A DNA stretch of 64,000 nucleotides, from the NCBI RefSeq assembly GCF_001543325.1, contig NZ_CP013355.1, positions 1,332,001 to 1,396,000 of the forward strand, in the 5' to 3' direction. Both the position numbers and the translations under genes were made by a program. The stretch is from Lutibacter profundi (lineage in GTDB: Bacteria; Bacteroidota; Bacteroidia; Flavobacteriales; Flavobacteriaceae). The notes below the pieces were generated by a model, which saw only the letters and a list, made by a program, of their open reading frames with translations, did not search any database and had not been told where the DNA came from. The first letter of the stretch is position 1. The number at the start of each line of letters is the position of its first letter. Shown one piece after another: positions 1 through 64,000 of this stretch.

Positions 1-643
1 GCATTTCTCTTTTTCCAGGAGGACCAGCCAATCTTTCGACTACAAATCCAACCGATTGCATAGCTCTTCTAACACTACCTTTAGCACTATATGTTACCAA
101 AACACCACCTTTTCTCAATGCTTTATACATTATTTTAAATATATCCTCTGTCCATAATTCAGGTTGTACTCTTGCTCCAAAAGCATCAAAGTAAATTAAA
201 TTATAACAATTGTCATCAGTTATTTCATTAAAAAACTGTTTCCGTTTAGTCAATGAAAATTTTTCCGAAATCGTATTTTTCAGTTCCCACTCTTGTTGGT
301 GCATTTTTGCAAAAATAGCACTAAAATTATCAGCTTTCAATGCTGAAACATAATTTAATTGTTCAATTTCTTTAGTTAAAATAGGGTAAGCCTCTACTCC
401 AACATAATCTACTGTTAAATCTCTTCTCTCACACTCTAAAAAAGTAACAAAACTATTCAAACCTGTACCAAAACCTATTTCCAAAATTGAAATTACATCG
501 TTTGAAAAAAGAGACAATCCGTTTTTAATAAAAACATGCTTAGCTTCCTGTATTGCTCCATACTTTGAATGATACTGTTCATCCCATTCAGGTAAATGAA
601 TAGTAGTAGAACCATCATTTGTAATAATTATTTTTCTGTCCAA
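1..643 (-). CDS. mnmD: MnmD-type tRNA 5-methylaminomethyl-2-thiouridine methyltransferase, 3' end cut by window
   Basis: About 214 residues are visible on the minus strand and the stop lies outside the window. The product matches the DUF752/MnmD family, which uses S-adenosylmethionine to methylate the aminomethyl group at wobble uridine 34 of tRNA. The reading begins LDRKIIITNDGSTTIHLPEW, followed by the SAM-binding segment ILEIGFGTGLNSF near residue 55 and later the catalytic-region motif YFDAFGAR. The start is taken as TTG at 643-641 because an in-frame TAA (649-647) lies only two codons upstream and no ATG occurs before the conserved region. In Flavobacteriia MnmD is usually a stand-alone enzyme rather than fused to MnmC. 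It is divergent from ilvE. The family is confident; the non-ATG start is inferred. Confidence 0.85.
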   Translation of the reverse strand, partial: MDRKIIITNDGSTTIHLPEWDEQYHSKYGAIQEAKHVFIKNGLSLFSNDVISILEIGFGTGLNSFVTFLECERRDLTVDYVGVEAYPILTKEIEQLNYVSALKADNFSAIFAKMHQQEWELKNTISEKFSLTKRKQFFNEITDDNCYNLIYFDAFGARVQPELWTEDIFKIMYKALRKGGVLVTYSAKGSVRRAMQSVGFVVERLAGPPGKREM

Positions 644-869
644 CGCTTAAAATATTATAAAATTTAACTATAAAACACTATATATAATATAATTACCTTT
701 GAAATACTAAAATTATATTTTTATCAAAAAAGGAATAATAATTCCAATAAGCGGTAATTCTGCAATTTAATTTTACCCATTTTACATATATAATTATTTT
801 TAGTCAAAGATATTAAAAATTAAGCATTAACATTCGGCTATTTTCTTCCTCCAAATTAAAAAAAATAAG

Positions 870-877
870 TAATTTTG
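870..877 (+). promoter_or_regulatory. -7 box of the ilvE promoter
   Basis: TAATTTTG matches the Bacteroidota sigma-A -7 consensus TAnnTTTG and ends 23 bases before the ilvE ATG. No good TTG sits at the ideal 19-base spacing upstream, so only the -7 half is well supported. Confidence 0.55.
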
Positions 878-900
878 TTTAAACTAAATTTCCATGAATT

Positions 901-1953
901 ATGGCTTTACACATTGAAAAAATAGCAAAATCTAGAATTTCTGAAGTTGATTTTAACAATTTACAATTTGGTCATGAGTTTACAGACCATATGTTTGAGT
1001 GTGATTTTGAAGATGGCGAATGGCAAAATCCTGTAATTAAACCTTATCAACCTATTCTTTTCGACCCATCTGCAAAGGTATTTCATTATGGTCAAGCAGT
1101 TTTTGAAGGAATGAAAGCTTATAAGGATGACGATGATAAAATTTGGTTATTTAGACCTGAACAAAATCAAGAACGTATAAATATTTCGGCTGAAAGGCTG
1201 GATATGCCCAGTTTTCCAAAAGATTTATTCTTTGAAGGATTAACAACTTTATTGAAAATTGACAGTGAATGGATTCAAAAAGGAGAAGGAAATTCACTTT
1301 ATATTAGACCATTTATAATTGCTACAGAGCATGGCATTTCAGCATCGGCTTCTAACAGGTATAAATTTATGATTATTTGTTCACCCGTACAAGCTTATTA
1401 TGCAGGTGAAGTGAGAGTGGTAATAGCCGATAAATACAGTAGATCTGCAAATGGTGGGGTTGGCTACGCTAAAGCTGCTGGTAATTATGCAGGCTCATTT
1501 TACCCAGCCAGACTGGCTCGAGAAAAAGGATTTCAACAAGTTGTTTGGACAGATTCATGTACTCATGAATATTTAGAAGAAGCAGGTGTTATGAACGTAT
1601 TTTTTAGAATAAATAACACACTGCTAACGGCACCAACTAGTGATAGAATTTTAGATGGAATTACTAGAAAAAGTATCATCCAATTTTTAGAAAGTGAAGG
1701 TATTGATATTGAAGTTAGACCTATAAAAGTAACCGAAATTGTAGAAGCTGCTCGCAAAGGTGAATTATTAGAAATGTTTGGAGCAGGTACTGCTGCTGTG
1801 GTAAGTCCTATTTTAGGTTTTTCCCATCAAGGTGAAAATTTTGAATTGCCTAAAGTTGAAAATAGTTATGCTAGCTTTATTAAAAAAAGCATTACGGCTA
1901 TACAGCAAAACAAAGCTGAAGATAAATTTGGATGGAGATACGAAGTGAAATAA
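901..1953 (+). CDS. ilvE: branched-chain amino acid aminotransferase
   Basis: 350 residues, the usual length for a class IV PLP aminotransferase of the BCAT type. It exchanges amino groups between glutamate and the 2-oxo acids of Val, Leu and Ile, the last step of their synthesis and first step of their breakdown. Visible marks are FHYGQAVFEGMKAY near residue 61, the PLP-lysine region GYAKAAGNYAGS with K191, EYLEEAGVMNVFF near 223, and LDGITRKSI near 248. An out-of-frame ATG sits seven bases upstream; the ATG at 901 starts the conserved reading. A TAnnTTTG box lies 23 bases upstream and a strong hairpin follows, so it is probably transcribed alone. I looked for an Ile/Leu/Val leader peptide upstream and found none. 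Confidence 0.95.
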   Translation: MALHIEKIAKSRISEVDFNNLQFGHEFTDHMFECDFEDGEWQNPVIKPYQPILFDPSAKVFHYGQAVFEGMKAYKDDDDKIWLFRPEQNQERINISAERLDMPSFPKDLFFEGLTTLLKIDSEWIQKGEGNSLYIRPFIIATEHGISASASNRYKFMIICSPVQAYYAGEVRVVIADKYSRSANGGVGYAKAAGNYAGSFYPARLAREKGFQQVVWTDSCTHEYLEEAGVMNVFFRINNTLLTAPTSDRILDGITRKSIIQFLESEGIDIEVRPIKVTEIVEAARKGELLEMFGAGTAAVVSPILGFSHQGENFELPKVENSYASFIKKSITAIQQNKAEDKFGWRYEVK

Positions 1954-2010
1954 TTGATTTGAAACTAGTTTTGTCAAAAATCAATAGTTTTCTTAATTTA
2001 GCAAACACAA

Positions 2011-2038
2011 AAACAATCGGATATTAATCCGATTGTTT
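2011..2038 (+). terminator. hairpin after ilvE
   Basis: A perfect 12-bp stem (2011-2022 pairing with 2027-2038) closes a 4-base loop. The stem begins AAAC and ends GTTT, the A-stem-T form common in flavobacterial terminators. It lies between ilvE and nadA. Confidence 0.7.
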
Positions 2039-2075
2039 GGTATAAAATTTGGTCTTAATACCACAAATTCAATTT

Positions 2076-3071
2076 ATGACAATACTAGAAAAAGCTAAAG
2101 AAGAGCTTAAACAAAAAGGTTTTTTAGATATAGAACCTCCTAAAAGTATTAACTACATTAAAGAAATAAAAAAATTACGTAAAAAAAAGAATGCCGTCAT
2201 TCTTGCTCATTACTACCAAGAAGATGCCATACAAGATATTGCAGATTTTGTTGGTGACAGTTTGGCTTTAGCCCAACAAGCAGCAAAAACCGATGCAGAT
2301 ATTATTGTTTTTGCTGGAGTCCATTTTATGGCAGAAACTGCTAAAATATTAAACCCTTCTAAAAAAGTTTTATTACCCGATTTAAAAGCAGGATGCTCAT
2401 TGGCTGATTCTTGTCCGCCAAATGAATTTGCCGCTTTCAAAAAAAAACACCCAAACCATATCGTAGTTTCTTATGTGAATACATCCGCAGAAATTAAAGC
2501 TTTAACTGATATTGTTTGTACATCTTCAAATGCTGAAAAAATTATTAATTCTATTCCAAAAGATCAATCTATAATTTTTGCCCCAGATAGAAATTTAGGA
2601 AGCTGGTTAATTAAAAAAACAGGTAGAGATATGCTACTTTGGGATGGTGCCTGTATGGTACACGAAGCTTTTTCTATTGAAAAAATATTAGACTTGTATG
2701 CTAAAAATCCAGATGCTGAAATTATTGCACATCCTGAATCTCAAGCACATTTATTAAAAGTTGCCAAATATGTTGGTTCAACTTCTGGACTGCTAAGTTA
2801 TGTACAAAAAAGCAAGGCAAAAACATTTATTGTAGCTACTGAAGTTGGTATTTTACACAAAATGCGCCAATTAGTTCCTAATAAAATTTTAATTCCTGCT
2901 CCTGTTGATGATGATAATTGTAACTGCAGTGAGTGTTTTTATATGAAAATGAATACTATGAAAAAATTGTATTTATGTTTAAAATACGAATTACCTAGTG
3001 TTGAAGTGAATGCAACATTAAGTAAAAAAGCATTGGTTTCCATAGAGCGAATGTTGGAGCTTTCTAAATAA
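2076..3071 (+). CDS. nadA: quinolinate synthase A
   Basis: NadA condenses iminoaspartate, made by NadB, with dihydroxyacetone phosphate to give quinolinate, the first committed intermediate of de novo NAD synthesis. It is a cytosolic [4Fe-4S] enzyme. Counted from the ATG at 2076 (331 residues) the marks are ILAHYYQ near 42, [12 protein letters not shown] near 58, cluster-ligand regions [10 protein letters not shown] (C107), [11 protein letters not shown] (C193) and a C-rich NCNCSECF at 281-288, and [22 protein letters not shown] in between. A longer in-frame reading from TTG at 2049 exists, but it overlaps a TTTG promoter-like sequence and adds unconserved residues, so 2076 is preferred. nadB follows after 12 bases, consistent with a nadAB operon. 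Confidence 0.95.
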
Positions 3072-3083
3072 AAAATACCACAA

Positions 3084-4696
3084 ATGAATGCTGAAAAAAA
3101 ATACATAAAACCGATTTTTTAATAATTGGTTCAGGAATTGCAGGATTATCATTTGCTTTAAAAATTGCTAGTCATTTTAAAAACGCTTCAATAACAATAG
3201 TTACAAAAAGTGAAAAAAATGAGTGTAATACAAAATATGCCCAAGGAGGAATTGCAACTGTATGGAACAAAACTGTAGATTCATTTGAACAACATATTAA
3301 AGATACACTAGTTGCAGGAGATGGTCTTTGTGATGAGGGAGTTGTTAAAATGGTTATAGAAGAAGCTCCGGAAAGAATTTTAGAACTTATAGAATGGGGG
3401 ACTAACTTTGATAAAAATAAAGAACAATTCTCATTAGGAAGAGAAGGTGGGCATTCCCAATTTAGAATTTTACACCATAAAGATATCACGGGTGCAGAAA
3501 TTGAAAGAGCCTTAATTGAACAAGTTGAAAAAAATGAGAATATTCATTTTTTAGAACATCATTTTGCTATTGATCTTATTACTGAACATCAAGTCACAAA
3601 AAAAAGAATTACTAGAAAAGAAAAAACAACTTGTTATGGTGCTTATGTTTTAGATGAATATAAAAATATTGTGAAAACATTTGCCGCCAAAGTTACGATG
3701 TTGGCAACAGGAGGAAACGGACAAGTATACAGCACAACAACAAACCCTATTGTTGCAACTGGTGATGGTATTGCTATGGCATACAGAGCAAAAGCTGAAA
3801 TTTCTGAGGTAGAATTCATTCAATTTCACCCCACAGCGTTGTATAATCCTGGAGAATACCCTGCTTTTTTAATTTCAGAGGCTGTACGTGGCGAGGGTGC
3901 TATTTTGAGAGATTATTTTGGTGAACGCTTTATGCAAAAATACGATGAACGCGAAGAATTAGCCTCACGTGATATTGTTGCAAGAGCCATTGATAGTGAA
4001 CTAAAAAAGAGTGGTTCTCCTCATGTTTATTTAGATTGCACACATATACCCTACGAAAAATTTAAAAAGCATTTTCCAAATATTACAGAAAAATGCTTGA
4101 GTATAGGTATTGATGTTAGAGAAGATTATATTCCTGTATCTCCTGCGCAACATTATATTTGTGGCGGTGTTAGTATTAGTAAAAAAGCTAAAACTTCTAT
4201 AAAAAATTTGTATGCGTCTGGTGAAGTTACAAGATCAGGTCTTCACGGAGCAAATAGACTTGCTTCCAATTCTTTATTAGAAGGTCTTGTTTTTTCTCAC
4301 AATGCATTTAAAAATTTAACGAAAAGGTTTCCTAAAATTGAATTACCAAATCATATTCCCGAATGGAATGATAGCGGCGTTGTGAAAAATATGGAGAAAA
4401 TTTTAATTACACATGATAGAAATGAAGTTAAAACAATTATGAGTAATTATGTAGGAATAGTTCGGTCAAATGAACGGTTATTACGTGCTGAAAAAAGATT
4501 ACTTAATTTATACGAAGACAATAAGCGATTGTATAATCATTCTGAACTTTCCGTTGATTTGTGTGAATTGCGAAATTTAATAACTACCGCTTACTTAATT
4601 ACGCAGTTTTCAAAAAATAGAAAAGAAAACAGAGGGGGTTTTTACAATGCAGATTTAATGAGGCTGTCTAAAAAGTGTCATTCTGAATGTAAATGA
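3084..4696 (+). CDS. nadB: L-aspartate oxidase, interrupted by a one-base frameshift at its 5' end
   Basis: NadB is the FAD enzyme that oxidises L-aspartate to iminoaspartate for NadA. The FAD motif (DFLIIGSGIAGLSFALK, from about 3113), EAVRGEGAILRD, DIVARAID, HIPYEKF and GEVTRSGLHGANRLASNSLLEGLVF are all present. The only plausible start, ATG at 3084 (M-N-A-E-K-K), is in frame 0, whereas the Rossmann segment and everything after it read in frame 2. The two are joined if the A8 run at 3094-3101 is read as A9. The first in-frame ATG after the shift is at 3350 and would remove the FAD-binding fold. The 3' end is also altered: the last residues (RLSKKCHSECK) and the stop codon come from a MITE-like element. 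Either this is a sequencing indel or the gene is damaged; slippage on A8 is a further possibility. Confidence 0.85.
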
Positions 4697-4790
4697 AGAA
4701 TCTCCTTGAAATTAAACACTTATATATCAAGGTGTTGAGATTTTTTACTTTGTTCAAAATGACAAGTATAATTGCTTTTTAGACAGCCTC
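4660..4790. mobile_element. 131-bp MITE-like element, copy 1
   Basis: Perfect 16-base terminal inverted repeats (GAGGCTGTCTAAAAAG at 4660-4675 and its complement at 4775-4790) are followed inward by a 12-base subterminal inverted repeat with one mismatch (4676-4687 and 4753-4764). Copy 2 at 12048-12178 has the same length with two substitutions. There is no coding capacity beyond the tail it gives nadB. The flanks are themselves complementary (TTAAT and ATTAA). It lies between convergent nadB and the MazG-like gene and could fold as a bidirectional terminator. The parent transposon is not in the window. Confidence 0.75.
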
Positions 4791-4914
4791 ATTAATATTA
4801 TTTAACCCACTATCTGTACGTTTTAATAGTTTTCAATTAATTAAAACTACTATCTATATTAAAGTTTTAAAATAACCCTTTTCAAGTTAAAACTTCAACT
4901 CACTTAAAATTTTG

Positions 4915-5307
4915 TTAAGGTTTTTGATCTAAAATCTCTTTAATTTTTGGTTTAAAATAATTTGGGCCTTTCATAACTTTACCATCCTCTCGGTAAATTG
5001 GCTCACCATTTACTCCTAATTTACTCATATTACTACGTTGTATTTCATTAAAAACGGTCTCTATTTTGTGTTGCATTCCGTGCTCTAAAATAGTGCCACA
5101 TAAAATATATAACATATCTCCTAAAGCATCTGCCACCTCAACAAGGTCATTATTTTTAGCTGCTTCTAAATATTCTTCATTCTCTTCTGCCATTAAATCA
5201 AATCGTAATTTTAATTTACTATCTGATAAGTTTGCAATTGGTTCGTGTTGAATTCCTAATCCAAATGCTTCATGAAATTCTTGCACTGCTTTTAATTTAT
5301 TTTTCAT
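4915..5307 (-). CDS. MazG/HisE-like nucleotide pyrophosphohydrolase family protein
   Basis: 130 residues resembling the all-alpha NTP pyrophosphohydrolase superfamily (MazG and phosphoribosyl-ATP pyrophosphatase-like proteins), which hydrolyse nucleoside triphosphates to monophosphate and pyrophosphate with Mg2+. The metal-binding pattern EENEEYLEAA (near residue 41) followed by EVADALGDMLYILCGTI (near 57) matches the ExxE...ExxD arrangement of the fold. The tail (NGEPIYREDGKVMKGPNYFKP) is typical of the short flavobacterial form. Substrate is not predictable; a house-cleaning role is inferred. It sits 23 bases downstream of the GNAT-like gene on the same strand and converges with nadB. Confidence 0.75.
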   Translation of the reverse strand: MKNKLKAVQEFHEAFGLGIQHEPIANLSDSKLKLRFDLMAEENEEYLEAAKNNDLVEVADALGDMLYILCGTILEHGMQHKIETVFNEIQRSNMSKLGVNGEPIYREDGKVMKGPNYFKPKIKEILDQKP

Positions 5308-5330
5308 TTTGTATTTTAGTTAATTGAATT

Positions 5331-5912
5331 TTAATTTATTCGTAAGAAATAGATTGGAAACCCTAATAAGTTTTCTTTTTTGACAATTCTAAAACCAAAT
5401 TTTTGATACAATTGAACATTGTACATTGCAGCTGCATCAATTAAAACTGGTAGTGTGTTTTTATTAAAATAATTTTTTACATTTAACATTAAACGCGCAG
5501 CAGTTACCCCTCCTTTAAATTCATTTTCAACTCCAAAAATAACAGGTCTAATGTGCTTCTCTTTTGGATAGTTCCTCGCAGTAAGTTTTTGACGTTTTAA
5601 AACCTTATAAATATTTGTAATACCAACACATTTAGTTACTAAATGAATATCTAATAGTATTGTTTTTAGTGTTATTTTTTCTTTGTGTGAATATTTAATT
5701 AAAAGGCATCCTTTTTTATTGCCTGATATAAATATTTCACCAAAAAGCATTGATCTTTCAAACAAGTAGCCCATCAAAACACGCATATGTTTTATTCTAT
5801 TTTCACCATATCCAACTAATAAATTAATTGTGCTTTTATTCTTATCTGGTTCAAAGGCTGAAATTAATATATCTACAACAAGTTGCTTGTCTTTATAGGT
5901 TGCTTTAGTCAA
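5331..5912 (-). CDS. GNAT-like N-acetyltransferase, substrate unknown
   Basis: 193 residues without a signal peptide or membrane segment. The C-terminal stretch PVLIDAAAMYNVQLYQKFGFRIVKKE followed by a short beta segment (GFPIYFLRIN) resembles the last part of the GNAT acetyltransferase fold, where a residue near YNVQLYQKFGF helps bind acetyl-CoA. The N-terminal half is divergent and I do not recognise a specific subfamily. It lies between the SDR gene and the MazG-like gene in the same direction, with 40 and 23 bases of spacing, so the three may be co-transcribed. The fold assignment is moderately sure; no substrate is suggested. Confidence 0.55.
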   Translation of the reverse strand: MTKATYKDKQLVVDILISAFEPDKNKSTINLLVGYGENRIKHMRVLMGYLFERSMLFGEIFISGNKKGCLLIKYSHKEKITLKTILLDIHLVTKCVGITNIYKVLKRQKLTARNYPKEKHIRPVIFGVENEFKGGVTAARLMLNVKNYFNKNTLPVLIDAAAMYNVQLYQKFGFRIVKKENLLGFPIYFLRIN

Positions 5913-5952
5913 TTTAATTAAGCTTAATGAGATTTTTAATTTATTTTAACAT

Positions 5953-6672
5953 TTATAAAAACTTCTGTAATAATAACGAAGGAACATTTTTTAATAGCAA
6001 TGCAACTAGCCACCAGCGTTTGGTTATATAAGCTTTCTTCTTTTTCTTTTTTATTGCTCTATAAATTTGTTTTGTCGCTTTTTCTGTAGTTGACATCCAA
6101 AATGTTTTTCCTATTGCCATGGAAGTATCTACAAATCCGGGTTGAATATCTGTTACTATAATATTCGCTTTACTCCTTTTTCCTTTCATCCAAAGTGACT
6201 CTAAATAATTTGCCTGAAAGGCTTTTGAAGCAAAATACGCTGGCACATGACGATTGCCTCTAATTGAAGCAATTGATGAAATCCCTACCAAATGCCCATA
6301 CCCTTGTTTTCTAAACAAGTTATATGCTAATCCATAAATTTTAGTTGCAGCAATTACATTGGTTTGTAGTATTGGAAATTCTTTATCCCATTCTAATTTG
6401 TAATTTGGATTTCCTACGCCTGAACTAAATACAATTAAATCGATTGTTTTTAACTCATTTTCCAACTCAGAAAACAGTACTTCACACGATTTTAAATTTG
6501 TAATATCCTGTATTTTAACTATGTATTTATTGGGATTTGTTTCTTTAATTTGCTGTAATAATTTTTCTCTTCTGCCAGTAATTACAACTTTATAATTATC
6601 AGCTACTAATAATTTAGCAAGTTCTTTTCCAATTCCTGAAGTTGCTCCAATAATTAATGCGTTTTTCATCAT
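5953..6672 (-). CDS. short-chain dehydrogenase/reductase
   Basis: 239 residues with the classical SDR plan. The cofactor loop GATSGIG is at residues 9-15, the NNAG-equivalent segment VFSSGVGN near 81, and the catalytic set is S133 in VGISSIAS with Y146 and K150 in AYFASK. R34/R35 following the second strand (ITGRREK) suggests NADP(H) preference. The C-terminal 40 residues are basic and hydrophobic (KKKKKKAYITKRWWLVALLLKNVPSLLL), which could hold the enzyme at the membrane. Two adjacent ATGs exist (6672 and 6669); the choice changes only one residue. The substrate is unknown. It is divergent from a small membrane protein gene 38 bases away. Confidence 0.85.
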   Translation of the reverse strand: MMKNALIIGATSGIGKELAKLLVADNYKVVITGRREKLLQQIKETNPNKYIVKIQDITNLKSCEVLFSELENELKTIDLIVFSSGVGNPNYKLEWDKEFPILQTNVIAATKIYGLAYNLFRKQGYGHLVGISSIASIRGNRHVPAYFASKAFQANYLESLWMKGKRSKANIIVTDIQPGFVDTSMAIGKTFWMSTTEKATKQIYRAIKKKKKKAYITKRWWLVALLLKNVPSLLLQKFL

Positions 6673-6681
6673 AAATTTATG

Positions 6682-6689
6682 TACTTTTG
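6682..6689 (+). promoter_or_regulatory. -7 box for the small membrane protein gene
   Basis: TACTTTTG matches TAnnTTTG. It overlaps the possible upstream TTG start at 6687 and ends 21 bases before ATG 6711, which is why the later start is chosen. Confidence 0.55.
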
Positions 6690-6710
6690 GTGTTAAATAT
6701 ACACATTTAT

Positions 6711-6896
6711 ATGTTTAGTAAAGGACAATTAATTTTTGCAGCTCTTTTTGTAGTTGTATTTACTATTTCAATGATTTGGAGTTATCGAAAGGATATTAAA
6801 ATTCATAGAAAATATTATAAAAATACATTTATTATAATAATTGCAATTTTTCTTATTATTGCCATATTTACTTTAATTACATTTTCTTTACACTAA
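6711..6896 (+). CDS. small two-helix membrane protein, function unknown
   Basis: 61 residues from ATG 6711. Two hydrophobic segments are clear, LIFAALFVVVFTISMIW (about residues 6-22) and TFIIIIAIFLIIAIFTLITF (about 39-58), joined by a strongly basic hydrophilic loop (SYRKDIKIHRKYYKN). This predicts a hairpin in the inner membrane with the basic loop on the cytoplasmic side. A TAnnTTTG box upstream and a terminator directly after the stop argue for a real single-gene unit. I do not recognise a named family, and no function is proposed. A longer reading from TTG 6687 is unlikely because the promoter overlaps it. Confidence 0.6.
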   Translation: MFSKGQLIFAALFVVVFTISMIWSYRKDIKIHRKYYKNTFIIIIAIFLIIAIFTLITFSLH

Positions 6897-6926
6897 AAAA
6901 CCACTTTAAAAATTGAAATGGTTTTT
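6896..6926. terminator. bidirectional terminator between convergent genes
   Basis: AAAAACCA (6896-6903) pairs with TGGTTTTT (6919-6926), and the stem can extend inward with partial pairing. It sits directly after the small membrane protein stop codon and before the 3' end of the CDF gene. Confidence 0.6.
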
Positions 6927-6952
6927 CCTTAAATTTAATGATACTTCTACAA

Positions 6953-7819
6953 TTAGTTAGGTTCTATATGAATTAGAACATCACCTATACTTTCAATTGT
7001 TGATTTTAATTTGTCTTTAAGTTTATGGGCTAATTCATGACCTTCTTCAACAGTAATGGTACCATCAACAACAGCGTGTAAATCAACATGGTATTTCATT
7101 CCTGATTTACGAATTAAACATTTTTCAGTATCTAAAATTCCTTCAACTGTTAAAGATATTTTACGTATTTCGGTTATTAAATCATCGTGCAAATTTTCAT
7201 CCATTATTTCACCTAAAGCAGGTCTAAAAATTAAATAACTGTTGTACAAAATAAATACTGCAGCAAAAAATGCGGCATATATATCTGCATTTTTAAATGC
7301 TTCCCCAAATAAAAGCGCCAAAGAAATCCCTATAAATGCAGTTACTGAAGTAATTGCATCACTTCTATGATGCCAAGCATCGGCTTTTAAAGAAGAGCTA
7401 TTGGTTTCAATACTTTTTTTTACAACAAAGCGATAGGATATCTCTTTCCAAATAATTATAATTCCTAAAATTATTAGTGTCCATGGTTTTGGTAATTCAC
7501 GTGGCTTACCAAGGTGGATAATTCCTTCATATACAATTATGGTTGCTGAAGTAACTAAAAACCCAACTACCAAAAATGTAACTAAAGGCTCTGCCTTTCC
7601 ATGACCATAAGGATGGTTTTTATCGGCAGGTTTATTAGCATATTTTAAACCCAATAACACCAAAATTGAAGCAAAAATATCTGTGGTAGATTCAATTGCA
7701 TCTGCAATTAAAGCATATGAATTCCCTAAAACACCTGCCAAACCCTTAATAATTGCTAAAAGAATATTTCCAACAATACTAAAATAAGAGGCCTTTATGG
7801 CTGTCTGGTTTTTACTCAT
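6953..7819 (-). CDS. cation diffusion facilitator family metal exporter
   Basis: 288 residues with the CDF plan: six membrane segments followed by a cytoplasmic ferredoxin-like domain (about 205-288). Metal-site motifs are visible, the first in IADAIESTTD (near residue 39) and the second in DAWHHRSDAITS (near 147), together with HPYGHGKAE (near 69) in the loop typical of FieF-like exporters. Such proteins move Zn2+, Fe2+ or Mn2+ out of the cytoplasm in exchange for protons. The HHxxD version of the second site fits but does not prove Zn/Fe specificity. It begins nine bases after the M49 peptidase stop, so the two are probably co-transcribed. Confidence 0.9.
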   Translation of the reverse strand: MSKNQTAIKASYFSIVGNILLAIIKGLAGVLGNSYALIADAIESTTDIFASILVLLGLKYANKPADKNHPYGHGKAEPLVTFLVVGFLVTSATIIVYEGIIHLGKPRELPKPWTLIILGIIIIWKEISYRFVVKKSIETNSSSLKADAWHHRSDAITSVTAFIGISLALLFGEAFKNADIYAAFFAAVFILYNSYLIFRPALGEIMDENLHDDLITEIRKISLTVEGILDTEKCLIRKSGMKYHVDLHAVVDGTITVEEGHELAHKLKDKLKSTIESIGDVLIHIEPN

Positions 7820-7828
7820 TAAGCTTTT

Positions 7829-9862
7829 TTAATTCGTATCTGGTAACGTGGTATACCGTTTTGCATAATCTAACATTTGTGCTGCAAAGCCTGTAGGTTG
7901 CGTTACCTTAATGGCTGTTATATTACCCGCAGCATCTTTCTCAGCAACTAGTACAGGGTTTACAAATCCACTATATGGAGCCGATTTAAATTTACTGTTA
8001 CGTTCTAATACTTCTTTGTGCATTGCTTGATCTACCTTAACTCCATACGTTTCAACCAATGCTTTTCCTGCTTCAAAATCTCCTTCAGATTTGATGCGTT
8101 GTATTTCTCTTAATAAATCTCCAAACAACGTTCTCAATTTGTCATAATCTCTAATTACAAAGTAGGTTTTATTATTTTTTACCACTTTTTCAATTACATT
8201 CTCTTTTTTACCTTTCTCAAAAGCCCAAGAAGCTACCAATTGTCTGTTTCTCATATGAGCCTCTTCAATATCATCTCCTAAATTTAAACGAATTAATTGT
8301 GTAATTAAACCATTTCTAATATATCCATCATAAGCCGCTTTTCCTATTCCTACTGCATTTGGTGAAAGCTTCATTTCAACCAATTTTTCATCAGGTAAGT
8401 AATATAAACCTACTAAATCTGCTCGTGCTTCTTCTAAGGTTGAAGAATAATTTTTTAAGGTCTCTTTTGGTTGACCAACACCTGGATTAATTTTACCACT
8501 AGCATGCCCTATTACTTCATGTAAAGCTGTATGCAGTTTGTCAGCTAAATGCCCGTATTTTATTTCTGCATTAACTTCCGCTTCATCAAAAGCAAACTCT
8601 TTCAATTTATCTGTTCCACCAGCTTGATTGTAGGCTTCAATTAGGTTTCCTAATGAAACTGATTTTGATCCATGTTGCTGACGAATCCAATTATTATTTG
8701 GTAAATTAACACCAATAGGTGTTGAAGGTGAGGCATCTCCGGCTTCTGAAGCCACATTCACTGTTTTGTATGAAACACCTACAACATTTTTCTTTTTATG
8801 ATTTTCATCAATTGTTGAATTATCTTCAAACCACTGTGCATTTTTTGATACAACTGCCATTTTTTTTGACATATCAAAATCTTTAATTTGAACTATTGTT
8901 TCATACGATCCTCTAAATGCTTTTGGATCGTTGTAAACTTCAATAAAACCATTTATATAGTCAATATCACCTTCGGTACTTGTTGCCCAAACAATATTAT
9001 AATCATCCCAAATTTTTAAATCTCCCGTTTTATAATATTCAATTAATAAGTTCAGAGCTTTCGCTTGTTTGTCATTTTCGGCTACAGTAACGGCTTTTCC
9101 TAACCAATAAACAATTTTTTCAATAGCTTTATCATACATTCCACCAACTTTCCAAACTTTCTCCACTATGGTGCCATCCTCCTTTTTTATCAATTTAGAG
9201 TTCAATCCATATTCAATTGGTGTTGTATCATTTTTATCAATTTTTGAAGCATAAAAAGCATCAACATCATGTTCTGTTATATTTGGTGAATAAAAATTAA
9301 TGGCTGAACCTTTCAACAACCCTTTAGAAGCGTCTAAATTTACTTTCTTTGCATCAGCATCATTAAAAATAACATCATACGCCTCTCCTGTAAGTTTTGT
9401 ATTGGTTTCTTTTAATAAAACATCAAAATATTCCTGTGAAAATGCTGGTTTAAATTTATCATTTGAATAGTGGTGATGTATTCCATTTGAAAACCATATT
9501 CTTTTTAAATAGGTTTCAAAATTTTTCCAATCATCTGTTGTTTTGTCTCCTTTATAGTTAGTGTAAATATGCTCTAATGCACGTCTTATTTTTAAGTTAT
9601 GTCTATAATTTTGATCGTACATAATATCTCTACCAACCATACCTGCCTGAGATAAATAATATACCAACTCTTTTTGTTTTAATGAAAGCTCATTGAAACC
9701 AGGAATTTGATATCGCAATATTTTTACATCTGCAAATTGTTCAACTTCATAATTAAATGGTGTTTGAACTTCTTTATTGTTTTTATCCTCTTTTGAATTA
9801 TTTGAACAAGAAAACAAAAGTGATGTCATCAATATCACGACTAAGAAATATTTAATTTTCAT
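7829..9862 (-). CDS. dipeptidyl peptidase III-like zinc peptidase (family M49), lipoprotein
   Basis: 677 residues, close to the length of bacterial DPP III. The six-residue zinc motif of M49 is present as HEVIGH (about residues 447-452), and the second zinc-ligand motif appears as EEARAD (about 476-481). The family removes dipeptides from the N-terminus of short peptides. The start MKIKYFLVVILMTSLLFSCSNN is a lipoprotein signal with a Cys after LLFS, so the enzyme should be anchored in the envelope, probably periplasmic, unlike the cytosolic eukaryotic enzyme. A TAAATTTG box is found 26 bases upstream. The CDF exporter follows within nine bases; a link between peptide breakdown and metal export is only inferred from this. 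Confidence 0.88.
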   Translation of the reverse strand: MKIKYFLVVILMTSLLFSCSNNSKEDKNNKEVQTPFNYEVEQFADVKILRYQIPGFNELSLKQKELVYYLSQAGMVGRDIMYDQNYRHNLKIRRALEHIYTNYKGDKTTDDWKNFETYLKRIWFSNGIHHHYSNDKFKPAFSQEYFDVLLKETNTKLTGEAYDVIFNDADAKKVNLDASKGLLKGSAINFYSPNITEHDVDAFYASKIDKNDTTPIEYGLNSKLIKKEDGTIVEKVWKVGGMYDKAIEKIVYWLGKAVTVAENDKQAKALNLLIEYYKTGDLKIWDDYNIVWATSTEGDIDYINGFIEVYNDPKAFRGSYETIVQIKDFDMSKKMAVVSKNAQWFEDNSTIDENHKKKNVVGVSYKTVNVASEAGDASPSTPIGVNLPNNNWIRQQHGSKSVSLGNLIEAYNQAGGTDKLKEFAFDEAEVNAEIKYGHLADKLHTALHEVIGHASGKINPGVGQPKETLKNYSSTLEEARADLVGLYYLPDEKLVEMKLSPNAVGIGKAAYDGYIRNGLITQLIRLNLGDDIEEAHMRNRQLVASWAFEKGKKENVIEKVVKNNKTYFVIRDYDKLRTLFGDLLREIQRIKSEGDFEAGKALVETYGVKVDQAMHKEVLERNSKFKSAPYSGFVNPVLVAEKDAAGNITAIKVTQPTGFAAQMLDYAKRYTTLPDTN

Positions 9863-9888
9863 TTTATTATTTATTTAATTTTAAGCAT

Positions 9889-9896
9889 CAAATTTA
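9889..9896 (-). promoter_or_regulatory. -7 box for the M49 peptidase gene
   Basis: On the minus strand this reads TAAATTTG, matching TAnnTTTG, 26 bases before the ATG. There is no clear -33 TTG at ideal spacing. Confidence 0.5.
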
Positions 9897-9955
9897 ATAA
9901 TTTTAAAATGATTATCTTAGTAATTTAGCAACAAGCTAACTTAAAACTGATACTA

Positions 9956-10966
9956 ATGAGGTTTCTAAAATACATTTTTTATTTACTGCTTATTCTAATA
10001 ATTGGAGTATCTATTTACATTGCCACTTTAGATGGAAGTTACAACATTAAACAATCAAAAGTAATAAAAGCACCTATTGAAGTGGTTTTTAATGTTGTAA
10101 ATGATTTTAGAAGTTGGCAAAACTGGGGGACTTGGTTTGAAATAGATTCAACAATTGTAGCTTCTTTTCCCAAAGTTACTTCAGGAGTTGGTGCATCGTA
10201 CTCTTGGAGTGGAGCAGGTAGTAATGGCTCTATAAAAACTTTATCATTGATTCCGAACAAAGAAATTATCCAACAAATTGATTTTGGAACTGGAAGCACT
10301 TCTGAAGTTTACTGGCTATTTAACAATAGCAATAATGGCACTAAAATTACTTGGGGAATGAAAGGTAAAAGTAATTTTATGGAAAAATTACACTGGCTAA
10401 CTCAGGGTGGTATTGAAAAAAATATGACACCTATATACAATAGAGGTCTTGCACTATTAAATAATTACATTTTAAAAGAATTAGAGAAACATGCTATTGA
10501 AATTAAAGGCGTGGTATATTTCGGTGGCGGATATTATTTATACCAAACTACCTCTAGTAAAATAAATGACTTTGAATTTAAAATGAAAAAAATGCTTACA
10601 AAAATTCTTAATTATATGAAAAACAATAATATTAATGCTTCTGGAAAACCATTTACCATAACACACAAATGGGATGAAGAAAATCAAACAACCATGTTTT
10701 CTACTTGTGTTCCAATTAAGGAGCGAATTATTACTACTGAAGATATTTTAACAGGATTTTTAAAACCTCAAAAAACGTTTAAAACAATTCTTAAAGGCGA
10801 TTACAAATTTTCTTTTGAAGCTTGGCAAGCAACCTTTAAAGCTATAAATGAGCAGGGATTTGTCAAAAAACAAGATGGTGAGCCTTTTGAAGTTTATACT
10901 GTTGGCCCTCGTGAAAATGTAAACCCTTCAAAATGGATTACAGAAATTTATGTACCTATAAAATAA
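9956..10966 (+). CDS. SRPBCC-domain protein with C-terminal GyrI-like effector domain
   Basis: 336 residues. An N-terminal hydrophobic segment (YIFYLLLILIIGVSIYIATL, residues 6-25) anchors or exports the protein. It is followed by a START/SRPBCC-like domain (about 33-165) recognisable by VIKAPIEVVFNVVNDFRSWQNWGTW, and then a GyrI-like small-molecule-binding domain (about 170-336) ending in the characteristic KWITEIYVPIK. Both are ligand-binding folds; no catalytic residues are evident. This architecture is frequent in Bacteroidota and its ligand is unknown. It is divergent from the M49 peptidase and its stop lies ten bases from the convergent tag gene. Confidence 0.75.
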   Translation: MRFLKYIFYLLLILIIGVSIYIATLDGSYNIKQSKVIKAPIEVVFNVVNDFRSWQNWGTWFEIDSTIVASFPKVTSGVGASYSWSGAGSNGSIKTLSLIPNKEIIQQIDFGTGSTSEVYWLFNNSNNGTKITWGMKGKSNFMEKLHWLTQGGIEKNMTPIYNRGLALLNNYILKELEKHAIEIKGVVYFGGGYYLYQTTSSKINDFEFKMKKMLTKILNYMKNNNINASGKPFTITHKWDEENQTTMFSTCVPIKERIITTEDILTGFLKPQKTFKTILKGDYKFSFEAWQATFKAINEQGFVKKQDGEPFEVYTVGPRENVNPSKWITEIYVPIK

Positions 10967-10976
10967 TTCTAAAAAA

Positions 10977-11540
10977 TTACACTTCATTATATCTAAAACA
11001 AGTAATTAAATGGTCATTCACCATCCCTGTAGCTTGCATATAAGCATATATTACTGTTGCCCCTACAAACTTAAATCCACGGTTTTTTAAATCTTTAGAA
11101 ATCCTATTTGAAAGTGCTGTTGTAGCCGGAACTTCTCGTAAATTTCTCCAATTATTAACAATAGGTTTACCATTGGTAAAACTCCATATATAATTTGAAA
11201 ACGACTCAAATTCTTGCTGAATTTTCATAAAGGCAATAGCATTTGAAATGGTTGCTTTTATTTTTAATTTATTTCTAATAATTCCTGCATTTTGAATTAA
11301 TTTTTCAAATTCAGATTCATTATAGGTTGCTATTTTTTTATAATTAAAATTATCAAAAGCTTTTCTAAAGTTCTCTCGTTTTTTTAAAATTGTAATCCAG
11401 CTTAAACCTGCTTGAAAAGTTTCTAAAACTAAAAATTCAAACAATTTGGCATCATCATAAACAGGTACACCCCACTCCGTATCATGATATGCTATATAAA
11501 GCGGATTTTCTCCACACCAACTACAACGTATTTTACTCAT
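10977..11540 (-). CDS. tag: DNA-3-methyladenine glycosylase I
   Basis: 187 residues, the standard length for Tag. The enzyme excises 3-methyladenine from alkylated DNA as the first step of base excision repair. The start MSKIRCSWCGENPLYIAYHD and the following TEWGVP are the family's signature and carry the Cys and N-terminal zinc-ligand region. FQAGLSWITILKKRENFRKAF (near residue 42) forms the helix-hairpin-helix region. The C-terminal part FKFVGATVIYAYMQATGMVNDHLITC supplies the distal His and Cys zinc ligands. No obvious Ada-type regulation is seen nearby. It is convergent with the SRPBCC gene. Confidence 0.95.
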   Translation of the reverse strand: MSKIRCSWCGENPLYIAYHDTEWGVPVYDDAKLFEFLVLETFQAGLSWITILKKRENFRKAFDNFNYKKIATYNESEFEKLIQNAGIIRNKLKIKATISNAIAFMKIQQEFESFSNYIWSFTNGKPIVNNWRNLREVPATTALSNRISKDLKNRGFKFVGATVIYAYMQATGMVNDHLITCFRYNEV

Positions 11541-11621
11541 AACTATTTATAAATTAGTTTTTCAAGTTATCATAAAAAAGTTGTATATTAAAACTGGAAT
11601 GATTTTTGTCCCTTAAATTTT

Positions 11622-12044
11622 ATGAAACAACCAATTATGAGAACTTTAATTTACTTTCTAACAATTAGTTTATTTATTATTGGCTGTTCTTCAACTACAA
11701 AAACAACAACAAACAATGCTAAATTACCTGATGAAGCTGTAAGAATTGCAAATGACAGCTTAGAATATGAAATTATTATTATAGATATTGGATTTAAACT
11801 ATACTTAAATACAATTGCGAAACCTGCTAATTATTACTCTCAAAAATTTTACGAAACTAAAAATCAATTTTATGTTACCAAATGGAACATTAGAGCAAGA
11901 AATCCTTTAAGATATGATGATTCTATTTATGAGAATATAATAGATTATGATTTTAATATTGATTATGGACTTGATGTAAACTACAAACTTTACAATTATT
12001 TTAAATTTGTTGAATACAAATATAAACAGCGATTTTTTAACTAA
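11622..12044 (+). CDS. DUF6146-like lipoprotein
   Basis: 140 residues. A lipoprotein signal is clear, with a hydrophobic stretch TLIYFLTISLFIIGCSS and Cys after IIG, so the mature protein should be membrane-anchored on the periplasmic side or surface. The remainder is rich in Tyr, Asn and Asp, with YYSQKFYETKNQFYVTKWN and RARNPLRY, matching what I recall of a small conserved flavobacterial family of unknown role. A second ATG at 11637 gives a shorter signal (MRTLIYF...) and may be the true start. The stop codon is only three bases from MITE copy 2. Confidence 0.65.
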   Translation: MKQPIMRTLIYFLTISLFIIGCSSTTKTTTNNAKLPDEAVRIANDSLEYEIIIIDIGFKLYLNTIAKPANYYSQKFYETKNQFYVTKWNIRARNPLRYDDSIYENIIDYDFNIDYGLDVNYKLYNYFKFVEYKYKQRFFN

Positions 12045-12047
12045 AAA

Positions 12048-12178
12048 GAGGCTGTCTAAAAAGTGTCATTCTGAATGTAAATGAAGAACCTCCTTGAAAT
12101 TAAACACTTATATATCAAGGTGTTGAGATTTTTCACTTTGTTCAAAATGACAAGTATAATTGCTTTTTAGACAGCCTC
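12048..12178. mobile_element. 131-bp MITE-like element, copy 2
   Basis: Same terminal inverted repeats as copy 1 (12048-12063 and 12163-12178) and only two C/T differences over 131 bases. It again lies between convergent genes (the DUF6146-like gene and pckA), and the flanks are complementary (AAAAA before, TTTT after), consistent with insertion into an existing terminator. It may now serve as the transcription terminator for both genes. Confidence 0.75.
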
Positions 12179-12201
12179 TTTTAATATTTCTAAGTTTTTA
12201 C

Positions 12202-13824
12202 TTATAATTGAGGGCCAGCATTTACCAATGCTTTTCCGTCTTCATTATCGGTATATTTTTTGAAATTATCAATAAATAAACCCGCTAATTTTTTTGCTTT
12301 TTCATTCCATTCATTCTTATTTTCATAAGTATCTCTTGGATCTAAAATAGCTGAATTAACCTCTGCCAATTCAAGTGGAACTTCTAAATTAAATATTGGT
12401 ATTGTTTTTGTTTCAGCTCTTTCAATTGAACCATCTAAAATACGATCAATAATTGCTCTTGTATCTTTAATTGAAATTCTTTTTCCTGAGCCATTCCACC
12501 CTGTATTTACTAAATAGGCAGTTGTATTGTGTGCATCCATTTTTTCGACTAATTCATGTCCATATTTAGTAGGATGTAATGATAAAAAAGCTTCTCCAAA
12601 ACAGGCAGAAAATGTAGGAGTTGGCTCGTTAACACCTCTTTCTGTACCTGCTAATTTTGCGGTAAATCCAGATAGAAAGTGATACTTAGTTTGTTCATGA
12701 GTTAACTTAGAAACTGGAGGCATAACCCCAAATGCATCAGCTGTTAAAAAAATAACTTTAGATGCATGACCCGCTTTAGATACAGGCTTTACAATATTTT
12801 CAATATGATATATTGGATACGAAACACGTGTATTTTGTGTTACTGAACCATCAGAAAAATCAATTTTGCCATTGGCATCAACCGTAACATTTTCTAATAG
12901 TGCATCTTTTTTTATAGCTCCATAAATTTCTGGCTCGGCATTTTTGTCTAAACTAATTGTTTTGGCATAGCAGCCTCCTTCAAAATTAAAAACACCTTCA
13001 TTATCCCAACCATGCTCATCATCACCAATCAACTCACGTTTAGGATCTGTTGATAACGTTGTTTTTCCTGTTCCTGACAGTCCAAAAAATACGGCTACAT
13101 CTCCATCTTTCCCTTTATTTGCTGAGCAATGCATAGATGCAATACCTTGCAAAGGAAGGTAATAATTCATCATTGCAAACATTCCTTTTTTCATTTCTCC
13201 ACCATACCAAGTTCCTCCAATTACTTGCATTTTCTCTGTCAAATTAAATACCGTAAAATTTTCAGAATTCAAACCCTGCCTTTTCCAATTTGGGTTTGTA
13301 GCTTTTGAGCCATTTAGTACCACAAAATCTGGTTCACCAAAATTCTCTAATTCTTCAACAGTTGGACGAACAAACATATTTTTAACAAAATGTGCTTGCC
13401 AAGCAACTTCCATTATAAATCGTACTTTTAAACGTGTATCTTCATTAGCACCACAAAAAGCATCAACAACATATAATTTTTTATTTGAAAGTTGTGTAGC
13501 AACTAGGCCTTTCAATTCATTCCAAACGGCTTGAGAAGTGGGTTTGTTATCATTTTTTGCTTTTTCAGAAGTCCACCAAATAGTATCTTTAGTAATAGCA
13601 TCTTCAACAATAAATTTATCTTTAGGTGAACGACCTGTAAATATTCCAGTTTTAACGTTTACAGCACCAAGTTCTGTTAAATATCCTTTTTCAAAACCTT
13701 CTAAATTTGGATCTAATTCTTTTTCATAGAGTTCCTCATATGAAGGATTATAACTAATCTCTTTAATACCTTTAATCCCTAAATTCTTTAGAGAAATAAG
13801 AATTGATTTTTTAATAACTTTCAT
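12202..13824 (-). CDS. pckA: phosphoenolpyruvate carboxykinase (ATP)
   Basis: 540 residues, typical for the ATP-dependent enzyme that converts oxaloacetate and ATP to phosphoenolpyruvate and CO2, the entry step of gluconeogenesis. Visible motifs are the substrate loop [14 protein letters not shown] near residue 60, the PEPCK-specific segment [16 protein letters not shown] near 201, the kinase-1a P-loop [11 protein letters not shown] at 248-258, and the metal-binding kinase-2 segment LIGDDEHGW near 266. The upstream region has a TAnnTTTG box and a 14-bp GAAAACGTTTTC-type palindrome, suggesting control by carbon source. The 3' end is next to MITE copy 2. Confidence 0.96.
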
Positions 13825-13865
13825 TATTTTTTATATGGACGTTAATATTTATACTAATTTCTATT

Positions 13866-13873
13866 CAAATTTA
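13866..13873 (-). promoter_or_regulatory. -7 box for pckA
   Basis: The minus strand reads TAAATTTG, matching TAnnTTTG, 41 bases upstream of the pckA ATG. Confidence 0.5.
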
Positions 13874-13999
13874 CATATAAATCAATGGTACTAATAATGA
13901 TATTTGTCATGAAAATTTATTATTTACTAAAACGTTTTCATTTATTCAACCACTTAATTCTCAATACATTAATTTAGTTTTAAAATTTTACTTATTTTA

Positions 14000-14013
14000 C
14001 GAAAACGTTTTCG
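14000..14013. promoter_or_regulatory. palindromic operator candidate upstream of pckA
   Basis: CGAAAACGTTTTCG is a perfect 14-bp palindrome of the type bound by LacI/GalR-family repressors. A second, partial match (AAAACGTTTTCA) lies at 13930-13941, about 70 bases closer to pckA. Both sit in the 308-base gap between pckA and the DUF423 gene. The binding protein is not encoded in the window. Nothing else is seen in this gap except the pckA -7 box. Confidence 0.45.
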
Positions 14014-14132
14014 GTGAAAATAAAAAAAAACTTTTTACCTTTACTATTCTATAAAAATTTTGGCTAAAATATACTTATTTACTTAAGGCAACAAACATTA
14101 TTTAATTGATTTCTTATTAATTATTAAAATTT

Positions 14133-14498
14133 CTATTTCTTCAAAAAAGAGAATGTTATTTTTAACCAACCTAAAATAAAAAAAACACCTCCTAACGGAG
14201 TTACAAACCAAATACTTTTAGCATTTACACCTAAAGTTATTGCATATATTGATCCTGAAAAGAATAAAACACCTATAAAAAACAGGTAGCTTATACCATT
14301 TTTAGTTTTCTCGTTAAATTTTGAATACGTATTCACAAATAACAATACAATTACATGATACATTTGATAGCGAATTGCTGTTTCAAAACTTTTTAATTCC
14401 GTAACGCTTAAAATTTCTTTTAAACTATGAGCTCCAAAAGCTCCTAAAATAATTGTTAATGCTCCTATTAATGATGTAATTATTAAGTTTTTATTCAT
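14133..14498 (-). CDS. DUF423 family membrane protein
   Basis: 121 residues with four predicted membrane helices and almost no soluble parts. The N-terminal motif IGALTIILGAFGAHSLKEILS followed by FETAIRYQMYHVIVLL is the DUF423 signature (E. coli YgdD family). The function of the family is unknown. The C-terminal end KSIWFVTPLGGVFFILGWLKI also fits. It precedes the pckA control region on the same strand but is separated from pckA by 308 bases, so it is probably a separate unit. It is divergent from the DUF2007 gene. Confidence 0.85.
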   Translation of the reverse strand: MNKNLIITSLIGALTIILGAFGAHSLKEILSVTELKSFETAIRYQMYHVIVLLFVNTYSKFNEKTKNGISYLFFIGVLFFSGSIYAITLGVNAKSIWFVTPLGGVFFILGWLKITFSFLKK

Positions 14499-14560
14499 TT
14501 TTTATAAGGTATAATTGTAGTAAAAGTAATAATTTGTATATTTAATATAAATTCAAAAAT

Positions 14561-14791
14561 ATGAAAAATAATTCTGACACACTGGTTACCGTATTAACTG
14601 CAAGTTTAATTCATGAAATACACATTGCAAAAGCACTTTTAGCCAATGAAGGAATAAACAGTTTTATTTTTGATGAAAATATCACAACCACTATAGGAAC
14701 TGCTTTTGTTGATGGCTACAAACTTAAAGTAAATGCTCGTGATTTTGACAATGCCAAACAACTATTATTAGACTTAAATACTGATGAATAA
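14561..14791 (+). CDS. DUF2007-domain protein
   Basis: 76 residues. The layout (short strand VTVLTASLIHEIHIAKALLANEGI, then FIFDENITTT, then VDGYKLKVNARDFDNAKQLL) matches the small alpha-beta DUF2007 domain, annotated in databases as a putative signal-transducing protein. It has no signal peptide and should be cytosolic. No biochemical role is established. It stands alone between the divergent DUF423 gene and the saccharopine reductase-like gene, which has its own promoter. Confidence 0.8.
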   Translation: MKNNSDTLVTVLTASLIHEIHIAKALLANEGINSFIFDENITTTIGTAFVDGYKLKVNARDFDNAKQLLLDLNTDE

Positions 14792-14821
14792 TTAATAATA
14801 TTATCTCCTAAATTAATATTT

Positions 14822-14829
14822 TAAATTTG
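14822..14829 (+). promoter_or_regulatory. -7 box for the saccharopine reductase-like gene
   Basis: TAAATTTG matches TAnnTTTG, 38 bases upstream of the ATG at 14868. Confidence 0.55.
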
Positions 14830-14867
14830 TATTTTCGTCAATCAAATAAATCCTTAAACACACTAAA

Positions 14868-16235
14868 ATGAGAAACATTTTGTTAATTGGTGCAGGTAGA
14901 TCTTCTTCATCTTTAATAACGTATTTACTTAATAAATCTTTTGTTGAAAATTTACATATCACTATTGCTGATATTACATTAAAAAATGCTGAAAATAGAA
15001 TTCTAAATCATAAAAATGGTACTGCCTTAGAATTAGACATTTTTAATGAGACCGAGAGACAGACGGCTATTAAACAGGCAGATATTGTAATTTCAATGCT
15101 ACCAGCACATTTGCATTTAAATATTGCTAAAGACTGCTTAACCTTTGGGAAAAATATGGTTACAGCTTCTTACATTTCTAAAGAAATGAAAGCTTTAAAT
15201 GATGAAGCTGTTGAAAAGAACTTAATTTTCATGAATGAAATTGGCTTAGACCCAGGAATAGATCATATGAGTGCCATGCAAGTAATAGATTCAATTAGAG
15301 AAAAAGGAGGTAAAATGCTACTTTTTGAATCGTTTACTGGTGGCTTAGTTGCTCCTGAAAGTGACGATAATTTATGGAATTATAAATTTACTTGGAACCC
15401 TAGAAATGTTGTTTTAGCAGGGCAAGGTGGTGCTGCTAAATTTTTACAAGAAGGAAGATATAAATACATACCGTATCACAAATTATTTAGACGTACAGAA
15501 ATATTACATATTGATGGATACGGTAAATTTGAAGCGTATGCCAACAGAGATTCTTTAAAGTATAAAAGTGTTTACAATTTAGATACTATTTTAACCTTAT
15601 ACAGAGGAACTATTAGAAGGGTTGGTTATTCTAGAGCCTGGAATATTTTTGTGCAACTGGGAATGACTGATGATAGTTACACTATTGAAGATTCTGAAAA
15701 TATGAGTTATCGCGATTTTACAAATTCTTTTTTACCGTACAACCCCAATGATTCTGTTGAATTAAAACTACGTCACTGTTTAAAAATTGATCAAGATGAT
15801 ATTATTTGGGAGAAACTACTTGAATTAAATATTTTTAGCCCCACAAAAAAAATTGCATTAAAAAATGCAACTCCTGCTCAAATACTTGAAAAAATACTGA
15901 AAGATAGCTGGACTTTAAAAGAAGATGACAAAGATATGATTGTGATGCAACATCTTTTTGGTTACGAATTAAATGGAATAAAACACCAAATTGAGAGCAG
16001 TATGGTTTGCATAGGAGACAATCAAACGTATACAGCAATGGCTAAAACAGTTGGTTTACCTGTTGCCATTGCAACTTTAAAAATTCTAAATAAAGAAATT
16101 AAAACTCCTGGTGTGCAAATTCCAATTAATAAAGAAGTTTACGAGCCTATTTTAAAAGAATTAAAAGAAAACGGAATAATATTCAAAGAGAAAAATGTGC
16201 CTTATTACGGTTACAACCTTGAATCTCTTAATTAA
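14868..16235 (+). CDS. saccharopine dehydrogenase/reductase family protein (Lys9-like)
   Basis: 455 residues. The N-terminus MRNILLIGAGRSSSSLITYLL is a Rossmann nucleotide-binding motif; ISMLPAHLHLNIAKDCLTFGKNMVTASYIS (near residue 84) and NEIGLDPGIDHMSAMQVI (near 124) are characteristic of saccharopine reductases. The family interconverts saccharopine and aminoadipate semialdehyde plus glutamate using NAD(P). In Flavobacteriia a lysine catabolic role is the usual annotation, but no partner lysine-ketoglutarate reductase gene lies nearby, so the direction in this cell is inferred. It has its own TAnnTTTG box and ends in a hairpin shared with the convergent trmN6. Confidence 0.85.
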   Translation: MRNILLIGAGRSSSSLITYLLNKSFVENLHITIADITLKNAENRILNHKNGTALELDIFNETERQTAIKQADIVISMLPAHLHLNIAKDCLTFGKNMVTASYISKEMKALNDEAVEKNLIFMNEIGLDPGIDHMSAMQVIDSIREKGGKMLLFESFTGGLVAPESDDNLWNYKFTWNPRNVVLAGQGGAAKFLQEGRYKYIPYHKLFRRTEILHIDGYGKFEAYANRDSLKYKSVYNLDTILTLYRGTIRRVGYSRAWNIFVQLGMTDDSYTIEDSENMSYRDFTNSFLPYNPNDSVELKLRHCLKIDQDDIIWEKLLELNIFSPTKKIALKNATPAQILEKILKDSWTLKEDDKDMIVMQHLFGYELNGIKHQIESSMVCIGDNQTYTAMAKTVGLPVAIATLKILNKEIKTPGVQIPINKEVYEPILKELKENGIIFKEKNVPYYGYNLESLN

Positions 16236-16242
16236 AACAGCA

Positions 16243-16290
16243 AAAGGATTTTTATTTGTTAAATACTACATTTTTAAATAAAAATCCTTT
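16243..16290. terminator. bidirectional terminator overlapping the 3' end of trmN6
   Basis: A perfect 15-bp stem (16243-16257 with 16276-16290) closes an 18-base loop. The right arm encodes the last residues of the trmN6 product, so coding and termination functions overlap. Confidence 0.7.
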
Positions 16291-16979
16291 ACTAATTCAA
16301 TATATTTTGGAGTGTATTTATGACGTTTAATTTCAATAATTAATTCGTCTTTTTCTATAATTTTTTTAGAAAATGAAAGTTGCAATAAACTTCTTTTTAT
16401 TACAGAATTTTCAGTTCCTTTTACATGGGTAATTCTATGGGGTAATAACTTATGTTGCTTGGCAATTTCAATAAAACTACTTTCTTCTTCATAGGGAATA
16501 ACAAAAGCGCAACTTCCTTTTTTAGATAATAACTTAGAAACTCCCAAAAGCAGCTCTGTGTAAGTTAAACTTTCCGTATGCCTTGCCATGGCTCTTTCTT
16601 TTGGCAATTCTTTGTAAGTTGATGTATAAAATGGAGGGTTGGAGATAATAAAATCGTATTTATCATCAATTTCATCAGCAAATTCTTGTAGTGATGCATG
16701 GTAACAAAATAATCGATCTCCCCAATCACTATTTTCAAAATTTTCTACGGTTTCTTCATATGCTTCGCCATTTAATTCAACAGCATCAATAGTTTCAGCA
16801 ATGGAACGTTGAGCCAGTATCAAGGCAATAAGTCCTGTTCCTGAACCAACATCTAAAATAGTATTTACTTCATCTTGTAGTTGTGCCCAAGCCCCTAATA
16901 AAACACCATCAGTTCCTACTTTCATAGCTGTTTTATTTTGTTGAATTGTAAATTGTTTAAAGTAAAAAGGTTTGTTCAT
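16266..16979 (-). CDS. trmN6: tRNA1(Val) adenine-37 N6-methyltransferase
   Basis: 237 residues, matching E. coli YfiC/TrmN6, which uses SAM to make m6A at position 37 of tRNA-Val. Motifs are MKVGTDGVLLGAWA near residue 20, the SAM loop DVGSGTGLIALILAQ near 43, and the N6-adenine methyltransferase motif NPPFY near 113. The C-terminal residues are encoded inside the terminator stem shared with the saccharopine reductase-like gene. It appears monocistronic. The family is confident; the exact tRNA target is by homology only. Confidence 0.88.
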   Translation of the reverse strand: MNKPFYFKQFTIQQNKTAMKVGTDGVLLGAWAQLQDEVNTILDVGSGTGLIALILAQRSIAETIDAVELNGEAYEETVENFENSDWGDRLFCYHASLQEFADEIDDKYDFIISNPPFYTSTYKELPKERAMARHTESLTYTELLLGVSKLLSKKGSCAFVIPYEEESSFIEIAKQHKLLPHRITHVKGTENSVIKRSLLQLSFSKKIIEKDELIIEIKRHKYTPKYIELVKDFYLKM

Positions 16980-17125
16980 ATAAAGTTTAAGTACTAAATT
17001 TCAAAGTTCAAAGTTATACTATTTAAATAAAAAATCTTTTTTTTTATATTTTGTTTTATACTTATTAGTAAATTTATACTCAATTCTTTTAATTTAAATT
17101 ATTCTTTCATTTATTTTTTATTCTT

Positions 17126-19687
17126 ATGGGAAAATTAAAACAACTTTCAATTATTGTATTCCTTCTAATACAAAGTTTTGCTAACTCTCAAAATTATTAT
17201 TTTAAAGAATACCAACCTTTTAACAAAAATATTCCAACTCCCGAAGAGTTTTTAGGATATCAAATAGGTGATTATCACACACGTCATGATTTAATTGTTG
17301 CATACCTGGAAAAACTAGCTTCACTTTCTAATAGGGTTTCTATTGAAGTTTATGGAAAAACAACTGAAAACAGAAAATTGTTGGTGCTAACAATTACTAG
17401 TTTAAAAAATCATAAAAATCTAGCTTCTTTAAAGGAAAAACACCTACAAGTTGTTAGTGAGAAAACGAATGTTACTGATTATAATAATTTGCCTATTTTT
17501 ATAAATTTAGCATACAATGTGCATGGCAATGAGCCCTCTAGCAGTGAAGCCGCATTGTTAGCGGCTTATACATTAGTTGCTTCAGAAAATCCTAAAATAA
17601 AAGAATACCTTGACAAAACTATTATTTTCCTTGATCCAACAATAAACCCTGATGGTAGAGACCGCTACACAAATTGGGTAAATCGCTACAAAGGAAATCC
17701 TTTGATAGCCGATAAATTTGATATTGAACACAATGAAGTTTGGCCTAAAGGAAGAACCAATCACTATTTATTTGATTTAAATAGAGATTTACTGTTAGCC
17801 GTTCAACCAGAAAGTAATGCTCGGTTAAAATGGTTTCATCAATGGTATCCTAATGTGGTTACTGATTTTCATGAAATGAGTACTACTAGCACCTACTTTT
17901 TTGAACCAAAACCTCTATCTGCTTCTTTAAACCCCGTTACTCCAAATGAAAATTACACTTCGTTAACTTTAACTTTTGCTAAACAATTTAGTGCAGATTT
18001 AGATAAAATAGGATCCCTGTACTTTACCAAAGAGAGATACGATGCTACATACCCAGGTTATGGTTCAACTTATGGAGATTTACAAGGCTCATTAGCTTTG
18101 CTATTTGAGCAAGCAGCCTCAAGAGGGCTTGTACAGGAAACTACAACAGGAAACTTGTCTTTTGCCTTCACAATTAGAAATCAATACGTTTCAACTTTTG
18201 CAACTATAAAGGCAGCTATTAAAAATAAAAAATTGCTATATACGTACCAAAATAATTTTTTTAAGAAAGCTATTGAACAAGCTTCAAAAAGCAAAGTGAA
18301 AGGATATATTTTTGGAGATAATTATGATAAAAACAGAAATAAAGCATTTGTTGATTTATTATTAAAACACCAAATTAAAGTATATCCTATAACTAAAAAT
18401 AAGACTGTAAACAACAAAGTCTATAAAAAAGGAAATGCTTTTATTGTTCCCACCAAACAAAAAGAATATTTAATGATTCGAACTATGTTTGAAACTTACA
18501 AAAAATACAGAGATAGTGTTTTTTATGATGCATCCTCTTGGTCTGTAGCGAATTTTTATAATATGAAATATGGTACATTACTGAAAAATCCTATTTTAAA
18601 AAATGAAATAACTTTAGCGTCAAATAACATTACTACCCATAATTTTGCACTGAGTAATTATGCTTATTTAATTTCATGGGATGATTATTACTCCCCAGCT
18701 ATTTTATATAAACTACAGCAAAAAGGCGTAATTGTAAAAACGGCTATGCAACCCATTACAACCATAGCTAATGGCACTAAAAAATATTTTGACAGAGGTT
18801 CTTTATTAATTCCTGTTAGCATTCAAAACATGACTAAAGATACGCTATTTTCAATTTTAAATACTGTAAGTAAACAACATTCAATTCAAATATATACTGT
18901 TAATACAGGGTATAGTTTGAAAGGAATTGACATAGGTAGCACTAATTTTGTAACCTTAAAGCAACCTAAAGTTATGATGATTGTTGAAGGAGGTACATCT
19001 TCGTATGAAGTTGGTGAAGTATGGCATTTATTTGAACAACGTATGCAAATGCCAATAGTAAAAGTGCCTGAAAGAATTTTTAACAGGACTGATTTACAAA
19101 GATATAATGTTATTATTTTAGTCTCTGGAAATTACGAACAATTAAGTAAAAAAATTAAAGACAAATTAAAACAGTGGGTGGCTCAAGGAAACACTTTAAT
19201 AACTACAAGAGCAGCAAGTTCTTGGGTTATTAAAAATGAAATTGTAGCTGAAAGCTTGCTTAAAACAGTGAAAGATTCTACAAAAATAAGGATTGATTAT
19301 GCTAATTCTAGAGGTGTTATAGGTAAACAAAATATAGGAGGTGCTATTTTTAAAATTAATTTAGACTTAACACATCCTATAGCTTATGGGTATCACGATA
19401 AGGAAATGCCTATTTACAAAAATAACAAAGTGTTTTTAAACCCAAGCAAAAGTCGGTTTTCAACAGTTGCTAAATACACCCAAAACCCACATATTGATGG
19501 CTATGTAACTCCATACAATATTAATAATTATATAAAAAAATCTGCGGCTATTATTGTGAGTGAAATTGGAAATGGAAGAGTTGTATTATTTGCTGACAAT
19601 CCAAATTTTAGAGGAGCTTGGTATGGAACCAATAAATTATTTATGAATGCCGTCTTTTTTGGTAATTTAATTAAAGTTCCTTATTAA
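17126..19687 (+). CDS. secreted M14-family zinc carboxypeptidase-like protein
   Basis: 853 residues starting with a signal peptide (LSIIVFLLIQSFANSQ). The catalytic domain occupies roughly residues 30-360: HGNEPSSSEAA carries the first two zinc ligands (H133, E136), DPTINPDGRDRYTNW is the arginine-containing substrate region, and VVTDFHEMST (near 245) supplies the third zinc ligand. The remaining 480 residues are not needed for catalysis in M14 enzymes; the part from about 600 to 760 (MMIVEGGTSSYEVGEVWHLFEQR... and VVLFADNPNFRG) looks like a glutamine-amidotransferase-like fold seen in large Bacteroidota M14 proteins. It has no T9SS sorting domain, so a periplasmic location is likely. Function is peptide digestion by inference. 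Confidence 0.85.
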   Translation: MGKLKQLSIIVFLLIQSFANSQNYYFKEYQPFNKNIPTPEEFLGYQIGDYHTRHDLIVAYLEKLASLSNRVSIEVYGKTTENRKLLVLTITSLKNHKNLASLKEKHLQVVSEKTNVTDYNNLPIFINLAYNVHGNEPSSSEAALLAAYTLVASENPKIKEYLDKTIIFLDPTINPDGRDRYTNWVNRYKGNPLIADKFDIEHNEVWPKGRTNHYLFDLNRDLLLAVQPESNARLKWFHQWYPNVVTDFHEMSTTSTYFFEPKPLSASLNPVTPNENYTSLTLTFAKQFSADLDKIGSLYFTKERYDATYPGYGSTYGDLQGSLALLFEQAASRGLVQETTTGNLSFAFTIRNQYVSTFATIKAAIKNKKLLYTYQNNFFKKAIEQASKSKVKGYIFGDNYDKNRNKAFVDLLLKHQIKVYPITKNKTVNNKVYKKGNAFIVPTKQKEYLMIRTMFETYKKYRDSVFYDASSWSVANFYNMKYGTLLKNPILKNEITLASNNITTHNFALSNYAYLISWDDYYSPAILYKLQQKGVIVKTAMQPITTIANGTKKYFDRGSLLIPVSIQNMTKDTLFSILNTVSKQHSIQIYTVNTGYSLKGIDIGSTNFVTLKQPKVMMIVEGGTSSYEVGEVWHLFEQRMQMPIVKVPERIFNRTDLQRYNVIILVSGNYEQLSKKIKDKLKQWVAQGNTLITTRAASSWVIKNEIVAESLLKTVKDSTKIRIDYANSRGVIGKQNIGGAIFKINLDLTHPIAYGYHDKEMPIYKNNKVFLNPSKSRFSTVAKYTQNPHIDGYVTPYNINNYIKKSAAIIVSEIGNGRVVLFADNPNFRGAWYGTNKLFMNAVFFGNLIKVPY

Positions 19688-19728
19688 TTTCTGTATATAA
19701 AACCTATTACTTAGAGTCTTCTATTTTG

Positions 19729-19813
19729 CAGAGAGGAAGGGATTCGAACCCTCGATACGTTGCCGTATACACACTTTCCAGGCGTGCGCCTTCGACCACT
19801 CGGCCACCTCTCT
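19729..19813 (-). tRNA. tRNA-Ser (anticodon GGA)
   Basis: 85 bases without encoded CCA. The acceptor stem AGAGAGG pairs perfectly with CCTCTCT, followed by discriminator G. The D arm contains GGCCGAGTGGTCGAAGG, the anticodon loop reads CTGGAAA with anticodon GGA, a long class II variable arm follows (TATACGGCAACGTAT), and the T arm is GGGTTCGAATCCC. The long variable arm and G discriminator fit serine. It lies downstream of rimM on the same strand. Confidence 0.97.
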
Positions 19814-19908
19814 ATTTTTTAATTGCAAGTCATTTTTTACTATAACAATTAATATTTTTTAAGAAATAAGATTTCTTTGTTATTTCACAGCTTGTAATGC
19901 TACAAATT

Positions 19909-20436
19909 TTACGCTAAATACAAATCAATTAAACCTTCAGGAGTTTCAACAATAATTTTATTATTGTCTCTATCAACTTTTTTAATAAAATGATCAATCA
20001 TAGGAATAAAAATTGTTGTACCATTAGCATTTACTTCAAATAATGCTTGTGCTGTGGTATCGTTTACTCCTGTAATTACACCAACATATCCAAAATTAAC
20101 ATCTTCAATATCAAAATTGATTATTTCATGATAGTAAAATTTATTTCCTGTTAATTTTGGTAAAAATTCTAAAGGCATATAAATTTCCCCTCCTAAAACT
20201 TCATTAGCTTCCTCTTCACTACTAATATCTTCAAGTTTAAGTCGAAGTTGATTTCCTTTTTGAAGTAAACTTTTTTCAATAAAAAAAGGAACCAAATCAT
20301 TGCCTAAAGCAACAAATATTGATTCCAAATTTTGATATAATTCAGGTTCATCAGTGTCTAATTTAACAACTACTTCCCCTTTAAAACTATGTTTCCGTAC
20401 GATTTTGCCTAAATAAAAACAATCTTCTTTACGCAT
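19909..20436 (-). CDS. rimM: ribosome maturation factor RimM
   Basis: 175 residues. RimM binds protein S19 during 30S head maturation. The N-terminal RimM barrel begins CFYLGKIVRKHSFKGEVVVKLDTDEPELY, and the C-terminal PRC-like domain is recognised by FYYHEIINFDIEDVN, GVITGVNDTTAQALFEV and FIPMIDHFIKKVDRDNNKIIVETPEGLIDLY. It follows rpsP by 11 bases, the conserved rpsP-rimM order, and is followed on the same strand by tRNA-Ser. Transcription probably starts at the promoter before rpsP. Confidence 0.95.
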   Translation of the reverse strand: MRKEDCFYLGKIVRKHSFKGEVVVKLDTDEPELYQNLESIFVALGNDLVPFFIEKSLLQKGNQLRLKLEDISSEEEANEVLGGEIYMPLEFLPKLTGNKFYYHEIINFDIEDVNFGYVGVITGVNDTTAQALFEVNANGTTIFIPMIDHFIKKVDRDNNKIIVETPEGLIDLYLA

Positions 20437-20447
20437 TATCGCAACAA

Positions 20448-21032
20448 TTACTCTGTTTTCCCGTCTTCTGATGCTGCAGCTTGTGCGTCATCAATTGTTT
20501 GAGGGGTTTCTTCAACTACTTCTTCTGTTGCAGCTTTTTCTGCGGCCTTAGCATCAGCTTCAGCTTTAATTGCAGCATTTTCGGTTTCTTGGGCAGCAGC
20601 TAAACGCTCTTCATTTATTTTTACTTCAGCAGCTAATGCAGTTGCTTTTGCTTCAGCTTCAGCTTTTGATAAACCTTCTTTTTTAGCCGTAAGTTTTGCT
20701 TCTTTTTCTGCTATCCAAGCTTGAAATTTTTCTTCAGCTTGCTCTTCTGTTAACGCTCCTTTCCTAACACCACCTACTAAGTGATTTTTTAGCATAGCTC
20801 CTTTATAAGATAAAATTGCTTTTGCTGTGTCAGTTGGTTGAGCTCCATTTTGCAACCATTTTACGGCTCCATCAACATCTAAATCAATAGAAGCAGGATT
20901 TGTATTAGGATTGTAAGTCCCAATTTTTTCTAAATACTTACCATCTCTTTTAGCACGTGCATCTGCAGCTACTATCCAATAAAATGGTTTTCCTTTTTTA
21001 CCGTGTCTTTGTAATCTAATTTTTACTGGCAT
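20448..21032 (-). CDS. rpsP: 30S ribosomal protein bS16 with long Ala/Glu-rich C-terminal extension
   Basis: 194 residues. The first 80 or so are bS16 ([40 protein letters not shown] is diagnostic, here cited by its ends only: [11 protein letters not shown] ... [10 protein letters not shown]). From about residue 95 the sequence becomes a low-complexity helix-forming tail of Ala, Glu and Lys ([27 protein letters not shown]) ending acidic. Most bacterial bS16 proteins stop near 80-90 residues; extended forms are usual in Bacteroidota. The role of the tail is unknown. The gene is first in rpsP-rimM and has a TATATTTG box upstream. Confidence 0.95.
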
Positions 21033-21079
21033 TTGTTTAAAATTTTAAGGTACGAAACCTTGATTATTAATTAAGTGCG

Positions 21080-21087
21080 CAAATATA
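21080..21087 (-). promoter_or_regulatory. -7 box for rpsP-rimM
   Basis: The minus strand reads TATATTTG, matching TAnnTTTG, 47 bases before the rpsP ATG. The rest of the 291-base gap to dnaE shows only a weak TACTTTCG box (21299-21306) before dnaE. Confidence 0.55.
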
Positions 21088-21323
21088 GTGAGATATTTTC
21101 AATTAAACACATTATCTTTCAGCTTATTTTACTGCTCTATAAACACTTTTATAAATATAGCGTATGGCAAGCCTACAAACTGAATATCAATTAGTTCGGT
21201 AAAAAACAACTCAATATTAAAACTAAATTAAATTTGTTAATAAAAAAGCTGCTGTTAAGAATTGTTAAATCTTTTAAATTCATACTTTTAAAAACTCATA
21301 CTTTCGCAAAAATATTCTAGTAC

Positions 21324-24300
21324 ATGTTTTTAATATTTGACACAGAAACCACTGGTTTACCAAAAAAATGGGATGCCCCAATTACCGATACTGATAATTG
21401 GCCACGATGTGTGCAAATAGCATGGCAACTGCACAACATATACGGAGAGTTAATTGAACAGCAAGATTTTTTAATAATCCCTGAAGATTACAACATTCCC
21501 TATGATGCTGAACAAATACATGGTATTTCTACCCAACTAGCAAAAGAAAAAGGAGAAGACTTAGAAAAAGTTTTGTATTTCTTTAATAAAGCACTTTCTA
21601 AATCAAAATTCGTAGTTGGTCAAAATGTGAAATTTGATTTAAACATTATGGGATGTGAATTTCATAGAAAAGGAATTAGCACCAACCTAAATCAAATGCC
21701 AGTTTTAGACACTTGTACTGAAAAAACAGCTAGTTTGTGTCAACTTCAAGGAGGTAGGTATGGAAAGTTTAAACTACCAACCCTAACCGAGTTACATCAA
21801 CATTTATTCAACACACCTTTTAGTGAAGCCCATAATGCAACTGCCGATGTTGAAGCTACTACACGTTGCTTTTTAGAATTAATTAGGCGACGTAATTATA
21901 CCTTTGAACAATTAGATGTTCCTAATGATTATTTTCAAAATTTTGACGCTAAAAATCCAACAACTATAGATGTTATTGGCTTAAAACATGTAAACCTTAA
22001 AAAAGAAAGTGAAAAATTAAAAAAAGAAAAACTTGAAACAGAAGTTGAAACCTTTAAAGAATTAGGCAATGCCATTGAAGAACTTCAAGGTGTTCATTTT
22101 TCACATTTACATTGTCACTCGCAATTTTCTGTGTTACAATCTACCTCAAGTGTAAGTAACCTTATAAACTCAGCAATAAAAAATAACATGCCAGCGGTAG
22201 CTTTAACCGATACTGGAAATATGATGGGCGCCTTTTATTTTATTGAAGAAGCTTTAAATTCTAACAAAGATAAAATAGCCTATAATAAAAAAATAGAAGA
22301 TGCAAAAAAAGCACTTCTAGAAATTGCAAAAAAAGAAACAAAAGAAGTAAGTGAAGTAAGTGAAGTAAGTGAAGTAAGTGAAGTAAGTGAAGTAAGTGAA
22401 GTAAGTGAAACTAAAAAAGAAAAAATAGATCTATCATTTGCTACTAAAGAGCCTAAAACATTATTTAAACCCATTTTAGGTTGTGAATTTAATGTTTGTG
22501 AAAATCATACTGATAGAACGCACAAAGACAATGGTTATCAAATTGTTTTTTTAGCAAAAAATAAAAATGGCTATCATAATTTGGCTAAGATGTCTTCTCT
22601 TTCGCATACAGATGGATTTTATTATGTGCCTAGAATTGATAAACATATTATTGAGCAATACAAAGAAGATTTAATTGTTTTATCAGGAAATTTATACGGT
22701 GAAATACCTAGTAAAATATTAAACATTGGTGAAAAACAGGCTGAAGAAGCACTACTTTGGTGGAAAGAACAATTTGGAGAAGATTTTTATTTGGAAGTCA
22801 TGCGGCATCAGCAAGAAAATGAAAACCACGTAAATGATGTTCTTATACAATTTTCTAAAAAACACAATGTAAAACTAATTGCTACCAACAATACATTTTA
22901 CACCACTGAAGATGAGGCTGAAGCTCATGATATTTTACTGTGTGTAAAAGACAATGAAAAAGTAGCAACTCCAAAAGGAAGAGGTAGAGGTTATAGATAC
23001 GGTTTACCAAATAACGAATACTATTTTAAGTCGCAAGAACAAATGAAAAAGTTGTTCGCTAACTTACCAGAAGCAATTTATAACACCCAAGAAATAGTAG
23101 ATAAAATAGAAATATACTCCTTAAAAAGAGATGTACTACTTCCTAAATTCAATATTCCTGAACGCTTTATCAATCCTAAAGACGCCATTGATGGTGGTGT
23201 ACGAGGTGAAAACACCTACTTAAAATATTTAACTTTTGAAGGTGCTAAAAAACGATATGGTGAAAAATTAGACAAAAACATTCAAGAACGATTAGACTTT
23301 GAACTTTCTATTATTGAAATGACAGGCTATCCTGGGTACTTCTTAATTGTTTGGGATTTTATTTTAGAAGCTCGTAAAATGGGTGTTTCTGTAGGGCCTG
23401 GTCGTGGTTCAGCAGCTGGTTCAGCAGTTGCTTATTGCTTATGGATTACCAATATTGACCCTATAAAATACAATTTACTTTTTGAGCGTTTCTTAAATCC
23501 TGATCGTGTATCTCTTCCTGATATTGATATAGACTTTGACGATGAAGGTAGACAAAAAGTAATCGATTTTGTTATTAATAAATATGGTGCAAGCCAGGTA
23601 GCTCAAATTATTACCTACGGAACTATGGCAGCCAAATCTTCCATAAGAGATACTGCACGAGCACTTGACTTACCTTTATCTGATGCAGATAGAATTGCTA
23701 AATTAATTCCGCTAATAAAATTAAAAGATATTTTTGGTGATGATAAAAAAAGCAAAGCAAAAGTTAATGGTTTAAGAAGTGAAGAATTTGACAATATTAG
23801 CGAATTAAGAACCATTGCTGAAGGTGATGATTTGCAAGCTGTTACCATTAAACAAGCAATTGCTTTAGAAGGGTCTGTTAGAAACACCGGAACTCATGCT
23901 TGTGGTGTTATTATTACACCTGAAAAAATAACGAACTTAGTTCCTGTTGCTACCGCCAAAGATAGTGACATGTATGTCACACAATTTGACAATAATGTGG
24001 TTGAAGATGCAGGGTTACTAAAAATGGATTTTCTAGGGCTAAAAACCCTAACACTTATAAAAGACGCAGTAAAAATTATAAAAGCAATTCATGGTATAGA
24101 ATTAATTCCAGATGATTTTCCTCTAGACGACCCTAAAACATACGAACTTTTTCAAAAAGGAGAAACTATTGGTGTTTTCCAATATGAATCTCCTGGTATG
24201 CAAAAGCATATGAAAGCCTTAAAACCCACTGAGTTTGCCGATTTAATTGCTATGAATGCGCTCTATAGACCGGGTCCAATGGAGTACATTCCTCTATTCA

Positions 24301-25844
24301 TTATGCGAAAACATGGTGAAGAAGCTATTGAATACGATTTACCTGAAATGGAAGAGTATTTAAAGGAAACTTATGGCGTTACTGTTTATCAAGAACAAGT
24401 AATGCTACTCTCCCAAAAAATAGCTGGCTTCACCAAAGGTGAAGCTGATAAGTTACGTAAAGCTATGGGTAAAAAAATATTCTCTATGCTTACTGAGTTA
24501 AAACCTAAATTTATCAAGGGAGGAAAAGCAAATAAGCATCCTGAAGAAATTTTAGAAAAAATTTGGAAAGATTGGGAAGCTTTTGCAGCCTATGCATTTA
24601 ATAAGTCTCACTCTACATGTTACGCTTACATTGCCTACCAAACAGCCTATTTAAAAGCACATTACCCTTCTGAATTTATGGCAGCTGTATTGTCTAACAA
24701 TATGAATGACATTAAGCAAGTGACCTTTTTTATGGAAGAATGTAAACGTGCAGGAATATCTGTATTAGGACCCGATGTTAACGAATCATACCTGAAATTT
24801 GCTGTAAATAAAGAAGGAGCCATTAGATTTGGAATGGGAGCCATAAAAGGTGTTGGAGCATCTGCTGTTGAAGCTATTGTAGAAGAGCGTAAAAAAAATG
24901 GCCCTTATACTTCTATTTTTGATATAACCAAACGTGTAGATTTACGTGCCGCAAACAAAAGAGCATTTGATGGCTTGGTAATGGCTGGTGCTCTTGATTC
25001 TTTCAAAAATGTACATCGTGCTCAATACTATCAATTGGATGAAAAAGGTGTCACTTTTATTGAAAGAGCACTTCGGTTTGGAAATAAATATCAGGAAAAT
25101 AAAAATTCAGCACAAATTTCTATGTTTGGAGAAGCATCAGAGATTCAATTTCCAGAACCCGAAATACCCGCTGCTGAAAAATGGGGAATGATGGAAGAGT
25201 TATCTAAAGAAAAAGAAATGGTTGGTATTTATATTTCTGGGCACCCATTAGATGATTTTAAAAATGAAGTGAAGTTTTTTAGCAATACATCTGTATCGGT
25301 TTTTAAAGAAGACTTAAATAAATACGTAGGTGCTAATTTTACTTTTTCTGGAATTTTATCAAATGTTCAACACAGAACTTCTCAAAATGGCAATAAATGG
25401 GCCTCTTTTGTTGTTGTAGATTATAGCGATAGCCATGAGTTTAGAATTTTTAAAGAAAGTTATTTAAAATTCAGACCCTTTTTAATTGAAAATGAATTTC
25501 GTCAAATTAAAGTAAACATTAGTCCAGGTTGGATTAACAAAGAAGGAAAAAAAAGTGAGCCAAGAATAAATTTTTTAGATATTCAAATTTTACAAGATGT
25601 ATTAGAAAAGCAATCTAAAAAAATAACCCTTCAATTAGATATTAATAAAATAAATAAAGAATCAATTCAAAAACTAAATAAACTCCTAAAAGAAAATGAA
25701 GGATCTGTTCCATTGGATTTTTTAGTCTATGATTTAACCGAAAAAATGAAATTAACTTTACACAGTAGATCTACAAAAGTAAAAGTAGATAATGAGTTTT
25801 TAAAAGTGTTAGAAGATGAAGAAATACGTTTTAAACTCAATTAA
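21324..25844 (+). CDS. dnaE: DNA polymerase III alpha subunit with fused N-terminal 3'-5' exonuclease
   Basis: 1506 residues, about 340 longer than E. coli DnaE. Residues 1-190 form a DEDD exonuclease (FDTETTGLPKKW at 5, GQNVKFDLNIM near 98, HNATADVEATTR near 173), which would provide proofreading in the same chain. The PHP domain starts at HLHCHSQFS (near 259) and contains an inserted Lys/Glu-rich linker with seven EVS repeats (residues 341-361). The polymerase core shows VGPGRGSAAGSAVAYCLW (near 690) and the catalytic PDIDIDFDD (near 732). A clamp-binding motif QISMF is near 1264, followed by an OB fold (FTFSGILSNVQHRTSQNG). This is the replicative polymerase. The 5' flank is divergent from rpsP. 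Confidence 0.96.
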   Translation: MFLIFDTETTGLPKKWDAPITDTDNWPRCVQIAWQLHNIYGELIEQQDFLIIPEDYNIPYDAEQIHGISTQLAKEKGEDLEKVLYFFNKALSKSKFVVGQNVKFDLNIMGCEFHRKGISTNLNQMPVLDTCTEKTASLCQLQGGRYGKFKLPTLTELHQHLFNTPFSEAHNATADVEATTRCFLELIRRRNYTFEQLDVPNDYFQNFDAKNPTTIDVIGLKHVNLKKESEKLKKEKLETEVETFKELGNAIEELQGVHFSHLHCHSQFSVLQSTSSVSNLINSAIKNNMPAVALTDTGNMMGAFYFIEEALNSNKDKIAYNKKIEDAKKALLEIAKKETKEVSEVSEVSEVSEVSEVSEVSETKKEKIDLSFATKEPKTLFKPILGCEFNVCENHTDRTHKDNGYQIVFLAKNKNGYHNLAKMSSLSHTDGFYYVPRIDKHIIEQYKEDLIVLSGNLYGEIPSKILNIGEKQAEEALLWWKEQFGEDFYLEVMRHQQENENHVNDVLIQFSKKHNVKLIATNNTFYTTEDEAEAHDILLCVKDNEKVATPKGRGRGYRYGLPNNEYYFKSQEQMKKLFANLPEAIYNTQEIVDKIEIYSLKRDVLLPKFNIPERFINPKDAIDGGVRGENTYLKYLTFEGAKKRYGEKLDKNIQERLDFELSIIEMTGYPGYFLIVWDFILEARKMGVSVGPGRGSAAGSAVAYCLWITNIDPIKYNLLFERFLNPDRVSLPDIDIDFDDEGRQKVIDFVINKYGASQVAQIITYGTMAAKSSIRDTARALDLPLSDADRIAKLIPLIKLKDIFGDDKKSKAKVNGLRSEEFDNISELRTIAEGDDLQAVTIKQAIALEGSVRNTGTHACGVIITPEKITNLVPVATAKDSDMYVTQFDNNVVEDAGLLKMDFLGLKTLTLIKDAVKIIKAIHGIELIPDDFPLDDPKTYELFQKGETIGVFQYESPGMQKHMKALKPTEFADLIAMNALYRPGPMEYIPLFIMRKHGEEAIEYDLPEMEEYLKETYGVTVYQEQVMLLSQKIAGFTKGEADKLRKAMGKKIFSMLTELKPKFIKGGKANKHPEEILEKIWKDWEAFAAYAFNKSHSTCYAYIAYQTAYLKAHYPSEFMAAVLSNNMNDIKQVTFFMEECKRAGISVLGPDVNESYLKFAVNKEGAIRFGMGAIKGVGASAVEAIVEERKKNGPYTSIFDITKRVDLRAANKRAFDGLVMAGALDSFKNVHRAQYYQLDEKGVTFIERALRFGNKYQENKNSAQISMFGEASEIQFPEPEIPAAEKWGMMEELSKEKEMVGIYISGHPLDDFKNEVKFFSNTSVSVFKEDLNKYVGANFTFSGILSNVQHRTSQNGNKWASFVVVDYSDSHEFRIFKESYLKFRPFLIENEFRQIKVNISPGWINKEGKKSEPRINFLDIQILQDVLEKQSKKITLQLDINKINKESIQKLNKLLKENEGSVPLDFLVYDLTEKMKLTLHSRSTKVKVDNEFLKVLEDEEIRFKLN
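22344..22406 (+). repeat. seven 9-bp tandem repeats within dnaE
   Basis: GAAGTAAGT is repeated seven times without interruption or substitution, encoding (EVS)7 in a charged linker inside the PHP region. Perfect identity at the DNA level implies recent expansion by slippage; copy changes keep the frame. Confidence 0.95.
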
Positions 25845-25857
25845 AAATAAATTGTTT

Positions 25858-26958
25858 ATGAGAAAAATATTTGTTGGAATTTTATTTTTTAATATGGCTA
25901 TTTGTTTCAGTCAATCAAAATCTTCTTACATTCAAGCCAATTCTTTTTATGGAAACATTATTGCCCACAATTCTGATGCTTATGCTTTTTTACAAGGGCA
26001 CCCAACAGGTTTTTTTATAAGTTATAACAAACGGTCTTACGGAGAAGAAGCATGGCAAGAGCGCTATAATTATCCAGACTTTGGTTATTCTTTTGGGTAT
26101 CAAGATTATCATTCTGAAATTTTAGGGAAATTATATTCCATTTATGGGCATTATAATTTTTATTTTTTCAATAGAGAAGCCAAAAATCAGCTAATTTTTA
26201 GAGCAGGAATTGGCTTGGCATACAATACAAATCCGTACGATAAAGAAACTAATAATAAAAATACTGCTTTTGGAAGTTCTTTAAATTCAAGTACCTATTT
26301 TAAATTGTATTTTCAAAGAGAACATTTACTAAATAATTTGGGTGTGAATGCCGGATTAACTTTTGTTCATGCCTCTAATTCTAATATTAAATCTCCTAAT
26401 TCTGGTGTTAATATTTGGGCATTTACCTTAGGGTTAAACTATGATTTAAGTTCTGAAGAACAACCTATAAATTATATTCCTTCTACAGAAAGTAAGTATT
26501 TTAAGGAGCCTATTAAATTTAATTTTGCCATTAGAGGTGGTGTTAATGAAGCTGAAATAATAGGTAGTGGCGTTAAACCTTTTTACGTTGTATCTGCTTA
26601 TGCCGATAAAAGATTAAATAGAAAATCTGCCATACAAATTGGAGCCGAATTGTATATTTCACCTATGTTAAAGGAGTTTTACAATTTAAACCTAACCATA
26701 CCACATACCAACCTAAAAGAAACAGATAGTTTTTCTAGAATAGGTGTTTTTATTGGTCATGAATTATTTATAAATAAAATATCTATAGAAACACAATTGG
26801 GATATTATGTGAAATATCCTTTTGAATACGATGGAAGAATTTATGAAACATTAGGTTTAAAAAGGTATTTTAACCAAAAATGGTTTGCCTCTGTTAGGCT
26901 AAAAGCACATGCTGCAAACGCCGAAACCGTTGAATTTGGAGTTGGCGTCAGATTATAA
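25858..26958 (+). CDS. PagL-like acyloxyacyl hydrolase family outer-membrane protein, paralog 1
   Basis: 366 residues from ATG 25858, with signal peptide MRKIFVGILFFNMAICFSQ; the longer reading from 25816 overlaps dnaE and lacks a signal. The segment FVHASNSNIKSPNSGVN (H171, S173) resembles the active-site region of PagL-type lipid A 3-O-deacylases (His-x-Ser-Asn... P-N-x-G). The position matching the third catalytic residue, Glu in PagL, is N185 here. The protein is twice the length of PagL, with aromatic alternating strands through the C-terminal half (RIGVFIGHELF, FGVGVRL ending in a beta-signal-like tail), consistent with a beta-barrel. Paralog 2 follows directly. Catalysis is unproven; a structural or modified-activity role is possible. 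Confidence 0.65.
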   Translation: MRKIFVGILFFNMAICFSQSKSSYIQANSFYGNIIAHNSDAYAFLQGHPTGFFISYNKRSYGEEAWQERYNYPDFGYSFGYQDYHSEILGKLYSIYGHYNFYFFNREAKNQLIFRAGIGLAYNTNPYDKETNNKNTAFGSSLNSSTYFKLYFQREHLLNNLGVNAGLTFVHASNSNIKSPNSGVNIWAFTLGLNYDLSSEEQPINYIPSTESKYFKEPIKFNFAIRGGVNEAEIIGSGVKPFYVVSAYADKRLNRKSAIQIGAELYISPMLKEFYNLNLTIPHTNLKETDSFSRIGVFIGHELFINKISIETQLGYYVKYPFEYDGRIYETLGLKRYFNQKWFASVRLKAHAANAETVEFGVGVRL

Positions 26959-26968
26959 AAAATCTCTT

Positions 26969-28072
26969 ATGAAAAATTACCTTTTTTTGTTTTTTGTGTT
27001 TTTTTATAGTTTTTTGAGTTTCGCTCAAAATTTCACCAAAAGCAACAGCTATTTACAAACAGATTTTTTTTATGGAAAACTTATTGAACACGATAAAAAA
27101 CTTAAAACCGCTATCCAAAATAACCCTTATGGTTTTATGTTAAGTTGGAATACTAAAAATACAGAAAATTCAACATTTAATACACGCTATAATTTTCCTG
27201 AAAGAGGCTATACCTTCTTATATGAAAATTTTAATTCAACAGTTTTAGGTGAAGCCTATGGAGCTTATAGACATTATACCTATAATTTAACTCCCCAAAA
27301 AAAACAGCAACTAAACCTTACAAGTGCTTTTGGCCTGGCCTATACAACAAAGCCTTATAACCGTATTCGCAATAATCAAAACGTTGCTTTCGGATCAAAA
27401 TTATTGGTGTCTGCATATCTAAAATTACAATACTTTACTTTTTTTACCAATACTAATTTTGGACTTCGTGCTGGCTTAAGCTTAATACATTTCTCAAATA
27501 TTAGCTTTAAAAGTCCTAATTTAGGCATAAACACAGTAGCCTTTAACTTAGGTATAAATTATAAATTAAAGGCTATCGAAGTTCCTGTTTACAAAAAAAT
27601 AGACTCCAAAAATAAAATACGTTCCACAATACGTTACAACCTAATTCTTAGAGGTGGTTATAATGAATCTTTAGAAATTGATAGTGGTTTATTTCCTTTT
27701 TACACCATCACTTTTTATGGTAGTAAAATTATTAATAGCTATTCAGCTATAACAGCTGGTATTGACTTTTTTAATTCACCATTCCTTAAAAACTACATTG
27801 AAGATATTAATAAAAATGAAGGAAAAACGTACAATGAAACTAATTACAAAAGAGCTGGTGTTTTTATAGGACATGAACTAATTCAAAATAATTTTGCTTT
27901 TATTTCACAAATTGGATATACTTTTTATTATCCTTTTCCATACGTAAGCAGGGTTTATGAACGTTTTGGTTTTAAATATAATTTAAGTAACCACTTCTTT
28001 TCTGAAATTACAATGAAAGTGAATTTATTTAGAGCAGAATCTCTTGAATTTGGTATTGGATATAAATTTTAA
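26969..28072 (+). CDS. PagL-like acyloxyacyl hydrolase family outer-membrane protein, paralog 2
   Basis: 367 residues from ATG 26969 with signal MKNYLFLFFVFFYSFLSFAQ. It shares the plan of the preceding gene: YGKLIEHDKKL near residue 35, FGLAYTTKPYNR near 121, FGSKL near 141, LIHFSNISFKSPNLGINTVAFNLGINY near 172, RAGVFIGHEL, and a terminal FGIGYKF. In the PagL-like motif H174 and S176 are kept and the expected Glu is N188, the same substitution as in paralog 1. It begins ten bases after the stop of paralog 1 and is followed by the GIN-domain gene after eight bases, so the three genes (and perhaps dnaE) form one transcription unit. It arose by tandem duplication and has diverged strongly since. 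Confidence 0.62.
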   Translation: MKNYLFLFFVFFYSFLSFAQNFTKSNSYLQTDFFYGKLIEHDKKLKTAIQNNPYGFMLSWNTKNTENSTFNTRYNFPERGYTFLYENFNSTVLGEAYGAYRHYTYNLTPQKKQQLNLTSAFGLAYTTKPYNRIRNNQNVAFGSKLLVSAYLKLQYFTFFTNTNFGLRAGLSLIHFSNISFKSPNLGINTVAFNLGINYKLKAIEVPVYKKIDSKNKIRSTIRYNLILRGGYNESLEIDSGLFPFYTITFYGSKIINSYSAITAGIDFFNSPFLKNYIEDINKNEGKTYNETNYKRAGVFIGHELIQNNFAFISQIGYTFYYPFPYVSRVYERFGFKYNLSNHFFSEITMKVNLFRAESLEFGIGYKF

Positions 28073-28080
28073 ATTAAATA

Positions 28081-28824
28081 ATGAAAAAATTAGCATACAT
28101 AAGTTGTTTTATAGTACTAATAAGCTGTAACAAAGAAAATGTGAGTAATTGTTTACAAACGGCAGGAGAAATTGTACAACAAGAAATTACGGTTGACTCT
28201 TTTGATAAAATTTTAGTCAACAAAAGAGTTGAATTAATTATAACAGATGGCCCCGTTCAAAAGGTTGTGATAGAAACCGGTAAAAATTTATTGCCAGATG
28301 TTGAGGTAAAAGTAGTAAACAAACAATTAATTTTAACCAATAACAACACCTGTAATTTTTTTAGAGACTACGGACTAACAAAAATACACGTAACCTCTCC
28401 AAACATTAACACTATTAGAAACGCTTCTGAGCAACGTGTTATTTCAAATGGAACACTTACCTATCCTTTGTTATACCTTCGATCTTCTGGAGAGAAAAAG
28501 AAGTTTTTGGCCACTGGAGATTGGCACTTAACTATTGAAAATGAAAAAGTGATTATTTGGGGTAATGGTGTAGCCAATTTTTATATAAATGGTAGTTCTA
28601 ACAATTTAGATATAGGTTTTACAGATGGAGATACTCGTTTTGAAGGTAAAAATTTTATAGTACAAAATATTGATGTAAAAAATGTTAGCTCTAACGATAT
28701 TATAATTTACCCAGTAGAGAGTTTAACTGGCAGCATACACTCCGTTGGAGATGTAATATCATACAACAGGCCTCCAATAGTTGATGTAGAAATTTTAAGT
28801 AATGGAGCGTTAATTTTTAAGTAG
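28081..28824 (+). CDS. GIN-domain (DUF2807) lipoprotein
   Basis: 247 residues. The start MKKLAYISCFIVLISCNKEN has a lipobox with Cys16, so the protein is lipid-anchored. The body begins with EITVDSFDKILVNKRVELIITDGPVQKVVIETG, the usual opening of GIN-domain proteins, which form a right-handed beta-helix-like fold of repeated short strands (LLYLRSSGEKK, FEGKNFIVQNIDVKNVSSNDIIIYP). The family is common in Bacteroidota, often several per genome, and has no known enzyme activity; a cell-surface role is inferred. Its 3' end overlaps the convergent gldA by eight bases. Confidence 0.8.
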   Translation: MKKLAYISCFIVLISCNKENVSNCLQTAGEIVQQEITVDSFDKILVNKRVELIITDGPVQKVVIETGKNLLPDVEVKVVNKQLILTNNNTCNFFRDYGLTKIHVTSPNINTIRNASEQRVISNGTLTYPLLYLRSSGEKKKFLATGDWHLTIENEKVIIWGNGVANFYINGSSNNLDIGFTDGDTRFEGKNFIVQNIDVKNVSSNDIIIYPVESLTGSIHSVGDVISYNRPPIVDVEILSNGALIFK

Positions 28825-29710
28825 TTAAAGATCTAAACAAACTTTCTAAGTTTTTATTTATAGTTACTAACCTTAATATTTTAAGTCCGTTTTCATGTGC
28901 AAAATCAAAAACTTTTGAACGCATATCTTCAGTGGTATCAAAAGTTAAAATCCAACTAGTACTAAAACTGTTATCAGCTGATTTTAAATGAGGAATACCT
29001 ACTATAAATTGTTTTTCAACTTTAAAATCAAATTCAACTTCTATAATTTGTTCTTGATTTTTTTTCAGTTCAAGTAAATTTTTATCAGCAACTATCTCTC
29101 CTTTATTTATTAAAATAACACGGTCACATATAGCTTCTACTTCTTGCATAATATGTGTTGAGAATAGTATCGTTTTCTCTTTGCCTTCCTCTTTTATTAA
29201 ATGTCTAATTTCAACTAGTTGATTAGGATCTAAACCCGTTGTAGGTTCATCTAAAATTAATACTTCTGGCTTGTGTATTAATGCCGCTGCCAAACCAACT
29301 CTTTGCCTGTACCCTTTAGAAAGTTGATTTATTTTTTTATGCGCTTCAGAAGTTAGTCCAACTTTAGCAATTATTTCCTTAACTTCATTTTTAGGTGTTT
29401 TATAAATTGAAGCATTAAATAGCAAGTATTCTTTAACGTACATTTCTAAATAAAGTGGGTTGTGCTCAGGCAAGTAACCAATTCTTTTTTGTGCTTCAAG
29501 TTTTTGAGTAACAATATCAAAATCACTAACCAAAACCGTGCCTTCAGAAGCTTTTAAATAACCCGTAATAATTTTCATTAAGGTAGATTTTCCTGCGCCA
29601 TTTGGACCTAGAAATCCAACAATCTCCCCTTTCTTAATTGTAAAATTTACTGCTTTTAATGCAATTTGATTCCCATACAATTTGGTTATATTTTTTACTT
29701 CAATAGACAT
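28817..29710 (-). CDS. gldA: gliding motility-associated ABC transporter ATP-binding protein GldA
   Basis: 297 residues. It has the ABC ATPase motifs: Walker A GPNGAGKST (about residues 35-43), signature LSKGYRQRVGLAAALI (near 136), Walker B VLILDEPTTGLDP (near 156) and the switch His in STHIMQEVE. The length, the RIGYLPEHNPLYLEMYVKEYL segment and the C-terminal ending (ENGLKILRLVTINKNLESLFRSLT) match GldA, which works with the membrane proteins GldF and GldG in flavobacterial gliding; those genes are not in this window. A TATTTTTG box ends only four bases before the ATG, so the transcript may be nearly leaderless. Confidence 0.85.
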   Translation of the reverse strand: MSIEVKNITKLYGNQIALKAVNFTIKKGEIVGFLGPNGAGKSTLMKIITGYLKASEGTVLVSDFDIVTQKLEAQKRIGYLPEHNPLYLEMYVKEYLLFNASIYKTPKNEVKEIIAKVGLTSEAHKKINQLSKGYRQRVGLAAALIHKPEVLILDEPTTGLDPNQLVEIRHLIKEEGKEKTILFSTHIMQEVEAICDRVILINKGEIVADKNLLELKKNQEQIIEVEFDFKVEKQFIVGIPHLKSADNSFSTSWILTFDTTEDMRSKVFDFAHENGLKILRLVTINKNLESLFRSLTT

Positions 29711-29714
29711 TTAA

Positions 29715-29722
29715 CAAAAATA
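29715..29722 (-). promoter_or_regulatory. -7 box very close to the gldA start
   Basis: The minus strand reads TATTTTTG (TAnnTTTG) and ends four bases before the gldA ATG. With the usual 5-7 bases from box to transcription start, the transcript would begin at or near the A of ATG. Confidence 0.45.
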
Positions 29723-29800
29723 CATTTTAATTACAATTTACCTCCTATAGTTAACGTTGTATCCTAAATATATTTTACAGACCTTTGTCAAAAATTACAA

Positions 29801-29959
29801 ATGGGTTGTTTAAGAGTCATATTCTGTGTTATTTTCCCTCCACTGGCAGTAGTTGATAAAGGTTGTGGGTCTATTGTAATTGTATTTATTTTAACGTGTT
29901 TAGGATGGATACCTGGAGTTATTGCAGCTTTAATTATTAATAACAATCCTAATAACTAA
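29801..29959 (+). CDS. YqaE/PMP3 family small membrane protein
   Basis: 52 residues, two membrane helices. The reading MGCLRVIFCVIFPPLAVVDK, then GCGSIVIVFILTCLGWIPGVIAALIIN fits the PMP3/YqaE family pattern (PPLAV, Gly-Cys-Gly, LTxLGxxPG). The family stabilises membranes and potential under salt, cold and other stress in bacteria, fungi and plants; its mechanism is unsettled. The usual His-Ala after PGxx is replaced by Ile-Ala here. Its stop TAA shares its last base with the lipB start codon (TAATG), suggesting translational coupling. A TTG and a GACCTTTG box (29757-29759, 29780-29787, 20 bases apart) lie just upstream. Confidence 0.85.
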   Translation: MGCLRVIFCVIFPPLAVVDKGCGSIVIVFILTCLGWIPGVIAALIINNNPNN

Positions 29960-30651
29960 TGCAACAAATTAAATTATTAGACTTAGGTATAAAAAACTAC
30001 AAAGAAACTTGGGACTACCAAGAAACACTTTTTCAAAGTACCATTCAACTAAAAATTGAAAATCGGAAAAATAACACCAACGACAAAACTCCTAATTATT
30101 TTATTTTTGTAGAACACCCTCACGTATATACCTTAGGGAAAAGTGGTGATATTAACAATTTATTACTCACCGAAACACAATTAACTGAAAAAGGAATCGC
30201 TTTTTATAAAAGTAATCGTGGAGGCGATATAACGTACCACGGTCCCGGACAAATTATTGGGTACCCCATTTTAGATTTAGATAATTTTTTTGGAGACATC
30301 CACAAATACCTGCGTTTTTTAGAAGAAGTAATTATTAGAACTTTGGCTGAATACCATATAAAAGGTGAACGTAGTGAAGGTGAAACTGGTGTTTGGCTTG
30401 ATGTTGGCACCCCTTTTGCTCGTAAAATTTGTGCTATGGGAGTTCGAACTAGCAGATGGGTAACTATGCACGGCTTTGCGTTAAATGTGACTACTAATTT
30501 AGGTTATTTTGATCATATTATTCCCTGTGGAATTCGAGGAAAGGCCGTAACGTCTATGGAAGTTGAATTGAATAGAAAAATACCTTTTAAAGAAATAAAA
30601 GCTAAAATTTTAAAGCATTTTAAGGAATTGTTTGAGGTTGAGTTTAACTAA
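29959..30651 (+). CDS. lipB: octanoyl-[ACP]:protein N-octanoyltransferase
   Basis: 230 residues. LipB moves octanoate from acyl carrier protein to the lipoyl domains of 2-oxoacid dehydrogenases and GcvH, the first step of lipoate synthesis. The motifs are VEHPHVYTLGKSG near residue 51, GGDITYHGPGQIIGYPILDL near 88, the lysine-containing RKICAMGVR near 155 and the active-site Cys in IIPCGIRGKAVTS near 192. The ATG overlaps the stop of the yqaE-like gene by one base. lipA is not in the window. A short REP-like hairpin follows the stop. Confidence 0.95.
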   Translation: MQQIKLLDLGIKNYKETWDYQETLFQSTIQLKIENRKNNTNDKTPNYFIFVEHPHVYTLGKSGDINNLLLTETQLTEKGIAFYKSNRGGDITYHGPGQIIGYPILDLDNFFGDIHKYLRFLEEVIIRTLAEYHIKGERSEGETGVWLDVGTPFARKICAMGVRTSRWVTMHGFALNVTTNLGYFDHIIPCGIRGKAVTSMEVELNRKIPFKEIKAKILKHFKELFEVEFN

Positions 30652-30655
30652 TTAG

Positions 30656-30677
30656 CATTCCTGCAAAGGCAGGAATG
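30656..30677. repeat. REP-like hairpin after lipB
   Basis: CATTCCTGC (30656-30664) pairs perfectly with GCAGGAATG (30669-30677) around AAAG. It belongs to the 'bad-quality' CATTCCTGC palindromes frequent in Bacteroidota and may end lipB transcription. No gene is seen from here to 30857. Confidence 0.6.
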
Positions 30678-30856
30678 ACAGAAGCAAAAAAACTTTTCAA
30701 CTCATTAAGTTTTATACTCGAATGAACCTTCACAAAATGTACTATCTCATTCTTAATAAACAAGATTACCACAACATTTTATCAAAAACTTCGCAATAAC
30801 AGAGAACGTTTAACTTTGAAATAAATAACCACAAACTGAGAATTGAGAACTTGATA

Positions 30857-31909
30857 TTAATTCTCTTCGTTAAAATACACTTTATAAAATTTCATTTTTT
30901 TCTCTTCATCATACCCTTTTTCTAAATATTCATTTGCCGCATCTGGTGCGTCTATATCTAGTTTAATTTGGATATTTGTATCTAATTTAATTTCTGTTTT
31001 AATCTTTTGTTTTTGTTTTTTTAATACAATATCAGATACCGCAAATTGGTTTCGCACCAATACATTATTTACTGTTTCAAATTGTTTTTTATAATCGTCA
31101 AACAAGGGTATAAACTCTTCATTTTCATTAAAAACTTCCTCTTTAAAGCTGTTGATATTTACCAATTCATTTTCTTTAAAAAAATCAACTGTTTTAGCTA
31201 AAAATTTACTTTTTTCATAAACACCAAAATCTTCTTTTATAATTTCTTCTGAAAAATCTTTACACATTTCTATGTAATTTTGTGTATGCTGGTTGTTATC
31301 ATCAGCATATTTTACATTTAAAAAGTTATTTAACCAGTATTGAGCATCATAATTATTTGTATCAACACTTAACACCACTTTCCCTTCTGTATCTGATGAA
31401 TTGATAATTAAACAACCTTTATCTAGTTTTTTGGTGCTAATTCCTTTTTGAACAAACACGTCTAAACTCCCTTTTTCCATAAAGGTTTGAAAGAAGTTAA
31501 TTTTATTTTCAATTTTAAAAATACCAATAGCTTGTGTTAGTACTTCTTTATATTCTATATCTTCAAACAGCGCAATAATAACATCCCCAATTTTTATTTG
31601 TGCAGAGTTAGATTGCTCAAATAAGTGATTTACAATGTGTTTTGAGACATCAATAAACGCAGTTTCATCTTCAAAAATTTGTGATGAATAGTTGTTAAGT
31701 TCATTTAACTCAATGTTTGCATGGTGATTGAATCGAAAACTCTCCGTTACGTTTCCAAAGGGTTTTAATAAAAAAGGCTTCATTAGCTCGTAACTTTCTT
31801 CGTCAAAGGTTATTGTATTTTCCGAAAAAATATTGGTAGCACTATTAAACTTGTTTCCAACTTTATGGATAATGAATTTTGAAATTGCTGCTCGGTTTCT
31901 TTTAATCAT
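30857..31909 (-). CDS. nucleoid-associated protein (NdpA/YejK-like, PF04245 type)
   Basis: 350 residues, no signal peptide. The N-terminal segment MIKRNRAAISKFIIHKVGNKFNSA, SNSAQIKIGDVIIALFEDIEYKEV and AIGIFKIENKINFF (near residue 130) match the 37-kDa nucleoid-associated protein family, together with GCLIINSSDTEGKVVLSVDTNNYDAQYWLNNFL (near 170). E. coli YejK binds DNA and topoisomerase IV; the Bacteroidota members are uncharacterised. The C-terminal quarter is rich in Lys and Asp and ends LEKGYDEEKKMKFYKVYFNEEN. It is upstream of rnhB in sequence but transcribed on its own, 55 bases from the rnhB 3' end. Confidence 0.8.
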   Translation of the reverse strand: MIKRNRAAISKFIIHKVGNKFNSATNIFSENTITFDEESYELMKPFLLKPFGNVTESFRFNHHANIELNELNNYSSQIFEDETAFIDVSKHIVNHLFEQSNSAQIKIGDVIIALFEDIEYKEVLTQAIGIFKIENKINFFQTFMEKGSLDVFVQKGISTKKLDKGCLIINSSDTEGKVVLSVDTNNYDAQYWLNNFLNVKYADDNNQHTQNYIEMCKDFSEEIIKEDFGVYEKSKFLAKTVDFFKENELVNINSFKEEVFNENEEFIPLFDDYKKQFETVNNVLVRNQFAVSDIVLKKQKQKIKTEIKLDTNIQIKLDIDAPDAANEYLEKGYDEEKKMKFYKVYFNEEN

Positions 31910-31964
31910 CAGTTACATTTTTAACAAACGCAAATGTATTATTTTATGATGATTTTTAGGCTAA

Positions 31965-32567
31965 TTACAACTCTAATTTTAACTGTTGTGGCAATAATTT
32001 AAATGATTTTCTGTGATAGTTGGTAATCCCAAATTCTCGAATAGCATTTCGGTGCTGTTTTGTAGGGTACCCTTTATTTTTTTTCCAAAAATACTGAGGA
32101 AATTCTTCATCTAATTTTTGCATAAACTCATCTCTATACGTTTTTGCTAGTATTGAGGCTGCAGCAATACTCATGAATTTAGCATCACCTTTTACAATTG
32201 TTGTGTGTGGAATATTTTTATAAGCGTTAAACTTATTACCGTCAACAATAATATGCTCAGGTGTTATTTGCAGTTTTTCAATGGCTTTATGCATGGCCAA
32301 AATAGATGCTTGTAAAATATTTATTTTATCAATGGTATCTTCAAAAACATACGACACTTTAAAAGCTAAGGCATTTTCTTCTATAAATGGACGTACTAAG
32401 TTTCGTTGCTTTTCTGTTAACTGCTTTGAATCGTTTAATAATGGGTGCTTAAAATTATTAGGTAAAATAACTGCTGCAGCAACTACTGGACCAGCCAAAC
32501 ATCCTCTTCCCGCTTCATCTGTACCAACTTCTATTTTATTTTTTAAATAATATTTTTTTAGTCCCAT
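31965..32567 (-). CDS. rnhB: ribonuclease HII
   Basis: 200 residues, normal length. The enzyme nicks RNA-DNA hybrids and misincorporated ribonucleotides. The catalytic DEAGRG motif is at residues 18-23 ([20 protein letters not shown]), the third acidic residue is in HIIVDGNKF (near 107), and [21 protein letters not shown] (near 128) carries the last catalytic Asp. The end [10 protein letters not shown] is the usual RNase HII C-terminus. It is divergent from the porin gene, with 158 bases between. Confidence 0.96.
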
Positions 32568-32696
32568 AAATTAAAAACAACACACAAAATTAAAATTAAT
32601 TATTAAACCAACTACTTTTATTAAATACATCTAATTCAATTTTATTTTTTAAATTGGTACCTGCAATTTTGTAGACCCCATTTCGTTCAAATATTT

Positions 32697-32704
32697 TACC
32701 TTTG
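32697..32704 (+). promoter_or_regulatory. -7 box for the porin gene
   Basis: TACCTTTG matches TAnnTTTG, 21 bases before the ATG at 32726. It overlaps a possible upstream TTG start at 32702, which supports the later start. Confidence 0.55.
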
Positions 32705-32725
32705 CATCTTATCTTTACGTTTCTT

Positions 32726-34986
32726 ATGAAGAAAATATTTTTTGTAACATTGTTTGTCTTTTTTATTTTTAATGTGTCAGCACAAAGAAAATTGTTATCA
32801 AGAGCAGAAGGAAGATTATTTGAAAATGACACCACTTCATTTAATGAAGAGGTACAAATTAAATTAGATGGTTTAACAAAATATACCGATTATAAAATTA
32901 TTTCAATTAATAACGATACCACGCTTATTGATACTACATTAACGTTAAAGAAGTATTTTAAATTTAATTACCTTCGAAAAGATAATTTTGAATTATTACC
33001 ATTTCACAATCAGGGACAAACTTTTAATAAACTGGGATATAACTTTCAAAACAACTCTTTATTTCCAACAATTGGCGCTAATGCCAAACAATTTAATTAC
33101 TATAAAATTGAAGATATTTATTATTACAATGTTCCTACCCCAACTTCAGAAATATTATACAGAAGTGGTTTAGAACAAGGTCAGGTTTTAGATGCATTTT
33201 TAACTATGAATACTTCCAAACAGTTTAATTTTTCTCTAGCTTATAAAGGTTTGCGATCACTAGGTAAATATAGAAACACCTTGGCAAGCCACGGAAATTT
33301 TAGGGCAACTTTTAACTACCATACCAAAAATGAAAAATATTTTGTTAGAGGTCATTTTTCTTCTTTTGATTTAACAAACAATGAAAATGGTGGTTTAACA
33401 GAAGAAGCTATCCTGAATTTTGAAAGTAACGACCCTAATTATATTGATAGAGCAAGATTGGAAGTGAATTTTATAGATACTGAAAATTTACTAGAAGGAA
33501 AACGTTATTACATGGAGCAACTATTTACTGTTTTTTCCAAAAATAATAATATTGAAAAACACAATACTGTTATTTTAAACAAGCTAAAAAAATACAATGC
33601 TGTACTAACTCAAATTGAGAATTTAAAAAAAGATACTACCCTCTCTAAGAATAAAACCAAAAGAAAGGTTCCAAAAAAACGAAAAAAGCCTATCTTAAAT
33701 CTAAAAACTTCAATTACAAAACAACTTGCCATTCCAACTAAAAACAATGTAACGACTGATTCTTTAAGCATTGCTAAACTAGACTCCATTAAAAAAATAA
33801 ACAGTATTAAAATTGATTCTCTGTTAATAATAGCATCTAAAATTAAAACGGATTCAACTCAATTAATTACTTTGAATAAAAAATCATATCTCGATGTTAA
33901 ATTGGGACATACTTTTATGTATGAGACCAAACATTATCGTTTTAAACAAGCTTCAGTAACTCCTATTTTTGGAGAGGCTTTTAATTCAACCATAAACGAC
34001 CATACTTCATATCAAAAATCAAATAATCAATTTTTCTCCTAATAAATTCACCATACACAGGTGAACTAAAAGTTAAAACAACCTATTTTACGTATAACTA
34101 TCATTACAACAGTATATTATATTATGACAACCAAACTATCTCAGATAAATTAAAAGGAAATGCTATTGCCGCTGGTGCCGATTGGAAAATAAAGTTTGGT
34201 AATATTTATTTAAATGCTGATGCCTCTTCAATTATTGCCGGAGATATAACTGGAAATTCTATCAAAGCCAATGCTCTGTTTAAAAAAGATAGTATTTATA
34301 GTGTTAAAGGATTTGCTGAATTAACTTCAAAAACTCCCGATTTTAATACCCTTTTGTATCAAAGTGATTATGTAGATTACAATTGGCAAAACAATTTTAA
34401 CAATGAAAATATTTCACTTGTTGGTGTTGAATTTAAGTACCCTAAATGGGGAACTATAAAAGCCAGTTATAACTTAGTTGATAACTACACCTATTTTGAT
34501 GAAAACTCAAAACCTGTACAGGCTACAGAAACGTTGAATTACATCAAAGTAAAAGCCAATGCTAAAGTTAGTTATAAAAAATTTACATTAGACAATACCG
34601 TAATGTACCAAAAAGTTTCAAAAGGCGAATCGTTTTTTAGAGTTCCTGAATTGGTTACAAGAAACACACTATATTATGCCAGCTATGTATTTAAAGGGAA
34701 ACCTATGTACTTACAAACAGGAGTGACTTTTAAATATTTTACTTCATATAACATAAATGCTTATAACCCTTTACTAAGTGAATTTGTATTGCAAAACGAA
34801 ACCGAAATTGGAGATTTTCCAATATTAGATTTTTTTGTAAATGCACAAATTCGCAGAACTCGTATCTATTTTAAAGTTGAAAACTTTGGAGCAGGTTTTA
34901 CCGGCAGAAATTATTATTCAGCACCTAATTATCCTTACAGAGATTTAACGGTTCGGTTTGGTTTAGTTTGGAATTGGTTTATATAA
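32726..34986 (+). CDS. putative porin, interrupted by a one-base frameshift
   Basis: The 5' part (32726-34042) has a signal peptide (MKKIFFVTLFVFFIFNVSAQ) and the start of a beta-barrel typical of the Bacteroidota putative-porin family (SEILYRSGLEQGQVLDAFLTMNTSKQFNFSLAYKGLRSLGKY). It stops at 34040-34042 just after NNQFF. The continuation is in the -1 frame (LINSPYTGELKVKTTYFTYN...) and runs without a stop to 34986, ending in barrel strands and VRFGLVWNWF, a normal C-terminal aromatic outer-membrane signal. Reading the T5 run at 34031-34035 as T6 restores one protein of about 754 residues. A Lys/Thr/Pro-rich segment near residues 300-330 forms a soluble insert. Either a sequencing indel or recent inactivation. 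Confidence 0.75.
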
Positions 34987-35151
34987 AAAACTTTTATTCA
35001 TAAAAATAATCCTCCAAATATTTATAAACAAGTGCTATTAAACCCGTTGTGTTTTTTAATTTATTTGACACAAATGAATATCAGTCCGAGTTATTTTTGA
35101 TAGAAAATTGTAAATTTATAAACGAAATAGCTACAACAAGCTATTGAGCTA

Positions 35152-36879
35152 TTATTTAGCAACTAACTTCTTTATTTTTATTTTAAAAGCTGCAAAAAAC
35201 AACGTCATAATTGGACTTAGCCAGTTAAAAATAGCATACACAAAATAATCTGCAACACCTACGCCTAAAACACTAGATTGGTAAGCACCTCCTGTATTCC
35301 AAGGAACCAATGTTGAAGTTACTGTCCCTGAATCTTCCAATGTTCTACTCAAATTTTCTGGAGCTAGCCCCTTATCTTTGAAGGCTTTTGCATACATTTT
35401 ACCTGGAACAACTATTGCTAAATACTGGTCTGATGCTGTTGCATTTAACGTAATACAACTAAAAACTGTACTGGCAAATAATCCAAAAATAGAATCAAAC
35501 ATATTTAGAATTGAACTACTTATTTTGGCTAAAGCACCTATGGCATCCATAACCCCACCAAAAGTCATTGCACAAATTATTAGCCAAATTGTTCCCAACA
35601 TTCCTCCCATTCCTTTAGCTTCAAACAATCCATTAAGCCTCTCATCTTCCGTTTGTATTGAAGTTTCAACCGTCAAAGCATTCATTACCGAAAAGTAAGC
35701 CGATTGTAAAAAATTTGTTGGTAATGCATTTAAATTTATAGTACCTATTTCTTTTCCATCTTTAAAAATAGTTGTTGTTTCTGAAAATTTGTCAGTTACA
35801 GAAGTTTTTGATGATAGAAGATTAAAAACAATAGGTTTTGACATTGTAACTCCTTCTTCTTTAGAAATTAATGTATACACCCCTGGTGACTGATAATTAT
35901 TATTTGACACATTATCCCAAGATACATAATCTTTAAATTCACTAGAAACCTTTGTTACGTCATATCTCAATCCTTGATCCCATATAATAGCACTTTGAAA
36001 AATAGTTGCAAAAATACCACCTAAAAGTGCCCCAATAATTAAAGCTATTAATGGTGATGTTTTTCTAATTATTAATAAAATTACAATAGCAGGAACAATA
36101 AAAAGCCAAGGTGTTACATTAAACGAAGCTTTGATACCAGCTAGCATTTTTTCAGTATTAACACTTCCTGTAGCATCAATATTAAACCCTATAATTACAA
36201 ATACAATTAACGTAATTATAATTGTTGGAACCGTAGTGTAGGTCATATATTTTATATGCTCAAAAAGTTCTCCTCCTGCTACAGCTGGAGCCAAGTTTGT
36301 TGTATCAGATAATGGAGACATTTTATCTCCAAAGTAAGCCCCAGACAATACGGCTCCGGCAGTCATTCCTGCAGGAACACCTAATGCATTTCCAATTCCC
36401 ATAAGTGCAATACCAACAGTTGCCGATGTTGTCCAAGAACTACCCGTTGCAATTGATACTATACAGCAAATTACAAGTGATGCTGCTAAAAACACTGTTG
36501 GATTTAAAATTTGTAAACCATAGTAAATCATTGAAGGTATAATGCCGCTTATTAACCAAGTACCAGCCAAAGCCCCTACCATTAATAAAATGATAATAGC
36601 ACTGGATGTAGATTTCACATTTTCACCTACTTCTTCAAGCATTAATTTATAGGGGACTTTATTTAAAAACCCTACAATTGCAGCTACTGCTGCCCCCATT
36701 AATAAGATAAACTGATTACTACCACTTAGTGCATCATCTCCGTAAGCATATACATTAAAAGCTAACATTCCTATAAGAGCAACAATTGGAATTAGTGCCT
36801 CCCATATACTTAATTCTTTATTTTCTATTATTTTTAGGTCTCCAACTTTTATTTCTGATAAGTTTTTATCTTCTTGCAT
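35152..36879 (-). CDS. nhaC: NhaC-family Na+/H+ antiporter
   Basis: 575 residues from ATG 36879 (a longer GTG reading from 36909 adds unconserved residues and touches promoter sequence). About twelve membrane segments are seen. SIATGSSWTTSATVGIALMGIG and SGAYFGDKMSPLSDTTNLAPAVAGGELFEHIKYM are the NhaC family hallmarks; the second contains the ion-path Asp residues. It exports Na+ for H+ in the inner membrane, as expected for a marine cell. A soluble segment of about 100 residues (roughly 305-405, WDQGLRYDVTKVSSEF... to VETSIQTEDE) separates two membrane halves and makes the protein longer than usual NhaC proteins. A 7-bp hairpin (35126-35145) follows the stop. Confidence 0.88.
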   Translation of the reverse strand: MQEDKNLSEIKVGDLKIIENKELSIWEALIPIVALIGMLAFNVYAYGDDALSGSNQFILLMGAAVAAIVGFLNKVPYKLMLEEVGENVKSTSSAIIILLMVGALAGTWLISGIIPSMIYYGLQILNPTVFLAASLVICCIVSIATGSSWTTSATVGIALMGIGNALGVPAGMTAGAVLSGAYFGDKMSPLSDTTNLAPAVAGGELFEHIKYMTYTTVPTIIITLIVFVIIGFNIDATGSVNTEKMLAGIKASFNVTPWLFIVPAIVILLIIRKTSPLIALIIGALLGGIFATIFQSAIIWDQGLRYDVTKVSSEFKDYVSWDNVSNNNYQSPGVYTLISKEEGVTMSKPIVFNLLSSKTSVTDKFSETTTIFKDGKEIGTINLNALPTNFLQSAYFSVMNALTVETSIQTEDERLNGLFEAKGMGGMLGTIWLIICAMTFGGVMDAIGALAKISSSILNMFDSIFGLFASTVFSCITLNATASDQYLAIVVPGKMYAKAFKDKGLAPENLSRTLEDSGTVTSTLVPWNTGGAYQSSVLGVGVADYFVYAIFNWLSPIMTLFFAAFKIKIKKLVAK

Positions 36880-36931
36880 TCTTACATTTTTAGGAATGTA
36901 ATAATACACAAATTTGAACCTTTTTGCAACT

Positions 36932-36966
36932 AAAAAATCCCATTCAAAATTAGAATGGGATTTTTT
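36932..36966 (-). terminator. terminator after the methionine gamma-lyase-like gene
   Basis: AAAAAATCCCATTC (36932-36945) pairs perfectly over 14 bp with GAATGGGATTTTTT (36953-36966) around a 7-base loop. It lies 22 bases beyond the stop codon, and between that gene and nhaC. Confidence 0.85.
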
Positions 36967-36987
36967 TATAATATAAAGAGTTGTTAA

Positions 36988-38187
36988 TTATAGTACTCCT
37001 ATTTCTGTCATACATTTATGCATTGCTCTATATGTACGTTCAATATCATTATCTAACCCAATTGAAAAACGAATAATTCCATCAGAAAGCCCCATTTCAA
37101 CTTGTTCTTCTTCAGGAATTTCAGAAGAAGTGCTTGTTCCTGGCGCGCTAAATAATGTTTTATAAAACCCTAAACTAACGGCTAAATAACCTAAGTTATT
37201 ATGTTGCATTAACTCCATTAATTCATTGGCTTTTTTCAAGGTTCCAACATCAATTGTCATAATTCCTCCAAAGCCATATTCTTCATTGTACATTGTTTTA
37301 AAAAGCTCGTGATCACTGTGACTTTTTAAACCTGGATACACCACTTTTAAACCATCTTTTTCAAAATGTTCTGCCAAATACAAGGCATTTTCACTATGCT
37401 TTTTCATTCTAATATGCAATGTTCGCAAGTTTTTCAAAATACTTGCTGAACGGAAACTATCCATTACAGGACCTAACAACATAGCTGCTCCATCGTTTAC
37501 ACTTCTTAAACTATCTATAAATTCTTGTGAAGCACAAACAACACCTCCTACAGTATCGTTTGTTCCATTAATAAATTTTGTTAAACTGTGAATTGTGATA
37601 TCTGCTCCTAATTTTTGTGGAGAAATTATTAAAGGGGTAAATGTATTATCTACCACCAATAATATGTTGTGCTTTTTTGCAATTTTTGATAATGCTGTTA
37701 CATTAGCAACTTCTAATAGCGGATTACTAATTGATTCACAATAAATCATTTTTGTTGTAGAAGTAATTGCTGCTTCAATTTTTTCCAACGAAGTAATATC
37801 AACAAAAGAAGTTGTAATATTTAATTTTGGTATAAAGTTTTTTAAAAATGCATACGTACCACCATAAATGGTTCTACTTGAAACAATATGATCTCCTGCT
37901 CCACAAACTTGCAATAATACTGAAGTTATTGCTCCCATACCCGATGCTGCTACATTAGCAGTTTCTGTAAATTCCATAGCCGCCAAAGCTTCATTTAGGT
38001 ATAAATTACTTGGACTGGTATGGCGTGAATATAAATAACACCCCTCTGCATGTCCTTCAAAAGTATCAAGCATTGTTTTGGCATGTAAAAATGTATATGT
38101 TGCTGAATCTGAAATTGAAGGATTTACACCTCCAAACTCTCCAAAATATTGTAAATCTTGAATGTTATTTGCTGGTTTATTGCTCAT
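36988..38187 (-). CDS. trans-sulfuration family PLP enzyme, probably methionine gamma-lyase
   Basis: 399 residues of the Cys/Met metabolism PLP family. It shows YSRHTSPSNLYLNEALAAME (near residue 53), ASGMGAITSVLLQ (near 81), SRTIYGGTYAF (near 104), VVDNTFTPLI with the PLP Asp (D180), and the PLP lysine K204 in HSLTKFINGTNDTVGG. The family includes cystathionine synthases and lyases and methionine gamma-lyase, which splits methionine to 2-oxobutyrate, methanethiol and ammonia. The divergent Lrp/AsnC gene 155 bases away is the arrangement known for mdeA-mdeR, so methionine gamma-lyase is favoured; substrate is not certain from sequence. Confidence 0.82.
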   Translation of the reverse strand: MSNKPANNIQDLQYFGEFGGVNPSISDSATYTFLHAKTMLDTFEGHAEGCYLYSRHTSPSNLYLNEALAAMEFTETANVAASGMGAITSVLLQVCGAGDHIVSSRTIYGGTYAFLKNFIPKLNITTSFVDITSLEKIEAAITSTTKMIYCESISNPLLEVANVTALSKIAKKHNILLVVDNTFTPLIISPQKLGADITIHSLTKFINGTNDTVGGVVCASQEFIDSLRSVNDGAAMLLGPVMDSFRSASILKNLRTLHIRMKKHSENALYLAEHFEKDGLKVVYPGLKSHSDHELFKTMYNEEYGFGGIMTIDVGTLKKANELMELMQHNNLGYLAVSLGFYKTLFSAPGTSTSSEIPEEEQVEMGLSDGIIRFSIGLDNDIERTYRAMHKCMTEIGVL

Positions 38188-38232
38188 GACTAAAATTTTT
38201 ATATTATAAAATTACAAAACAACCACTTAATA

Positions 38233-38258
38233 AACTGAATTATTTACTAATATCAGTT
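38233..38258. promoter_or_regulatory. Lrp-type operator candidate between divergent genes
   Basis: AACTGA (38233-38238) and TCAGTT (38253-38258) form 6-base inverted arms around a 14-base AT-rich core, the size of an Lrp/AsnC dimer site, located between the lyase and regulator genes. Confidence 0.35.
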
Positions 38259-38342
38259 ATTTTTACTATATATTTTAATAAATACAGTTATAACAACTTT
38301 ATACTTCTATTATTTTACTTATTTTTAGCAAAAAATACTAAT

Positions 38343-38816
38343 ATGATAAAACTAGACGTAACAGATAAAAACATTTTAAAATTACTTCAAGTAAATTCAA
38401 AAGCCAACATCAAAGAAATTGCACTAAAAATTGGTTTAACACAAACTCCTACCTATGAACGTATTAAAAGGCTGGAAAAGCACGGTGTAATTCAACAATA
38501 TATAGCTGTATTAAATAAAGAAAAATTAGGGTACACCATTGAGGTGTTTTGCCAAGTTACCCTATTGGTACACTCTAAAGAATTGATTCGAAAATTTGAG
38601 ATTGCAGTAAATAAAATGGATGAAGTTATTGAATGTTTTCATATAGCTGGCAACTACGATTATTTGTTGAAAGTAATTGTAAAAGATATGAAAAGCTATC
38701 AGCTTTTTTTAAAAAACAAATTAGCTATTTTAGATTCTGTTGGGAATGTTCAAAGTACTTTTGTAATGTCTTCAACAAAAAAAACAGGAATCCTTAAATT
38801 TAGTGAAGATACTTGA
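38343..38816 (+). CDS. Lrp/AsnC family transcriptional regulator
   Basis: 157 residues. The N-terminal helix-turn-helix covers residues 1-60 (LDVTDKNILKLLQVNSKANIKEIALKIGLTQTPTYERIKRLEKHGVI), and the ligand-binding RAM domain follows (EVIECFHIAGNYDYLLKVIVKDMKSYQLFLKNKL). Such regulators form octamers or dimers that sense amino acids, here plausibly methionine or a related product given the divergent methionine gamma-lyase-like gene. It would be expected to control both itself and that gene from the shared 155-base region. The stop is followed two bases later by the convergent T9SS cargo gene. Confidence 0.9.
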   Translation: MIKLDVTDKNILKLLQVNSKANIKEIALKIGLTQTPTYERIKRLEKHGVIQQYIAVLNKEKLGYTIEVFCQVTLLVHSKELIRKFEIAVNKMDEVIECFHIAGNYDYLLKVIVKDMKSYQLFLKNKLAILDSVGNVQSTFVMSSTKKTGILKFSEDT

Positions 38817-38818
38817 AA

Positions 38819-40069
38819 TTAATACTTTTTAAATTTAATGCTCTTTGTTTTTATTTTAAAAATATAATTCCCTTTAAGAAGGTTTTCTATATTAACTGTG
38901 ATTATATGCTGTGTATGGTTTACTATTTTAATTTTAGAAGTCAACTCCTGACCAAGCATATTGTAAATTTTAAACTCTTTTATAGCTATAGAATCTGCTT
39001 CAATTGTAACTAAATTACTTCCCGGATTTGGATACACGTTAAATTTATTTTTAGCTGCAATTTCTTCAGAAGATAAAGAGCTACTTGAAAATGTATTGTT
39101 TAAGGCATTTGCTACTTTAACCCAACCCGTTGAGTCATTTCTAAGTCGCGTTTTTTCCTGTTCTAAGTGCATAAAACGCCCGTTAGTTACAGTAGCATTT
39201 GCATTGCAATAATTAGAACTTGCATTTATTAATCTTCCTTGCGTATTGTAAAACCCTCGCAACCTTGTCCAAGATAAATCTATATGAGCTAATTTAAATG
39301 TTAGTACGGCATCTTCATTTTCTATATTGGTTTTAAAAATTGAAATATAATCAGGAGATGGCGTTAGTTGAGTTCCATTACTGAGAATAATATAGGGGTC
39401 GGATGTTAGTTTACTAAATCCGTGAAGCTGAATAAAATGAGATTCGTTAAATGTATTAAAAATAACAGCTGTTGTTGTTTGAAATATAGTAGAAACATTG
39501 TGAGAAAGATCTGAAATCCTATAATTTTCGGAGCTTCCTGAACATACTGTTGTAGTTCCGTCACAGCTAGAATAATTACTGTTGTTACACCTACTAGTGC
39601 CGCTTAAAGCAAAAAACAATGCCTCTGTTTTCATAAATACAAAAACACCTTCTTTCCCTGTGTTAAAATCTTTTTTTGGATGTGGAGATTGAATTACCAA
39701 TGATTTCGTGTAATTTGGATAATAAACATAGGTTCCCCAATAATTTGCACTATTTGTTTTTAACATATAATACGTACTGTTTTCAATGCCCGTAGTATCA
39801 ACAAATTTCACCAAATTGTAGCCTATTGCATTGGCTGTATCTGATGCTTTTGCATAATTTTGATTAAATAAATTGGCTAAAATACCACTCCAAGAGTTTT
39901 GTTGTGTTAAAGTTGGGTGTGCGTAATTATTTCCTGAATTTCCTGGCATATTTGTTATTATAGTAGCTATTTCATCAAAAAGACTTCCTGAAGTGTTGAC
40001 TATTTGTGCCCTAGTAAACAAATTTGTACTAAAAAGAAATATCAATAATATGAAGCCAACTCTATTCAA
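38819..40069 (-). CDS. secreted protein of unknown function with T9SS type A sorting domain
   Basis: 416 residues. A signal peptide (MNRVGFILLIFLFSTNLFTRAQ) and a C-terminal sorting domain (about 343-416, beginning KFNVYPNPGSNLVTIEADS and ending in KIKTKSIKFKKY) send it through the Por/type IX system to the surface or medium. The central domain (about 100-260) contains LVIQSPHPKKDFNTGKEGVF, ALSGTSRCNNSN, four closely placed Cys and an IQLHGF segment. The order PHP..., ARC-type loop with Cys, and ...LHGF looks like a metal-dependent hydrolase, but I do not recognise a family and make no claim about substrate. Confidence 0.7.
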   Translation of the reverse strand: MNRVGFILLIFLFSTNLFTRAQIVNTSGSLFDEIATIITNMPGNSGNNYAHPTLTQQNSWSGILANLFNQNYAKASDTANAIGYNLVKFVDTTGIENSTYYMLKTNSANYWGTYVYYPNYTKSLVIQSPHPKKDFNTGKEGVFVFMKTEALFFALSGTSRCNNSNYSSCDGTTTVCSGSSENYRISDLSHNVSTIFQTTTAVIFNTFNESHFIQLHGFSKLTSDPYIILSNGTQLTPSPDYISIFKTNIENEDAVLTFKLAHIDLSWTRLRGFYNTQGRLINASSNYCNANATVTNGRFMHLEQEKTRLRNDSTGWVKVANALNNTFSSSSLSSEEIAAKNKFNVYPNPGSNLVTIEADSIAIKEFKIYNMLGQELTSKIKIVNHTQHIITVNIENLLKGNYIFKIKTKSIKFKKY

Positions 40070-40235
40070 ACAATATGCAATTATAATATATTAATTAAAG
40101 GTAACAAAAGGTTGATATATAAGTTCCTTTTTTAGTGGTAATTATTATTTTAGAAATCAATAGATAACTACATCTAAATTTGAAATGGTAAAACACGGAA
40201 TATAAAAAGTGTAATGCAAAATAAGTTGTCTGTTC

Positions 40236-40284
40236 GAGCGCAGTCGAGAACTATATCACACATAGATAGGTCTCGACTGCGCTC
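40236..40284. repeat. REP-like inverted repeat
   Basis: GAGCGCAGTCGAGA (40236-40249) and TCTCGACTGCGCTC (40271-40284) are perfect 14-base inverted arms separated by 21 bases. This is the 'GCGCAGTCGAGA' palindrome class widespread in Bacteroidota genomes. The rest of the 280-base gap shows nothing else. Confidence 0.75.
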
Positions 40285-40349
40285 GTACCAAACACAAACA
40301 AATAGAATTTATTAAATTAATCGTATGAAACTATCAACTGAGCTCTATA

Positions 40350-40934
40350 TTATTTAACTGCAACAATAACCACTTGTAGATCAAATTCATTATTAATAAA
40401 TTTTTCTTTAAGATTATTAAAAAATGTTTTCGATTTGTATTTTACATTAAAATCTGCTCTGTTTACTTGAAATGTTTCACTTGTTAAAGTCACTGTATCT
40501 GCTGTTTCCGTAATAGTTACAGGAAACGTAAGTTGCTTCGTAATTCCTTTAATAGTCATATTTCCTGTTATCATCATTTTCCCTTCTATTGTTTTGCTAT
40601 CTGTAATTTCAAATTTAGAAGTAGGAAATGCAGCAACATCAAAAAAATCATCTGACTTTAAATGCCTTTCTAATTTTGCACTTCCGCCAGCATCCTTAAT
40701 TGTTAACATATTGGCTATAAAATAACCTCCTTTTATTGTTCCATTGTCCATTTTCAACGCTCCAGACTCTAAAGTAATAGTGCCATGATGAGAACCTGTA
40801 GGTTTGTAACCCTTCCAGTTTATTGTTGAGTTTGAAATATCTGTAGTATAATTTACTTTTTCTTGAGCATTAGATGTTGTATACAACAATGTAATTAAAG
40901 TAAAAGCTGCTATAAATAATTTTGTTATTTTCAT
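40350..40934 (-). CDS. YceI family lipid-binding periplasmic protein
   Basis: 194 residues with signal peptide (MKITKLFIAAFTLITLLYTTSNAQ). The mature part is a YceI domain: STINWKGYKPTGSHHGTITLESGALK, ANMLTIKD, LERHLKSDDFFDVAAFPTSKFEIT and TGNMTIKGITKQLTFPV are all family landmarks. YceI proteins are lipocalin-like barrels that bind isoprenoid lipids and are often induced by stress. A near-perfect 25-base palindrome lies 14 bases upstream of the start codon, in a position to block transcription, so the gene is probably repressor-controlled. Confidence 0.92.
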   Translation of the reverse strand: MKITKLFIAAFTLITLLYTTSNAQEKVNYTTDISNSTINWKGYKPTGSHHGTITLESGALKMDNGTIKGGYFIANMLTIKDAGGSAKLERHLKSDDFFDVAAFPTSKFEITDSKTIEGKMMITGNMTIKGITKQLTFPVTITETADTVTLTSETFQVNRADFNVKYKSKTFFNNLKEKFINNEFDLQVVIVAVK

Positions 40935-40948
40935 TGTTTTTAATTTTG

Positions 40949-40973
40949 TTAGTACTTATTGCAATAGTACTAA
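40949..40973. promoter_or_regulatory. operator candidate upstream of yceI
   Basis: TTAGTACT (40949-40956) and AGTACTAA (40966-40973) are perfect 8-base inverted arms; the core ATTGCAAT is itself palindromic. The form and size resemble MarR-family operators, often found with yceI genes in this phylum. No MarR gene is in the window. Confidence 0.5.
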
Positions 40974-41029
40974 AAATTAATTATTTATAACTATTCTAAA
41001 TTACTTTTAGCTATTTTTTAACAATAAGC

Positions 41030-43036
41030 TTACACCTTCTTTAACACTACTTGTTCTAAATTTTTACTTACAATAATTTTATAAAACTCCTTAATTTCAT
41101 CATAATTTAATACTGGGTAAATGGCTGTATTCATTTTAAGTTTTGACATTATCATCATTATATTTCCTTGCGTTTTTACATTAAAAATATATACACCATA
41201 ATCATTAGGCAAACCAATGGCTATACTTTCAGGAACTGATTCTATAATATACCCTTCAGGAATGGTAATTCTCACCATATTTTTCTCAATAAATGGTGTA
41301 CCAAAATCTATTGGGTATTCTCTTTTATCTAGTTGAAATGGGTTTTTTGTTTGAGAATTAAAAAATAAAGGCTTAAAATACATTCTATCTCCAACTAGTT
41401 CAATTAAATCTTCCGATGAAAATTTAAACATTTCAACAACTGGTTTATTACCACCTGTTTTATTTATTATTCTAAAATCAGCTATTTCTATAGCTTCATT
41501 TTCTTTTTCTAGTTTTTCTATAATGGTTTCATCTTTTATTTTTGCATATTTTTTTCTATAGCTAAGTGCCTGCATATTCATGTGATTGGTTCTTTGCATG
41601 CCCTCAACATAACCTTCACTATCAATAGAAATATTGGTGTTTTTATTATCTACAGCATGTTTTGCAGGAATTAAATCTACCCATAGAGAAGTACCATCTT
41701 CTTTTACCAACCTACCTCTCCAATTAATAACCCTATATGGTAAAACATTGGGCATACTGTATTCTTCAGAAGCATCTAATAATATAATTTCTTCATTTAT
41801 TTCAACAGCCGAAATTACATAGTTAAAACCTTTTGAGGTTGGAAATAACGGAACTCCATGATTTCTTGTACTTACTAAAACAGGATTAGCATTTAACCCT
41901 CCTTCTCTTAACATTGAAACTAATATTAAGTTAATTTCGGCCACATTTCCAATCCCTTCTTTGTAGGCTTTTTTAACTCCAACATCTGTGTATTTACCAT
42001 AAGTACCATTCCATTTAACCTTAGATTTTACAAATTCTAAAATAAGGTTTATTCTTTTTAATTTATCGCTAGTTGTAGCTATAATTGGAGTTAAATCTTC
42101 TTTAAAATATGCTTTTTTAGAAAGTTCTAATCCAAAAACACTTGACTTATTAATTTTATTACACACACTTTCCCAAGTTGAAGAATAGTTTTTAACTCTC
42201 GATCCTGGGAACTCAGTATAAGAAAGCTCTAACGATAAAGCAGATCTATAATTTTCTATATTACTTATATAGTTTTCTTCTTCTAAAGCAGGAATATTTT
42301 TATCTCTAACAGTATAAATAATCTCTCGTAAATCTACCTCATTAGTTTCTCTTACTGTTGAAATTCTACGTGAGTCAACTTGACGCCTGTAAGAAAATTG
42401 AATTGTCCTGTTATTCATACTCTGCACAACATGAACTGGTAAATAACCCTTTAAATGCCTTTTAAATTTAAAATATTCAGGAATTTTCACTTCAACATTA
42501 AGCTGCTTTATTGGTATTTTATGTTGAAGTTCTATTTCATCAATATATGAATAATAGGGCGAATATATTTTGTATTTCCATTCAACTATAGCGCCTTTTT
42601 TAATGTTTGGCATCGTAAATTTATAGACTATGGTGTTTTTGGTTTTATTTTCTTTAAAAAGTTGATTTTTAGCTAGTTTTTCTTTGACTATTTTATTGTT
42701 TTCTAAGTTATAGGTATTCGCCTTTAATGATGTCATTTTTTCTGAAGGACCATCTTTGTACAAACCAATTACTTTAGTCGCATAATCAAAACCTTCTTTA
42801 TTGTACAACTTAATTCTTTCATAAACTTCTGTTACTAAAGTCCAACCTCTTTCTCCATCATACGTATAATGAATTTTTCTTTCTTTATACAAATAAGCTG
42901 CATTTGCAGTAGAATCATTTGGGTAATATTGCTCTCGTAATTCTTCTTTAGAAATTTCTCCAAAATTAAAATTTTGAGCCTTTGGCTTATTCAATATTAA
43001 TATTACAACCAATGTAAATAATAAACTCTTTTTCAT
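41030..43036 (-). CDS. DUF3857 / transglutaminase-like protein lacking the catalytic Cys
   Basis: 668 residues with a signal peptide (SLLFTLVVILILNKPKAQ). The N-terminal DUF3857 beta domain spans roughly 50-260 (NTIVYKFTMPNIKKGAIVEWKYKIYSPYY is near residue 130). A transglutaminase-like segment follows near 335-400 (LILEFVKSKVKWNGTYGKY... GIGNVAEINLILVSMLREGGLNANPVLVSTRNHG). In the position where active members have Gly-Asp-Cys or similar, this protein has GNVAE, so it is unlikely to be a thiol enzyme. The adjacent upstream gene is a related protein that keeps the Cys. The pair is 43 bases apart and co-directional; a pairing of active and inactive forms is inferred. Confidence 0.8.
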   Translation of the reverse strand: MKKSLLFTLVVILILNKPKAQNFNFGEISKEELREQYYPNDSTANAAYLYKERKIHYTYDGERGWTLVTEVYERIKLYNKEGFDYATKVIGLYKDGPSEKMTSLKANTYNLENNKIVKEKLAKNQLFKENKTKNTIVYKFTMPNIKKGAIVEWKYKIYSPYYSYIDEIELQHKIPIKQLNVEVKIPEYFKFKRHLKGYLPVHVVQSMNNRTIQFSYRRQVDSRRISTVRETNEVDLREIIYTVRDKNIPALEEENYISNIENYRSALSLELSYTEFPGSRVKNYSSTWESVCNKINKSSVFGLELSKKAYFKEDLTPIIATTSDKLKRINLILEFVKSKVKWNGTYGKYTDVGVKKAYKEGIGNVAEINLILVSMLREGGLNANPVLVSTRNHGVPLFPTSKGFNYVISAVEINEEIILLDASEEYSMPNVLPYRVINWRGRLVKEDGTSLWVDLIPAKHAVDNKNTNISIDSEGYVEGMQRTNHMNMQALSYRKKYAKIKDETIIEKLEKENEAIEIADFRIINKTGGNKPVVEMFKFSSEDLIELVGDRMYFKPLFFNSQTKNPFQLDKREYPIDFGTPFIEKNMVRITIPEGYIIESVPESIAIGLPNDYGVYIFNVKTQGNIMMIMSKLKMNTAIYPVLNYDEIKEFYKIIVSKNLEQVVLKKV

Positions 43037-43079
43037 AAATTAGTATTTTTTAAAATTATTTTTAAATTATCATATTTTT

Positions 43080-44948
43080 TTATTTTTTTCTAAATTTCCT
43101 ATAAGCATCATATTCATCTTTTGAGAATTTACCTTCTTCTATTTGTAGAGTTCTTTTATAGAGATATGTTACTTCATCAATTTTGGTAAGCTCTATTGAG
43201 TACGTTCCAAATTTTGTCTTTATTTCAATATTTTCAGGTATATATTCCACTAAAAATGTGCTGGGCAATTTAATTTCTACCTCATCTATGTCTAAAAATC
43301 CTCTTGAAATTTCAAATGGTAATTTTCTGTTTCTAACTCTTTTTGGAACATATGAGTTTTTATTAAATGCATTGATAGGAATTAGCATCTGTTTCCCTGC
43401 AAACAACGCGTAATCTTCAGCAGTAAACTCAAGGTTTTCTTCGTATTTAACTTCACTTTTATTATTAAACACACTTATGTTTAAAAATTGTATGTTGTTT
43501 ATATTTGCTAAATATTCTTTGAATAATTCTTTTAACTCTTTTGCTGATTTTCCTTCAGCTTCCTTTAAATTATCATTGTATTGAGTTCCTGATGATTCAA
43601 TTGAAACAGAAGCTTTCATTGTTCCTTTGGCATCAATTGCGTAGTTACCTTTAGAAAATTGTAAATTTCCTGTAGTTTCATACTTTTTAGTACGTTTTAA
43701 AACGCCTCCCTCTGGCTTAACAACTATTACATCTCTGTCATCAGTAAAATTTGCTATATATCCAAAAGGAACTTCCTGGCTCGTACATTCTAACCAAATA
43801 TCATTATTGTCAATTGGTACATTTAAGATTACGTGGTTTCCTTGAATATTAGGCGAATTAAAATCCATGTTTATTTTTTCATAACCTCCGTATAATTCAG
43901 TAAAATAAGATTTAACACCAACAACATCAAGCAGTGACTTTGTATAGTTTGTTAAAGCTTTGCAGTCTCCATAACCTAAATTATCTACGTCTCTAGCTAT
44001 CATAGGCCTTAAGCCGCCTATTCCAACTTGAACACTTATATATCTTGTTTTATCTTGTACATATTTGTAAACAATTTTTGCTTTTTCAATAGGGCTATTA
44101 ACACCTTGTACCAATTGCTTTATTTTTTTCTTTGTTTCTTCTGGTAATCCACCTACACCACTATAAAAATTAATGTGTTCCCACTTTCCTAACTCTTTCC
44201 AGTTATTGGCCTCTCCTGTAATTCCTTCAGCATAAAATTTATTCAAAACAAATTGAACATTGGGTCTTGTTTTTTTTAATGATGGACATAAGGGTTCATG
44301 TTTTAAAGGTTCAATATTTGATAGTGTATAAAGAATTTGATTCTCTTTAACTTCTTTTTTTATAGTAAACTTTTCAAAATTATTTTCTTTGACTTGAAGA
44401 TTTAATTCATTTGCATAAATGATAGTATATGTGGCTGAAACTAACCCTGTACTATAGAAATTTATAGGATTCCATTTTCTAATAAAAGCGGTGTTAGGAG
44501 AATTTACTTCATACTCATAATATATGGTATACGGATAAGCTGTTGGAATATGTTCATAGTACAACATCCTATTATCGGCATACAATGTACCTCCAGCTAC
44601 TTGGCTAACATCTTTGTATTCTTTATTCTTTACTTTTTTAATTTCTTTCCCAGAAGCATCATAAATAATAGTTTCAATATTTTTAATTTTTCTTGTTTTG
44701 TCAAAACCAACAGCAACATATCTAAATTTATCTCCTAATTTATTTAAAATAGTAACTGCTTTTTTTACTTTAACAGTCATTAATTTCTGATTTTGAATTT
44801 CAACAAACACATCGTCAAACACTACCACAGCATTGGCATTTAGTTTTAAATTTTCAGGTATCTGATTGCTATTGAAATTATAATTTTGTGAATATACAAC
44901 ACAAGTTAAGAGAAGCGTACAAAGTAAGGTAAGAGCTTTTTTTTTCAT
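43080..44948 (-). CDS. DUF3857 / transglutaminase-like protein with intact GDC motif
   Basis: 622 residues with a signal peptide (ALTLLCTLLLTCVVYSQ). DUF3857 occupies about 40-240 (NRMLYYEHIPTAYPYTIYYEYEVNSP near 126). The transglutaminase core follows: AKIVYKYVQDKTRYISVQVGIGGLRP near 290, and the catalytic-type LGYGDCKALTNYTKSLLDVVG with C329, then a His in GNHVILNVP. Members are predicted periplasmic cysteine proteases or amide-exchange enzymes with unknown substrates. The gene probably heads a two-gene unit with the Cys-less relative downstream. Confidence 0.82.
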   Translation of the reverse strand: MKKKALTLLCTLLLTCVVYSQNYNFNSNQIPENLKLNANAVVVFDDVFVEIQNQKLMTVKVKKAVTILNKLGDKFRYVAVGFDKTRKIKNIETIIYDASGKEIKKVKNKEYKDVSQVAGGTLYADNRMLYYEHIPTAYPYTIYYEYEVNSPNTAFIRKWNPINFYSTGLVSATYTIIYANELNLQVKENNFEKFTIKKEVKENQILYTLSNIEPLKHEPLCPSLKKTRPNVQFVLNKFYAEGITGEANNWKELGKWEHINFYSGVGGLPEETKKKIKQLVQGVNSPIEKAKIVYKYVQDKTRYISVQVGIGGLRPMIARDVDNLGYGDCKALTNYTKSLLDVVGVKSYFTELYGGYEKINMDFNSPNIQGNHVILNVPIDNNDIWLECTSQEVPFGYIANFTDDRDVIVVKPEGGVLKRTKKYETTGNLQFSKGNYAIDAKGTMKASVSIESSGTQYNDNLKEAEGKSAKELKELFKEYLANINNIQFLNISVFNNKSEVKYEENLEFTAEDYALFAGKQMLIPINAFNKNSYVPKRVRNRKLPFEISRGFLDIDEVEIKLPSTFLVEYIPENIEIKTKFGTYSIELTKIDEVTYLYKRTLQIEEGKFSKDEYDAYRKFRKK

Positions 44949-44999
44949 AGAAATTTTATTTCTCTATAAAAATAAAAAAATAATACTAAAAAAGTTGAT

Positions 45000-45452
45000 T
45001 TACTCTCTTTTTTTTGAATCTATAATTATAGTAACAGGCCCCTCATTAACCAGCGTCACTTTCATATCGGCACCAAACGTACCTGTTCCAACCTTTTTTC
45101 CGAGTTGCATTTCAAATTGCGTTATAAATTCTTTATATAATGGAATCGCAATTGTTGGTTTTGCTGCTTTAATATAAGAAGGTCTATTTCCTTTTTTGGT
45201 ACTTGCCTGTAAGGTAAACTGACTTACAATAATAGCATCTCCCTTATTGGTTACTAATGAATTATTCATTATGCCATTTTCATCATTAAAAATACGAAGA
45301 TTCACTATTTTTTTTGAAAGCCATTTAATATCTTCTTTGGAATCTGCAGCTTCAATTCCCAATAAAATTAAAAGTCCGCTATTCATTGCACTCACAACAG
45401 TATTTTCAATAGTAACTGAAGCCTCTGAAACTCTTTGAATTACAACTCTCAT
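45000..45452 (-). CDS. dtd: D-aminoacyl-tRNA deacylase
   Basis: 150 residues, standard size. Dtd frees tRNA from D-amino acids and Gly-tRNA-Ala mischarges. The opening MRVVIQRVSEASVTIEN, VSQFTLQASTKKGNRPSY (the SQFTL active-site motif near residue 77) and the cross-subunit proline motif VNEGPVTIII (near 135) are diagnostic. It starts five bases after the stop of rsgA, so rsgA-dtd is a likely operon. The 3' end faces the DUF3857 genes on the same strand across 51 bases. Confidence 0.96.
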   Translation of the reverse strand: MRVVIQRVSEASVTIENTVVSAMNSGLLILLGIEAADSKEDIKWLSKKIVNLRIFNDENGIMNNSLVTNKGDAIIVSQFTLQASTKKGNRPSYIKAAKPTIAIPLYKEFITQFEMQLGKKVGTGTFGADMKVTLVNEGPVTIIIDSKKRE

Positions 45453-45457
45453 AATTA

Positions 45458-46405
45458 TTAATTATAAATATCCGTTCTATAATGTTCTTCATCACCCGCA
45501 ATTATTTGCAAATAGCTATTGTACCTAGAAAGTGCAATTTCATTTTTTTTGAGTGCTTCTTTAACAGCACAATTAGGCTCGTTAATATGCAAGCAATTAT
45601 TGTATTTACATTTTGAGCTTAGTTTGAAAAACTCTACAAAATAATGCCCTATTTCTTGAGGTTCAAAATCTACCACTCCAAAGCCTTTAATACCAGGTGT
45701 ATCAATTATAAAACCTCCAAAACTCAGTTCAAACATTTCAGCAAAAGTGGTGGTATGCAACCCTTGCTTGTGTTGCTTTGAAATTTCAGCTGTTTTTAAG
45801 TTTAATGATGGTTCCATAGCATTAATCAACGTTGTTTTTCCAACACCTGAATGCCCCGAGAACATCGTAGTTTTACCTTTCATTAAGGCAATTATTTTAT
45901 CAATATTAATATTTTTTGTTGCTGAAACATCAATACAGGTATAGCCTATTGAAGTATAAACATTTTCTAATGCTTTCTTTTCTTCCAATAAGCCACTAGA
46001 GTACATATCTATTTTATTAAAAAGAATAACCACAGGAATACTATACGCTTCTGCAGTAGCTAAAAAGCGATCTATAAACCCTGTTGAAGTTGGTGGACTA
46101 TCTAATGTTACTAATAAAAAAGCTGTATCTATGTTAGCTGCAATAATATGAGTTTGCTTAGATAGGTTTACAGATTTACGAATGATGTAATTTTTTCTTT
46201 CAAAAATTTTGTTGATAACACCTGTTTCTTTTCCCTGTTCAAATTCAAAATTTACGTAATCGCCTACTGCAACTGGATTGGTACTTTTTATTCCTTTAAT
46301 TCTAAATTTCCCCTTTAGTCTACAATCTATTTTTTTACCATTTTCAATATAAATGGTATACCAACTTCCTGTAGATTTTGTAACAACTCCTTTCACTAAT
46401 AACAT
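45458..46405 (-). CDS. rsgA: ribosome small subunit-dependent GTPase A
   Basis: 315 residues. RsgA is a circularly permuted GTPase that checks late 30S assembly. An N-terminal OB fold is seen (VVTKSTGSWYTIYIENGKKIDCRLKGKFR), the G4 motif NKIDM (near residue 133) comes before the P-loop GHSGVGKTTLINAM (near 184), followed by G3 DTPGIKGFG (near 231), the permuted order typical of the family. A C-terminal zinc knuckle CKYNNCLHINEPNC (near 270) completes it. dtd follows after five bases. Confidence 0.95.
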   Translation of the reverse strand: MLLVKGVVTKSTGSWYTIYIENGKKIDCRLKGKFRIKGIKSTNPVAVGDYVNFEFEQGKETGVINKIFERKNYIIRKSVNLSKQTHIIAANIDTAFLLVTLDSPPTSTGFIDRFLATAEAYSIPVVILFNKIDMYSSGLLEEKKALENVYTSIGYTCIDVSATKNINIDKIIALMKGKTTMFSGHSGVGKTTLINAMEPSLNLKTAEISKQHKQGLHTTTFAEMFELSFGGFIIDTPGIKGFGVVDFEPQEIGHYFVEFFKLSSKCKYNNCLHINEPNCAVKEALKKNEIALSRYNSYLQIIAGDEEHYRTDIYN

Positions 46406-46680
46406 AAATTATTTGGCATCGTATTCGCCATTAATGCAACAAATATAGTTTAAATTTACCTATGTATTAATTTCAGTTTATGAATCTTTAAAACTAAAAC
46501 TTAGCTAAAAATAACAACTTCAAATGATGCTATTCTTACTTCAAAAATTAACATGATTGCTGTTATCAATTAAAATTTAGCTATTGTTACTGGTGTTGTT
46601 GAAGAAAATTTAGGAGAAAGTAATGGGAAGATATTTTAGTACTCTCTATCTTTTTTAAGCTATTAAAACTTCCATTTATT
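46406..46680. other. intergenic region without a recognisable gene
   Basis: Most of the 354-base gap between rsgA and the DAHP synthase gene. Short readings resembling coding remnants occur (for example AIVTGVVEENLGESNGKIF on the plus strand, about 46581-46640), but they are interrupted and too short to assign. Confidence 0.4.
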
Positions 46681-46720
46681 AAATGATGTCACACTTAATA
46701 AACTTTATGTGACATCATTT
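46681..46720. terminator. hairpin after the aromatic amino acid operon
   Basis: AAATGATGTCACA (46681-46693) pairs perfectly over 13 bp with TGTGACATCATTT (46708-46720) around 14 bases. It lies 40 bases beyond the last gene of the pheA operon. Confidence 0.65.
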
Positions 46721-46759
46721 AAAGTAATAGCTTACAACACTTTTTAGAAGACTTCTATT

Positions 46760-47836
46760 TTATTTTACTTTGTGTTGAATATTGATAGATTCTACATGAA
46801 TAGTTCTAAATATTTCTTCAACAAACTCTTTTCTCAGCCCTTTTTCTTCACCATATTCTATCATTTTCATTAAAATATCAGACCATCTTCCACTTTGTAA
46901 AATAGCTACATTCTCTTGTTTCTTTAACCGTCCTATTTGTTCAGCAATTCCCATTCTATCACCTAAAATATCAACAATATTGCTATCTATTAAATCCAAT
47001 TCTTTTCTATGCATATTTAATTTTCGCTGAAAGTCTTCTTTGGTACTACTCACTTCACGAATTTTTAAATCTTTCGTTATCTGATTTAATTGAGCTGGCG
47101 TTACTTGCTGTTTGGCATCACTCCAAGCATTGTCAGGATCAATATGTGTTTCAATCATAAATCCATCATAATTTAAATCTAGTCCTGTTTGCGAAACATC
47201 TAAAAGTGTATCTCTTCTTCCACAAATATGTGAAGGATCTAAAATCAATGGTAAATCTGGAAACTCTTTTTTAAGTTGAATAGCAATATGCCATTTTGGT
47301 TTATTACGGTAATGCAACGAATTGTATGTTGAAAAACCTCTATGAATTACACCTAATTGCGTAATTCCTGCTGTTTTAAAACGCTCTACAGCACCTAACC
47401 ACAATGCTAAATCTGGATTTACTGGGTTTTTAACCAACACAGGCTTATCTACCCCTTTTAAAGCATCTGCTATTTCTTGAACTACAAATGGATTCACCGT
47501 AGTTCGTGCTCCAATCCATAAAATATCTACATCGTGTTTTAAAGCTAGCTCTACATGATTCGCATTCCCAACCTCTGTAGTAATCAACATTCCTGTTTCT
47601 TCTTTTACTTTTTGTAACCAAGGTAAACCTATTTCACCAACTCCTTCAAACCCTCCCGGTCGTGTTCTTGGTTTCCAAATACCCGCTCTAAACACATTTG
47701 TATCTGTATTTTTAAGTTCATGAGCTGTTTTTAAAACTTGCTCTTCTGTTTCTGCACTGCAAGGTCCTGCAATTACAATAGGGTGAGATAAGTTCATATC
47801 ATCTAACCATTTCCTATTTTCTTTTTTAATTTCCAT
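46760..47836 (-). CDS. bifunctional DAHP synthase / chorismate mutase (type II)
   Basis: 358 residues. Residues 1-255 form a class I-beta-like DAHP synthase (PIVIAGPCSAETEEQVL near 20, FRAGIWKPRTRPGGFEGVG near 49, TTEVGNANHVELALKHDVDILWIGARTT near 85, LPLILDPSHICGRRD near 195), condensing PEP and erythrose 4-phosphate. Residues 265-350 are an AroQ-type chorismate mutase helix bundle (RKLNMHRKELDLIDSNIVDILGDRMGIAEQIGRLK). The fusion joins the first step of the pathway to the branch toward Phe and Tyr, fitting its place as the last gene of the operon. It is separated from tyrA by 154 bases with two hairpins, so an internal control point is possible. Confidence 0.93.
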   Translation of the reverse strand: MEIKKENRKWLDDMNLSHPIVIAGPCSAETEEQVLKTAHELKNTDTNVFRAGIWKPRTRPGGFEGVGEIGLPWLQKVKEETGMLITTEVGNANHVELALKHDVDILWIGARTTVNPFVVQEIADALKGVDKPVLVKNPVNPDLALWLGAVERFKTAGITQLGVIHRGFSTYNSLHYRNKPKWHIAIQLKKEFPDLPLILDPSHICGRRDTLLDVSQTGLDLNYDGFMIETHIDPDNAWSDAKQQVTPAQLNQITKDLKIREVSSTKEDFQRKLNMHRKELDLIDSNIVDILGDRMGIAEQIGRLKKQENVAILQSGRWSDILMKMIEYGEEKGLRKEFVEEIFRTIHVESINIQHKVK

Positions 47837-47903
47837 GTTAATACGTTTCTTTATTTAGTTGTCTTATTTTTTTTAAAATTTATTTTCTTTCAAATCCAAA
47901 CCC

Positions 47904-47978
47904 GCTAGCCGACATCTGCGTAACAGCTAGCCCATAGCTATCGCTTTGTTGTGCTAAAAATGTTCACTGAACATTTTT
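47904..47978. repeat. palindrome-rich spacer between tyrA and the DAHP synthase gene
   Basis: Two GCTAGC palindromes (47904-47909 and 47926-47931) and ATAGCTAT (47934-47941) are followed by a perfect hairpin AAAAATGTTC/GAACATTTTT (47956-47965 and 47969-47978). The segment is richer in GC than its surroundings and looks like an inserted repeat. On the minus strand a tiny reading MSASGFGFERK ends here, noted without claim. Confidence 0.5.
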
Positions 47979-47990
47979 TTACGCTCTGTC

Positions 47991-48839
47991 CTATTCTATT
48001 CCGTTTAAAATTGTTTTAATATAATTGGTATTGTTCATTATTTCTTTTAATGCTTCATCATTGTTATTTTCTATGTGTAATTTAAATTCTTTTAAATTTT
48101 TAATATACTCATCTAATGAGCGTATAATATTTTCTTTATTTTGAAGAAAAATTGGTGCCCAAGTAGTTGCTGAACTTTTTGCCAATCTCACTGTTGAAGC
48201 AAAACCAGTACTTGCCATATCAAAAATATGTTGTTCGTTCTTTTCAATTCCCAACACTGTTTTTCCCAACATAAATGAGCTCACATGTGATAAGTGAGAA
48301 ACATAGGCTATATGTCTATCATGCTCCTCTGGATTCATCATTTTAATACGCATGTTTAGCTGTTTAAATAAACTCAACGCCTTGTCTAAAATTTTCCAAT
48401 CACTCTTTTCTGTTTCACATAAAATATTCACCTTTTCATCAAATAAATTTAAAATAGCAGCCTCAGGGCCTGAAAATTCAGTACCGGCAAGCGGGTGCGC
48501 AGCCACGTAATTTTTTCTGTTTGGATGCTTTGAAACTTCTTTACAAATTTCATTTTTTACTGAACCTACATCAAAAACTAAGGTGTTTTTAGAAACATTA
48601 TCTAATACTTTTTTAATAACCTTTGGAATTACATCTACAGGAACGGCAACAATTACAACTGAAGCATCTGAGATTTCAGAAAAATTGGTTTCAGCATCAA
48701 TAACACCTAATGATAATGCTTTTTTTACATGAGTTGCATCTGCATCAATTCCATACACTTTATAGCCATTTCGCTTTTTTAAATCTAAGGCTAAAGAACC
48801 TCCTATTAAACCCAATCCTATAACAACTAATTTTTCCAT
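47991..48839 (-). CDS. tyrA: prephenate dehydrogenase
   Basis: 282 residues. The N-terminal NAD domain opens KLVVIGLGLIGGSLALDLKKR; DVGSVKNEICKEV (near residue 91), HPLAGTEFSGPEAA (near 115) and the helical C-terminal domain (HDRHIAYVSHLSHVSSFMLG near 171) match TyrA, which oxidatively decarboxylates prephenate to 4-hydroxyphenylpyruvate. The two His in HIAYVSHLSH are typical. It follows the aminotransferase gene by three bases and should be translated from the same transcript. Confidence 0.95.
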   Translation of the reverse strand: MEKLVVIGLGLIGGSLALDLKKRNGYKVYGIDADATHVKKALSLGVIDAETNFSEISDASVVIVAVPVDVIPKVIKKVLDNVSKNTLVFDVGSVKNEICKEVSKHPNRKNYVAAHPLAGTEFSGPEAAILNLFDEKVNILCETEKSDWKILDKALSLFKQLNMRIKMMNPEEHDRHIAYVSHLSHVSSFMLGKTVLGIEKNEQHIFDMASTGFASTVRLAKSSATTWAPIFLQNKENIIRSLDEYIKNLKEFKLHIENNNDEALKEIMNNTNYIKTILNGIE

Positions 48840-48842
48840 TTT

Positions 48843-50000
48843 TTAATTATTTTTTGTTGTTAATCTTGTTAACACTTCTTTTAAAACTGCTGAATTAACA
48901 CATAATGATGCTCTAATATAACCCTCTCCATTCGTACCAAATACTGTTCCTGGCGTTATAAAAACTTCCTTTTCATACAATAGCTTATCTGTAAACGACT
49001 CTGCTTTTTCTCCATTTGGCAATTTTGCCCAAACAAATAAGCCTCCAATATTTTTAGCATACGTACATCCTAAAGCATCAAAAATTTTCCAGACCAACTC
49101 CCTTCTTTTTCTGTAAATGCTATTTTGCTCTTCAAACCAATTTGCCGGTAGTTTTAGGGCTTCAATTGCTCCTTTTTGAATTCCTAAAAACATGCCTGAA
49201 TCCATATTGCTTTTTACCTGTAATATTGTTTTAATAATTTCTGAAGTTCCTACAACCATGCCAACTCTCCAACCCGCCATATTAAATGTTTTACTAAGCG
49301 AGTTTAACTCAATAGCCACTTCTTTTGCACCGTCTACTTGCAAAATACTTTGTGGATTTTCATTTAAAATAAAACTGTAAGGGTTGTCGTTAACCACTAA
49401 AATATGGTGCTTTTTAGCAAATGCAATTAATTGTTCAAAAGCTAATTTTGAAGCAGTGGCTCCTGTAGGCATATGCGGATAATTAACCCACATAATTTTA
49501 ACTTTTGACAAGTCTTCTTTTTCAATTTCCGAAAAATTTGGCAACCAATTATTGTGTTCACTTAAATTATAATAAACAGGTGCAGCTTCAACCAATTTTG
49601 TAACTGATGCATAGGTTGGATACCCTGGATTTGGAATCAATACTTTATCTCCTTTATTTAAAAAAGCCATTGAAATATGCATTATTCCTTCCTTAGAACC
49701 CATTAATGGTAAAATTTCAGTATTCGGATTTAGCTTAACATTGTAATTTGTTTTGTAAAAATCTGCAATTCCCAATCTAAATTCTGGTATTCCTTGGTAG
49801 CTTTGGTATTTATGAACTCCATCTATTTGCATAGCGTTTTTTAGTGCTGCTACTACCTCTAAAGGTGGTTGTAAATCGGGGCTTCCTATCGCTATATTTA
49901 TAATTGGCTTTCCTGTAGCAATCAAGCCTGCTATTTCTCTCAATTTCTTTGAGAAGTAGTATTCTTTTACTTGCTTTAATCTATCTGCTTTTGGTATCAT
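48843..50000 (-). CDS. class I/II PLP aminotransferase, aromatic pathway
   Basis: 385 residues, fold type I. PLP lysine K237 lies in ELNSLSKTFNMAGWRVG; IAIGSPDLQPP (near 36), NPGYPTYASVTKLVEAAPVYYNL (near 124) and VNYPHMPTGATAS (near 172) are class I landmarks, and the C-terminal R in YIRASLCVN binds the substrate carboxylate. Given its place between pheA and tyrA, the expected role is the last transamination of phenylpyruvate and 4-hydroxyphenylpyruvate or of prephenate. Its start overlaps the pheA end by one base (shared base at 50000), indicating translational coupling. Confidence 0.88.
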   Translation of the reverse strand: MIPKADRLKQVKEYYFSKKLREIAGLIATGKPIINIAIGSPDLQPPLEVVAALKNAMQIDGVHKYQSYQGIPEFRLGIADFYKTNYNVKLNPNTEILPLMGSKEGIMHISMAFLNKGDKVLIPNPGYPTYASVTKLVEAAPVYYNLSEHNNWLPNFSEIEKEDLSKVKIMWVNYPHMPTGATASKLAFEQLIAFAKKHHILVVNDNPYSFILNENPQSILQVDGAKEVAIELNSLSKTFNMAGWRVGMVVGTSEIIKTILQVKSNMDSGMFLGIQKGAIEALKLPANWFEEQNSIYRKRRELVWKIFDALGCTYAKNIGGLFVWAKLPNGEKAESFTDKLLYEKEVFITPGTVFGTNGEGYIRASLCVNSAVLKEVLTRLTTKNN

Positions 50001-50818
50001 TATCTTTTTCCTTTTGAGTATTCACCCAATATTTTTAACATTTCAACTTTATTTTTAATCTCATTTAAAGCATCGTAATAATCTGCATAACTATCAAAAG
50101 TAAAATCGGCAAAAAAAGCGTATTTCCAAGGAGTTTCAATTACAGGCATCGATTGTATTTTAGAAAGATTCAAATGATGTTTTGCCAAAATGGTTAAAAC
50201 TTCAGCTAAACTTCCTGCTTTATGACTTGTAATAAATTTTATGGAAGCCTTATTTGCTGAAACACTGCTTTTAGTTTCTGAATTGGTTAAAATAAAAAAA
50301 CGGGTGGCATTTTCTTTTATCGTTTGAATTTCAGGGGCTATAATTTTTAAATTATATGTTTCAGCAGCCAATGTACTTGCTATTGCTCCAACATTTTTTA
50401 GCTTATTTTCTTGTATTCTTTTGGCAACAACCGCAGTATCTTTATCTTCTATTAATTTAATATGCGGATAATCTTTAAAAAACTTATGACACTGCAACAA
50501 TGCCATTGGATGTGAATACACCTCTTTAATATCTTCTATATGCTGACCTTTTAAAGCCATTAAATTATGACAAATAGGTAAATGGTATTCTCCACAAATT
50601 GAAAGTTGATGTTCATCAATTAATGCATAGTTTGGTAAAATTGCACCGGCAATTGAATTTTCTATAGCCATAATTACAACCTCAGCCTTTTTACTATGTA
50701 ATAAACTAGGCATTTCACTAAACGACAAGCTCTCAACCAAATCAACATTCTTACCAAAATATTGTGCTGCTACAATGTGGTGAAACGACCCTTTAATTCC
50801 CTGTATTGCTACCTTCAT
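50000..50818 (-). CDS. pheA: prephenate dehydratase
   Basis: 272 residues, a stand-alone PDT. PheA converts prephenate to phenylpyruvate. Catalytic-domain marks are VAIQGIKGSFHHIVAAQYFG (residues 3-22), AIENSIAGAILPNYALI (near 51), SHPMALLQCHKFF (near 102), AAETYNLKIIAPEIQTIKENATRFFIL with the family's NxTRF motif (near 150). An ACT regulatory domain follows (ITSHKAGSLAEVLTILAKHHLNLSKIQSMP, near 194), which in this family binds phenylalanine for feedback inhibition. It is first in the operon; transcription of all four genes appears to be controlled by the attenuator upstream, so Phe would act at both the protein and RNA level. Confidence 0.95.
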   Translation of the reverse strand: MKVAIQGIKGSFHHIVAAQYFGKNVDLVESLSFSEMPSLLHSKKAEVVIMAIENSIAGAILPNYALIDEHQLSICGEYHLPICHNLMALKGQHIEDIKEVYSHPMALLQCHKFFKDYPHIKLIEDKDTAVVAKRIQENKLKNVGAIASTLAAETYNLKIIAPEIQTIKENATRFFILTNSETKSSVSANKASIKFITSHKAGSLAEVLTILAKHHLNLSKIQSMPVIETPWKYAFFADFTFDSYADYYDALNEIKNKVEMLKILGEYSKGKR

Positions 50819-50834
50819 TATTTATTTTTTAACC

Positions 50835-50864
50835 AAAAAAAAATCCCGAAATATTTCGAGACTT
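50835..50864 (-). terminator. intrinsic terminator of the pheA leader (attenuator)
   Basis: On the minus strand TCTCGAAAT pairs with ATTTCGGGA (stem within 50844-50861, one G-T pair) and is followed by nine T (50843-50835), 16 bases before the pheA ATG. The left flank AAGTCTC (50864-50858) can alternatively pair with GAGGCTT (50902-50896) at the leader peptide stop, 7 bp with one G-T pair, which would break the terminator stem. Confidence 0.8.
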
Positions 50865-50900
50865 TATTAATTATTTTATTTAAAAAACACATACGAAGCC

Positions 50901-50963
50901 TCATCTCTTATTGCTAAAATAAAAGTAAAAATAGAAGCTATTCCAAGTGTTATTTGTTCTCAT
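50901..50963 (-). CDS. Phe/Tyr-rich leader peptide of the aromatic operon
   Basis: A 20-codon reading ATG to TGA: MRTNNTWNS, then FYFYFYF, then SNKR. Seven consecutive codons alternate Phe and Tyr (TTC TAT TTT TAC TTT TAT TTT), with one Trp codon just before, so the run names the end products of the operon downstream. It starts 17 bases after the -7 box and ends at the proposed antiterminator segment. As in classical Phe and Trp leaders, ribosome stalling on these codons when charged tRNA-Phe or tRNA-Tyr is scarce would expose the antiterminator and let transcription reach pheA. The role is inferred from layout; the peptide itself needs no function. No Shine-Dalgarno sequence is present, as usual in the phylum. 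Confidence 0.82.
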   Translation of the reverse strand: MRTNNTWNSFYFYFYFSNKR

Positions 50964-50980
50964 TATCAGTAATTAGACGA

Positions 50981-51010
50981 CAAATCTATACATTAATTTT
51001 AAAAAAACAA
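50981..51010 (-). promoter_or_regulatory. promoter of the pheA operon
   Basis: On the minus strand TTG (51010-51008) and TAGATTTG (50988-50981) are exactly 19 bases apart, matching the Bacteroidota consensus TTG-N19-TAnnTTTG. Transcription should start near 50974, giving a 156-base leader. Confidence 0.85.
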
Positions 51011-51253
51011 CTTTTTTTTAAAAAAATAAATTTACATTATTGTTTTTTCAATAAAAGATAGTAAAAAATAATTAATTACTAATAAAAACTCATTAATATT
51101 CGTTATTATTAATATTTAAATCTAATTATATGTGTAATAAATAATTTAATACCCTTTTTACTTTCAGCAACGATACTCTTAAAAATATGGTTTCTCTCCA
51201 ATAGCGTATCAAAAAGGAATAAATAACGCTAAATACTATTTCCTATATTTAAC
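51011..51253. other. AT-rich spacer between divergent pheA and wzi units
   Basis: About 240 bases with poly-A and poly-T runs and no reading or structure that I can assign. Confidence 0.5.
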
Positions 51254-51261
51254 TACCTTTG
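51254..51261 (+). promoter_or_regulatory. -7 box for the wzi-like gene
   Basis: TACCTTTG matches TAnnTTTG, 20 bases before the ATG at 51282. Confidence 0.6.
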
Positions 51262-51281
51262 CCAAAATTTTGTTTTATTAA

Positions 51282-52664
51282 ATGAAAAACATTCACTCAC
51301 TTATTCTCTTTGTTATTTTTCACTCTTTTGCTCTGTGTAACAAAGGTTATTCTCAAAGTAAAGAAGTCAATTATTTAATAGCACTTAGTTCAAATGCCTC
51401 AGCTAAAAACACATTACCTTTTTGGCTTACTGCTAATAAGTATGGCGCAATTCCAACTAGTAATGCTATTTTACTAAACACCGCATTGTTTACCAATTTT
51501 AAAAAATCAGATACCAATTTTGATTTTTCATACAAGGCCTCTTTAACTGGGTTTGTTGCTGATAAAAACAATCTTTTTGTCAATGAGCTTTACGGTAGTT
51601 TTCGTTATAAAGGCTGGCAATTAGATGCTGGAAGTAAAAATGATGATATTTTATGGGAAGGTCTTTCTTCTTCAAATGGAAATATTATAAAATCTATCAA
51701 TACTAGAGCTTTCCCCGGTGTTAATTTTAAAACAATGAGGTACTTACAACTCCCTTTTGCTAAAAAATGGTTATCTGCTAAGGCAAATTTTGCAGCATAT
51801 TTTTTAAACGATAAACGGGTGGTTAACAATGCTCGTTTACACCATAAAAGCCTCTATTTAAAATCTATTTTAAACTCAAAATTATCGCTAATAACAGGCT
51901 TGGATCACTATGTACAATGGGGAGGAACCTCTGATGAATACGGTAAAATGCCTTCAAGTTTTAAAGATTATTTAAAAATAGTTTTTGGAAGTGCAGGAGG
52001 ATCAAACGCTGCACTTGGAGAACAAATTAATGCCTTGGGAAATACTGTTGGTGCTTACACTATACAGCTAAATTACAAAGGTGTAAATACCAACTGGAAT
52101 TTTTATTGGTCGCACCCTTTTGAAGATAGATCGGGTAGAGAACTTTTAAATTACCCTGATGCTTTATATGGTTTATTTTTAGATTTTAAAAAGCCTAATT
52201 CCTTTGTAACACATTTAGTAACAGAGCTTACCTACACCAAAAATATGAGTGGTTTTTTAAATATTAGCGGTGGCGATAACTATTTTAACAATACTATTTA
52301 CAATAGTGGGTGGACTTATTTTGGAAATACCATTGGCTCTCCTTTTTTCCCTCCCAAACCCCCTGTTGATGGTATAACAAACGGTATTATTGGTGGGTAC
52401 AATCGGTTTGTTTCGTACCATGTTGGCATTAAAGGTGTTCTTAATCAACATATTACTTATAAAGCAAATGCCAGTTACACTGCTTATGCCGGTTGGTTTA
52501 ACAATCCTATTAATGAAGATCAATTTTCTTCTAGTATTGAATTTAATCTACATTTTGATAATATTCCCTTAATTATTTCTCTAGGTAGTGCAGTAGATTT
52601 TGGAACATTTTTACCCAACAATATTGGTGGATTTATTAAGTTAACTAAAAGCGGAATTTTTTAA
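51282..52664 (+). CDS. Wzi-like capsule assembly outer-membrane protein
   Basis: 460 residues with a signal peptide (LILFVIFHSFALCNKGYSQ). The mature part begins with a helix-and-strand pattern typical of the Bacteroidota Wzi/capsule-assembly family (SSNASAKNTLPFWLTANKYGAIP), followed by WQLDAGSKNDDILWEGLSSSNGNIIKSINTRAFPG and repeated beta-strands to the end, where the chain closes with FIKLTKSGIF. Wzi in enteric bacteria is a barrel lectin that holds capsule at the cell surface. The gene is followed after five bases by the PHP phosphatase, so the two form the plus-strand arm of the polysaccharide locus. A TACCTTTG box gives it its own promoter. Confidence 0.85.
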   Translation: MKNIHSLILFVIFHSFALCNKGYSQSKEVNYLIALSSNASAKNTLPFWLTANKYGAIPTSNAILLNTALFTNFKKSDTNFDFSYKASLTGFVADKNNLFVNELYGSFRYKGWQLDAGSKNDDILWEGLSSSNGNIIKSINTRAFPGVNFKTMRYLQLPFAKKWLSAKANFAAYFLNDKRVVNNARLHHKSLYLKSILNSKLSLITGLDHYVQWGGTSDEYGKMPSSFKDYLKIVFGSAGGSNAALGEQINALGNTVGAYTIQLNYKGVNTNWNFYWSHPFEDRSGRELLNYPDALYGLFLDFKKPNSFVTHLVTELTYTKNMSGFLNISGGDNYFNNTIYNSGWTYFGNTIGSPFFPPKPPVDGITNGIIGGYNRFVSYHVGIKGVLNQHITYKANASYTAYAGWFNNPINEDQFSSSIEFNLHFDNIPLIISLGSAVDFGTFLPNNIGGFIKLTKSGIF

Positions 52665-52669
52665 TTTTT

Positions 52670-53407
52670 ATGCTATCATTTTTTAAAAATAAAGTTTCAA
52701 TTACAACACTCTTCACTAATGAGTTTGTTGACATACATTCTCATTTGTTGCCTGGCATTGATGATGGCTCAAAAAATATGGATGAAACCATTGCCCTTAT
52801 AAAAAAAATGCGCGGTTATGGTATTCAAAATTTTATAATTACTCCTCATATTATGGAGGGTGTTTGGGAAAATTCAATAGACACCATTTTACCAAAATTA
52901 ACAGCCTTAAAAAGCGAATTAGAATCACATAATTTAACTGATATTTCAATACGTGCTGCCGCAGAATATATGTTAGATAGTAATTTTAACCGCTTGCTAG
53001 AACAACAACAATTACTACCTCTCAAAGACACTAAAATTCTGATTGAAATGTCGTATATAAATCCTCCTGTAAATTTATATGAAATTCTCTTTAACATTCA
53101 AATAGCAGGCTACCAACCTATTTTGGCGCATCCTGAACGGTATTCATTCTTCCATAAAAAACACAACGAATATGCAAAATTAAAAGAGGCAGGTTGCCTG
53201 TTTCAACTTAACCTACTATCACTTTCAAACTACTACGGAAAAGATACACACAAAATTGCATTACGACTTTTAGAAGATAATTTAATTGATTTTGTAGGTA
53301 CAGATACTCATGCGAATAGACATTTAAGCTACCTAGAAAGTATTAACAACCCTAAGATTTTAAAATTAATTGCTCCTATTTTTAAAAACAATGCTGAATT
53401 TAAGTGA
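52670..53407 (+). CDS. CpsB/CapC-type tyrosine phosphatase (PHP domain)
   Basis: 245 residues, no signal. The PHP metal-binding motifs are FVDIHSHLLPGIDDGSKNMDETI (near residue 21), ITPHIMEGVW (near 57), AEYMLDSNF (near 101), ILAHPERYSF (near 155) and FVGTDTHANRH (near 209). CpsB-family manganese phosphatases remove phosphate from the tyrosine-rich tail of the matching autokinase and thereby tune capsule chain synthesis. The matching kinase is the convergent Wzc-like gene at 55333-57696. The two are now separated by an AAA ATPase gene and repeats. The first 20 residues (MLSFFKNKVSITTLFTNE) are variable. Confidence 0.9.
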   Translation: MLSFFKNKVSITTLFTNEFVDIHSHLLPGIDDGSKNMDETIALIKKMRGYGIQNFIITPHIMEGVWENSIDTILPKLTALKSELESHNLTDISIRAAAEYMLDSNFNRLLEQQQLLPLKDTKILIEMSYINPPVNLYEILFNIQIAGYQPILAHPERYSFFHKKHNEYAKLKEAGCLFQLNLLSLSNYYGKDTHKIALRLLEDNLIDFVGTDTHANRHLSYLESINNPKILKLIAPIFKNNAEFK

Positions 53408-53490
53408 AATACCTGCTCTAAATAAACAAATATGTTATCTTGTAGTTTGGGGTCTTGCAGTCAGGCGGTGGAGTTATTGAAGGATTCGCT

Positions 53491-53699
53491 TTTTAAAATA
53501 ATTCTCGATACTATTTTTCTTCATTCCTTTTCGAAAAATTATTTGAACTGACAAAATGTAGCGTCATTACGAGGAGCTAGCGACGTGGTAATCTTTTGAT
53601 TTATAGTTTTGAACATGAGATTGCTTCCTTGCACTCGCAATGACGGTTTCTCACTTTTTATCCTGAGCGGAGCCGAAGGGCTCACTTCTCACTTCTCAC
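53491..53699. repeat. direct repeat of about 200 bp, copy 1
   Basis: This segment and 55059-55262 agree at roughly 95%, including an identical run of about 85 bases. Inside are a REP palindrome, CGTCATTACGAGGAG paired with CTCGCAATGACG, and the TGAGCGGAGCCGAAGGGCT motif, repeated again at 53713-53735. Copies 1 and 2 flank the AAA ATPase gene. Confidence 0.85.
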
Positions 53700-53739
53700 T
53701 CTTCACTTTTTATCCTGAGCGGAGCCGAAGGGCTCACTT

Positions 53740-54930
53740 CTAATACAAAAACCCAAATAACCATAATGGAATTTTATTTGAATTACCATATTCTATGTTA
53801 TCTAATACAAGAAAGCTATTTTTAATGTGTTTAATTTGTTTTGTTGTTTTGTTAGTTCCACCTATTTCAATTGTATATTTTCTATCGATTAAAAAATCAC
53901 CTTCATCTACATATTCTACTTGGTGTTTATAATTTACCTGATTTATAAAAAAGGTTTCACGTAAATTACCTACGTTGCTATTTAAATTTGAAAAGGTAAA
54001 TTGCAAGTTGGTATTTTCAAGATATATTTTAGATGGTTTTTGTAGCTGGGTAATTCCTTTAGCATCTTTGTATAAATTTTTTGTGAGATGAGCTTCCTGA
54101 AGAAAAAACAAATAACTTACCAAGGTATTTCTATTAATTTCAATACGTTCGCTTAGCTTTTTAACATTAGGCATAAAGGGAACCGATTCAGCAATAATTT
54201 GTAATAATTGCTTTATTTTTATAACATAACCAATATCTACTTTTCTAAGCAAGGGCAATTCAATCTCTAAAATAAGATTAATTACTTCTTCTATGCGCTG
54301 ATGATAAAGCTTTTTGCTTTCTTGAAAAAAAGGATAATATCCTGTTTTTAAATACGTCTCAAAATACTGAAAGGGTTTAATTTGTTTGTTAATTTTTTGT
54401 GCTATCTCTACATGATTTGATACAATTTCTTTAAAAGAAAATGCTGGCAAATCCATTTGTAACTCTAAATTAAGAAATTCTCTATAGGAGAGGCCTTGCA
54501 TAGTATACATGATTGCTCTTCGGCTAAGGTCAGCACGAGCATTTAAAATTTCTAACAATGAAGAACCAGTAAAAACAATTTTTAGCTCAGGGTAATCATC
54601 GTAGATATTTTTTATTTCTTGCGCCCAATTTGGGTACTTGTGTACTTCATCTATAAAAAGAAATTGCCCTCCTTTTTTTACAAATTCATCTGTCAAATTA
54701 GTTAATTTATTTTCAGCAAACCATATATTATCTAAACTTATATAAAGACTTAAACTAAGTGGAAGGTTTTTTTTGATGTATTGTAAAAGGAGGGTTGTTT
54801 TACCAACGCCTCTTGCTCCTCTAATACCAATAAGCCGAGTGCTCCAATCAATTTCATGCATGATACTACGCACAAATTTGAGGGAGGTAGCATTTAATTT
54901 TCTGTTGAATTTTTCTATTATATTATCCAT
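53740..54930 (-). CDS. AAA+ ATPase with DUF4143-type C-terminal domain
   Basis: 396 residues. The ATPase part shows Walker A GARGVGKTTLLLQYI (near residue 37), Walker B FLFIDEVHKYPNWAQEIK (near 90), sensor segment IVFTGSSLLEI (near 118) and an RRAIMYTMQGLSYREFL region (near 136). The C-terminal half resembles the DUF4143 nuclease-like fold, with YTIEIGGTNKTTKQIKHIK near 350 in the place of the usual catalytic ExK. Such ATPases are numerous in Bacteroidota, of unknown role and often variable between strains. It is flanked by direct repeats and sits between a polysaccharide phosphatase and its kinase, to which it shows no functional link. Confidence 0.85.
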   Translation of the reverse strand: MDNIIEKFNRKLNATSLKFVRSIMHEIDWSTRLIGIRGARGVGKTTLLLQYIKKNLPLSLSLYISLDNIWFAENKLTNLTDEFVKKGGQFLFIDEVHKYPNWAQEIKNIYDDYPELKIVFTGSSLLEILNARADLSRRAIMYTMQGLSYREFLNLELQMDLPAFSFKEIVSNHVEIAQKINKQIKPFQYFETYLKTGYYPFFQESKKLYHQRIEEVINLILEIELPLLRKVDIGYVIKIKQLLQIIAESVPFMPNVKKLSERIEINRNTLVSYLFFLQEAHLTKNLYKDAKGITQLQKPSKIYLENTNLQFTFSNLNSNVGNLRETFFINQVNYKHQVEYVDEGDFLIDRKYTIEIGGTNKTTKQIKHIKNSFLVLDNIEYGNSNKIPLWLFGFLY

Positions 54931-55058
54931 TACTGCTTACCACAATAAGCAAATATACATAAAATATGCTTATTGACGTAATTAGTGTTTTATGTATTGT
55001 TACTCTTTTTTTATTTCTATTTTTCCCTTTTGTCCTAAGCGGAGCCGAAGGGCTTACT

Positions 55059-55262
55059 TTTTAAAACAGTTCTCCATACTATTTTTCTTCATTCCATTTC
55101 GAAAAATTACTTGAACTGACAAAATGTAGCGTCATTACGAGGAGCTAAGCGACGTGGTAATCTTTTGATTTATAGTTTTGAACATGAGATTGCTTCCTTG
55201 CACTCGCAATGACGGTTTCTCACTTTTTATCCTGAGCGCAGTCGAAGGGCTCACTTCTCACT
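55059..55262. repeat. direct repeat of about 200 bp, copy 2
   Basis: Second copy of the segment at 53491-53699, with one inserted base (GAGCTAAGCG against GAGCTAGCG) and a few substitutions. It is followed by CACTTCTCACTC-type simple repeats and another TGAGCGGAGCCGAAGGGCT motif up to 55325. A further one lies at about 55034-55053. Confidence 0.85.
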
Positions 55263-55332
55263 CTTCACTCTTCACTCCTCACTTCTCACTCCTCACTTCT
55301 CACCCTGAGCGGAGCCGAAGGGCTTACCTCTC

Positions 55333-57696
55333 TCAACTCCATATTCTCTTCCACCAAGGTTTTTTAGAGATGGATTCATTATAACCGTATCCGTAGCCAT
55401 AACCGTAACCATAACCTTTTTCTGAATCGGTATTGTTAATTAAAATAGACATATTTGGCAAGCGTTTATTTTCATACATTATTTTAGGAAAATCTAACAA
55501 TCGTTTATCTAAATAATCGGCTCTTACCACGTAAATAAATAAATCTGCATGATGCCCTAGTAACAATGTATCTGTAACTACATACGTTGGTGCCGTGTCT
55601 ACAATTACATAATCATAGTTTTCTTTACCATAGGCTAGTACTTCCTCAAAACGCCCGTTCATTAACAATTCTGATGGGTTAGGCGCCATAATTCCAGACT
55701 CTAATATATCGAAATTGAATTTTTGAATATGCTCAATAACCTCCGTTACTTTTAAATTAGTATCCATCAAAAAATGAGACAATCCTTTAACTGATTTTGG
55801 CACACCTAAATACTCGGCAATTTTTGGTTTTCGAATATCTGCACCTATCAACAATACTTTTTTATTTGATAAAGCCAGCACAGAAGCTAAATTAATGGCA
55901 ATAAATGTTTTTCCTTCACTAGCAATAGTTGAAGTAACAAAAATAGTTTTTGCCCCTTCTTTAACTCCAGAAAGCATAAAGTTTACATTTGTTCTTAACA
56001 GTCTAAAAGACTCAGCAACACTTCCCCTATCTAAATCTGTTACCACCACTTTGTGTTCAGACTTCGTTCTAGGTATTTCTCCTAAAATTGGTGCTTTCAC
56101 AACTGCTTCTACATCTTTACGGGTATGCACCTTATTATCTAGCAAAAACAATAAGTATATCCAACTAAACGGCACAATTAACCCTACTAATAGCGCCGCT
56201 AAATATACCATTCTCCTTTTAGGTTCAACAGGGGCATTACTACCATAAGCTTTATCTATAATTTTAGCATTGGGTAATGTTACCGCCAATGAAATAGCAT
56301 TTTCTTCTCTTTTTTGTAGTAAATACAAATACAGCGACTCCATAATTTGTTGCTGACGTTGAATATCTCTGTATTCTTTTTCTTGTCTGGGAACAGCTTT
56401 TATTTTTGAGTTAATTCTATGTTCCTGACTTTTAAGTGTATTTAGTGTTATTGCCAATGATGATTTTAAATTAAGCAGACTTTGTATTATCCCCCCGTGT
56501 AATTGTTCAATTTGATCTTCTAAATTTATAATTACAGGATTTTGTTTGCTTGAACTTTTTAATATTCTATTGCGTTCTAAAAACAATTCATTATATTTTA
56601 AAATACTCTCACTTATAGAACCATCTGTTAATCCTAAATTAGCTGGTATTAATTCTTCAATACTATTGGTAATAAACTCATTCATATAATCTACCAGCTT
56701 TAACTGTGTAGTAATATCGAGTATTCTGTTTTCAAGTTCAGCATTGGTTTGTAAAATTAAGGATGCTTCAGAGGCAATATCTGTGAGTTTATTCTTTGTT
56801 TTAAATACTTCAACACCTTTATCAACAGCCGATAATTCTTTGGTAATTATTTCCAATCTTCTATTTATAAATTTATTGGTGTTTTTTGCAATTACACTTT
56901 TATCTTCAACAGCATCATTATTATATTGGGTAACTAAATTATCTAAAATTGCTTGTGCTTTTAATTTAACCGGATCTTTTAATGTTAATTTAATAACACT
57001 TGAATTTTTATTTGCTGGTTGAATTTGGATCTTACTTGTATATAAATCAATTACATTTTTTAGTGAGCTTATTTTAACAATTACTTCATCTCCAGCTTTA
57101 ACTTTATTTATATTTTTAGGTGTAATTATAATATCTCCTATATTGGTACTCATATTCTCTCCAAAAGCATGTTCAGCCATTTTGTTTCCGTCTGCATCTT
57201 CAATTACAAAATTTGTTGGAGATACTATTTTAACTTTAAATAAGGTATCTAAATTGTAAAATTTAAAATCTTTTCTAAAAAAGTTAATTTTAAAAGGAAC
57301 ACTATTTGTGTACATTTCAGATTCTATAACTCTTCCTTGTATAAAATAAGTAACATTAATACCTAAATCTTTTACCACTCTTTCTAATAAAGTTCTAGAT
57401 TTTAATAACTCTATCTCATTGTCTAAAGAGGTTTTAGAGTTTCCTATAAGTCCTAAATCTTCAAAAGCCGATAGTTCTGAAGCTAATCCACCATTATCTT
57501 TATCGTCAATTAATATGGTTGTGGATACTTCATATTGATTTGCGGTATACCTCAAATAAAAAAAGGCTAATGACACCGCTAAAACAACACCTACTACAAA
57601 CCATTTCCAGTGATACAAATACTTTTCAATTTCTTCACGTATATTAATGGATTCGTTATTAAAGTTGATAGAATTTATTGGGTTTTCTTCTTGCAT
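55333..57696 (-). CDS. polysaccharide biosynthesis tyrosine autokinase (Wzc-like)
   Basis: 787 residues. An N-terminal Wzz domain begins with a membrane helix (WKWFVVGVVLAVSLAFFYL, 29-47), is followed by a long coiled periplasmic part (about 240-440) and a second helix near 510 (YLAALLVGLIVPFSWIYLLFL). The cytoplasmic BY-kinase domain has Walker A STIASEGKTFIAINLA (near 590), Walker A' KVLLIGADIRKPKI and Walker B YDYVIVDTAP. The C-terminus carries six GY pairs (KGYGYGY... GYNES), the tyrosine cluster that such kinases phosphorylate, then WWKRIW. It controls chain export with the Wza-like gene 11 bases upstream. The cognate phosphatase is convergent at 52670. Confidence 0.93.
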   Translation of the reverse strand: MQEENPINSINFNNESINIREEIEKYLYHWKWFVVGVVLAVSLAFFYLRYTANQYEVSTTILIDDKDNGGLASELSAFEDLGLIGNSKTSLDNEIELLKSRTLLERVVKDLGINVTYFIQGRVIESEMYTNSVPFKINFFRKDFKFYNLDTLFKVKIVSPTNFVIEDADGNKMAEHAFGENMSTNIGDIIITPKNINKVKAGDEVIVKISSLKNVIDLYTSKIQIQPANKNSSVIKLTLKDPVKLKAQAILDNLVTQYNNDAVEDKSVIAKNTNKFINRRLEIITKELSAVDKGVEVFKTKNKLTDIASEASLILQTNAELENRILDITTQLKLVDYMNEFITNSIEELIPANLGLTDGSISESILKYNELFLERNRILKSSSKQNPVIINLEDQIEQLHGGIIQSLLNLKSSLAITLNTLKSQEHRINSKIKAVPRQEKEYRDIQRQQQIMESLYLYLLQKREENAISLAVTLPNAKIIDKAYGSNAPVEPKRRMVYLAALLVGLIVPFSWIYLLFLLDNKVHTRKDVEAVVKAPILGEIPRTKSEHKVVVTDLDRGSVAESFRLLRTNVNFMLSGVKEGAKTIFVTSTIASEGKTFIAINLASVLALSNKKVLLIGADIRKPKIAEYLGVPKSVKGLSHFLMDTNLKVTEVIEHIQKFNFDILESGIMAPNPSELLMNGRFEEVLAYGKENYDYVIVDTAPTYVVTDTLLLGHHADLFIYVVRADYLDKRLLDFPKIMYENKRLPNMSILINNTDSEKGYGYGYGYGYGYNESISKKPWWKRIWS
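55381..55416 (-). repeat. hexanucleotide repeat coding for the Gly-Tyr tail of the autokinase
   Basis: Six imperfect copies of GGTTAT/GGTTAC/GGCTAC encode (Gly-Tyr)6. The codons alternate between TAT and TAC and GGT, GGC and GGA, so the repeat is kept by selection on the protein rather than by recent slippage. Confidence 0.85.
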
Positions 57697-57707
57697 ATCA
57701 CTAATTT

Positions 57708-58469
57708 TTATCGAGTAAGTATTGCTATTAAAGAAATTACGGTAGATATGGAAGAAATAATGATTCCTGCATTGGCTCCAACAGCCGAAGAATTAATTTT
57801 TGCTTTATTTGGTTCTACATAAATAACATCATTTTGTGCTAAATAAAAATAAGGAGAGTTCAATAATTTTTTGTTCGATAAATCCATCGTAATTAGTTTC
57901 CTTTTCCCCTCTTCTTCTCGCACAATAATAACTGTTTTTCTCTTCCCTTGAATACTTAAATCTCCTGCCAAACCAATAGCTCCCAAAATTGAAATTCGCT
58001 CGTTTGGTACGGTGTAAGTACCTGGCGATTTTACCTCTCCCAATACGGTAATTTTAAAATTGATTAATCTAACATTTACAACTGGATTTTTAATATAGCT
58101 ACTCAATAGTTGGGTTAAATTATTGGTTATTTGTTTATTAGAAAAGCCTTCTACTTTTATTTTTCCAAGTACTGGAAAATTTATATTCCCATCTACATCT
58201 ACCAAATACGTTAGTTGTTTTGAACTTGTAGCACCCGCTGATTCGTATAAATTAAATGGAGTAGCAGCTTCAGTGTCTATAGCAGAGACATTGATTTTTA
58301 GAATATCTCCCTTTTGTATTTTTGGCTCAAATGCTGCAATGGTTTCATTTTCAATTACACCGTCAACATCTTGGAAATACACTATTTTTTTTGTTGAAAC
58401 GCAAGATGTAACTGTGAGTACAACACTTAAAATTAACAGGTATTTAATAAACATATTTTTCATTTGCAT
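57708..58469 (-). CDS. Wza-like polysaccharide export lipoprotein
   Basis: 253 residues. Signal with lipobox (LLILSVVLTVTSCVS, Cys23). The PES domain follows (KIQKGDILKINVSAIDTEAATPFNLY near residue 52; YLVDVDGNINFPVLGKIKVEGFSNKQITNNLTQLL near 88), then an SLBB domain (VLGEVKSPGTYTVPNERISILGAIGLAGDLSIQGKR near 141). The last 25 residues are hydrophobic (GIIISSISTVISLIAILT), a C-terminal membrane helix typical of Bacteroidota Wza. It forms the outer-membrane part of the export channel together with the adjacent Wzc-like kinase. Of two nearby Met codons the first is used. Confidence 0.92.
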   Translation of the reverse strand: MQMKNMFIKYLLILSVVLTVTSCVSTKKIVYFQDVDGVIENETIAAFEPKIQKGDILKINVSAIDTEAATPFNLYESAGATSSKQLTYLVDVDGNINFPVLGKIKVEGFSNKQITNNLTQLLSSYIKNPVVNVRLINFKITVLGEVKSPGTYTVPNERISILGAIGLAGDLSIQGKRKTVIIVREEEGKRKLITMDLSNKKLLNSPYFYLAQNDVIYVEPNKAKINSSAVGANAGIIISSISTVISLIAILTR

Positions 58470-58596
58470 TTTTCAACTTATTATATTTATAATTGGGATA
58501 TTTTAAAGGGTAACAATATACAATTTTTAGTTGTTATTTACTTTTCTTTTTTTTGAAGTTTGAAGTTGTTTTAGTTTTATAAAACACCCTTTACTC

Positions 58597-60492
58597 TTAG
58601 TTTATTGCTTTATCTAACATTTCATACTTTGAATTATTCGAAATAAATTCAGGTACAATTTCTTTCATTTTAACCACTATTAACTCAAAATTTAATTCGT
58701 TGTTAAAATTACACAATTCATTAATTTGCTTAGTTACCAAAGATGATTCTATCTTTTTAACTGTTGCAATCATTATTTTATCATGGTAAGTTGCTGTGGT
58801 ATTTTCTCCATTACCCAACAATTCTTCTTTAATTTTTTCACCAGGGCGCAATCCCGTAATTTGAATATCTATATCTTCAGGATGGTTTAATCCAGAGAGG
58901 CGAATCATATTCAAAGCTAAGTCGTATATTTTAATAGATTCTCCCATATCAAACACAAAAATTTCACCTCCACTTCCCATAGCTCCAGCTTCTAATACCA
59001 ATTGGCAGGCTTCAGGAATGGTCATAAAATAGCGTGTAATTTCTTTATGTGTTACCGTTAAAGGGCCTCCATTTTTTATTTGTGATTGAAAAATAGGAAT
59101 TACAGAACCGTTAGACCCCAATACATTTCCAAACCGTGTAGTTATAAATTTTGTTTTCCCTTTATTATTAACAGCGTTTATATACATTTCAGCAATTCGT
59201 TTGGTAGCTCCCATAACATTTGTTGGGTTTACCGCCTTATCTGTAGATACCATTACAAATTTATCAACAGTATACTTTATTGCTAAATCTGCCATTATTT
59301 TTGTACCCATTACATTTACCCGCACCGCCTCATAAGGGTTGTCTTCCATAAGAGGCACATGCTTATAAGCTGCTGCATGAAAAATAATTGTTGGTTGATA
59401 TTCTTGTACAATACTTTCCATTCTTTTTTTAGTTCGAATATCTGCAACAATGGCTGTTATATTTTGTGTTTTTTTATGAATAAAATACTGCTGTAAATTA
59501 TACAATTCAGATTCTGACTGATCAATTAAAATAAGCTTTTGGTACTTAAAATTAGTTATTTGCCTCGCTATTTCACTTCCTATTGAACCGGCAGCTCCTG
59601 TAATTAGTACTACTTTATTGTTAAATTCTTTTTTTAAAATTGAATTGTCTAAGGCTATTGGATCTCTTCCCAATAAATCTTCAATATGAACCGATTTAAT
59701 TTGCTGAGGGTTTAATTTATTTTCAATCCAATTTTTTACAGGAGGTACAATTTTAACTTTAACAGAAAGTGATGATAACTTATCTACAATTTCAATTAAA
59801 CGAAGTGGTTTTATTTTTTGAATGGAAATAATAATTTCATCTATTTTTTTTTCAAGCACAAATTTTGGTGTTATATTTTTTAATTCATACACCTTCAATC
59901 CGTTAATTTGTTTGCCTCTTTTATTGTTGTCATCATCCATAAAACCAACTACTTGAATGTCATTATCTTTATCTTCTGTCAATACTGAGTAGGTTAATAA
60001 ACCTGCATCACCAGCTCCGTAAATTAAGATTCGTTTGTTCGATTTAATATCAGAAATCAAGTACCTGTAAATTTCTTTAAACAAATACCTACTTACAATT
60101 AATGCAATGGTATTTAATAAAAAGTGAATGACTAAAATTGACAAAGGAATTGTAAACTTAGCTATCAGATTAAAGTTTCGATTTAAAATTACAAAGCCTC
60201 CTAATAAGGCTAACATAAGCATATTTGCTAAAAAAACATGGATAGCATCTTTAACTCCTGTATGTCTAATAATACCTTTGTAGGATCCTATTATTAAAAA
60301 ACTTACTAAAGCTGCTGTAATTACATACGGCAATTGAACTAGCAAAGCCGATCTGTCAAAATTTAATGTGAAATTAAATCGAATAAAATATGCCAAAAAG
60401 AATGTATTGGTAACAATATAAATATCAATTATCAATACAAGCCACCTAGGTGCATTTTTACTTATTAGTTTTTTTAATCCTTTTTTTAGCAT
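58597..60492 (-). CDS. CapD/FlaA1-like nucleotide-sugar dehydratase (membrane form)
   Basis: 631 residues. Four N-terminal membrane helices (about 15-135) are followed by a first Rossmann domain with YGAGDAGLLTYSVL (near 155) and a second SDR domain with VLITGAAGSIGSEIARQI (near 295) and catalytic-region MVSTDKAVNPTNVMGATKRIAEMY (near 425), where Met replaces the usual Tyr as in WbpM/FlaA1/PglF. These inverting or non-inverting 4,6-dehydratases act on UDP-GlcNAc and provide 4-keto sugars. The adjoining DegT aminotransferase is the logical next step, giving an amino-dideoxy sugar for the polysaccharide. Confidence 0.92.
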   Translation of the reverse strand: MLKKGLKKLISKNAPRWLVLIIDIYIVTNTFFLAYFIRFNFTLNFDRSALLVQLPYVITAALVSFLIIGSYKGIIRHTGVKDAIHVFLANMLMLALLGGFVILNRNFNLIAKFTIPLSILVIHFLLNTIALIVSRYLFKEIYRYLISDIKSNKRILIYGAGDAGLLTYSVLTEDKDNDIQVVGFMDDDNNKRGKQINGLKVYELKNITPKFVLEKKIDEIIISIQKIKPLRLIEIVDKLSSLSVKVKIVPPVKNWIENKLNPQQIKSVHIEDLLGRDPIALDNSILKKEFNNKVVLITGAAGSIGSEIARQITNFKYQKLILIDQSESELYNLQQYFIHKKTQNITAIVADIRTKKRMESIVQEYQPTIIFHAAAYKHVPLMEDNPYEAVRVNVMGTKIMADLAIKYTVDKFVMVSTDKAVNPTNVMGATKRIAEMYINAVNNKGKTKFITTRFGNVLGSNGSVIPIFQSQIKNGGPLTVTHKEITRYFMTIPEACQLVLEAGAMGSGGEIFVFDMGESIKIYDLALNMIRLSGLNHPEDIDIQITGLRPGEKIKEELLGNGENTTATYHDKIMIATVKKIESSLVTKQINELCNFNNELNFELIVVKMKEIVPEFISNNSKYEMLDKAIN

Positions 60493-60493
60493 C

Positions 60494-61606
60494 CTAAAAA
60501 TCTTTTAGAACCCCTACAATTCTATTCAACTCTTCCTCAGTAATATTAGAACCACTTGGTAAACAAAGCCCCTTTTCAAATAGTTCTTCTGAAATTCCAT
60601 TCTTATAACTTAGGCAATTTTTAAATACTGGCTGCAAGTGCATTGGCTTCCACAATGGCCTACACTCAATATTTTGATGCGATAAAGATACACGAATTTT
60701 TTCTCTTATGCTGTACGAATCGGTTAAAACACAGGTTAGCCACCTGTTTGAAGTATAACCAACAGGTTCTTCTAAAAATTGAAAGCGCGTGTGTTTTAAG
60801 GTTTTTTTATAAAAATTAAATATTCGTCTCCTTGCTTTAACTCTTTCTTCCAATACTTCTAACTGTCCTCGCCCAATTCCCGCAAGTACATTACTCATTC
60901 TATAATTATAACCAATGTGCGAATGTTGGTAATGCGGTGCTTCATCTCTCGCCTGCGTTGCTAAAAATATAGCCTTGTCTTTGGTTTTATCATCTTTGCA
61001 AATTAGTGCTCCTCCTCCAGATGTTGTGATTATTTTATTACCATTGAACGATAAAATTCCATAATCGCCAAAAGTTCCACATTGCTGCTTGTTTACCATA
61101 CTTCCTAAAGCACTTGCTGCATCCTCAATAATTGGAATTTCATATTTTTTACCAATTGCTTTAATTTTCTCCACATTATACGGCATTCCATATAAGTGAA
61201 CTGCAATAATGGCTTTTGGTTTTTTGCCCGCCTCCATACGCTCATTAATGGCTTTTTCTAACAAAACTGGGCACATGTTCCAAGTTTCTGACTCACTGTC
61301 TATAAAAACAGGTGTAGCTCCTACATACGTAATTGAGTTTGCAGTTGCCGAAAATGTAAAACTTTGGCACAATACCTCATCTCCCTGTTGCACTTTCAAT
61401 AATACCAATGCCAAATGGATGGCCGCCGTACCCGAACTTAATGCTACTACCTTCTTTTTACCTTTTAAATATTTTTCAATCCCTCTTTCAAATTCAGTAA
61501 TATTTATTCCCACGGGAGCTATCCAATTGGTATCAAATGCTTCTTGTATGTATTTTTGTTCTCCGCCACCCATATGAGGAGGCGATAGCCAAACTTTCTT
61601 ATTCAT
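60494..61606 (-). CDS. DegT/DnrJ/EryC1/StrS sugar aminotransferase
   Basis: 370 residues. The PLP lysine is K191 in SFNGNKIITTSGGGAL; SSGTAAIHLALVLL (near 57), DEVLCQSFTFSATANSITYVGATPVF (near 76), HLYGMP (near 137) and EDAASALGS (near 161) are the family's conserved blocks. It transfers an amino group from glutamate to a UDP-4-keto sugar. The gene ends one base before the CapD-like dehydratase start, so the two are translationally linked, and the product pair resembles PglE/PglF for UDP-bacillosamine-type precursors. The exact sugar cannot be named. Confidence 0.92.
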   Translation of the reverse strand: MNKKVWLSPPHMGGGEQKYIQEAFDTNWIAPVGINITEFERGIEKYLKGKKKVVALSSGTAAIHLALVLLKVQQGDEVLCQSFTFSATANSITYVGATPVFIDSESETWNMCPVLLEKAINERMEAGKKPKAIIAVHLYGMPYNVEKIKAIGKKYEIPIIEDAASALGSMVNKQQCGTFGDYGILSFNGNKIITTSGGGALICKDDKTKDKAIFLATQARDEAPHYQHSHIGYNYRMSNVLAGIGRGQLEVLEERVKARRRIFNFYKKTLKHTRFQFLEEPVGYTSNRWLTCVLTDSYSIREKIRVSLSHQNIECRPLWKPMHLQPVFKNCLSYKNGISEELFEKGLCLPSGSNITEEELNRIVGVLKDF

Positions 61607-62049
61607 TCTTATTTTTCAATTTCGGCGTGAAAGTACTATATTTTTTTATTATAACTATTCTAAATTGTAGCCCTACAACGTTAATTTTAAAACGTATATC
61701 GTTTGTAATTATTTCATTTTTTTAATGAAGTTCTTTTTGTGCCTGCTATTATCTTATAAATAAGGGGTTATCTTGGTTTTGCAGTCGTGCAGTCTTGGGG
61801 TCTTGCGGTCGTGCAGTCGAGTTGATAATGATGAAATAAGCTCTTTTTTTAATTTAATTCGTTACCGCTAATTTGTTTCAGAATTTGTTATTGTCAATAC
61901 AAAATTAGGGTTGGAGCTATTTAGAAACAGCTTGCTTTGTTGTTTCTCTATGCGAAATGACGTATAAATTCGTTGTTAAAAATGTAAATTACCTGCCTAC
62001 TGGCAAAGCAGGCTTGAAATAACAATAGGAATCAAATACAACATAAAAC
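61607..62049. other. intergenic region with short GC-rich repeats
   Basis: No gene is recognisable. Degenerate copies of GCAGTCGTGCAGTC are at 61781-61818, including TTGGGGTCTTGCGGTC, also found with one change at 53447-53462. A CCTGCC...GGCAGG-type palindrome lies at 61992-62012. Confidence 0.6.
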
Positions 62050-62089
62050 TGCTGTCAGTTCGAGTGCCGTAATGAAATGAAGCTGTATC

Positions 62090-63808
62090 GAGAACTAATT
62101 ATTTGAAATAACCATTTCTCTCTTTTACTTACTATCCTTTTTGCATTGTCCAATACTTTTTCATTGATAAAAAGTATTCAAAAATCTAGGCTTACGATAC
62201 TTTCCCTAAATTTTTTATTCAATTTCTAAATTTCAGAAACTCGCTTTAGTAGTTTTTAACTGTTTTTACAATTCGTAAAGCTCTAACAGTCTGAAATTTG
62301 TTGCGAAATTTTCATCGCAAATTTTACGCTAAAGTCTCGATAGGCCGCTTGAATAATTACCAGCATCCTATACAAACATAGGATGACGGATGGGTTCGTC
62401 TGTTCTAGTGCCGTAATGAAATGAAGGTGTATCGAGAACTAATTATTTGAAATAACCATTTCTTTCTTTTACTTACTGTCCTTTCTTACATTGTCCAATA
62501 CTTTTTCATTGATAAAAAGTATTCAAAAATCTAGGCTTACGATACTTTCCCTAAATTTTTTATTCAATTTCTAAATTTCAGAAACTCGCCTTAGTAGTTT
62601 TTAACTGGTTTTATAATGCGTAAAGCTCTAACAGTCTGAAATTTATTGCGAAATTTTCATCGCAAATTTTACGCTAAAGTCTCGATAGGCCGCTTGAATA
62701 ATTATCAGCATCCTATACAAACATAGGATGACGGATGGGTTCGTCTGTTCTAGTGCCGTAATGAAATGAAGGTGTATCGAGAACTAATTATTTGAAATAA
62801 CCATTTCTCTCTTTTACTTACTATCCTTTTTGCATTGTCCAATACTTTTTCATTGATAAAAAGTATTCAAAAATCTAGGCTTACGATACTTTCCCTAAAT
62901 TTTTTATTCAATTTCTAAATTTCAGAAACTCGCTTTAGTAGTTTTTAACTGTTTTATAATTCGTAAAGCTCTAACAGTCTGAAATTTGTTACGAAATTTT
63001 CATCGCAAATTTTACGCTAAAGTCTCGATAGGCCGTTTGAATAATTACCAGCATCCTATACAAACATAGGATGACGGATGGGTTCGTCTGTTCAAGTGCC
63101 GTAATGAAATGAAGGTATATCGAGAACTAATTATTTGAAATAAACATTTTTTCTTTTACTTACTATCCTTTTTGCATTGCCCAATACTTTTTCATTGATA
63201 AAAAGTATTCAAAAATCTAGGCTTACGATACTTTCCCTAAATTTTTTATTCAATTTCTAAATTTCAGAAACTCGCCTTAGTAGTTTTTAACTGGTTTTAT
63301 AATGCGTAAAGCTCTAACAGTCTGAAATTTATTGCGAAATTTTCATCGCAAATTTTACGCTAAAGTCTCGATAGGCCGCTTGAATAATTATCAGCATCCT
63401 ATACAAACATAGGATGACGGATGGGTTCGTCTGTTCTAGTGCCGTAGTGAAACGAAGGTGTATCGAGAACTAATTATTTGAAATAACCATTTCTCTCTTT
63501 TACTTACTATCCTTTTTGCATTGTCCAATACTTTTTCATTGATAAAAAGTATTCAAAAATCTAGGCTTACGATACTTTCCCTAAATTTTTTATTCAATTT
63601 CTAAATTTCAGAAACTCGCTTTAGTGGTTTTTAACTGTTTTTACAATTCGTAAAGCTCTAACAGTCTGAAATTTATTGCGAAATTTTCATCGCAAATTTT
63701 ACGCTAAAGTCTCGATAGGCCGTTTGAATAATTACCAGCATCTTATACAAACATAGGATGACGGATGGGTTCGTCTGTTCTAGTGCCGCAGTGGAATGAA
63801 GGTGTATC
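62090..63808. repeat. five tandem copies of a 343-345-bp non-coding unit
   Basis: Units start at 62090, 62434, 62779, 63122 and 63465, marked by CGAGAACTAATTATTTGAAA; the last ends at 63808. Each holds the same folds, for copy 1: AATACTTTTT/AAAAAGTATT (62152-62161 and 62169-62178), AAATTTCAGA/TCTGAAATTT (62228-62237 and 62290-62299) and ATCCTAT/ATAGGAT (62365-62371 and 62378-62384). Copies 2 and 4 share variants (CGCCTTAG, AACTGGTTTTATAATGCG, ATTATCAGC) that differ from copies 1, 3 and 5 (CGCTTTAG, AACTGTTTT, ATTACCAGC). No reading frame is kept. A partial unit end precedes copy 1 (about 62050-62089). Confidence 0.93.
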
Positions 63809-63861
63809 GAGAATTATTCACCTTACAAACTACTTCTCGATACAATTTTCTCCGAAAATCA

Positions 63862-63882
63862 CCTGCCTACCGGCAAGGCAGG
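63862..63882. repeat. REP-like palindrome
   Basis: CCTGCC (63862-63867) pairs with GGCAGG (63877-63882); the centre TACCGGCAA also pairs partly. It is the same class as 61992-62012 and lies between the tandem array and the last gene. Confidence 0.55.
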
Positions 63883-63894
63883 CTCGAAGTGACA

Positions 63895-64000
63895 CTACTT
63901 TTTTAAAGTATTAAATACGAATAGGTAACAAATAGCCATGCTTAAAACAATAGCTACTACAATGCCCAACTGTGCTATAAATGCCAATTGATAACTATAA
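63895..64000 (-). CDS. C-terminal end of an integral membrane protein, cut by window
   Basis: Only 34 residues before a TAG stop are visible: YSYQLAFIAQLG, then IVVAIVLSMAICYLFVFN, then TLKK. This is a closing transmembrane helix with a basic cytoplasmic end. The gene is on the same strand as the polysaccharide genes and beyond the tandem array, so a flippase, polymerase or membrane glycosyltransferase is possible, but the fragment is too short to choose. Confidence 0.55.
   Translation of the reverse strand, partial: YSYQLAFIAQLGIVVAIVLSMAICYLFVFNTLKK

Follow-up and report, generated by a model that had tools for sequence, protein, structure and literature searches.

The operon for phenylalanine and tyrosine synthesis in Lutibacter profundi is preceded by a short open reading frame (ORF) with an alternating run of Phe and Tyr codons and by an intrinsic terminator, which together very probably form a classical ribosome-mediated leader-peptide attenuator that reads charged tRNA-Phe and tRNA-Tyr together. 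The leader lies on the minus strand of a 64,000-nucleotide stretch of the genome (the window, from whose first letter all positions are counted unless prefixed by C1). It is a new, well-resolved case of an already known type of attenuator, and the conservation of its leader ORF, terminator and antiterminator pairing among relatives supports the interpretation that an earlier note had drawn from this DNA alone.

Layout of the leader and its operon

The leader comprises the following features.

50981-51010, minus strand: Bacteroidota-type promoter, consisting of TTG (51010-51008), 19 bases and TAGATTTG (50988-50981); from the sequence
50901-50963, minus strand: leader ORF MRTNNTWNSFYFYFYFSNKR, 20 codons from ATG (50963) to TGA (50901); from sequence and conservation
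50916-50936, minus strand: control codons TTC TAT TTT TAC TTT TAT TTT, reading FYFYFYF; from the sequence
50934-50955, minus strand: segment 1, the 5′ arm of the 1:2 helix; from the minimum free energy (MFE) fold and a swap test (z -16.7 in 82 relatives)
50882-50902, minus strand: segment 2, GAGGCTT (50902-50896) plus the next bases, partner of segment 1 or 3; from fold and covariation
50858-50864, minus strand: segment 3, AAGTCTC, partner of segment 2 (antiterminator) or 4 (terminator); from covariation
50840-50865, minus strand: intrinsic terminator hairpin (3:4), with T up to 50835; from terminator scan and covariation
50835-50843, minus strand: run of nine T; from the sequence

Behind it stand four genes.

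50000-50818, minus strand: pheA, prephenate dehydratase with ACT domain (PF00800 above its cut-off, PF01842 just above)
48843-50000, minus strand: class I/II aminotransferase (PF00155)
47991-48839, minus strand: tyrA, prephenate dehydrogenase (NF006307 above its cut-off; PF02153, PF20463)
46760-47836, minus strand: DAHP synthase fused to chorismate mutase (PF00793 and PF01817 above their cut-offs)

Every element that the earlier note had read from the letters, namely the promoter, the 20-codon reading, FYFYFYF, GAGGCTT with AAGTCTC, the hairpin with its nine T and the 16-base gap between the T run and the pheA ATG (50818), lies on the minus strand where it had been placed. Besides FYFYFYF the leader ORF holds one TGG (Trp) codon, and 13 nt separate the end of the run from segment 2. 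The fold of 50975-50830 beats 196 of 200 dinucleotide shuffles (z -2.13). Pfam and NCBIfam matches bear out the identities that had been given to the downstream genes (pheA, aminotransferase, tyrA and DAHP synthase), and add to the last of these its fusion to chorismate mutase; for pheA, no NCBIfam equivalog scored above its cut-off in the NCBIfam profile search. The closest named relatives found are Lutibacter metagenome-assembled genomes, with a pheA 81% identical.

Conservation within Flavobacteriaceae

We searched 299 Flavobacteriaceae genomes, 268 of which gave a pheA match; of the 111 matches with the highest scores, all but G048, which lies at a contig edge, supplied an upstream region, giving 110 loci. 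To count as a leader, an ORF had to start with ATG, span 12-45 codons and have at least five Phe/Tyr in a stretch of nine residues; terminators were called by a fixed rule. The conservation of run and terminator that the earlier note had proposed to look for was found: a Phe/Tyr leader precedes pheA in 109 of the 110 family loci, with L043 as the one locus without it, and leader and terminator occur together in 107. Because the best-scoring set is biased to close pheA genes, we added 30 hand-chosen weak matches, one of them from a genome (G174) that also occurs in another sample; L340 had no pheA start and was left out, and 28 of the 29 assessable loci carry the leader (L326 does not).

A covariance model built from the family leaders gives a match in 80/80 named relatives, at most about 420 nt ahead of pheA, a result that is not independent of relatedness because of that origin of the model, some of the 80 being the same genomes as rows of the alignment described below. 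In these relatives the model gives a further 24, weaker matches (E 0.0003 to 0.1), located away from that site or on the opposite strand, and the order of the four genes is kept in 79 of the 80. In the L. profundi genome itself the pheA leader scores 98.3 bits and the next match 35.3 bits over part of the model, among 40 matches up to E 10; a second full copy of the leader in this genome was rejected, as no other site in it fits the model well.

For further comparison we used a set of 128 family leaders, which omits the duplicates L111, L112, L113, L115 and L118 as well as L074 and L106, where no terminator was called by the rule though inspection by eye shows a stem in each. A -7 element of the form TAnnTT[TA]G stands within 75 nt 5′ of the leader ATG in 116 of these 128, against 10/128 in a control stretch 200-275 nt upstream, and has a TTG 17-22 nt ahead of it in 80/128; the strict form TAnnTTTG within 60 nt of the leader was found in 20/109. 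The promoter consensus given for Flavobacterium johnsoniae is TAHHTTTG, outside which the third-base G of the L. profundi promoter falls, and the distance given there from the -7 element to the start is 4-5 nt (PMC6847099). Applied to the -7 element here, this spacing predicts an RNA start at about 50976.

Three mutually exclusive helices

Helices were evaluated on an alignment (A2) of 82 of the 128 family leaders, the rest being too similar. A scan of its column pairs recovered the terminator (columns 137-146 with 160-169) and the antiterminator (columns 74-79 with 139-144); the other helices that it returned are A/T-rich pairings of the aromatic run and the T tract. The earlier note had asked for compensatory changes between 50896-50902 and 50858-50864, and for this 2:3 helix 96.3% of cells are paired (90.5% in shuffles) and 42 are double-changed (13.8 in shuffles), each value being reached in 0/500 shuffles. 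Slid versions of the same helix pair in 21-44% of cells, and a double change is present in 4 of its 6 pairs, a count equalled in 29/500 shuffles. The terminator helix 3:4 is paired in 97.0% of cells across the 82 relatives, with 60 double-changed cells and double changes in 8/10 pairs.

Moreover, swapping segments among the 82 leaders weakens 1:2 (z -16.7), 2:3 (z -11.6) and 3:4 (z -11.7) and leaves a control pair unaffected (z 0.1), although shuffles and swaps leave relatedness in, so all these helix statistics are inflated by it. RNAalifold on the alignment reports the terminator only, because mutually exclusive helices force a choice. The two-state layout of pairing and hairpin in the earlier note stands as described and is made fuller by a 1:2 helix, which appears in both the MFE fold and the swap test. 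The leader thus matches an attenuator in having exclusive 2:3 and 3:4 helices, a protecting 1:2 helix and a terminator between the ORF and pheA.

Ribosome position and proposed mechanism

In 65 of the 82 leaders, 11-12 nt lie between the end of the last aromatic codon and segment 2, which is the spacing that a stalled ribosome would need to cover segment 1 and leave segment 2 free. Relative to where segment 2 begins, the stop codon starts anywhere between 9 nt upstream and 28 nt downstream. We modelled a ribosome stalled in the run by holding 30 nt around it unpaired in the folds. With RNA up to segment 3, this mask yields 2:3 in 82/82 leaders, and with a ribosome masked at the stop codon the full RNA folds into 3:4 in 82/82 and into 2:3 in none. 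In the absence of a ribosome, the full RNA forms 1:2 in 72/82 and 3:4 in 81/82, and RNA up to segment 3 forms 2:3 in 60/82 and 1:2 in 20/82. At equilibrium the full RNA with a stalled ribosome still gives 3:4 in 71/82 and 2:3 in 11/82; antitermination must therefore be kinetic, set by the order of synthesis, because equilibrium folding favours the terminator despite the stalled ribosome. On such modelled folding energies, the fate of the leader without translation is not deducible.

In the proposed mechanism, RNA polymerase would start just below the promoter, with a ribosome trailing it through the leader ORF. When Phe-tRNA or Tyr-tRNA is scarce, the ribosome would stall in FYFYFYF and cover segment 1, so that the 2:3 antiterminator could form and the operon be read. 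When both charged tRNAs are ample, it would reach the stop codon in or beside segment 2 and cover that segment, and the 3:4 terminator would form instead. For this leader we infer transcription, translation, stalling and the sufficiency of either amino acid alone.

Distribution beyond the family

Leaders with at least six Phe/Tyr in nine residues precede pheA in 27/31 and 9/16 loci of two samples of Bacteroidia outside the family, i.e. 36 of 47, with L295 and L302 of the 16-locus sample as borderline cases. A pheA match was found in only 33 of the 119 genomes of the Bacteroidia class search. The 34-locus class sample includes three loci of other classes (L143, L167 and L168), which we counted apart. 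L310, the sole sampled locus of the same order but another family, has no leader.

In other classes of the phylum the leader was found in 3 of 29 loci, which are L143, L167 and L168. None was found in L172-L177 or in L258-L277; a missing leader in L172-L177 and in a 20-locus set is weak evidence because the true gene start is sometimes uncertain. The pheA genes of L143, L167 and L168 are 43-47% identical to the query, against at most 40%, where listed, for the other 26 loci. In wider stretches around the three (L349-L351), an aminotransferase and a DAHP synthase follow pheA in 3/3 and tyrA in 2/3, and the other sampled members of their families have a more distant pheA without the leader. By these comparisons, operon and leader look as if they had moved together by transfer into these three lineages.

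In the leaderless loci L135 and L137, 2 bases separate the pheA match from the end of an upstream frame of 416-419 codons; L364 has the end of a very similar frame upstream. We take this frame to be aroA, and so pheA is not the first gene in these three loci. In a small, hand-chosen sample of related loci, a DAHP synthase lies 3′ of pheA in 13/13 leader-bearing loci (in one of them it is 2 kb past tyrA, and in two neither aminotransferase nor tyrA intervenes) and in 0/7 leaderless loci within the stretch taken.

Which signal the leader reads

The aromatic runs of the 82 leaders hold 378 Phe, 193 Tyr, 34 Trp and 51 other residues, with no Leu or Cys. At least three Phe and at least one Tyr are present in 128/128 family leaders, a universality that is partly selected because our leader finder demands Phe/Tyr-rich ORFs. 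Phe and Tyr look interchangeable within the run, as would be expected if a shortage of either may stall the ribosome. An attenuator that senses Phe only, with Tyr codons as filler one mutation away from Phe codons, would fit the roughly 2:1 excess of Phe over Tyr and the precedent of the enterobacterial pheA leader, which reads Phe only. We consider this distinctly improbable: besides the 128 family leaders, 30/30 leaders of the 34-locus sample contain Tyr, the operon makes both amino acids, and other residues one base from Phe codons are scarce in the runs (Ser 11, Ile 2, Val 1, neither Leu nor Cys) next to 193 Tyr. A sensor that also reads Trp through its single Trp codon, and so makes the common DAHP synthase step depend on Phe, Tyr and Trp alike, is somewhat less improbable but still unlikely. 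A Trp codon occurs in 82/128 family leaders and often falls within the aromatic run, yet it is absent from 46/128, is present in only 9/30 leaders of the 34-locus sample and could be maintained by the 1:2 helix, of which it is part in many leaders; moreover, one codon is a weak stall site. Returning to the reading of Phe and Tyr together, the near-universal presence of the leader in the sampled family loci suggests that ribosome stalling for want of either amino acid may switch the pathway on.

Alternatively, the conserved hairpin could be a terminator run by a T-box, a riboswitch or a protein, with the ORF incidental or encoding a small protein, and trans action of a short hydrophobic peptide is conceivable in principle. 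Among T-box models, none reached its gathering threshold in the window and none matched 50780-51080 up to E 10; as no riboswitch match was found either, a T-box or known riboswitch was rejected. Across leaders, the length, ends and stop position of the peptide vary, whereas the Phe/Tyr content, the spacing and the helices are constant, and the codons suit the operon in this leader as well as in those for His, Trp and Ile/Val/Leu elsewhere in the genome; this makes control by another regulator very improbable. Reinitiation at pheA, an idea taken from PMC4833913, was also rejected, as 82 nt, including the terminator, separate the end of the leader stop codon from the pheA ATG. A chance origin, in which T/A-rich sequence happens to read as Phe/Tyr beside an ordinary terminator, has in its favour that the region is AT-rich and that a terminator scan over 12 kb found 5 sites with 5.2 expected; this level is that of chance, so the hairpin by itself is little proof. 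However, at least six Phe/Tyr in a nine-residue window of a short ORF upstream of pheA were found in 107/110 family loci against 3/110 on the opposite strand and 22/1100 in dinucleotide shuffles, and this conservation, with the co-variation of the helices, refutes chance to the point where it is scarcely credible. The classical attenuator reading both charged tRNAs is the account that we retain.

Relation to known leaders

The enteric pheA leader encodes a Phe-run peptide and has an exclusive antiterminator and terminator; the leader described here resembles it (RF01859, Phe_leader) in these parts and in its place before pheA, and differs in appearing to read Tyr too. It does not match the model (20.9 bits against a threshold of 55; E 0.28). 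Enteric thr and ilv leaders also read more than one amino acid of their pathway through a single leader, with other amino acids and other operons. The operon here, unlike that behind the enteric Phe leader, also holds tyrA and DAHP synthase, and it belongs to a phylum, Bacteroidota, described as being without Shine-Dalgarno sequences (PMC6847099). Within this phylum, Rfam holds a tryptophan peptide leader RNA (RF01692, Bacteroid-trp), a leader-peptide system for Trp where ours is for Phe and Tyr; it was first listed as a likely cis-regulatory RNA motif (PMC2864571), and the pheA leader gave no match to it up to E 10.

In Flavobacterium psychrophilum, 64 structured 5′ transcribed regions were reported in 2021, with ‘strong clues’ of leader-peptide attenuation ahead of amino-acid operons, and elements upstream of pheA and hisG were noted as conserved in other genera of Flavobacteriaceae (PMC9723704). 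The pheA element of that report concerns the same gene and family and is transcribed there, and the text consulted mentions neither a Phe/Tyr run nor helices, nor any occurrence outside the family. The earlier note had known of no characterised example with this alternating codon run in this phylum: among the open-licence papers listed, none gave a full description, but a conserved 5′ element of pheA had already been flagged. Short ORFs reminiscent of leader peptides are mentioned for Bacteroides (PMC7366714). In 2010, the authors of a case from Firmicutes wrote that, to their knowledge, leader peptides had until then been unshown outside Proteobacteria and Actinobacteria (PMC2965389), in a main text that does not contain the words Bacteroid- or Flavobacter-. 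Among the matches listed for partial terms in the open-licence literature, we found no fuller account of the Phe/Tyr leader, of the helices it forms or of where it occurs. For attenuation of this kind in the phylum, what we found was Rfam's Trp family and passing remarks in two transcriptome studies.

The pheA leader is thereby a clear and testable case of ribosome-mediated attenuation, apparently reading two amino acids at once. If this is true, ribosome and polymerase must keep close to each other at such leaders without Shine-Dalgarno sequences, and the control of aromatic amino-acid synthesis could become predictable from sequence across a large group. We lean slightly towards a broader proposal, in which leader-peptide attenuation of amino-acid synthesis would be general and old in Bacteroidia, which initiate translation without Shine-Dalgarno pairing. 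Its aromatic member would be a dual Phe/Tyr sensor that sets the common entry step and both end branches from a single leader; leader and operon would have passed together from one lineage to another, and ribosome and polymerase would have to be closely coupled in this phylum.

Other candidate leaders in the same genome

Further candidate leaders were found ahead of other amino-acid genes of L. profundi.

312 to 255 nt before the HisG match C1:556779-557243, minus strand: His leader MNFIQSHHHHFYTYTQVS with terminator (L341), upstream of hisG
Upstream of the trpE match C1:1217729-1218160, minus strand: Trp leader MKTNNLNMNWWWNSLKQ with terminator (L342); from the sequence
C1:2469536-2469601 and 2469676-2469741, plus strand: tandem Ile/Val/Leu-rich leader ORFs before ilvD, within L348 (C1:2469300-2470200)
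C1:424295-424206, minus strand: short ORF ending in MATTITITL (L347), ahead of a long frame that carries a homoserine dehydrogenase domain

None of these four leader stretches (His, Trp, ilvD and homoserine dehydrogenase) reaches an Rfam threshold; the trpE leader resembles RF01692 with 40.3 bits, below the threshold of 49. A four-His pattern has 48 matches in the genome, among them the His run of MNFIQSHHHHFYTYTQVS. Each of the two ilvD leaders has its own terminator, and from their arrangement they are a possible double attenuator in series. Of the loci for homoserine dehydrogenase, L345 and L346 stop short of the gene start and L347 was taken for one of them; its short ORF resembles a Thr/Ile leader and has no clear terminator. 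Within the window, a 787-codon ORF on the minus strand (55333-57696) carries a GYGYGYGYGYGY run near its end, and presumably encodes a polysaccharide-export tyrosine kinase.
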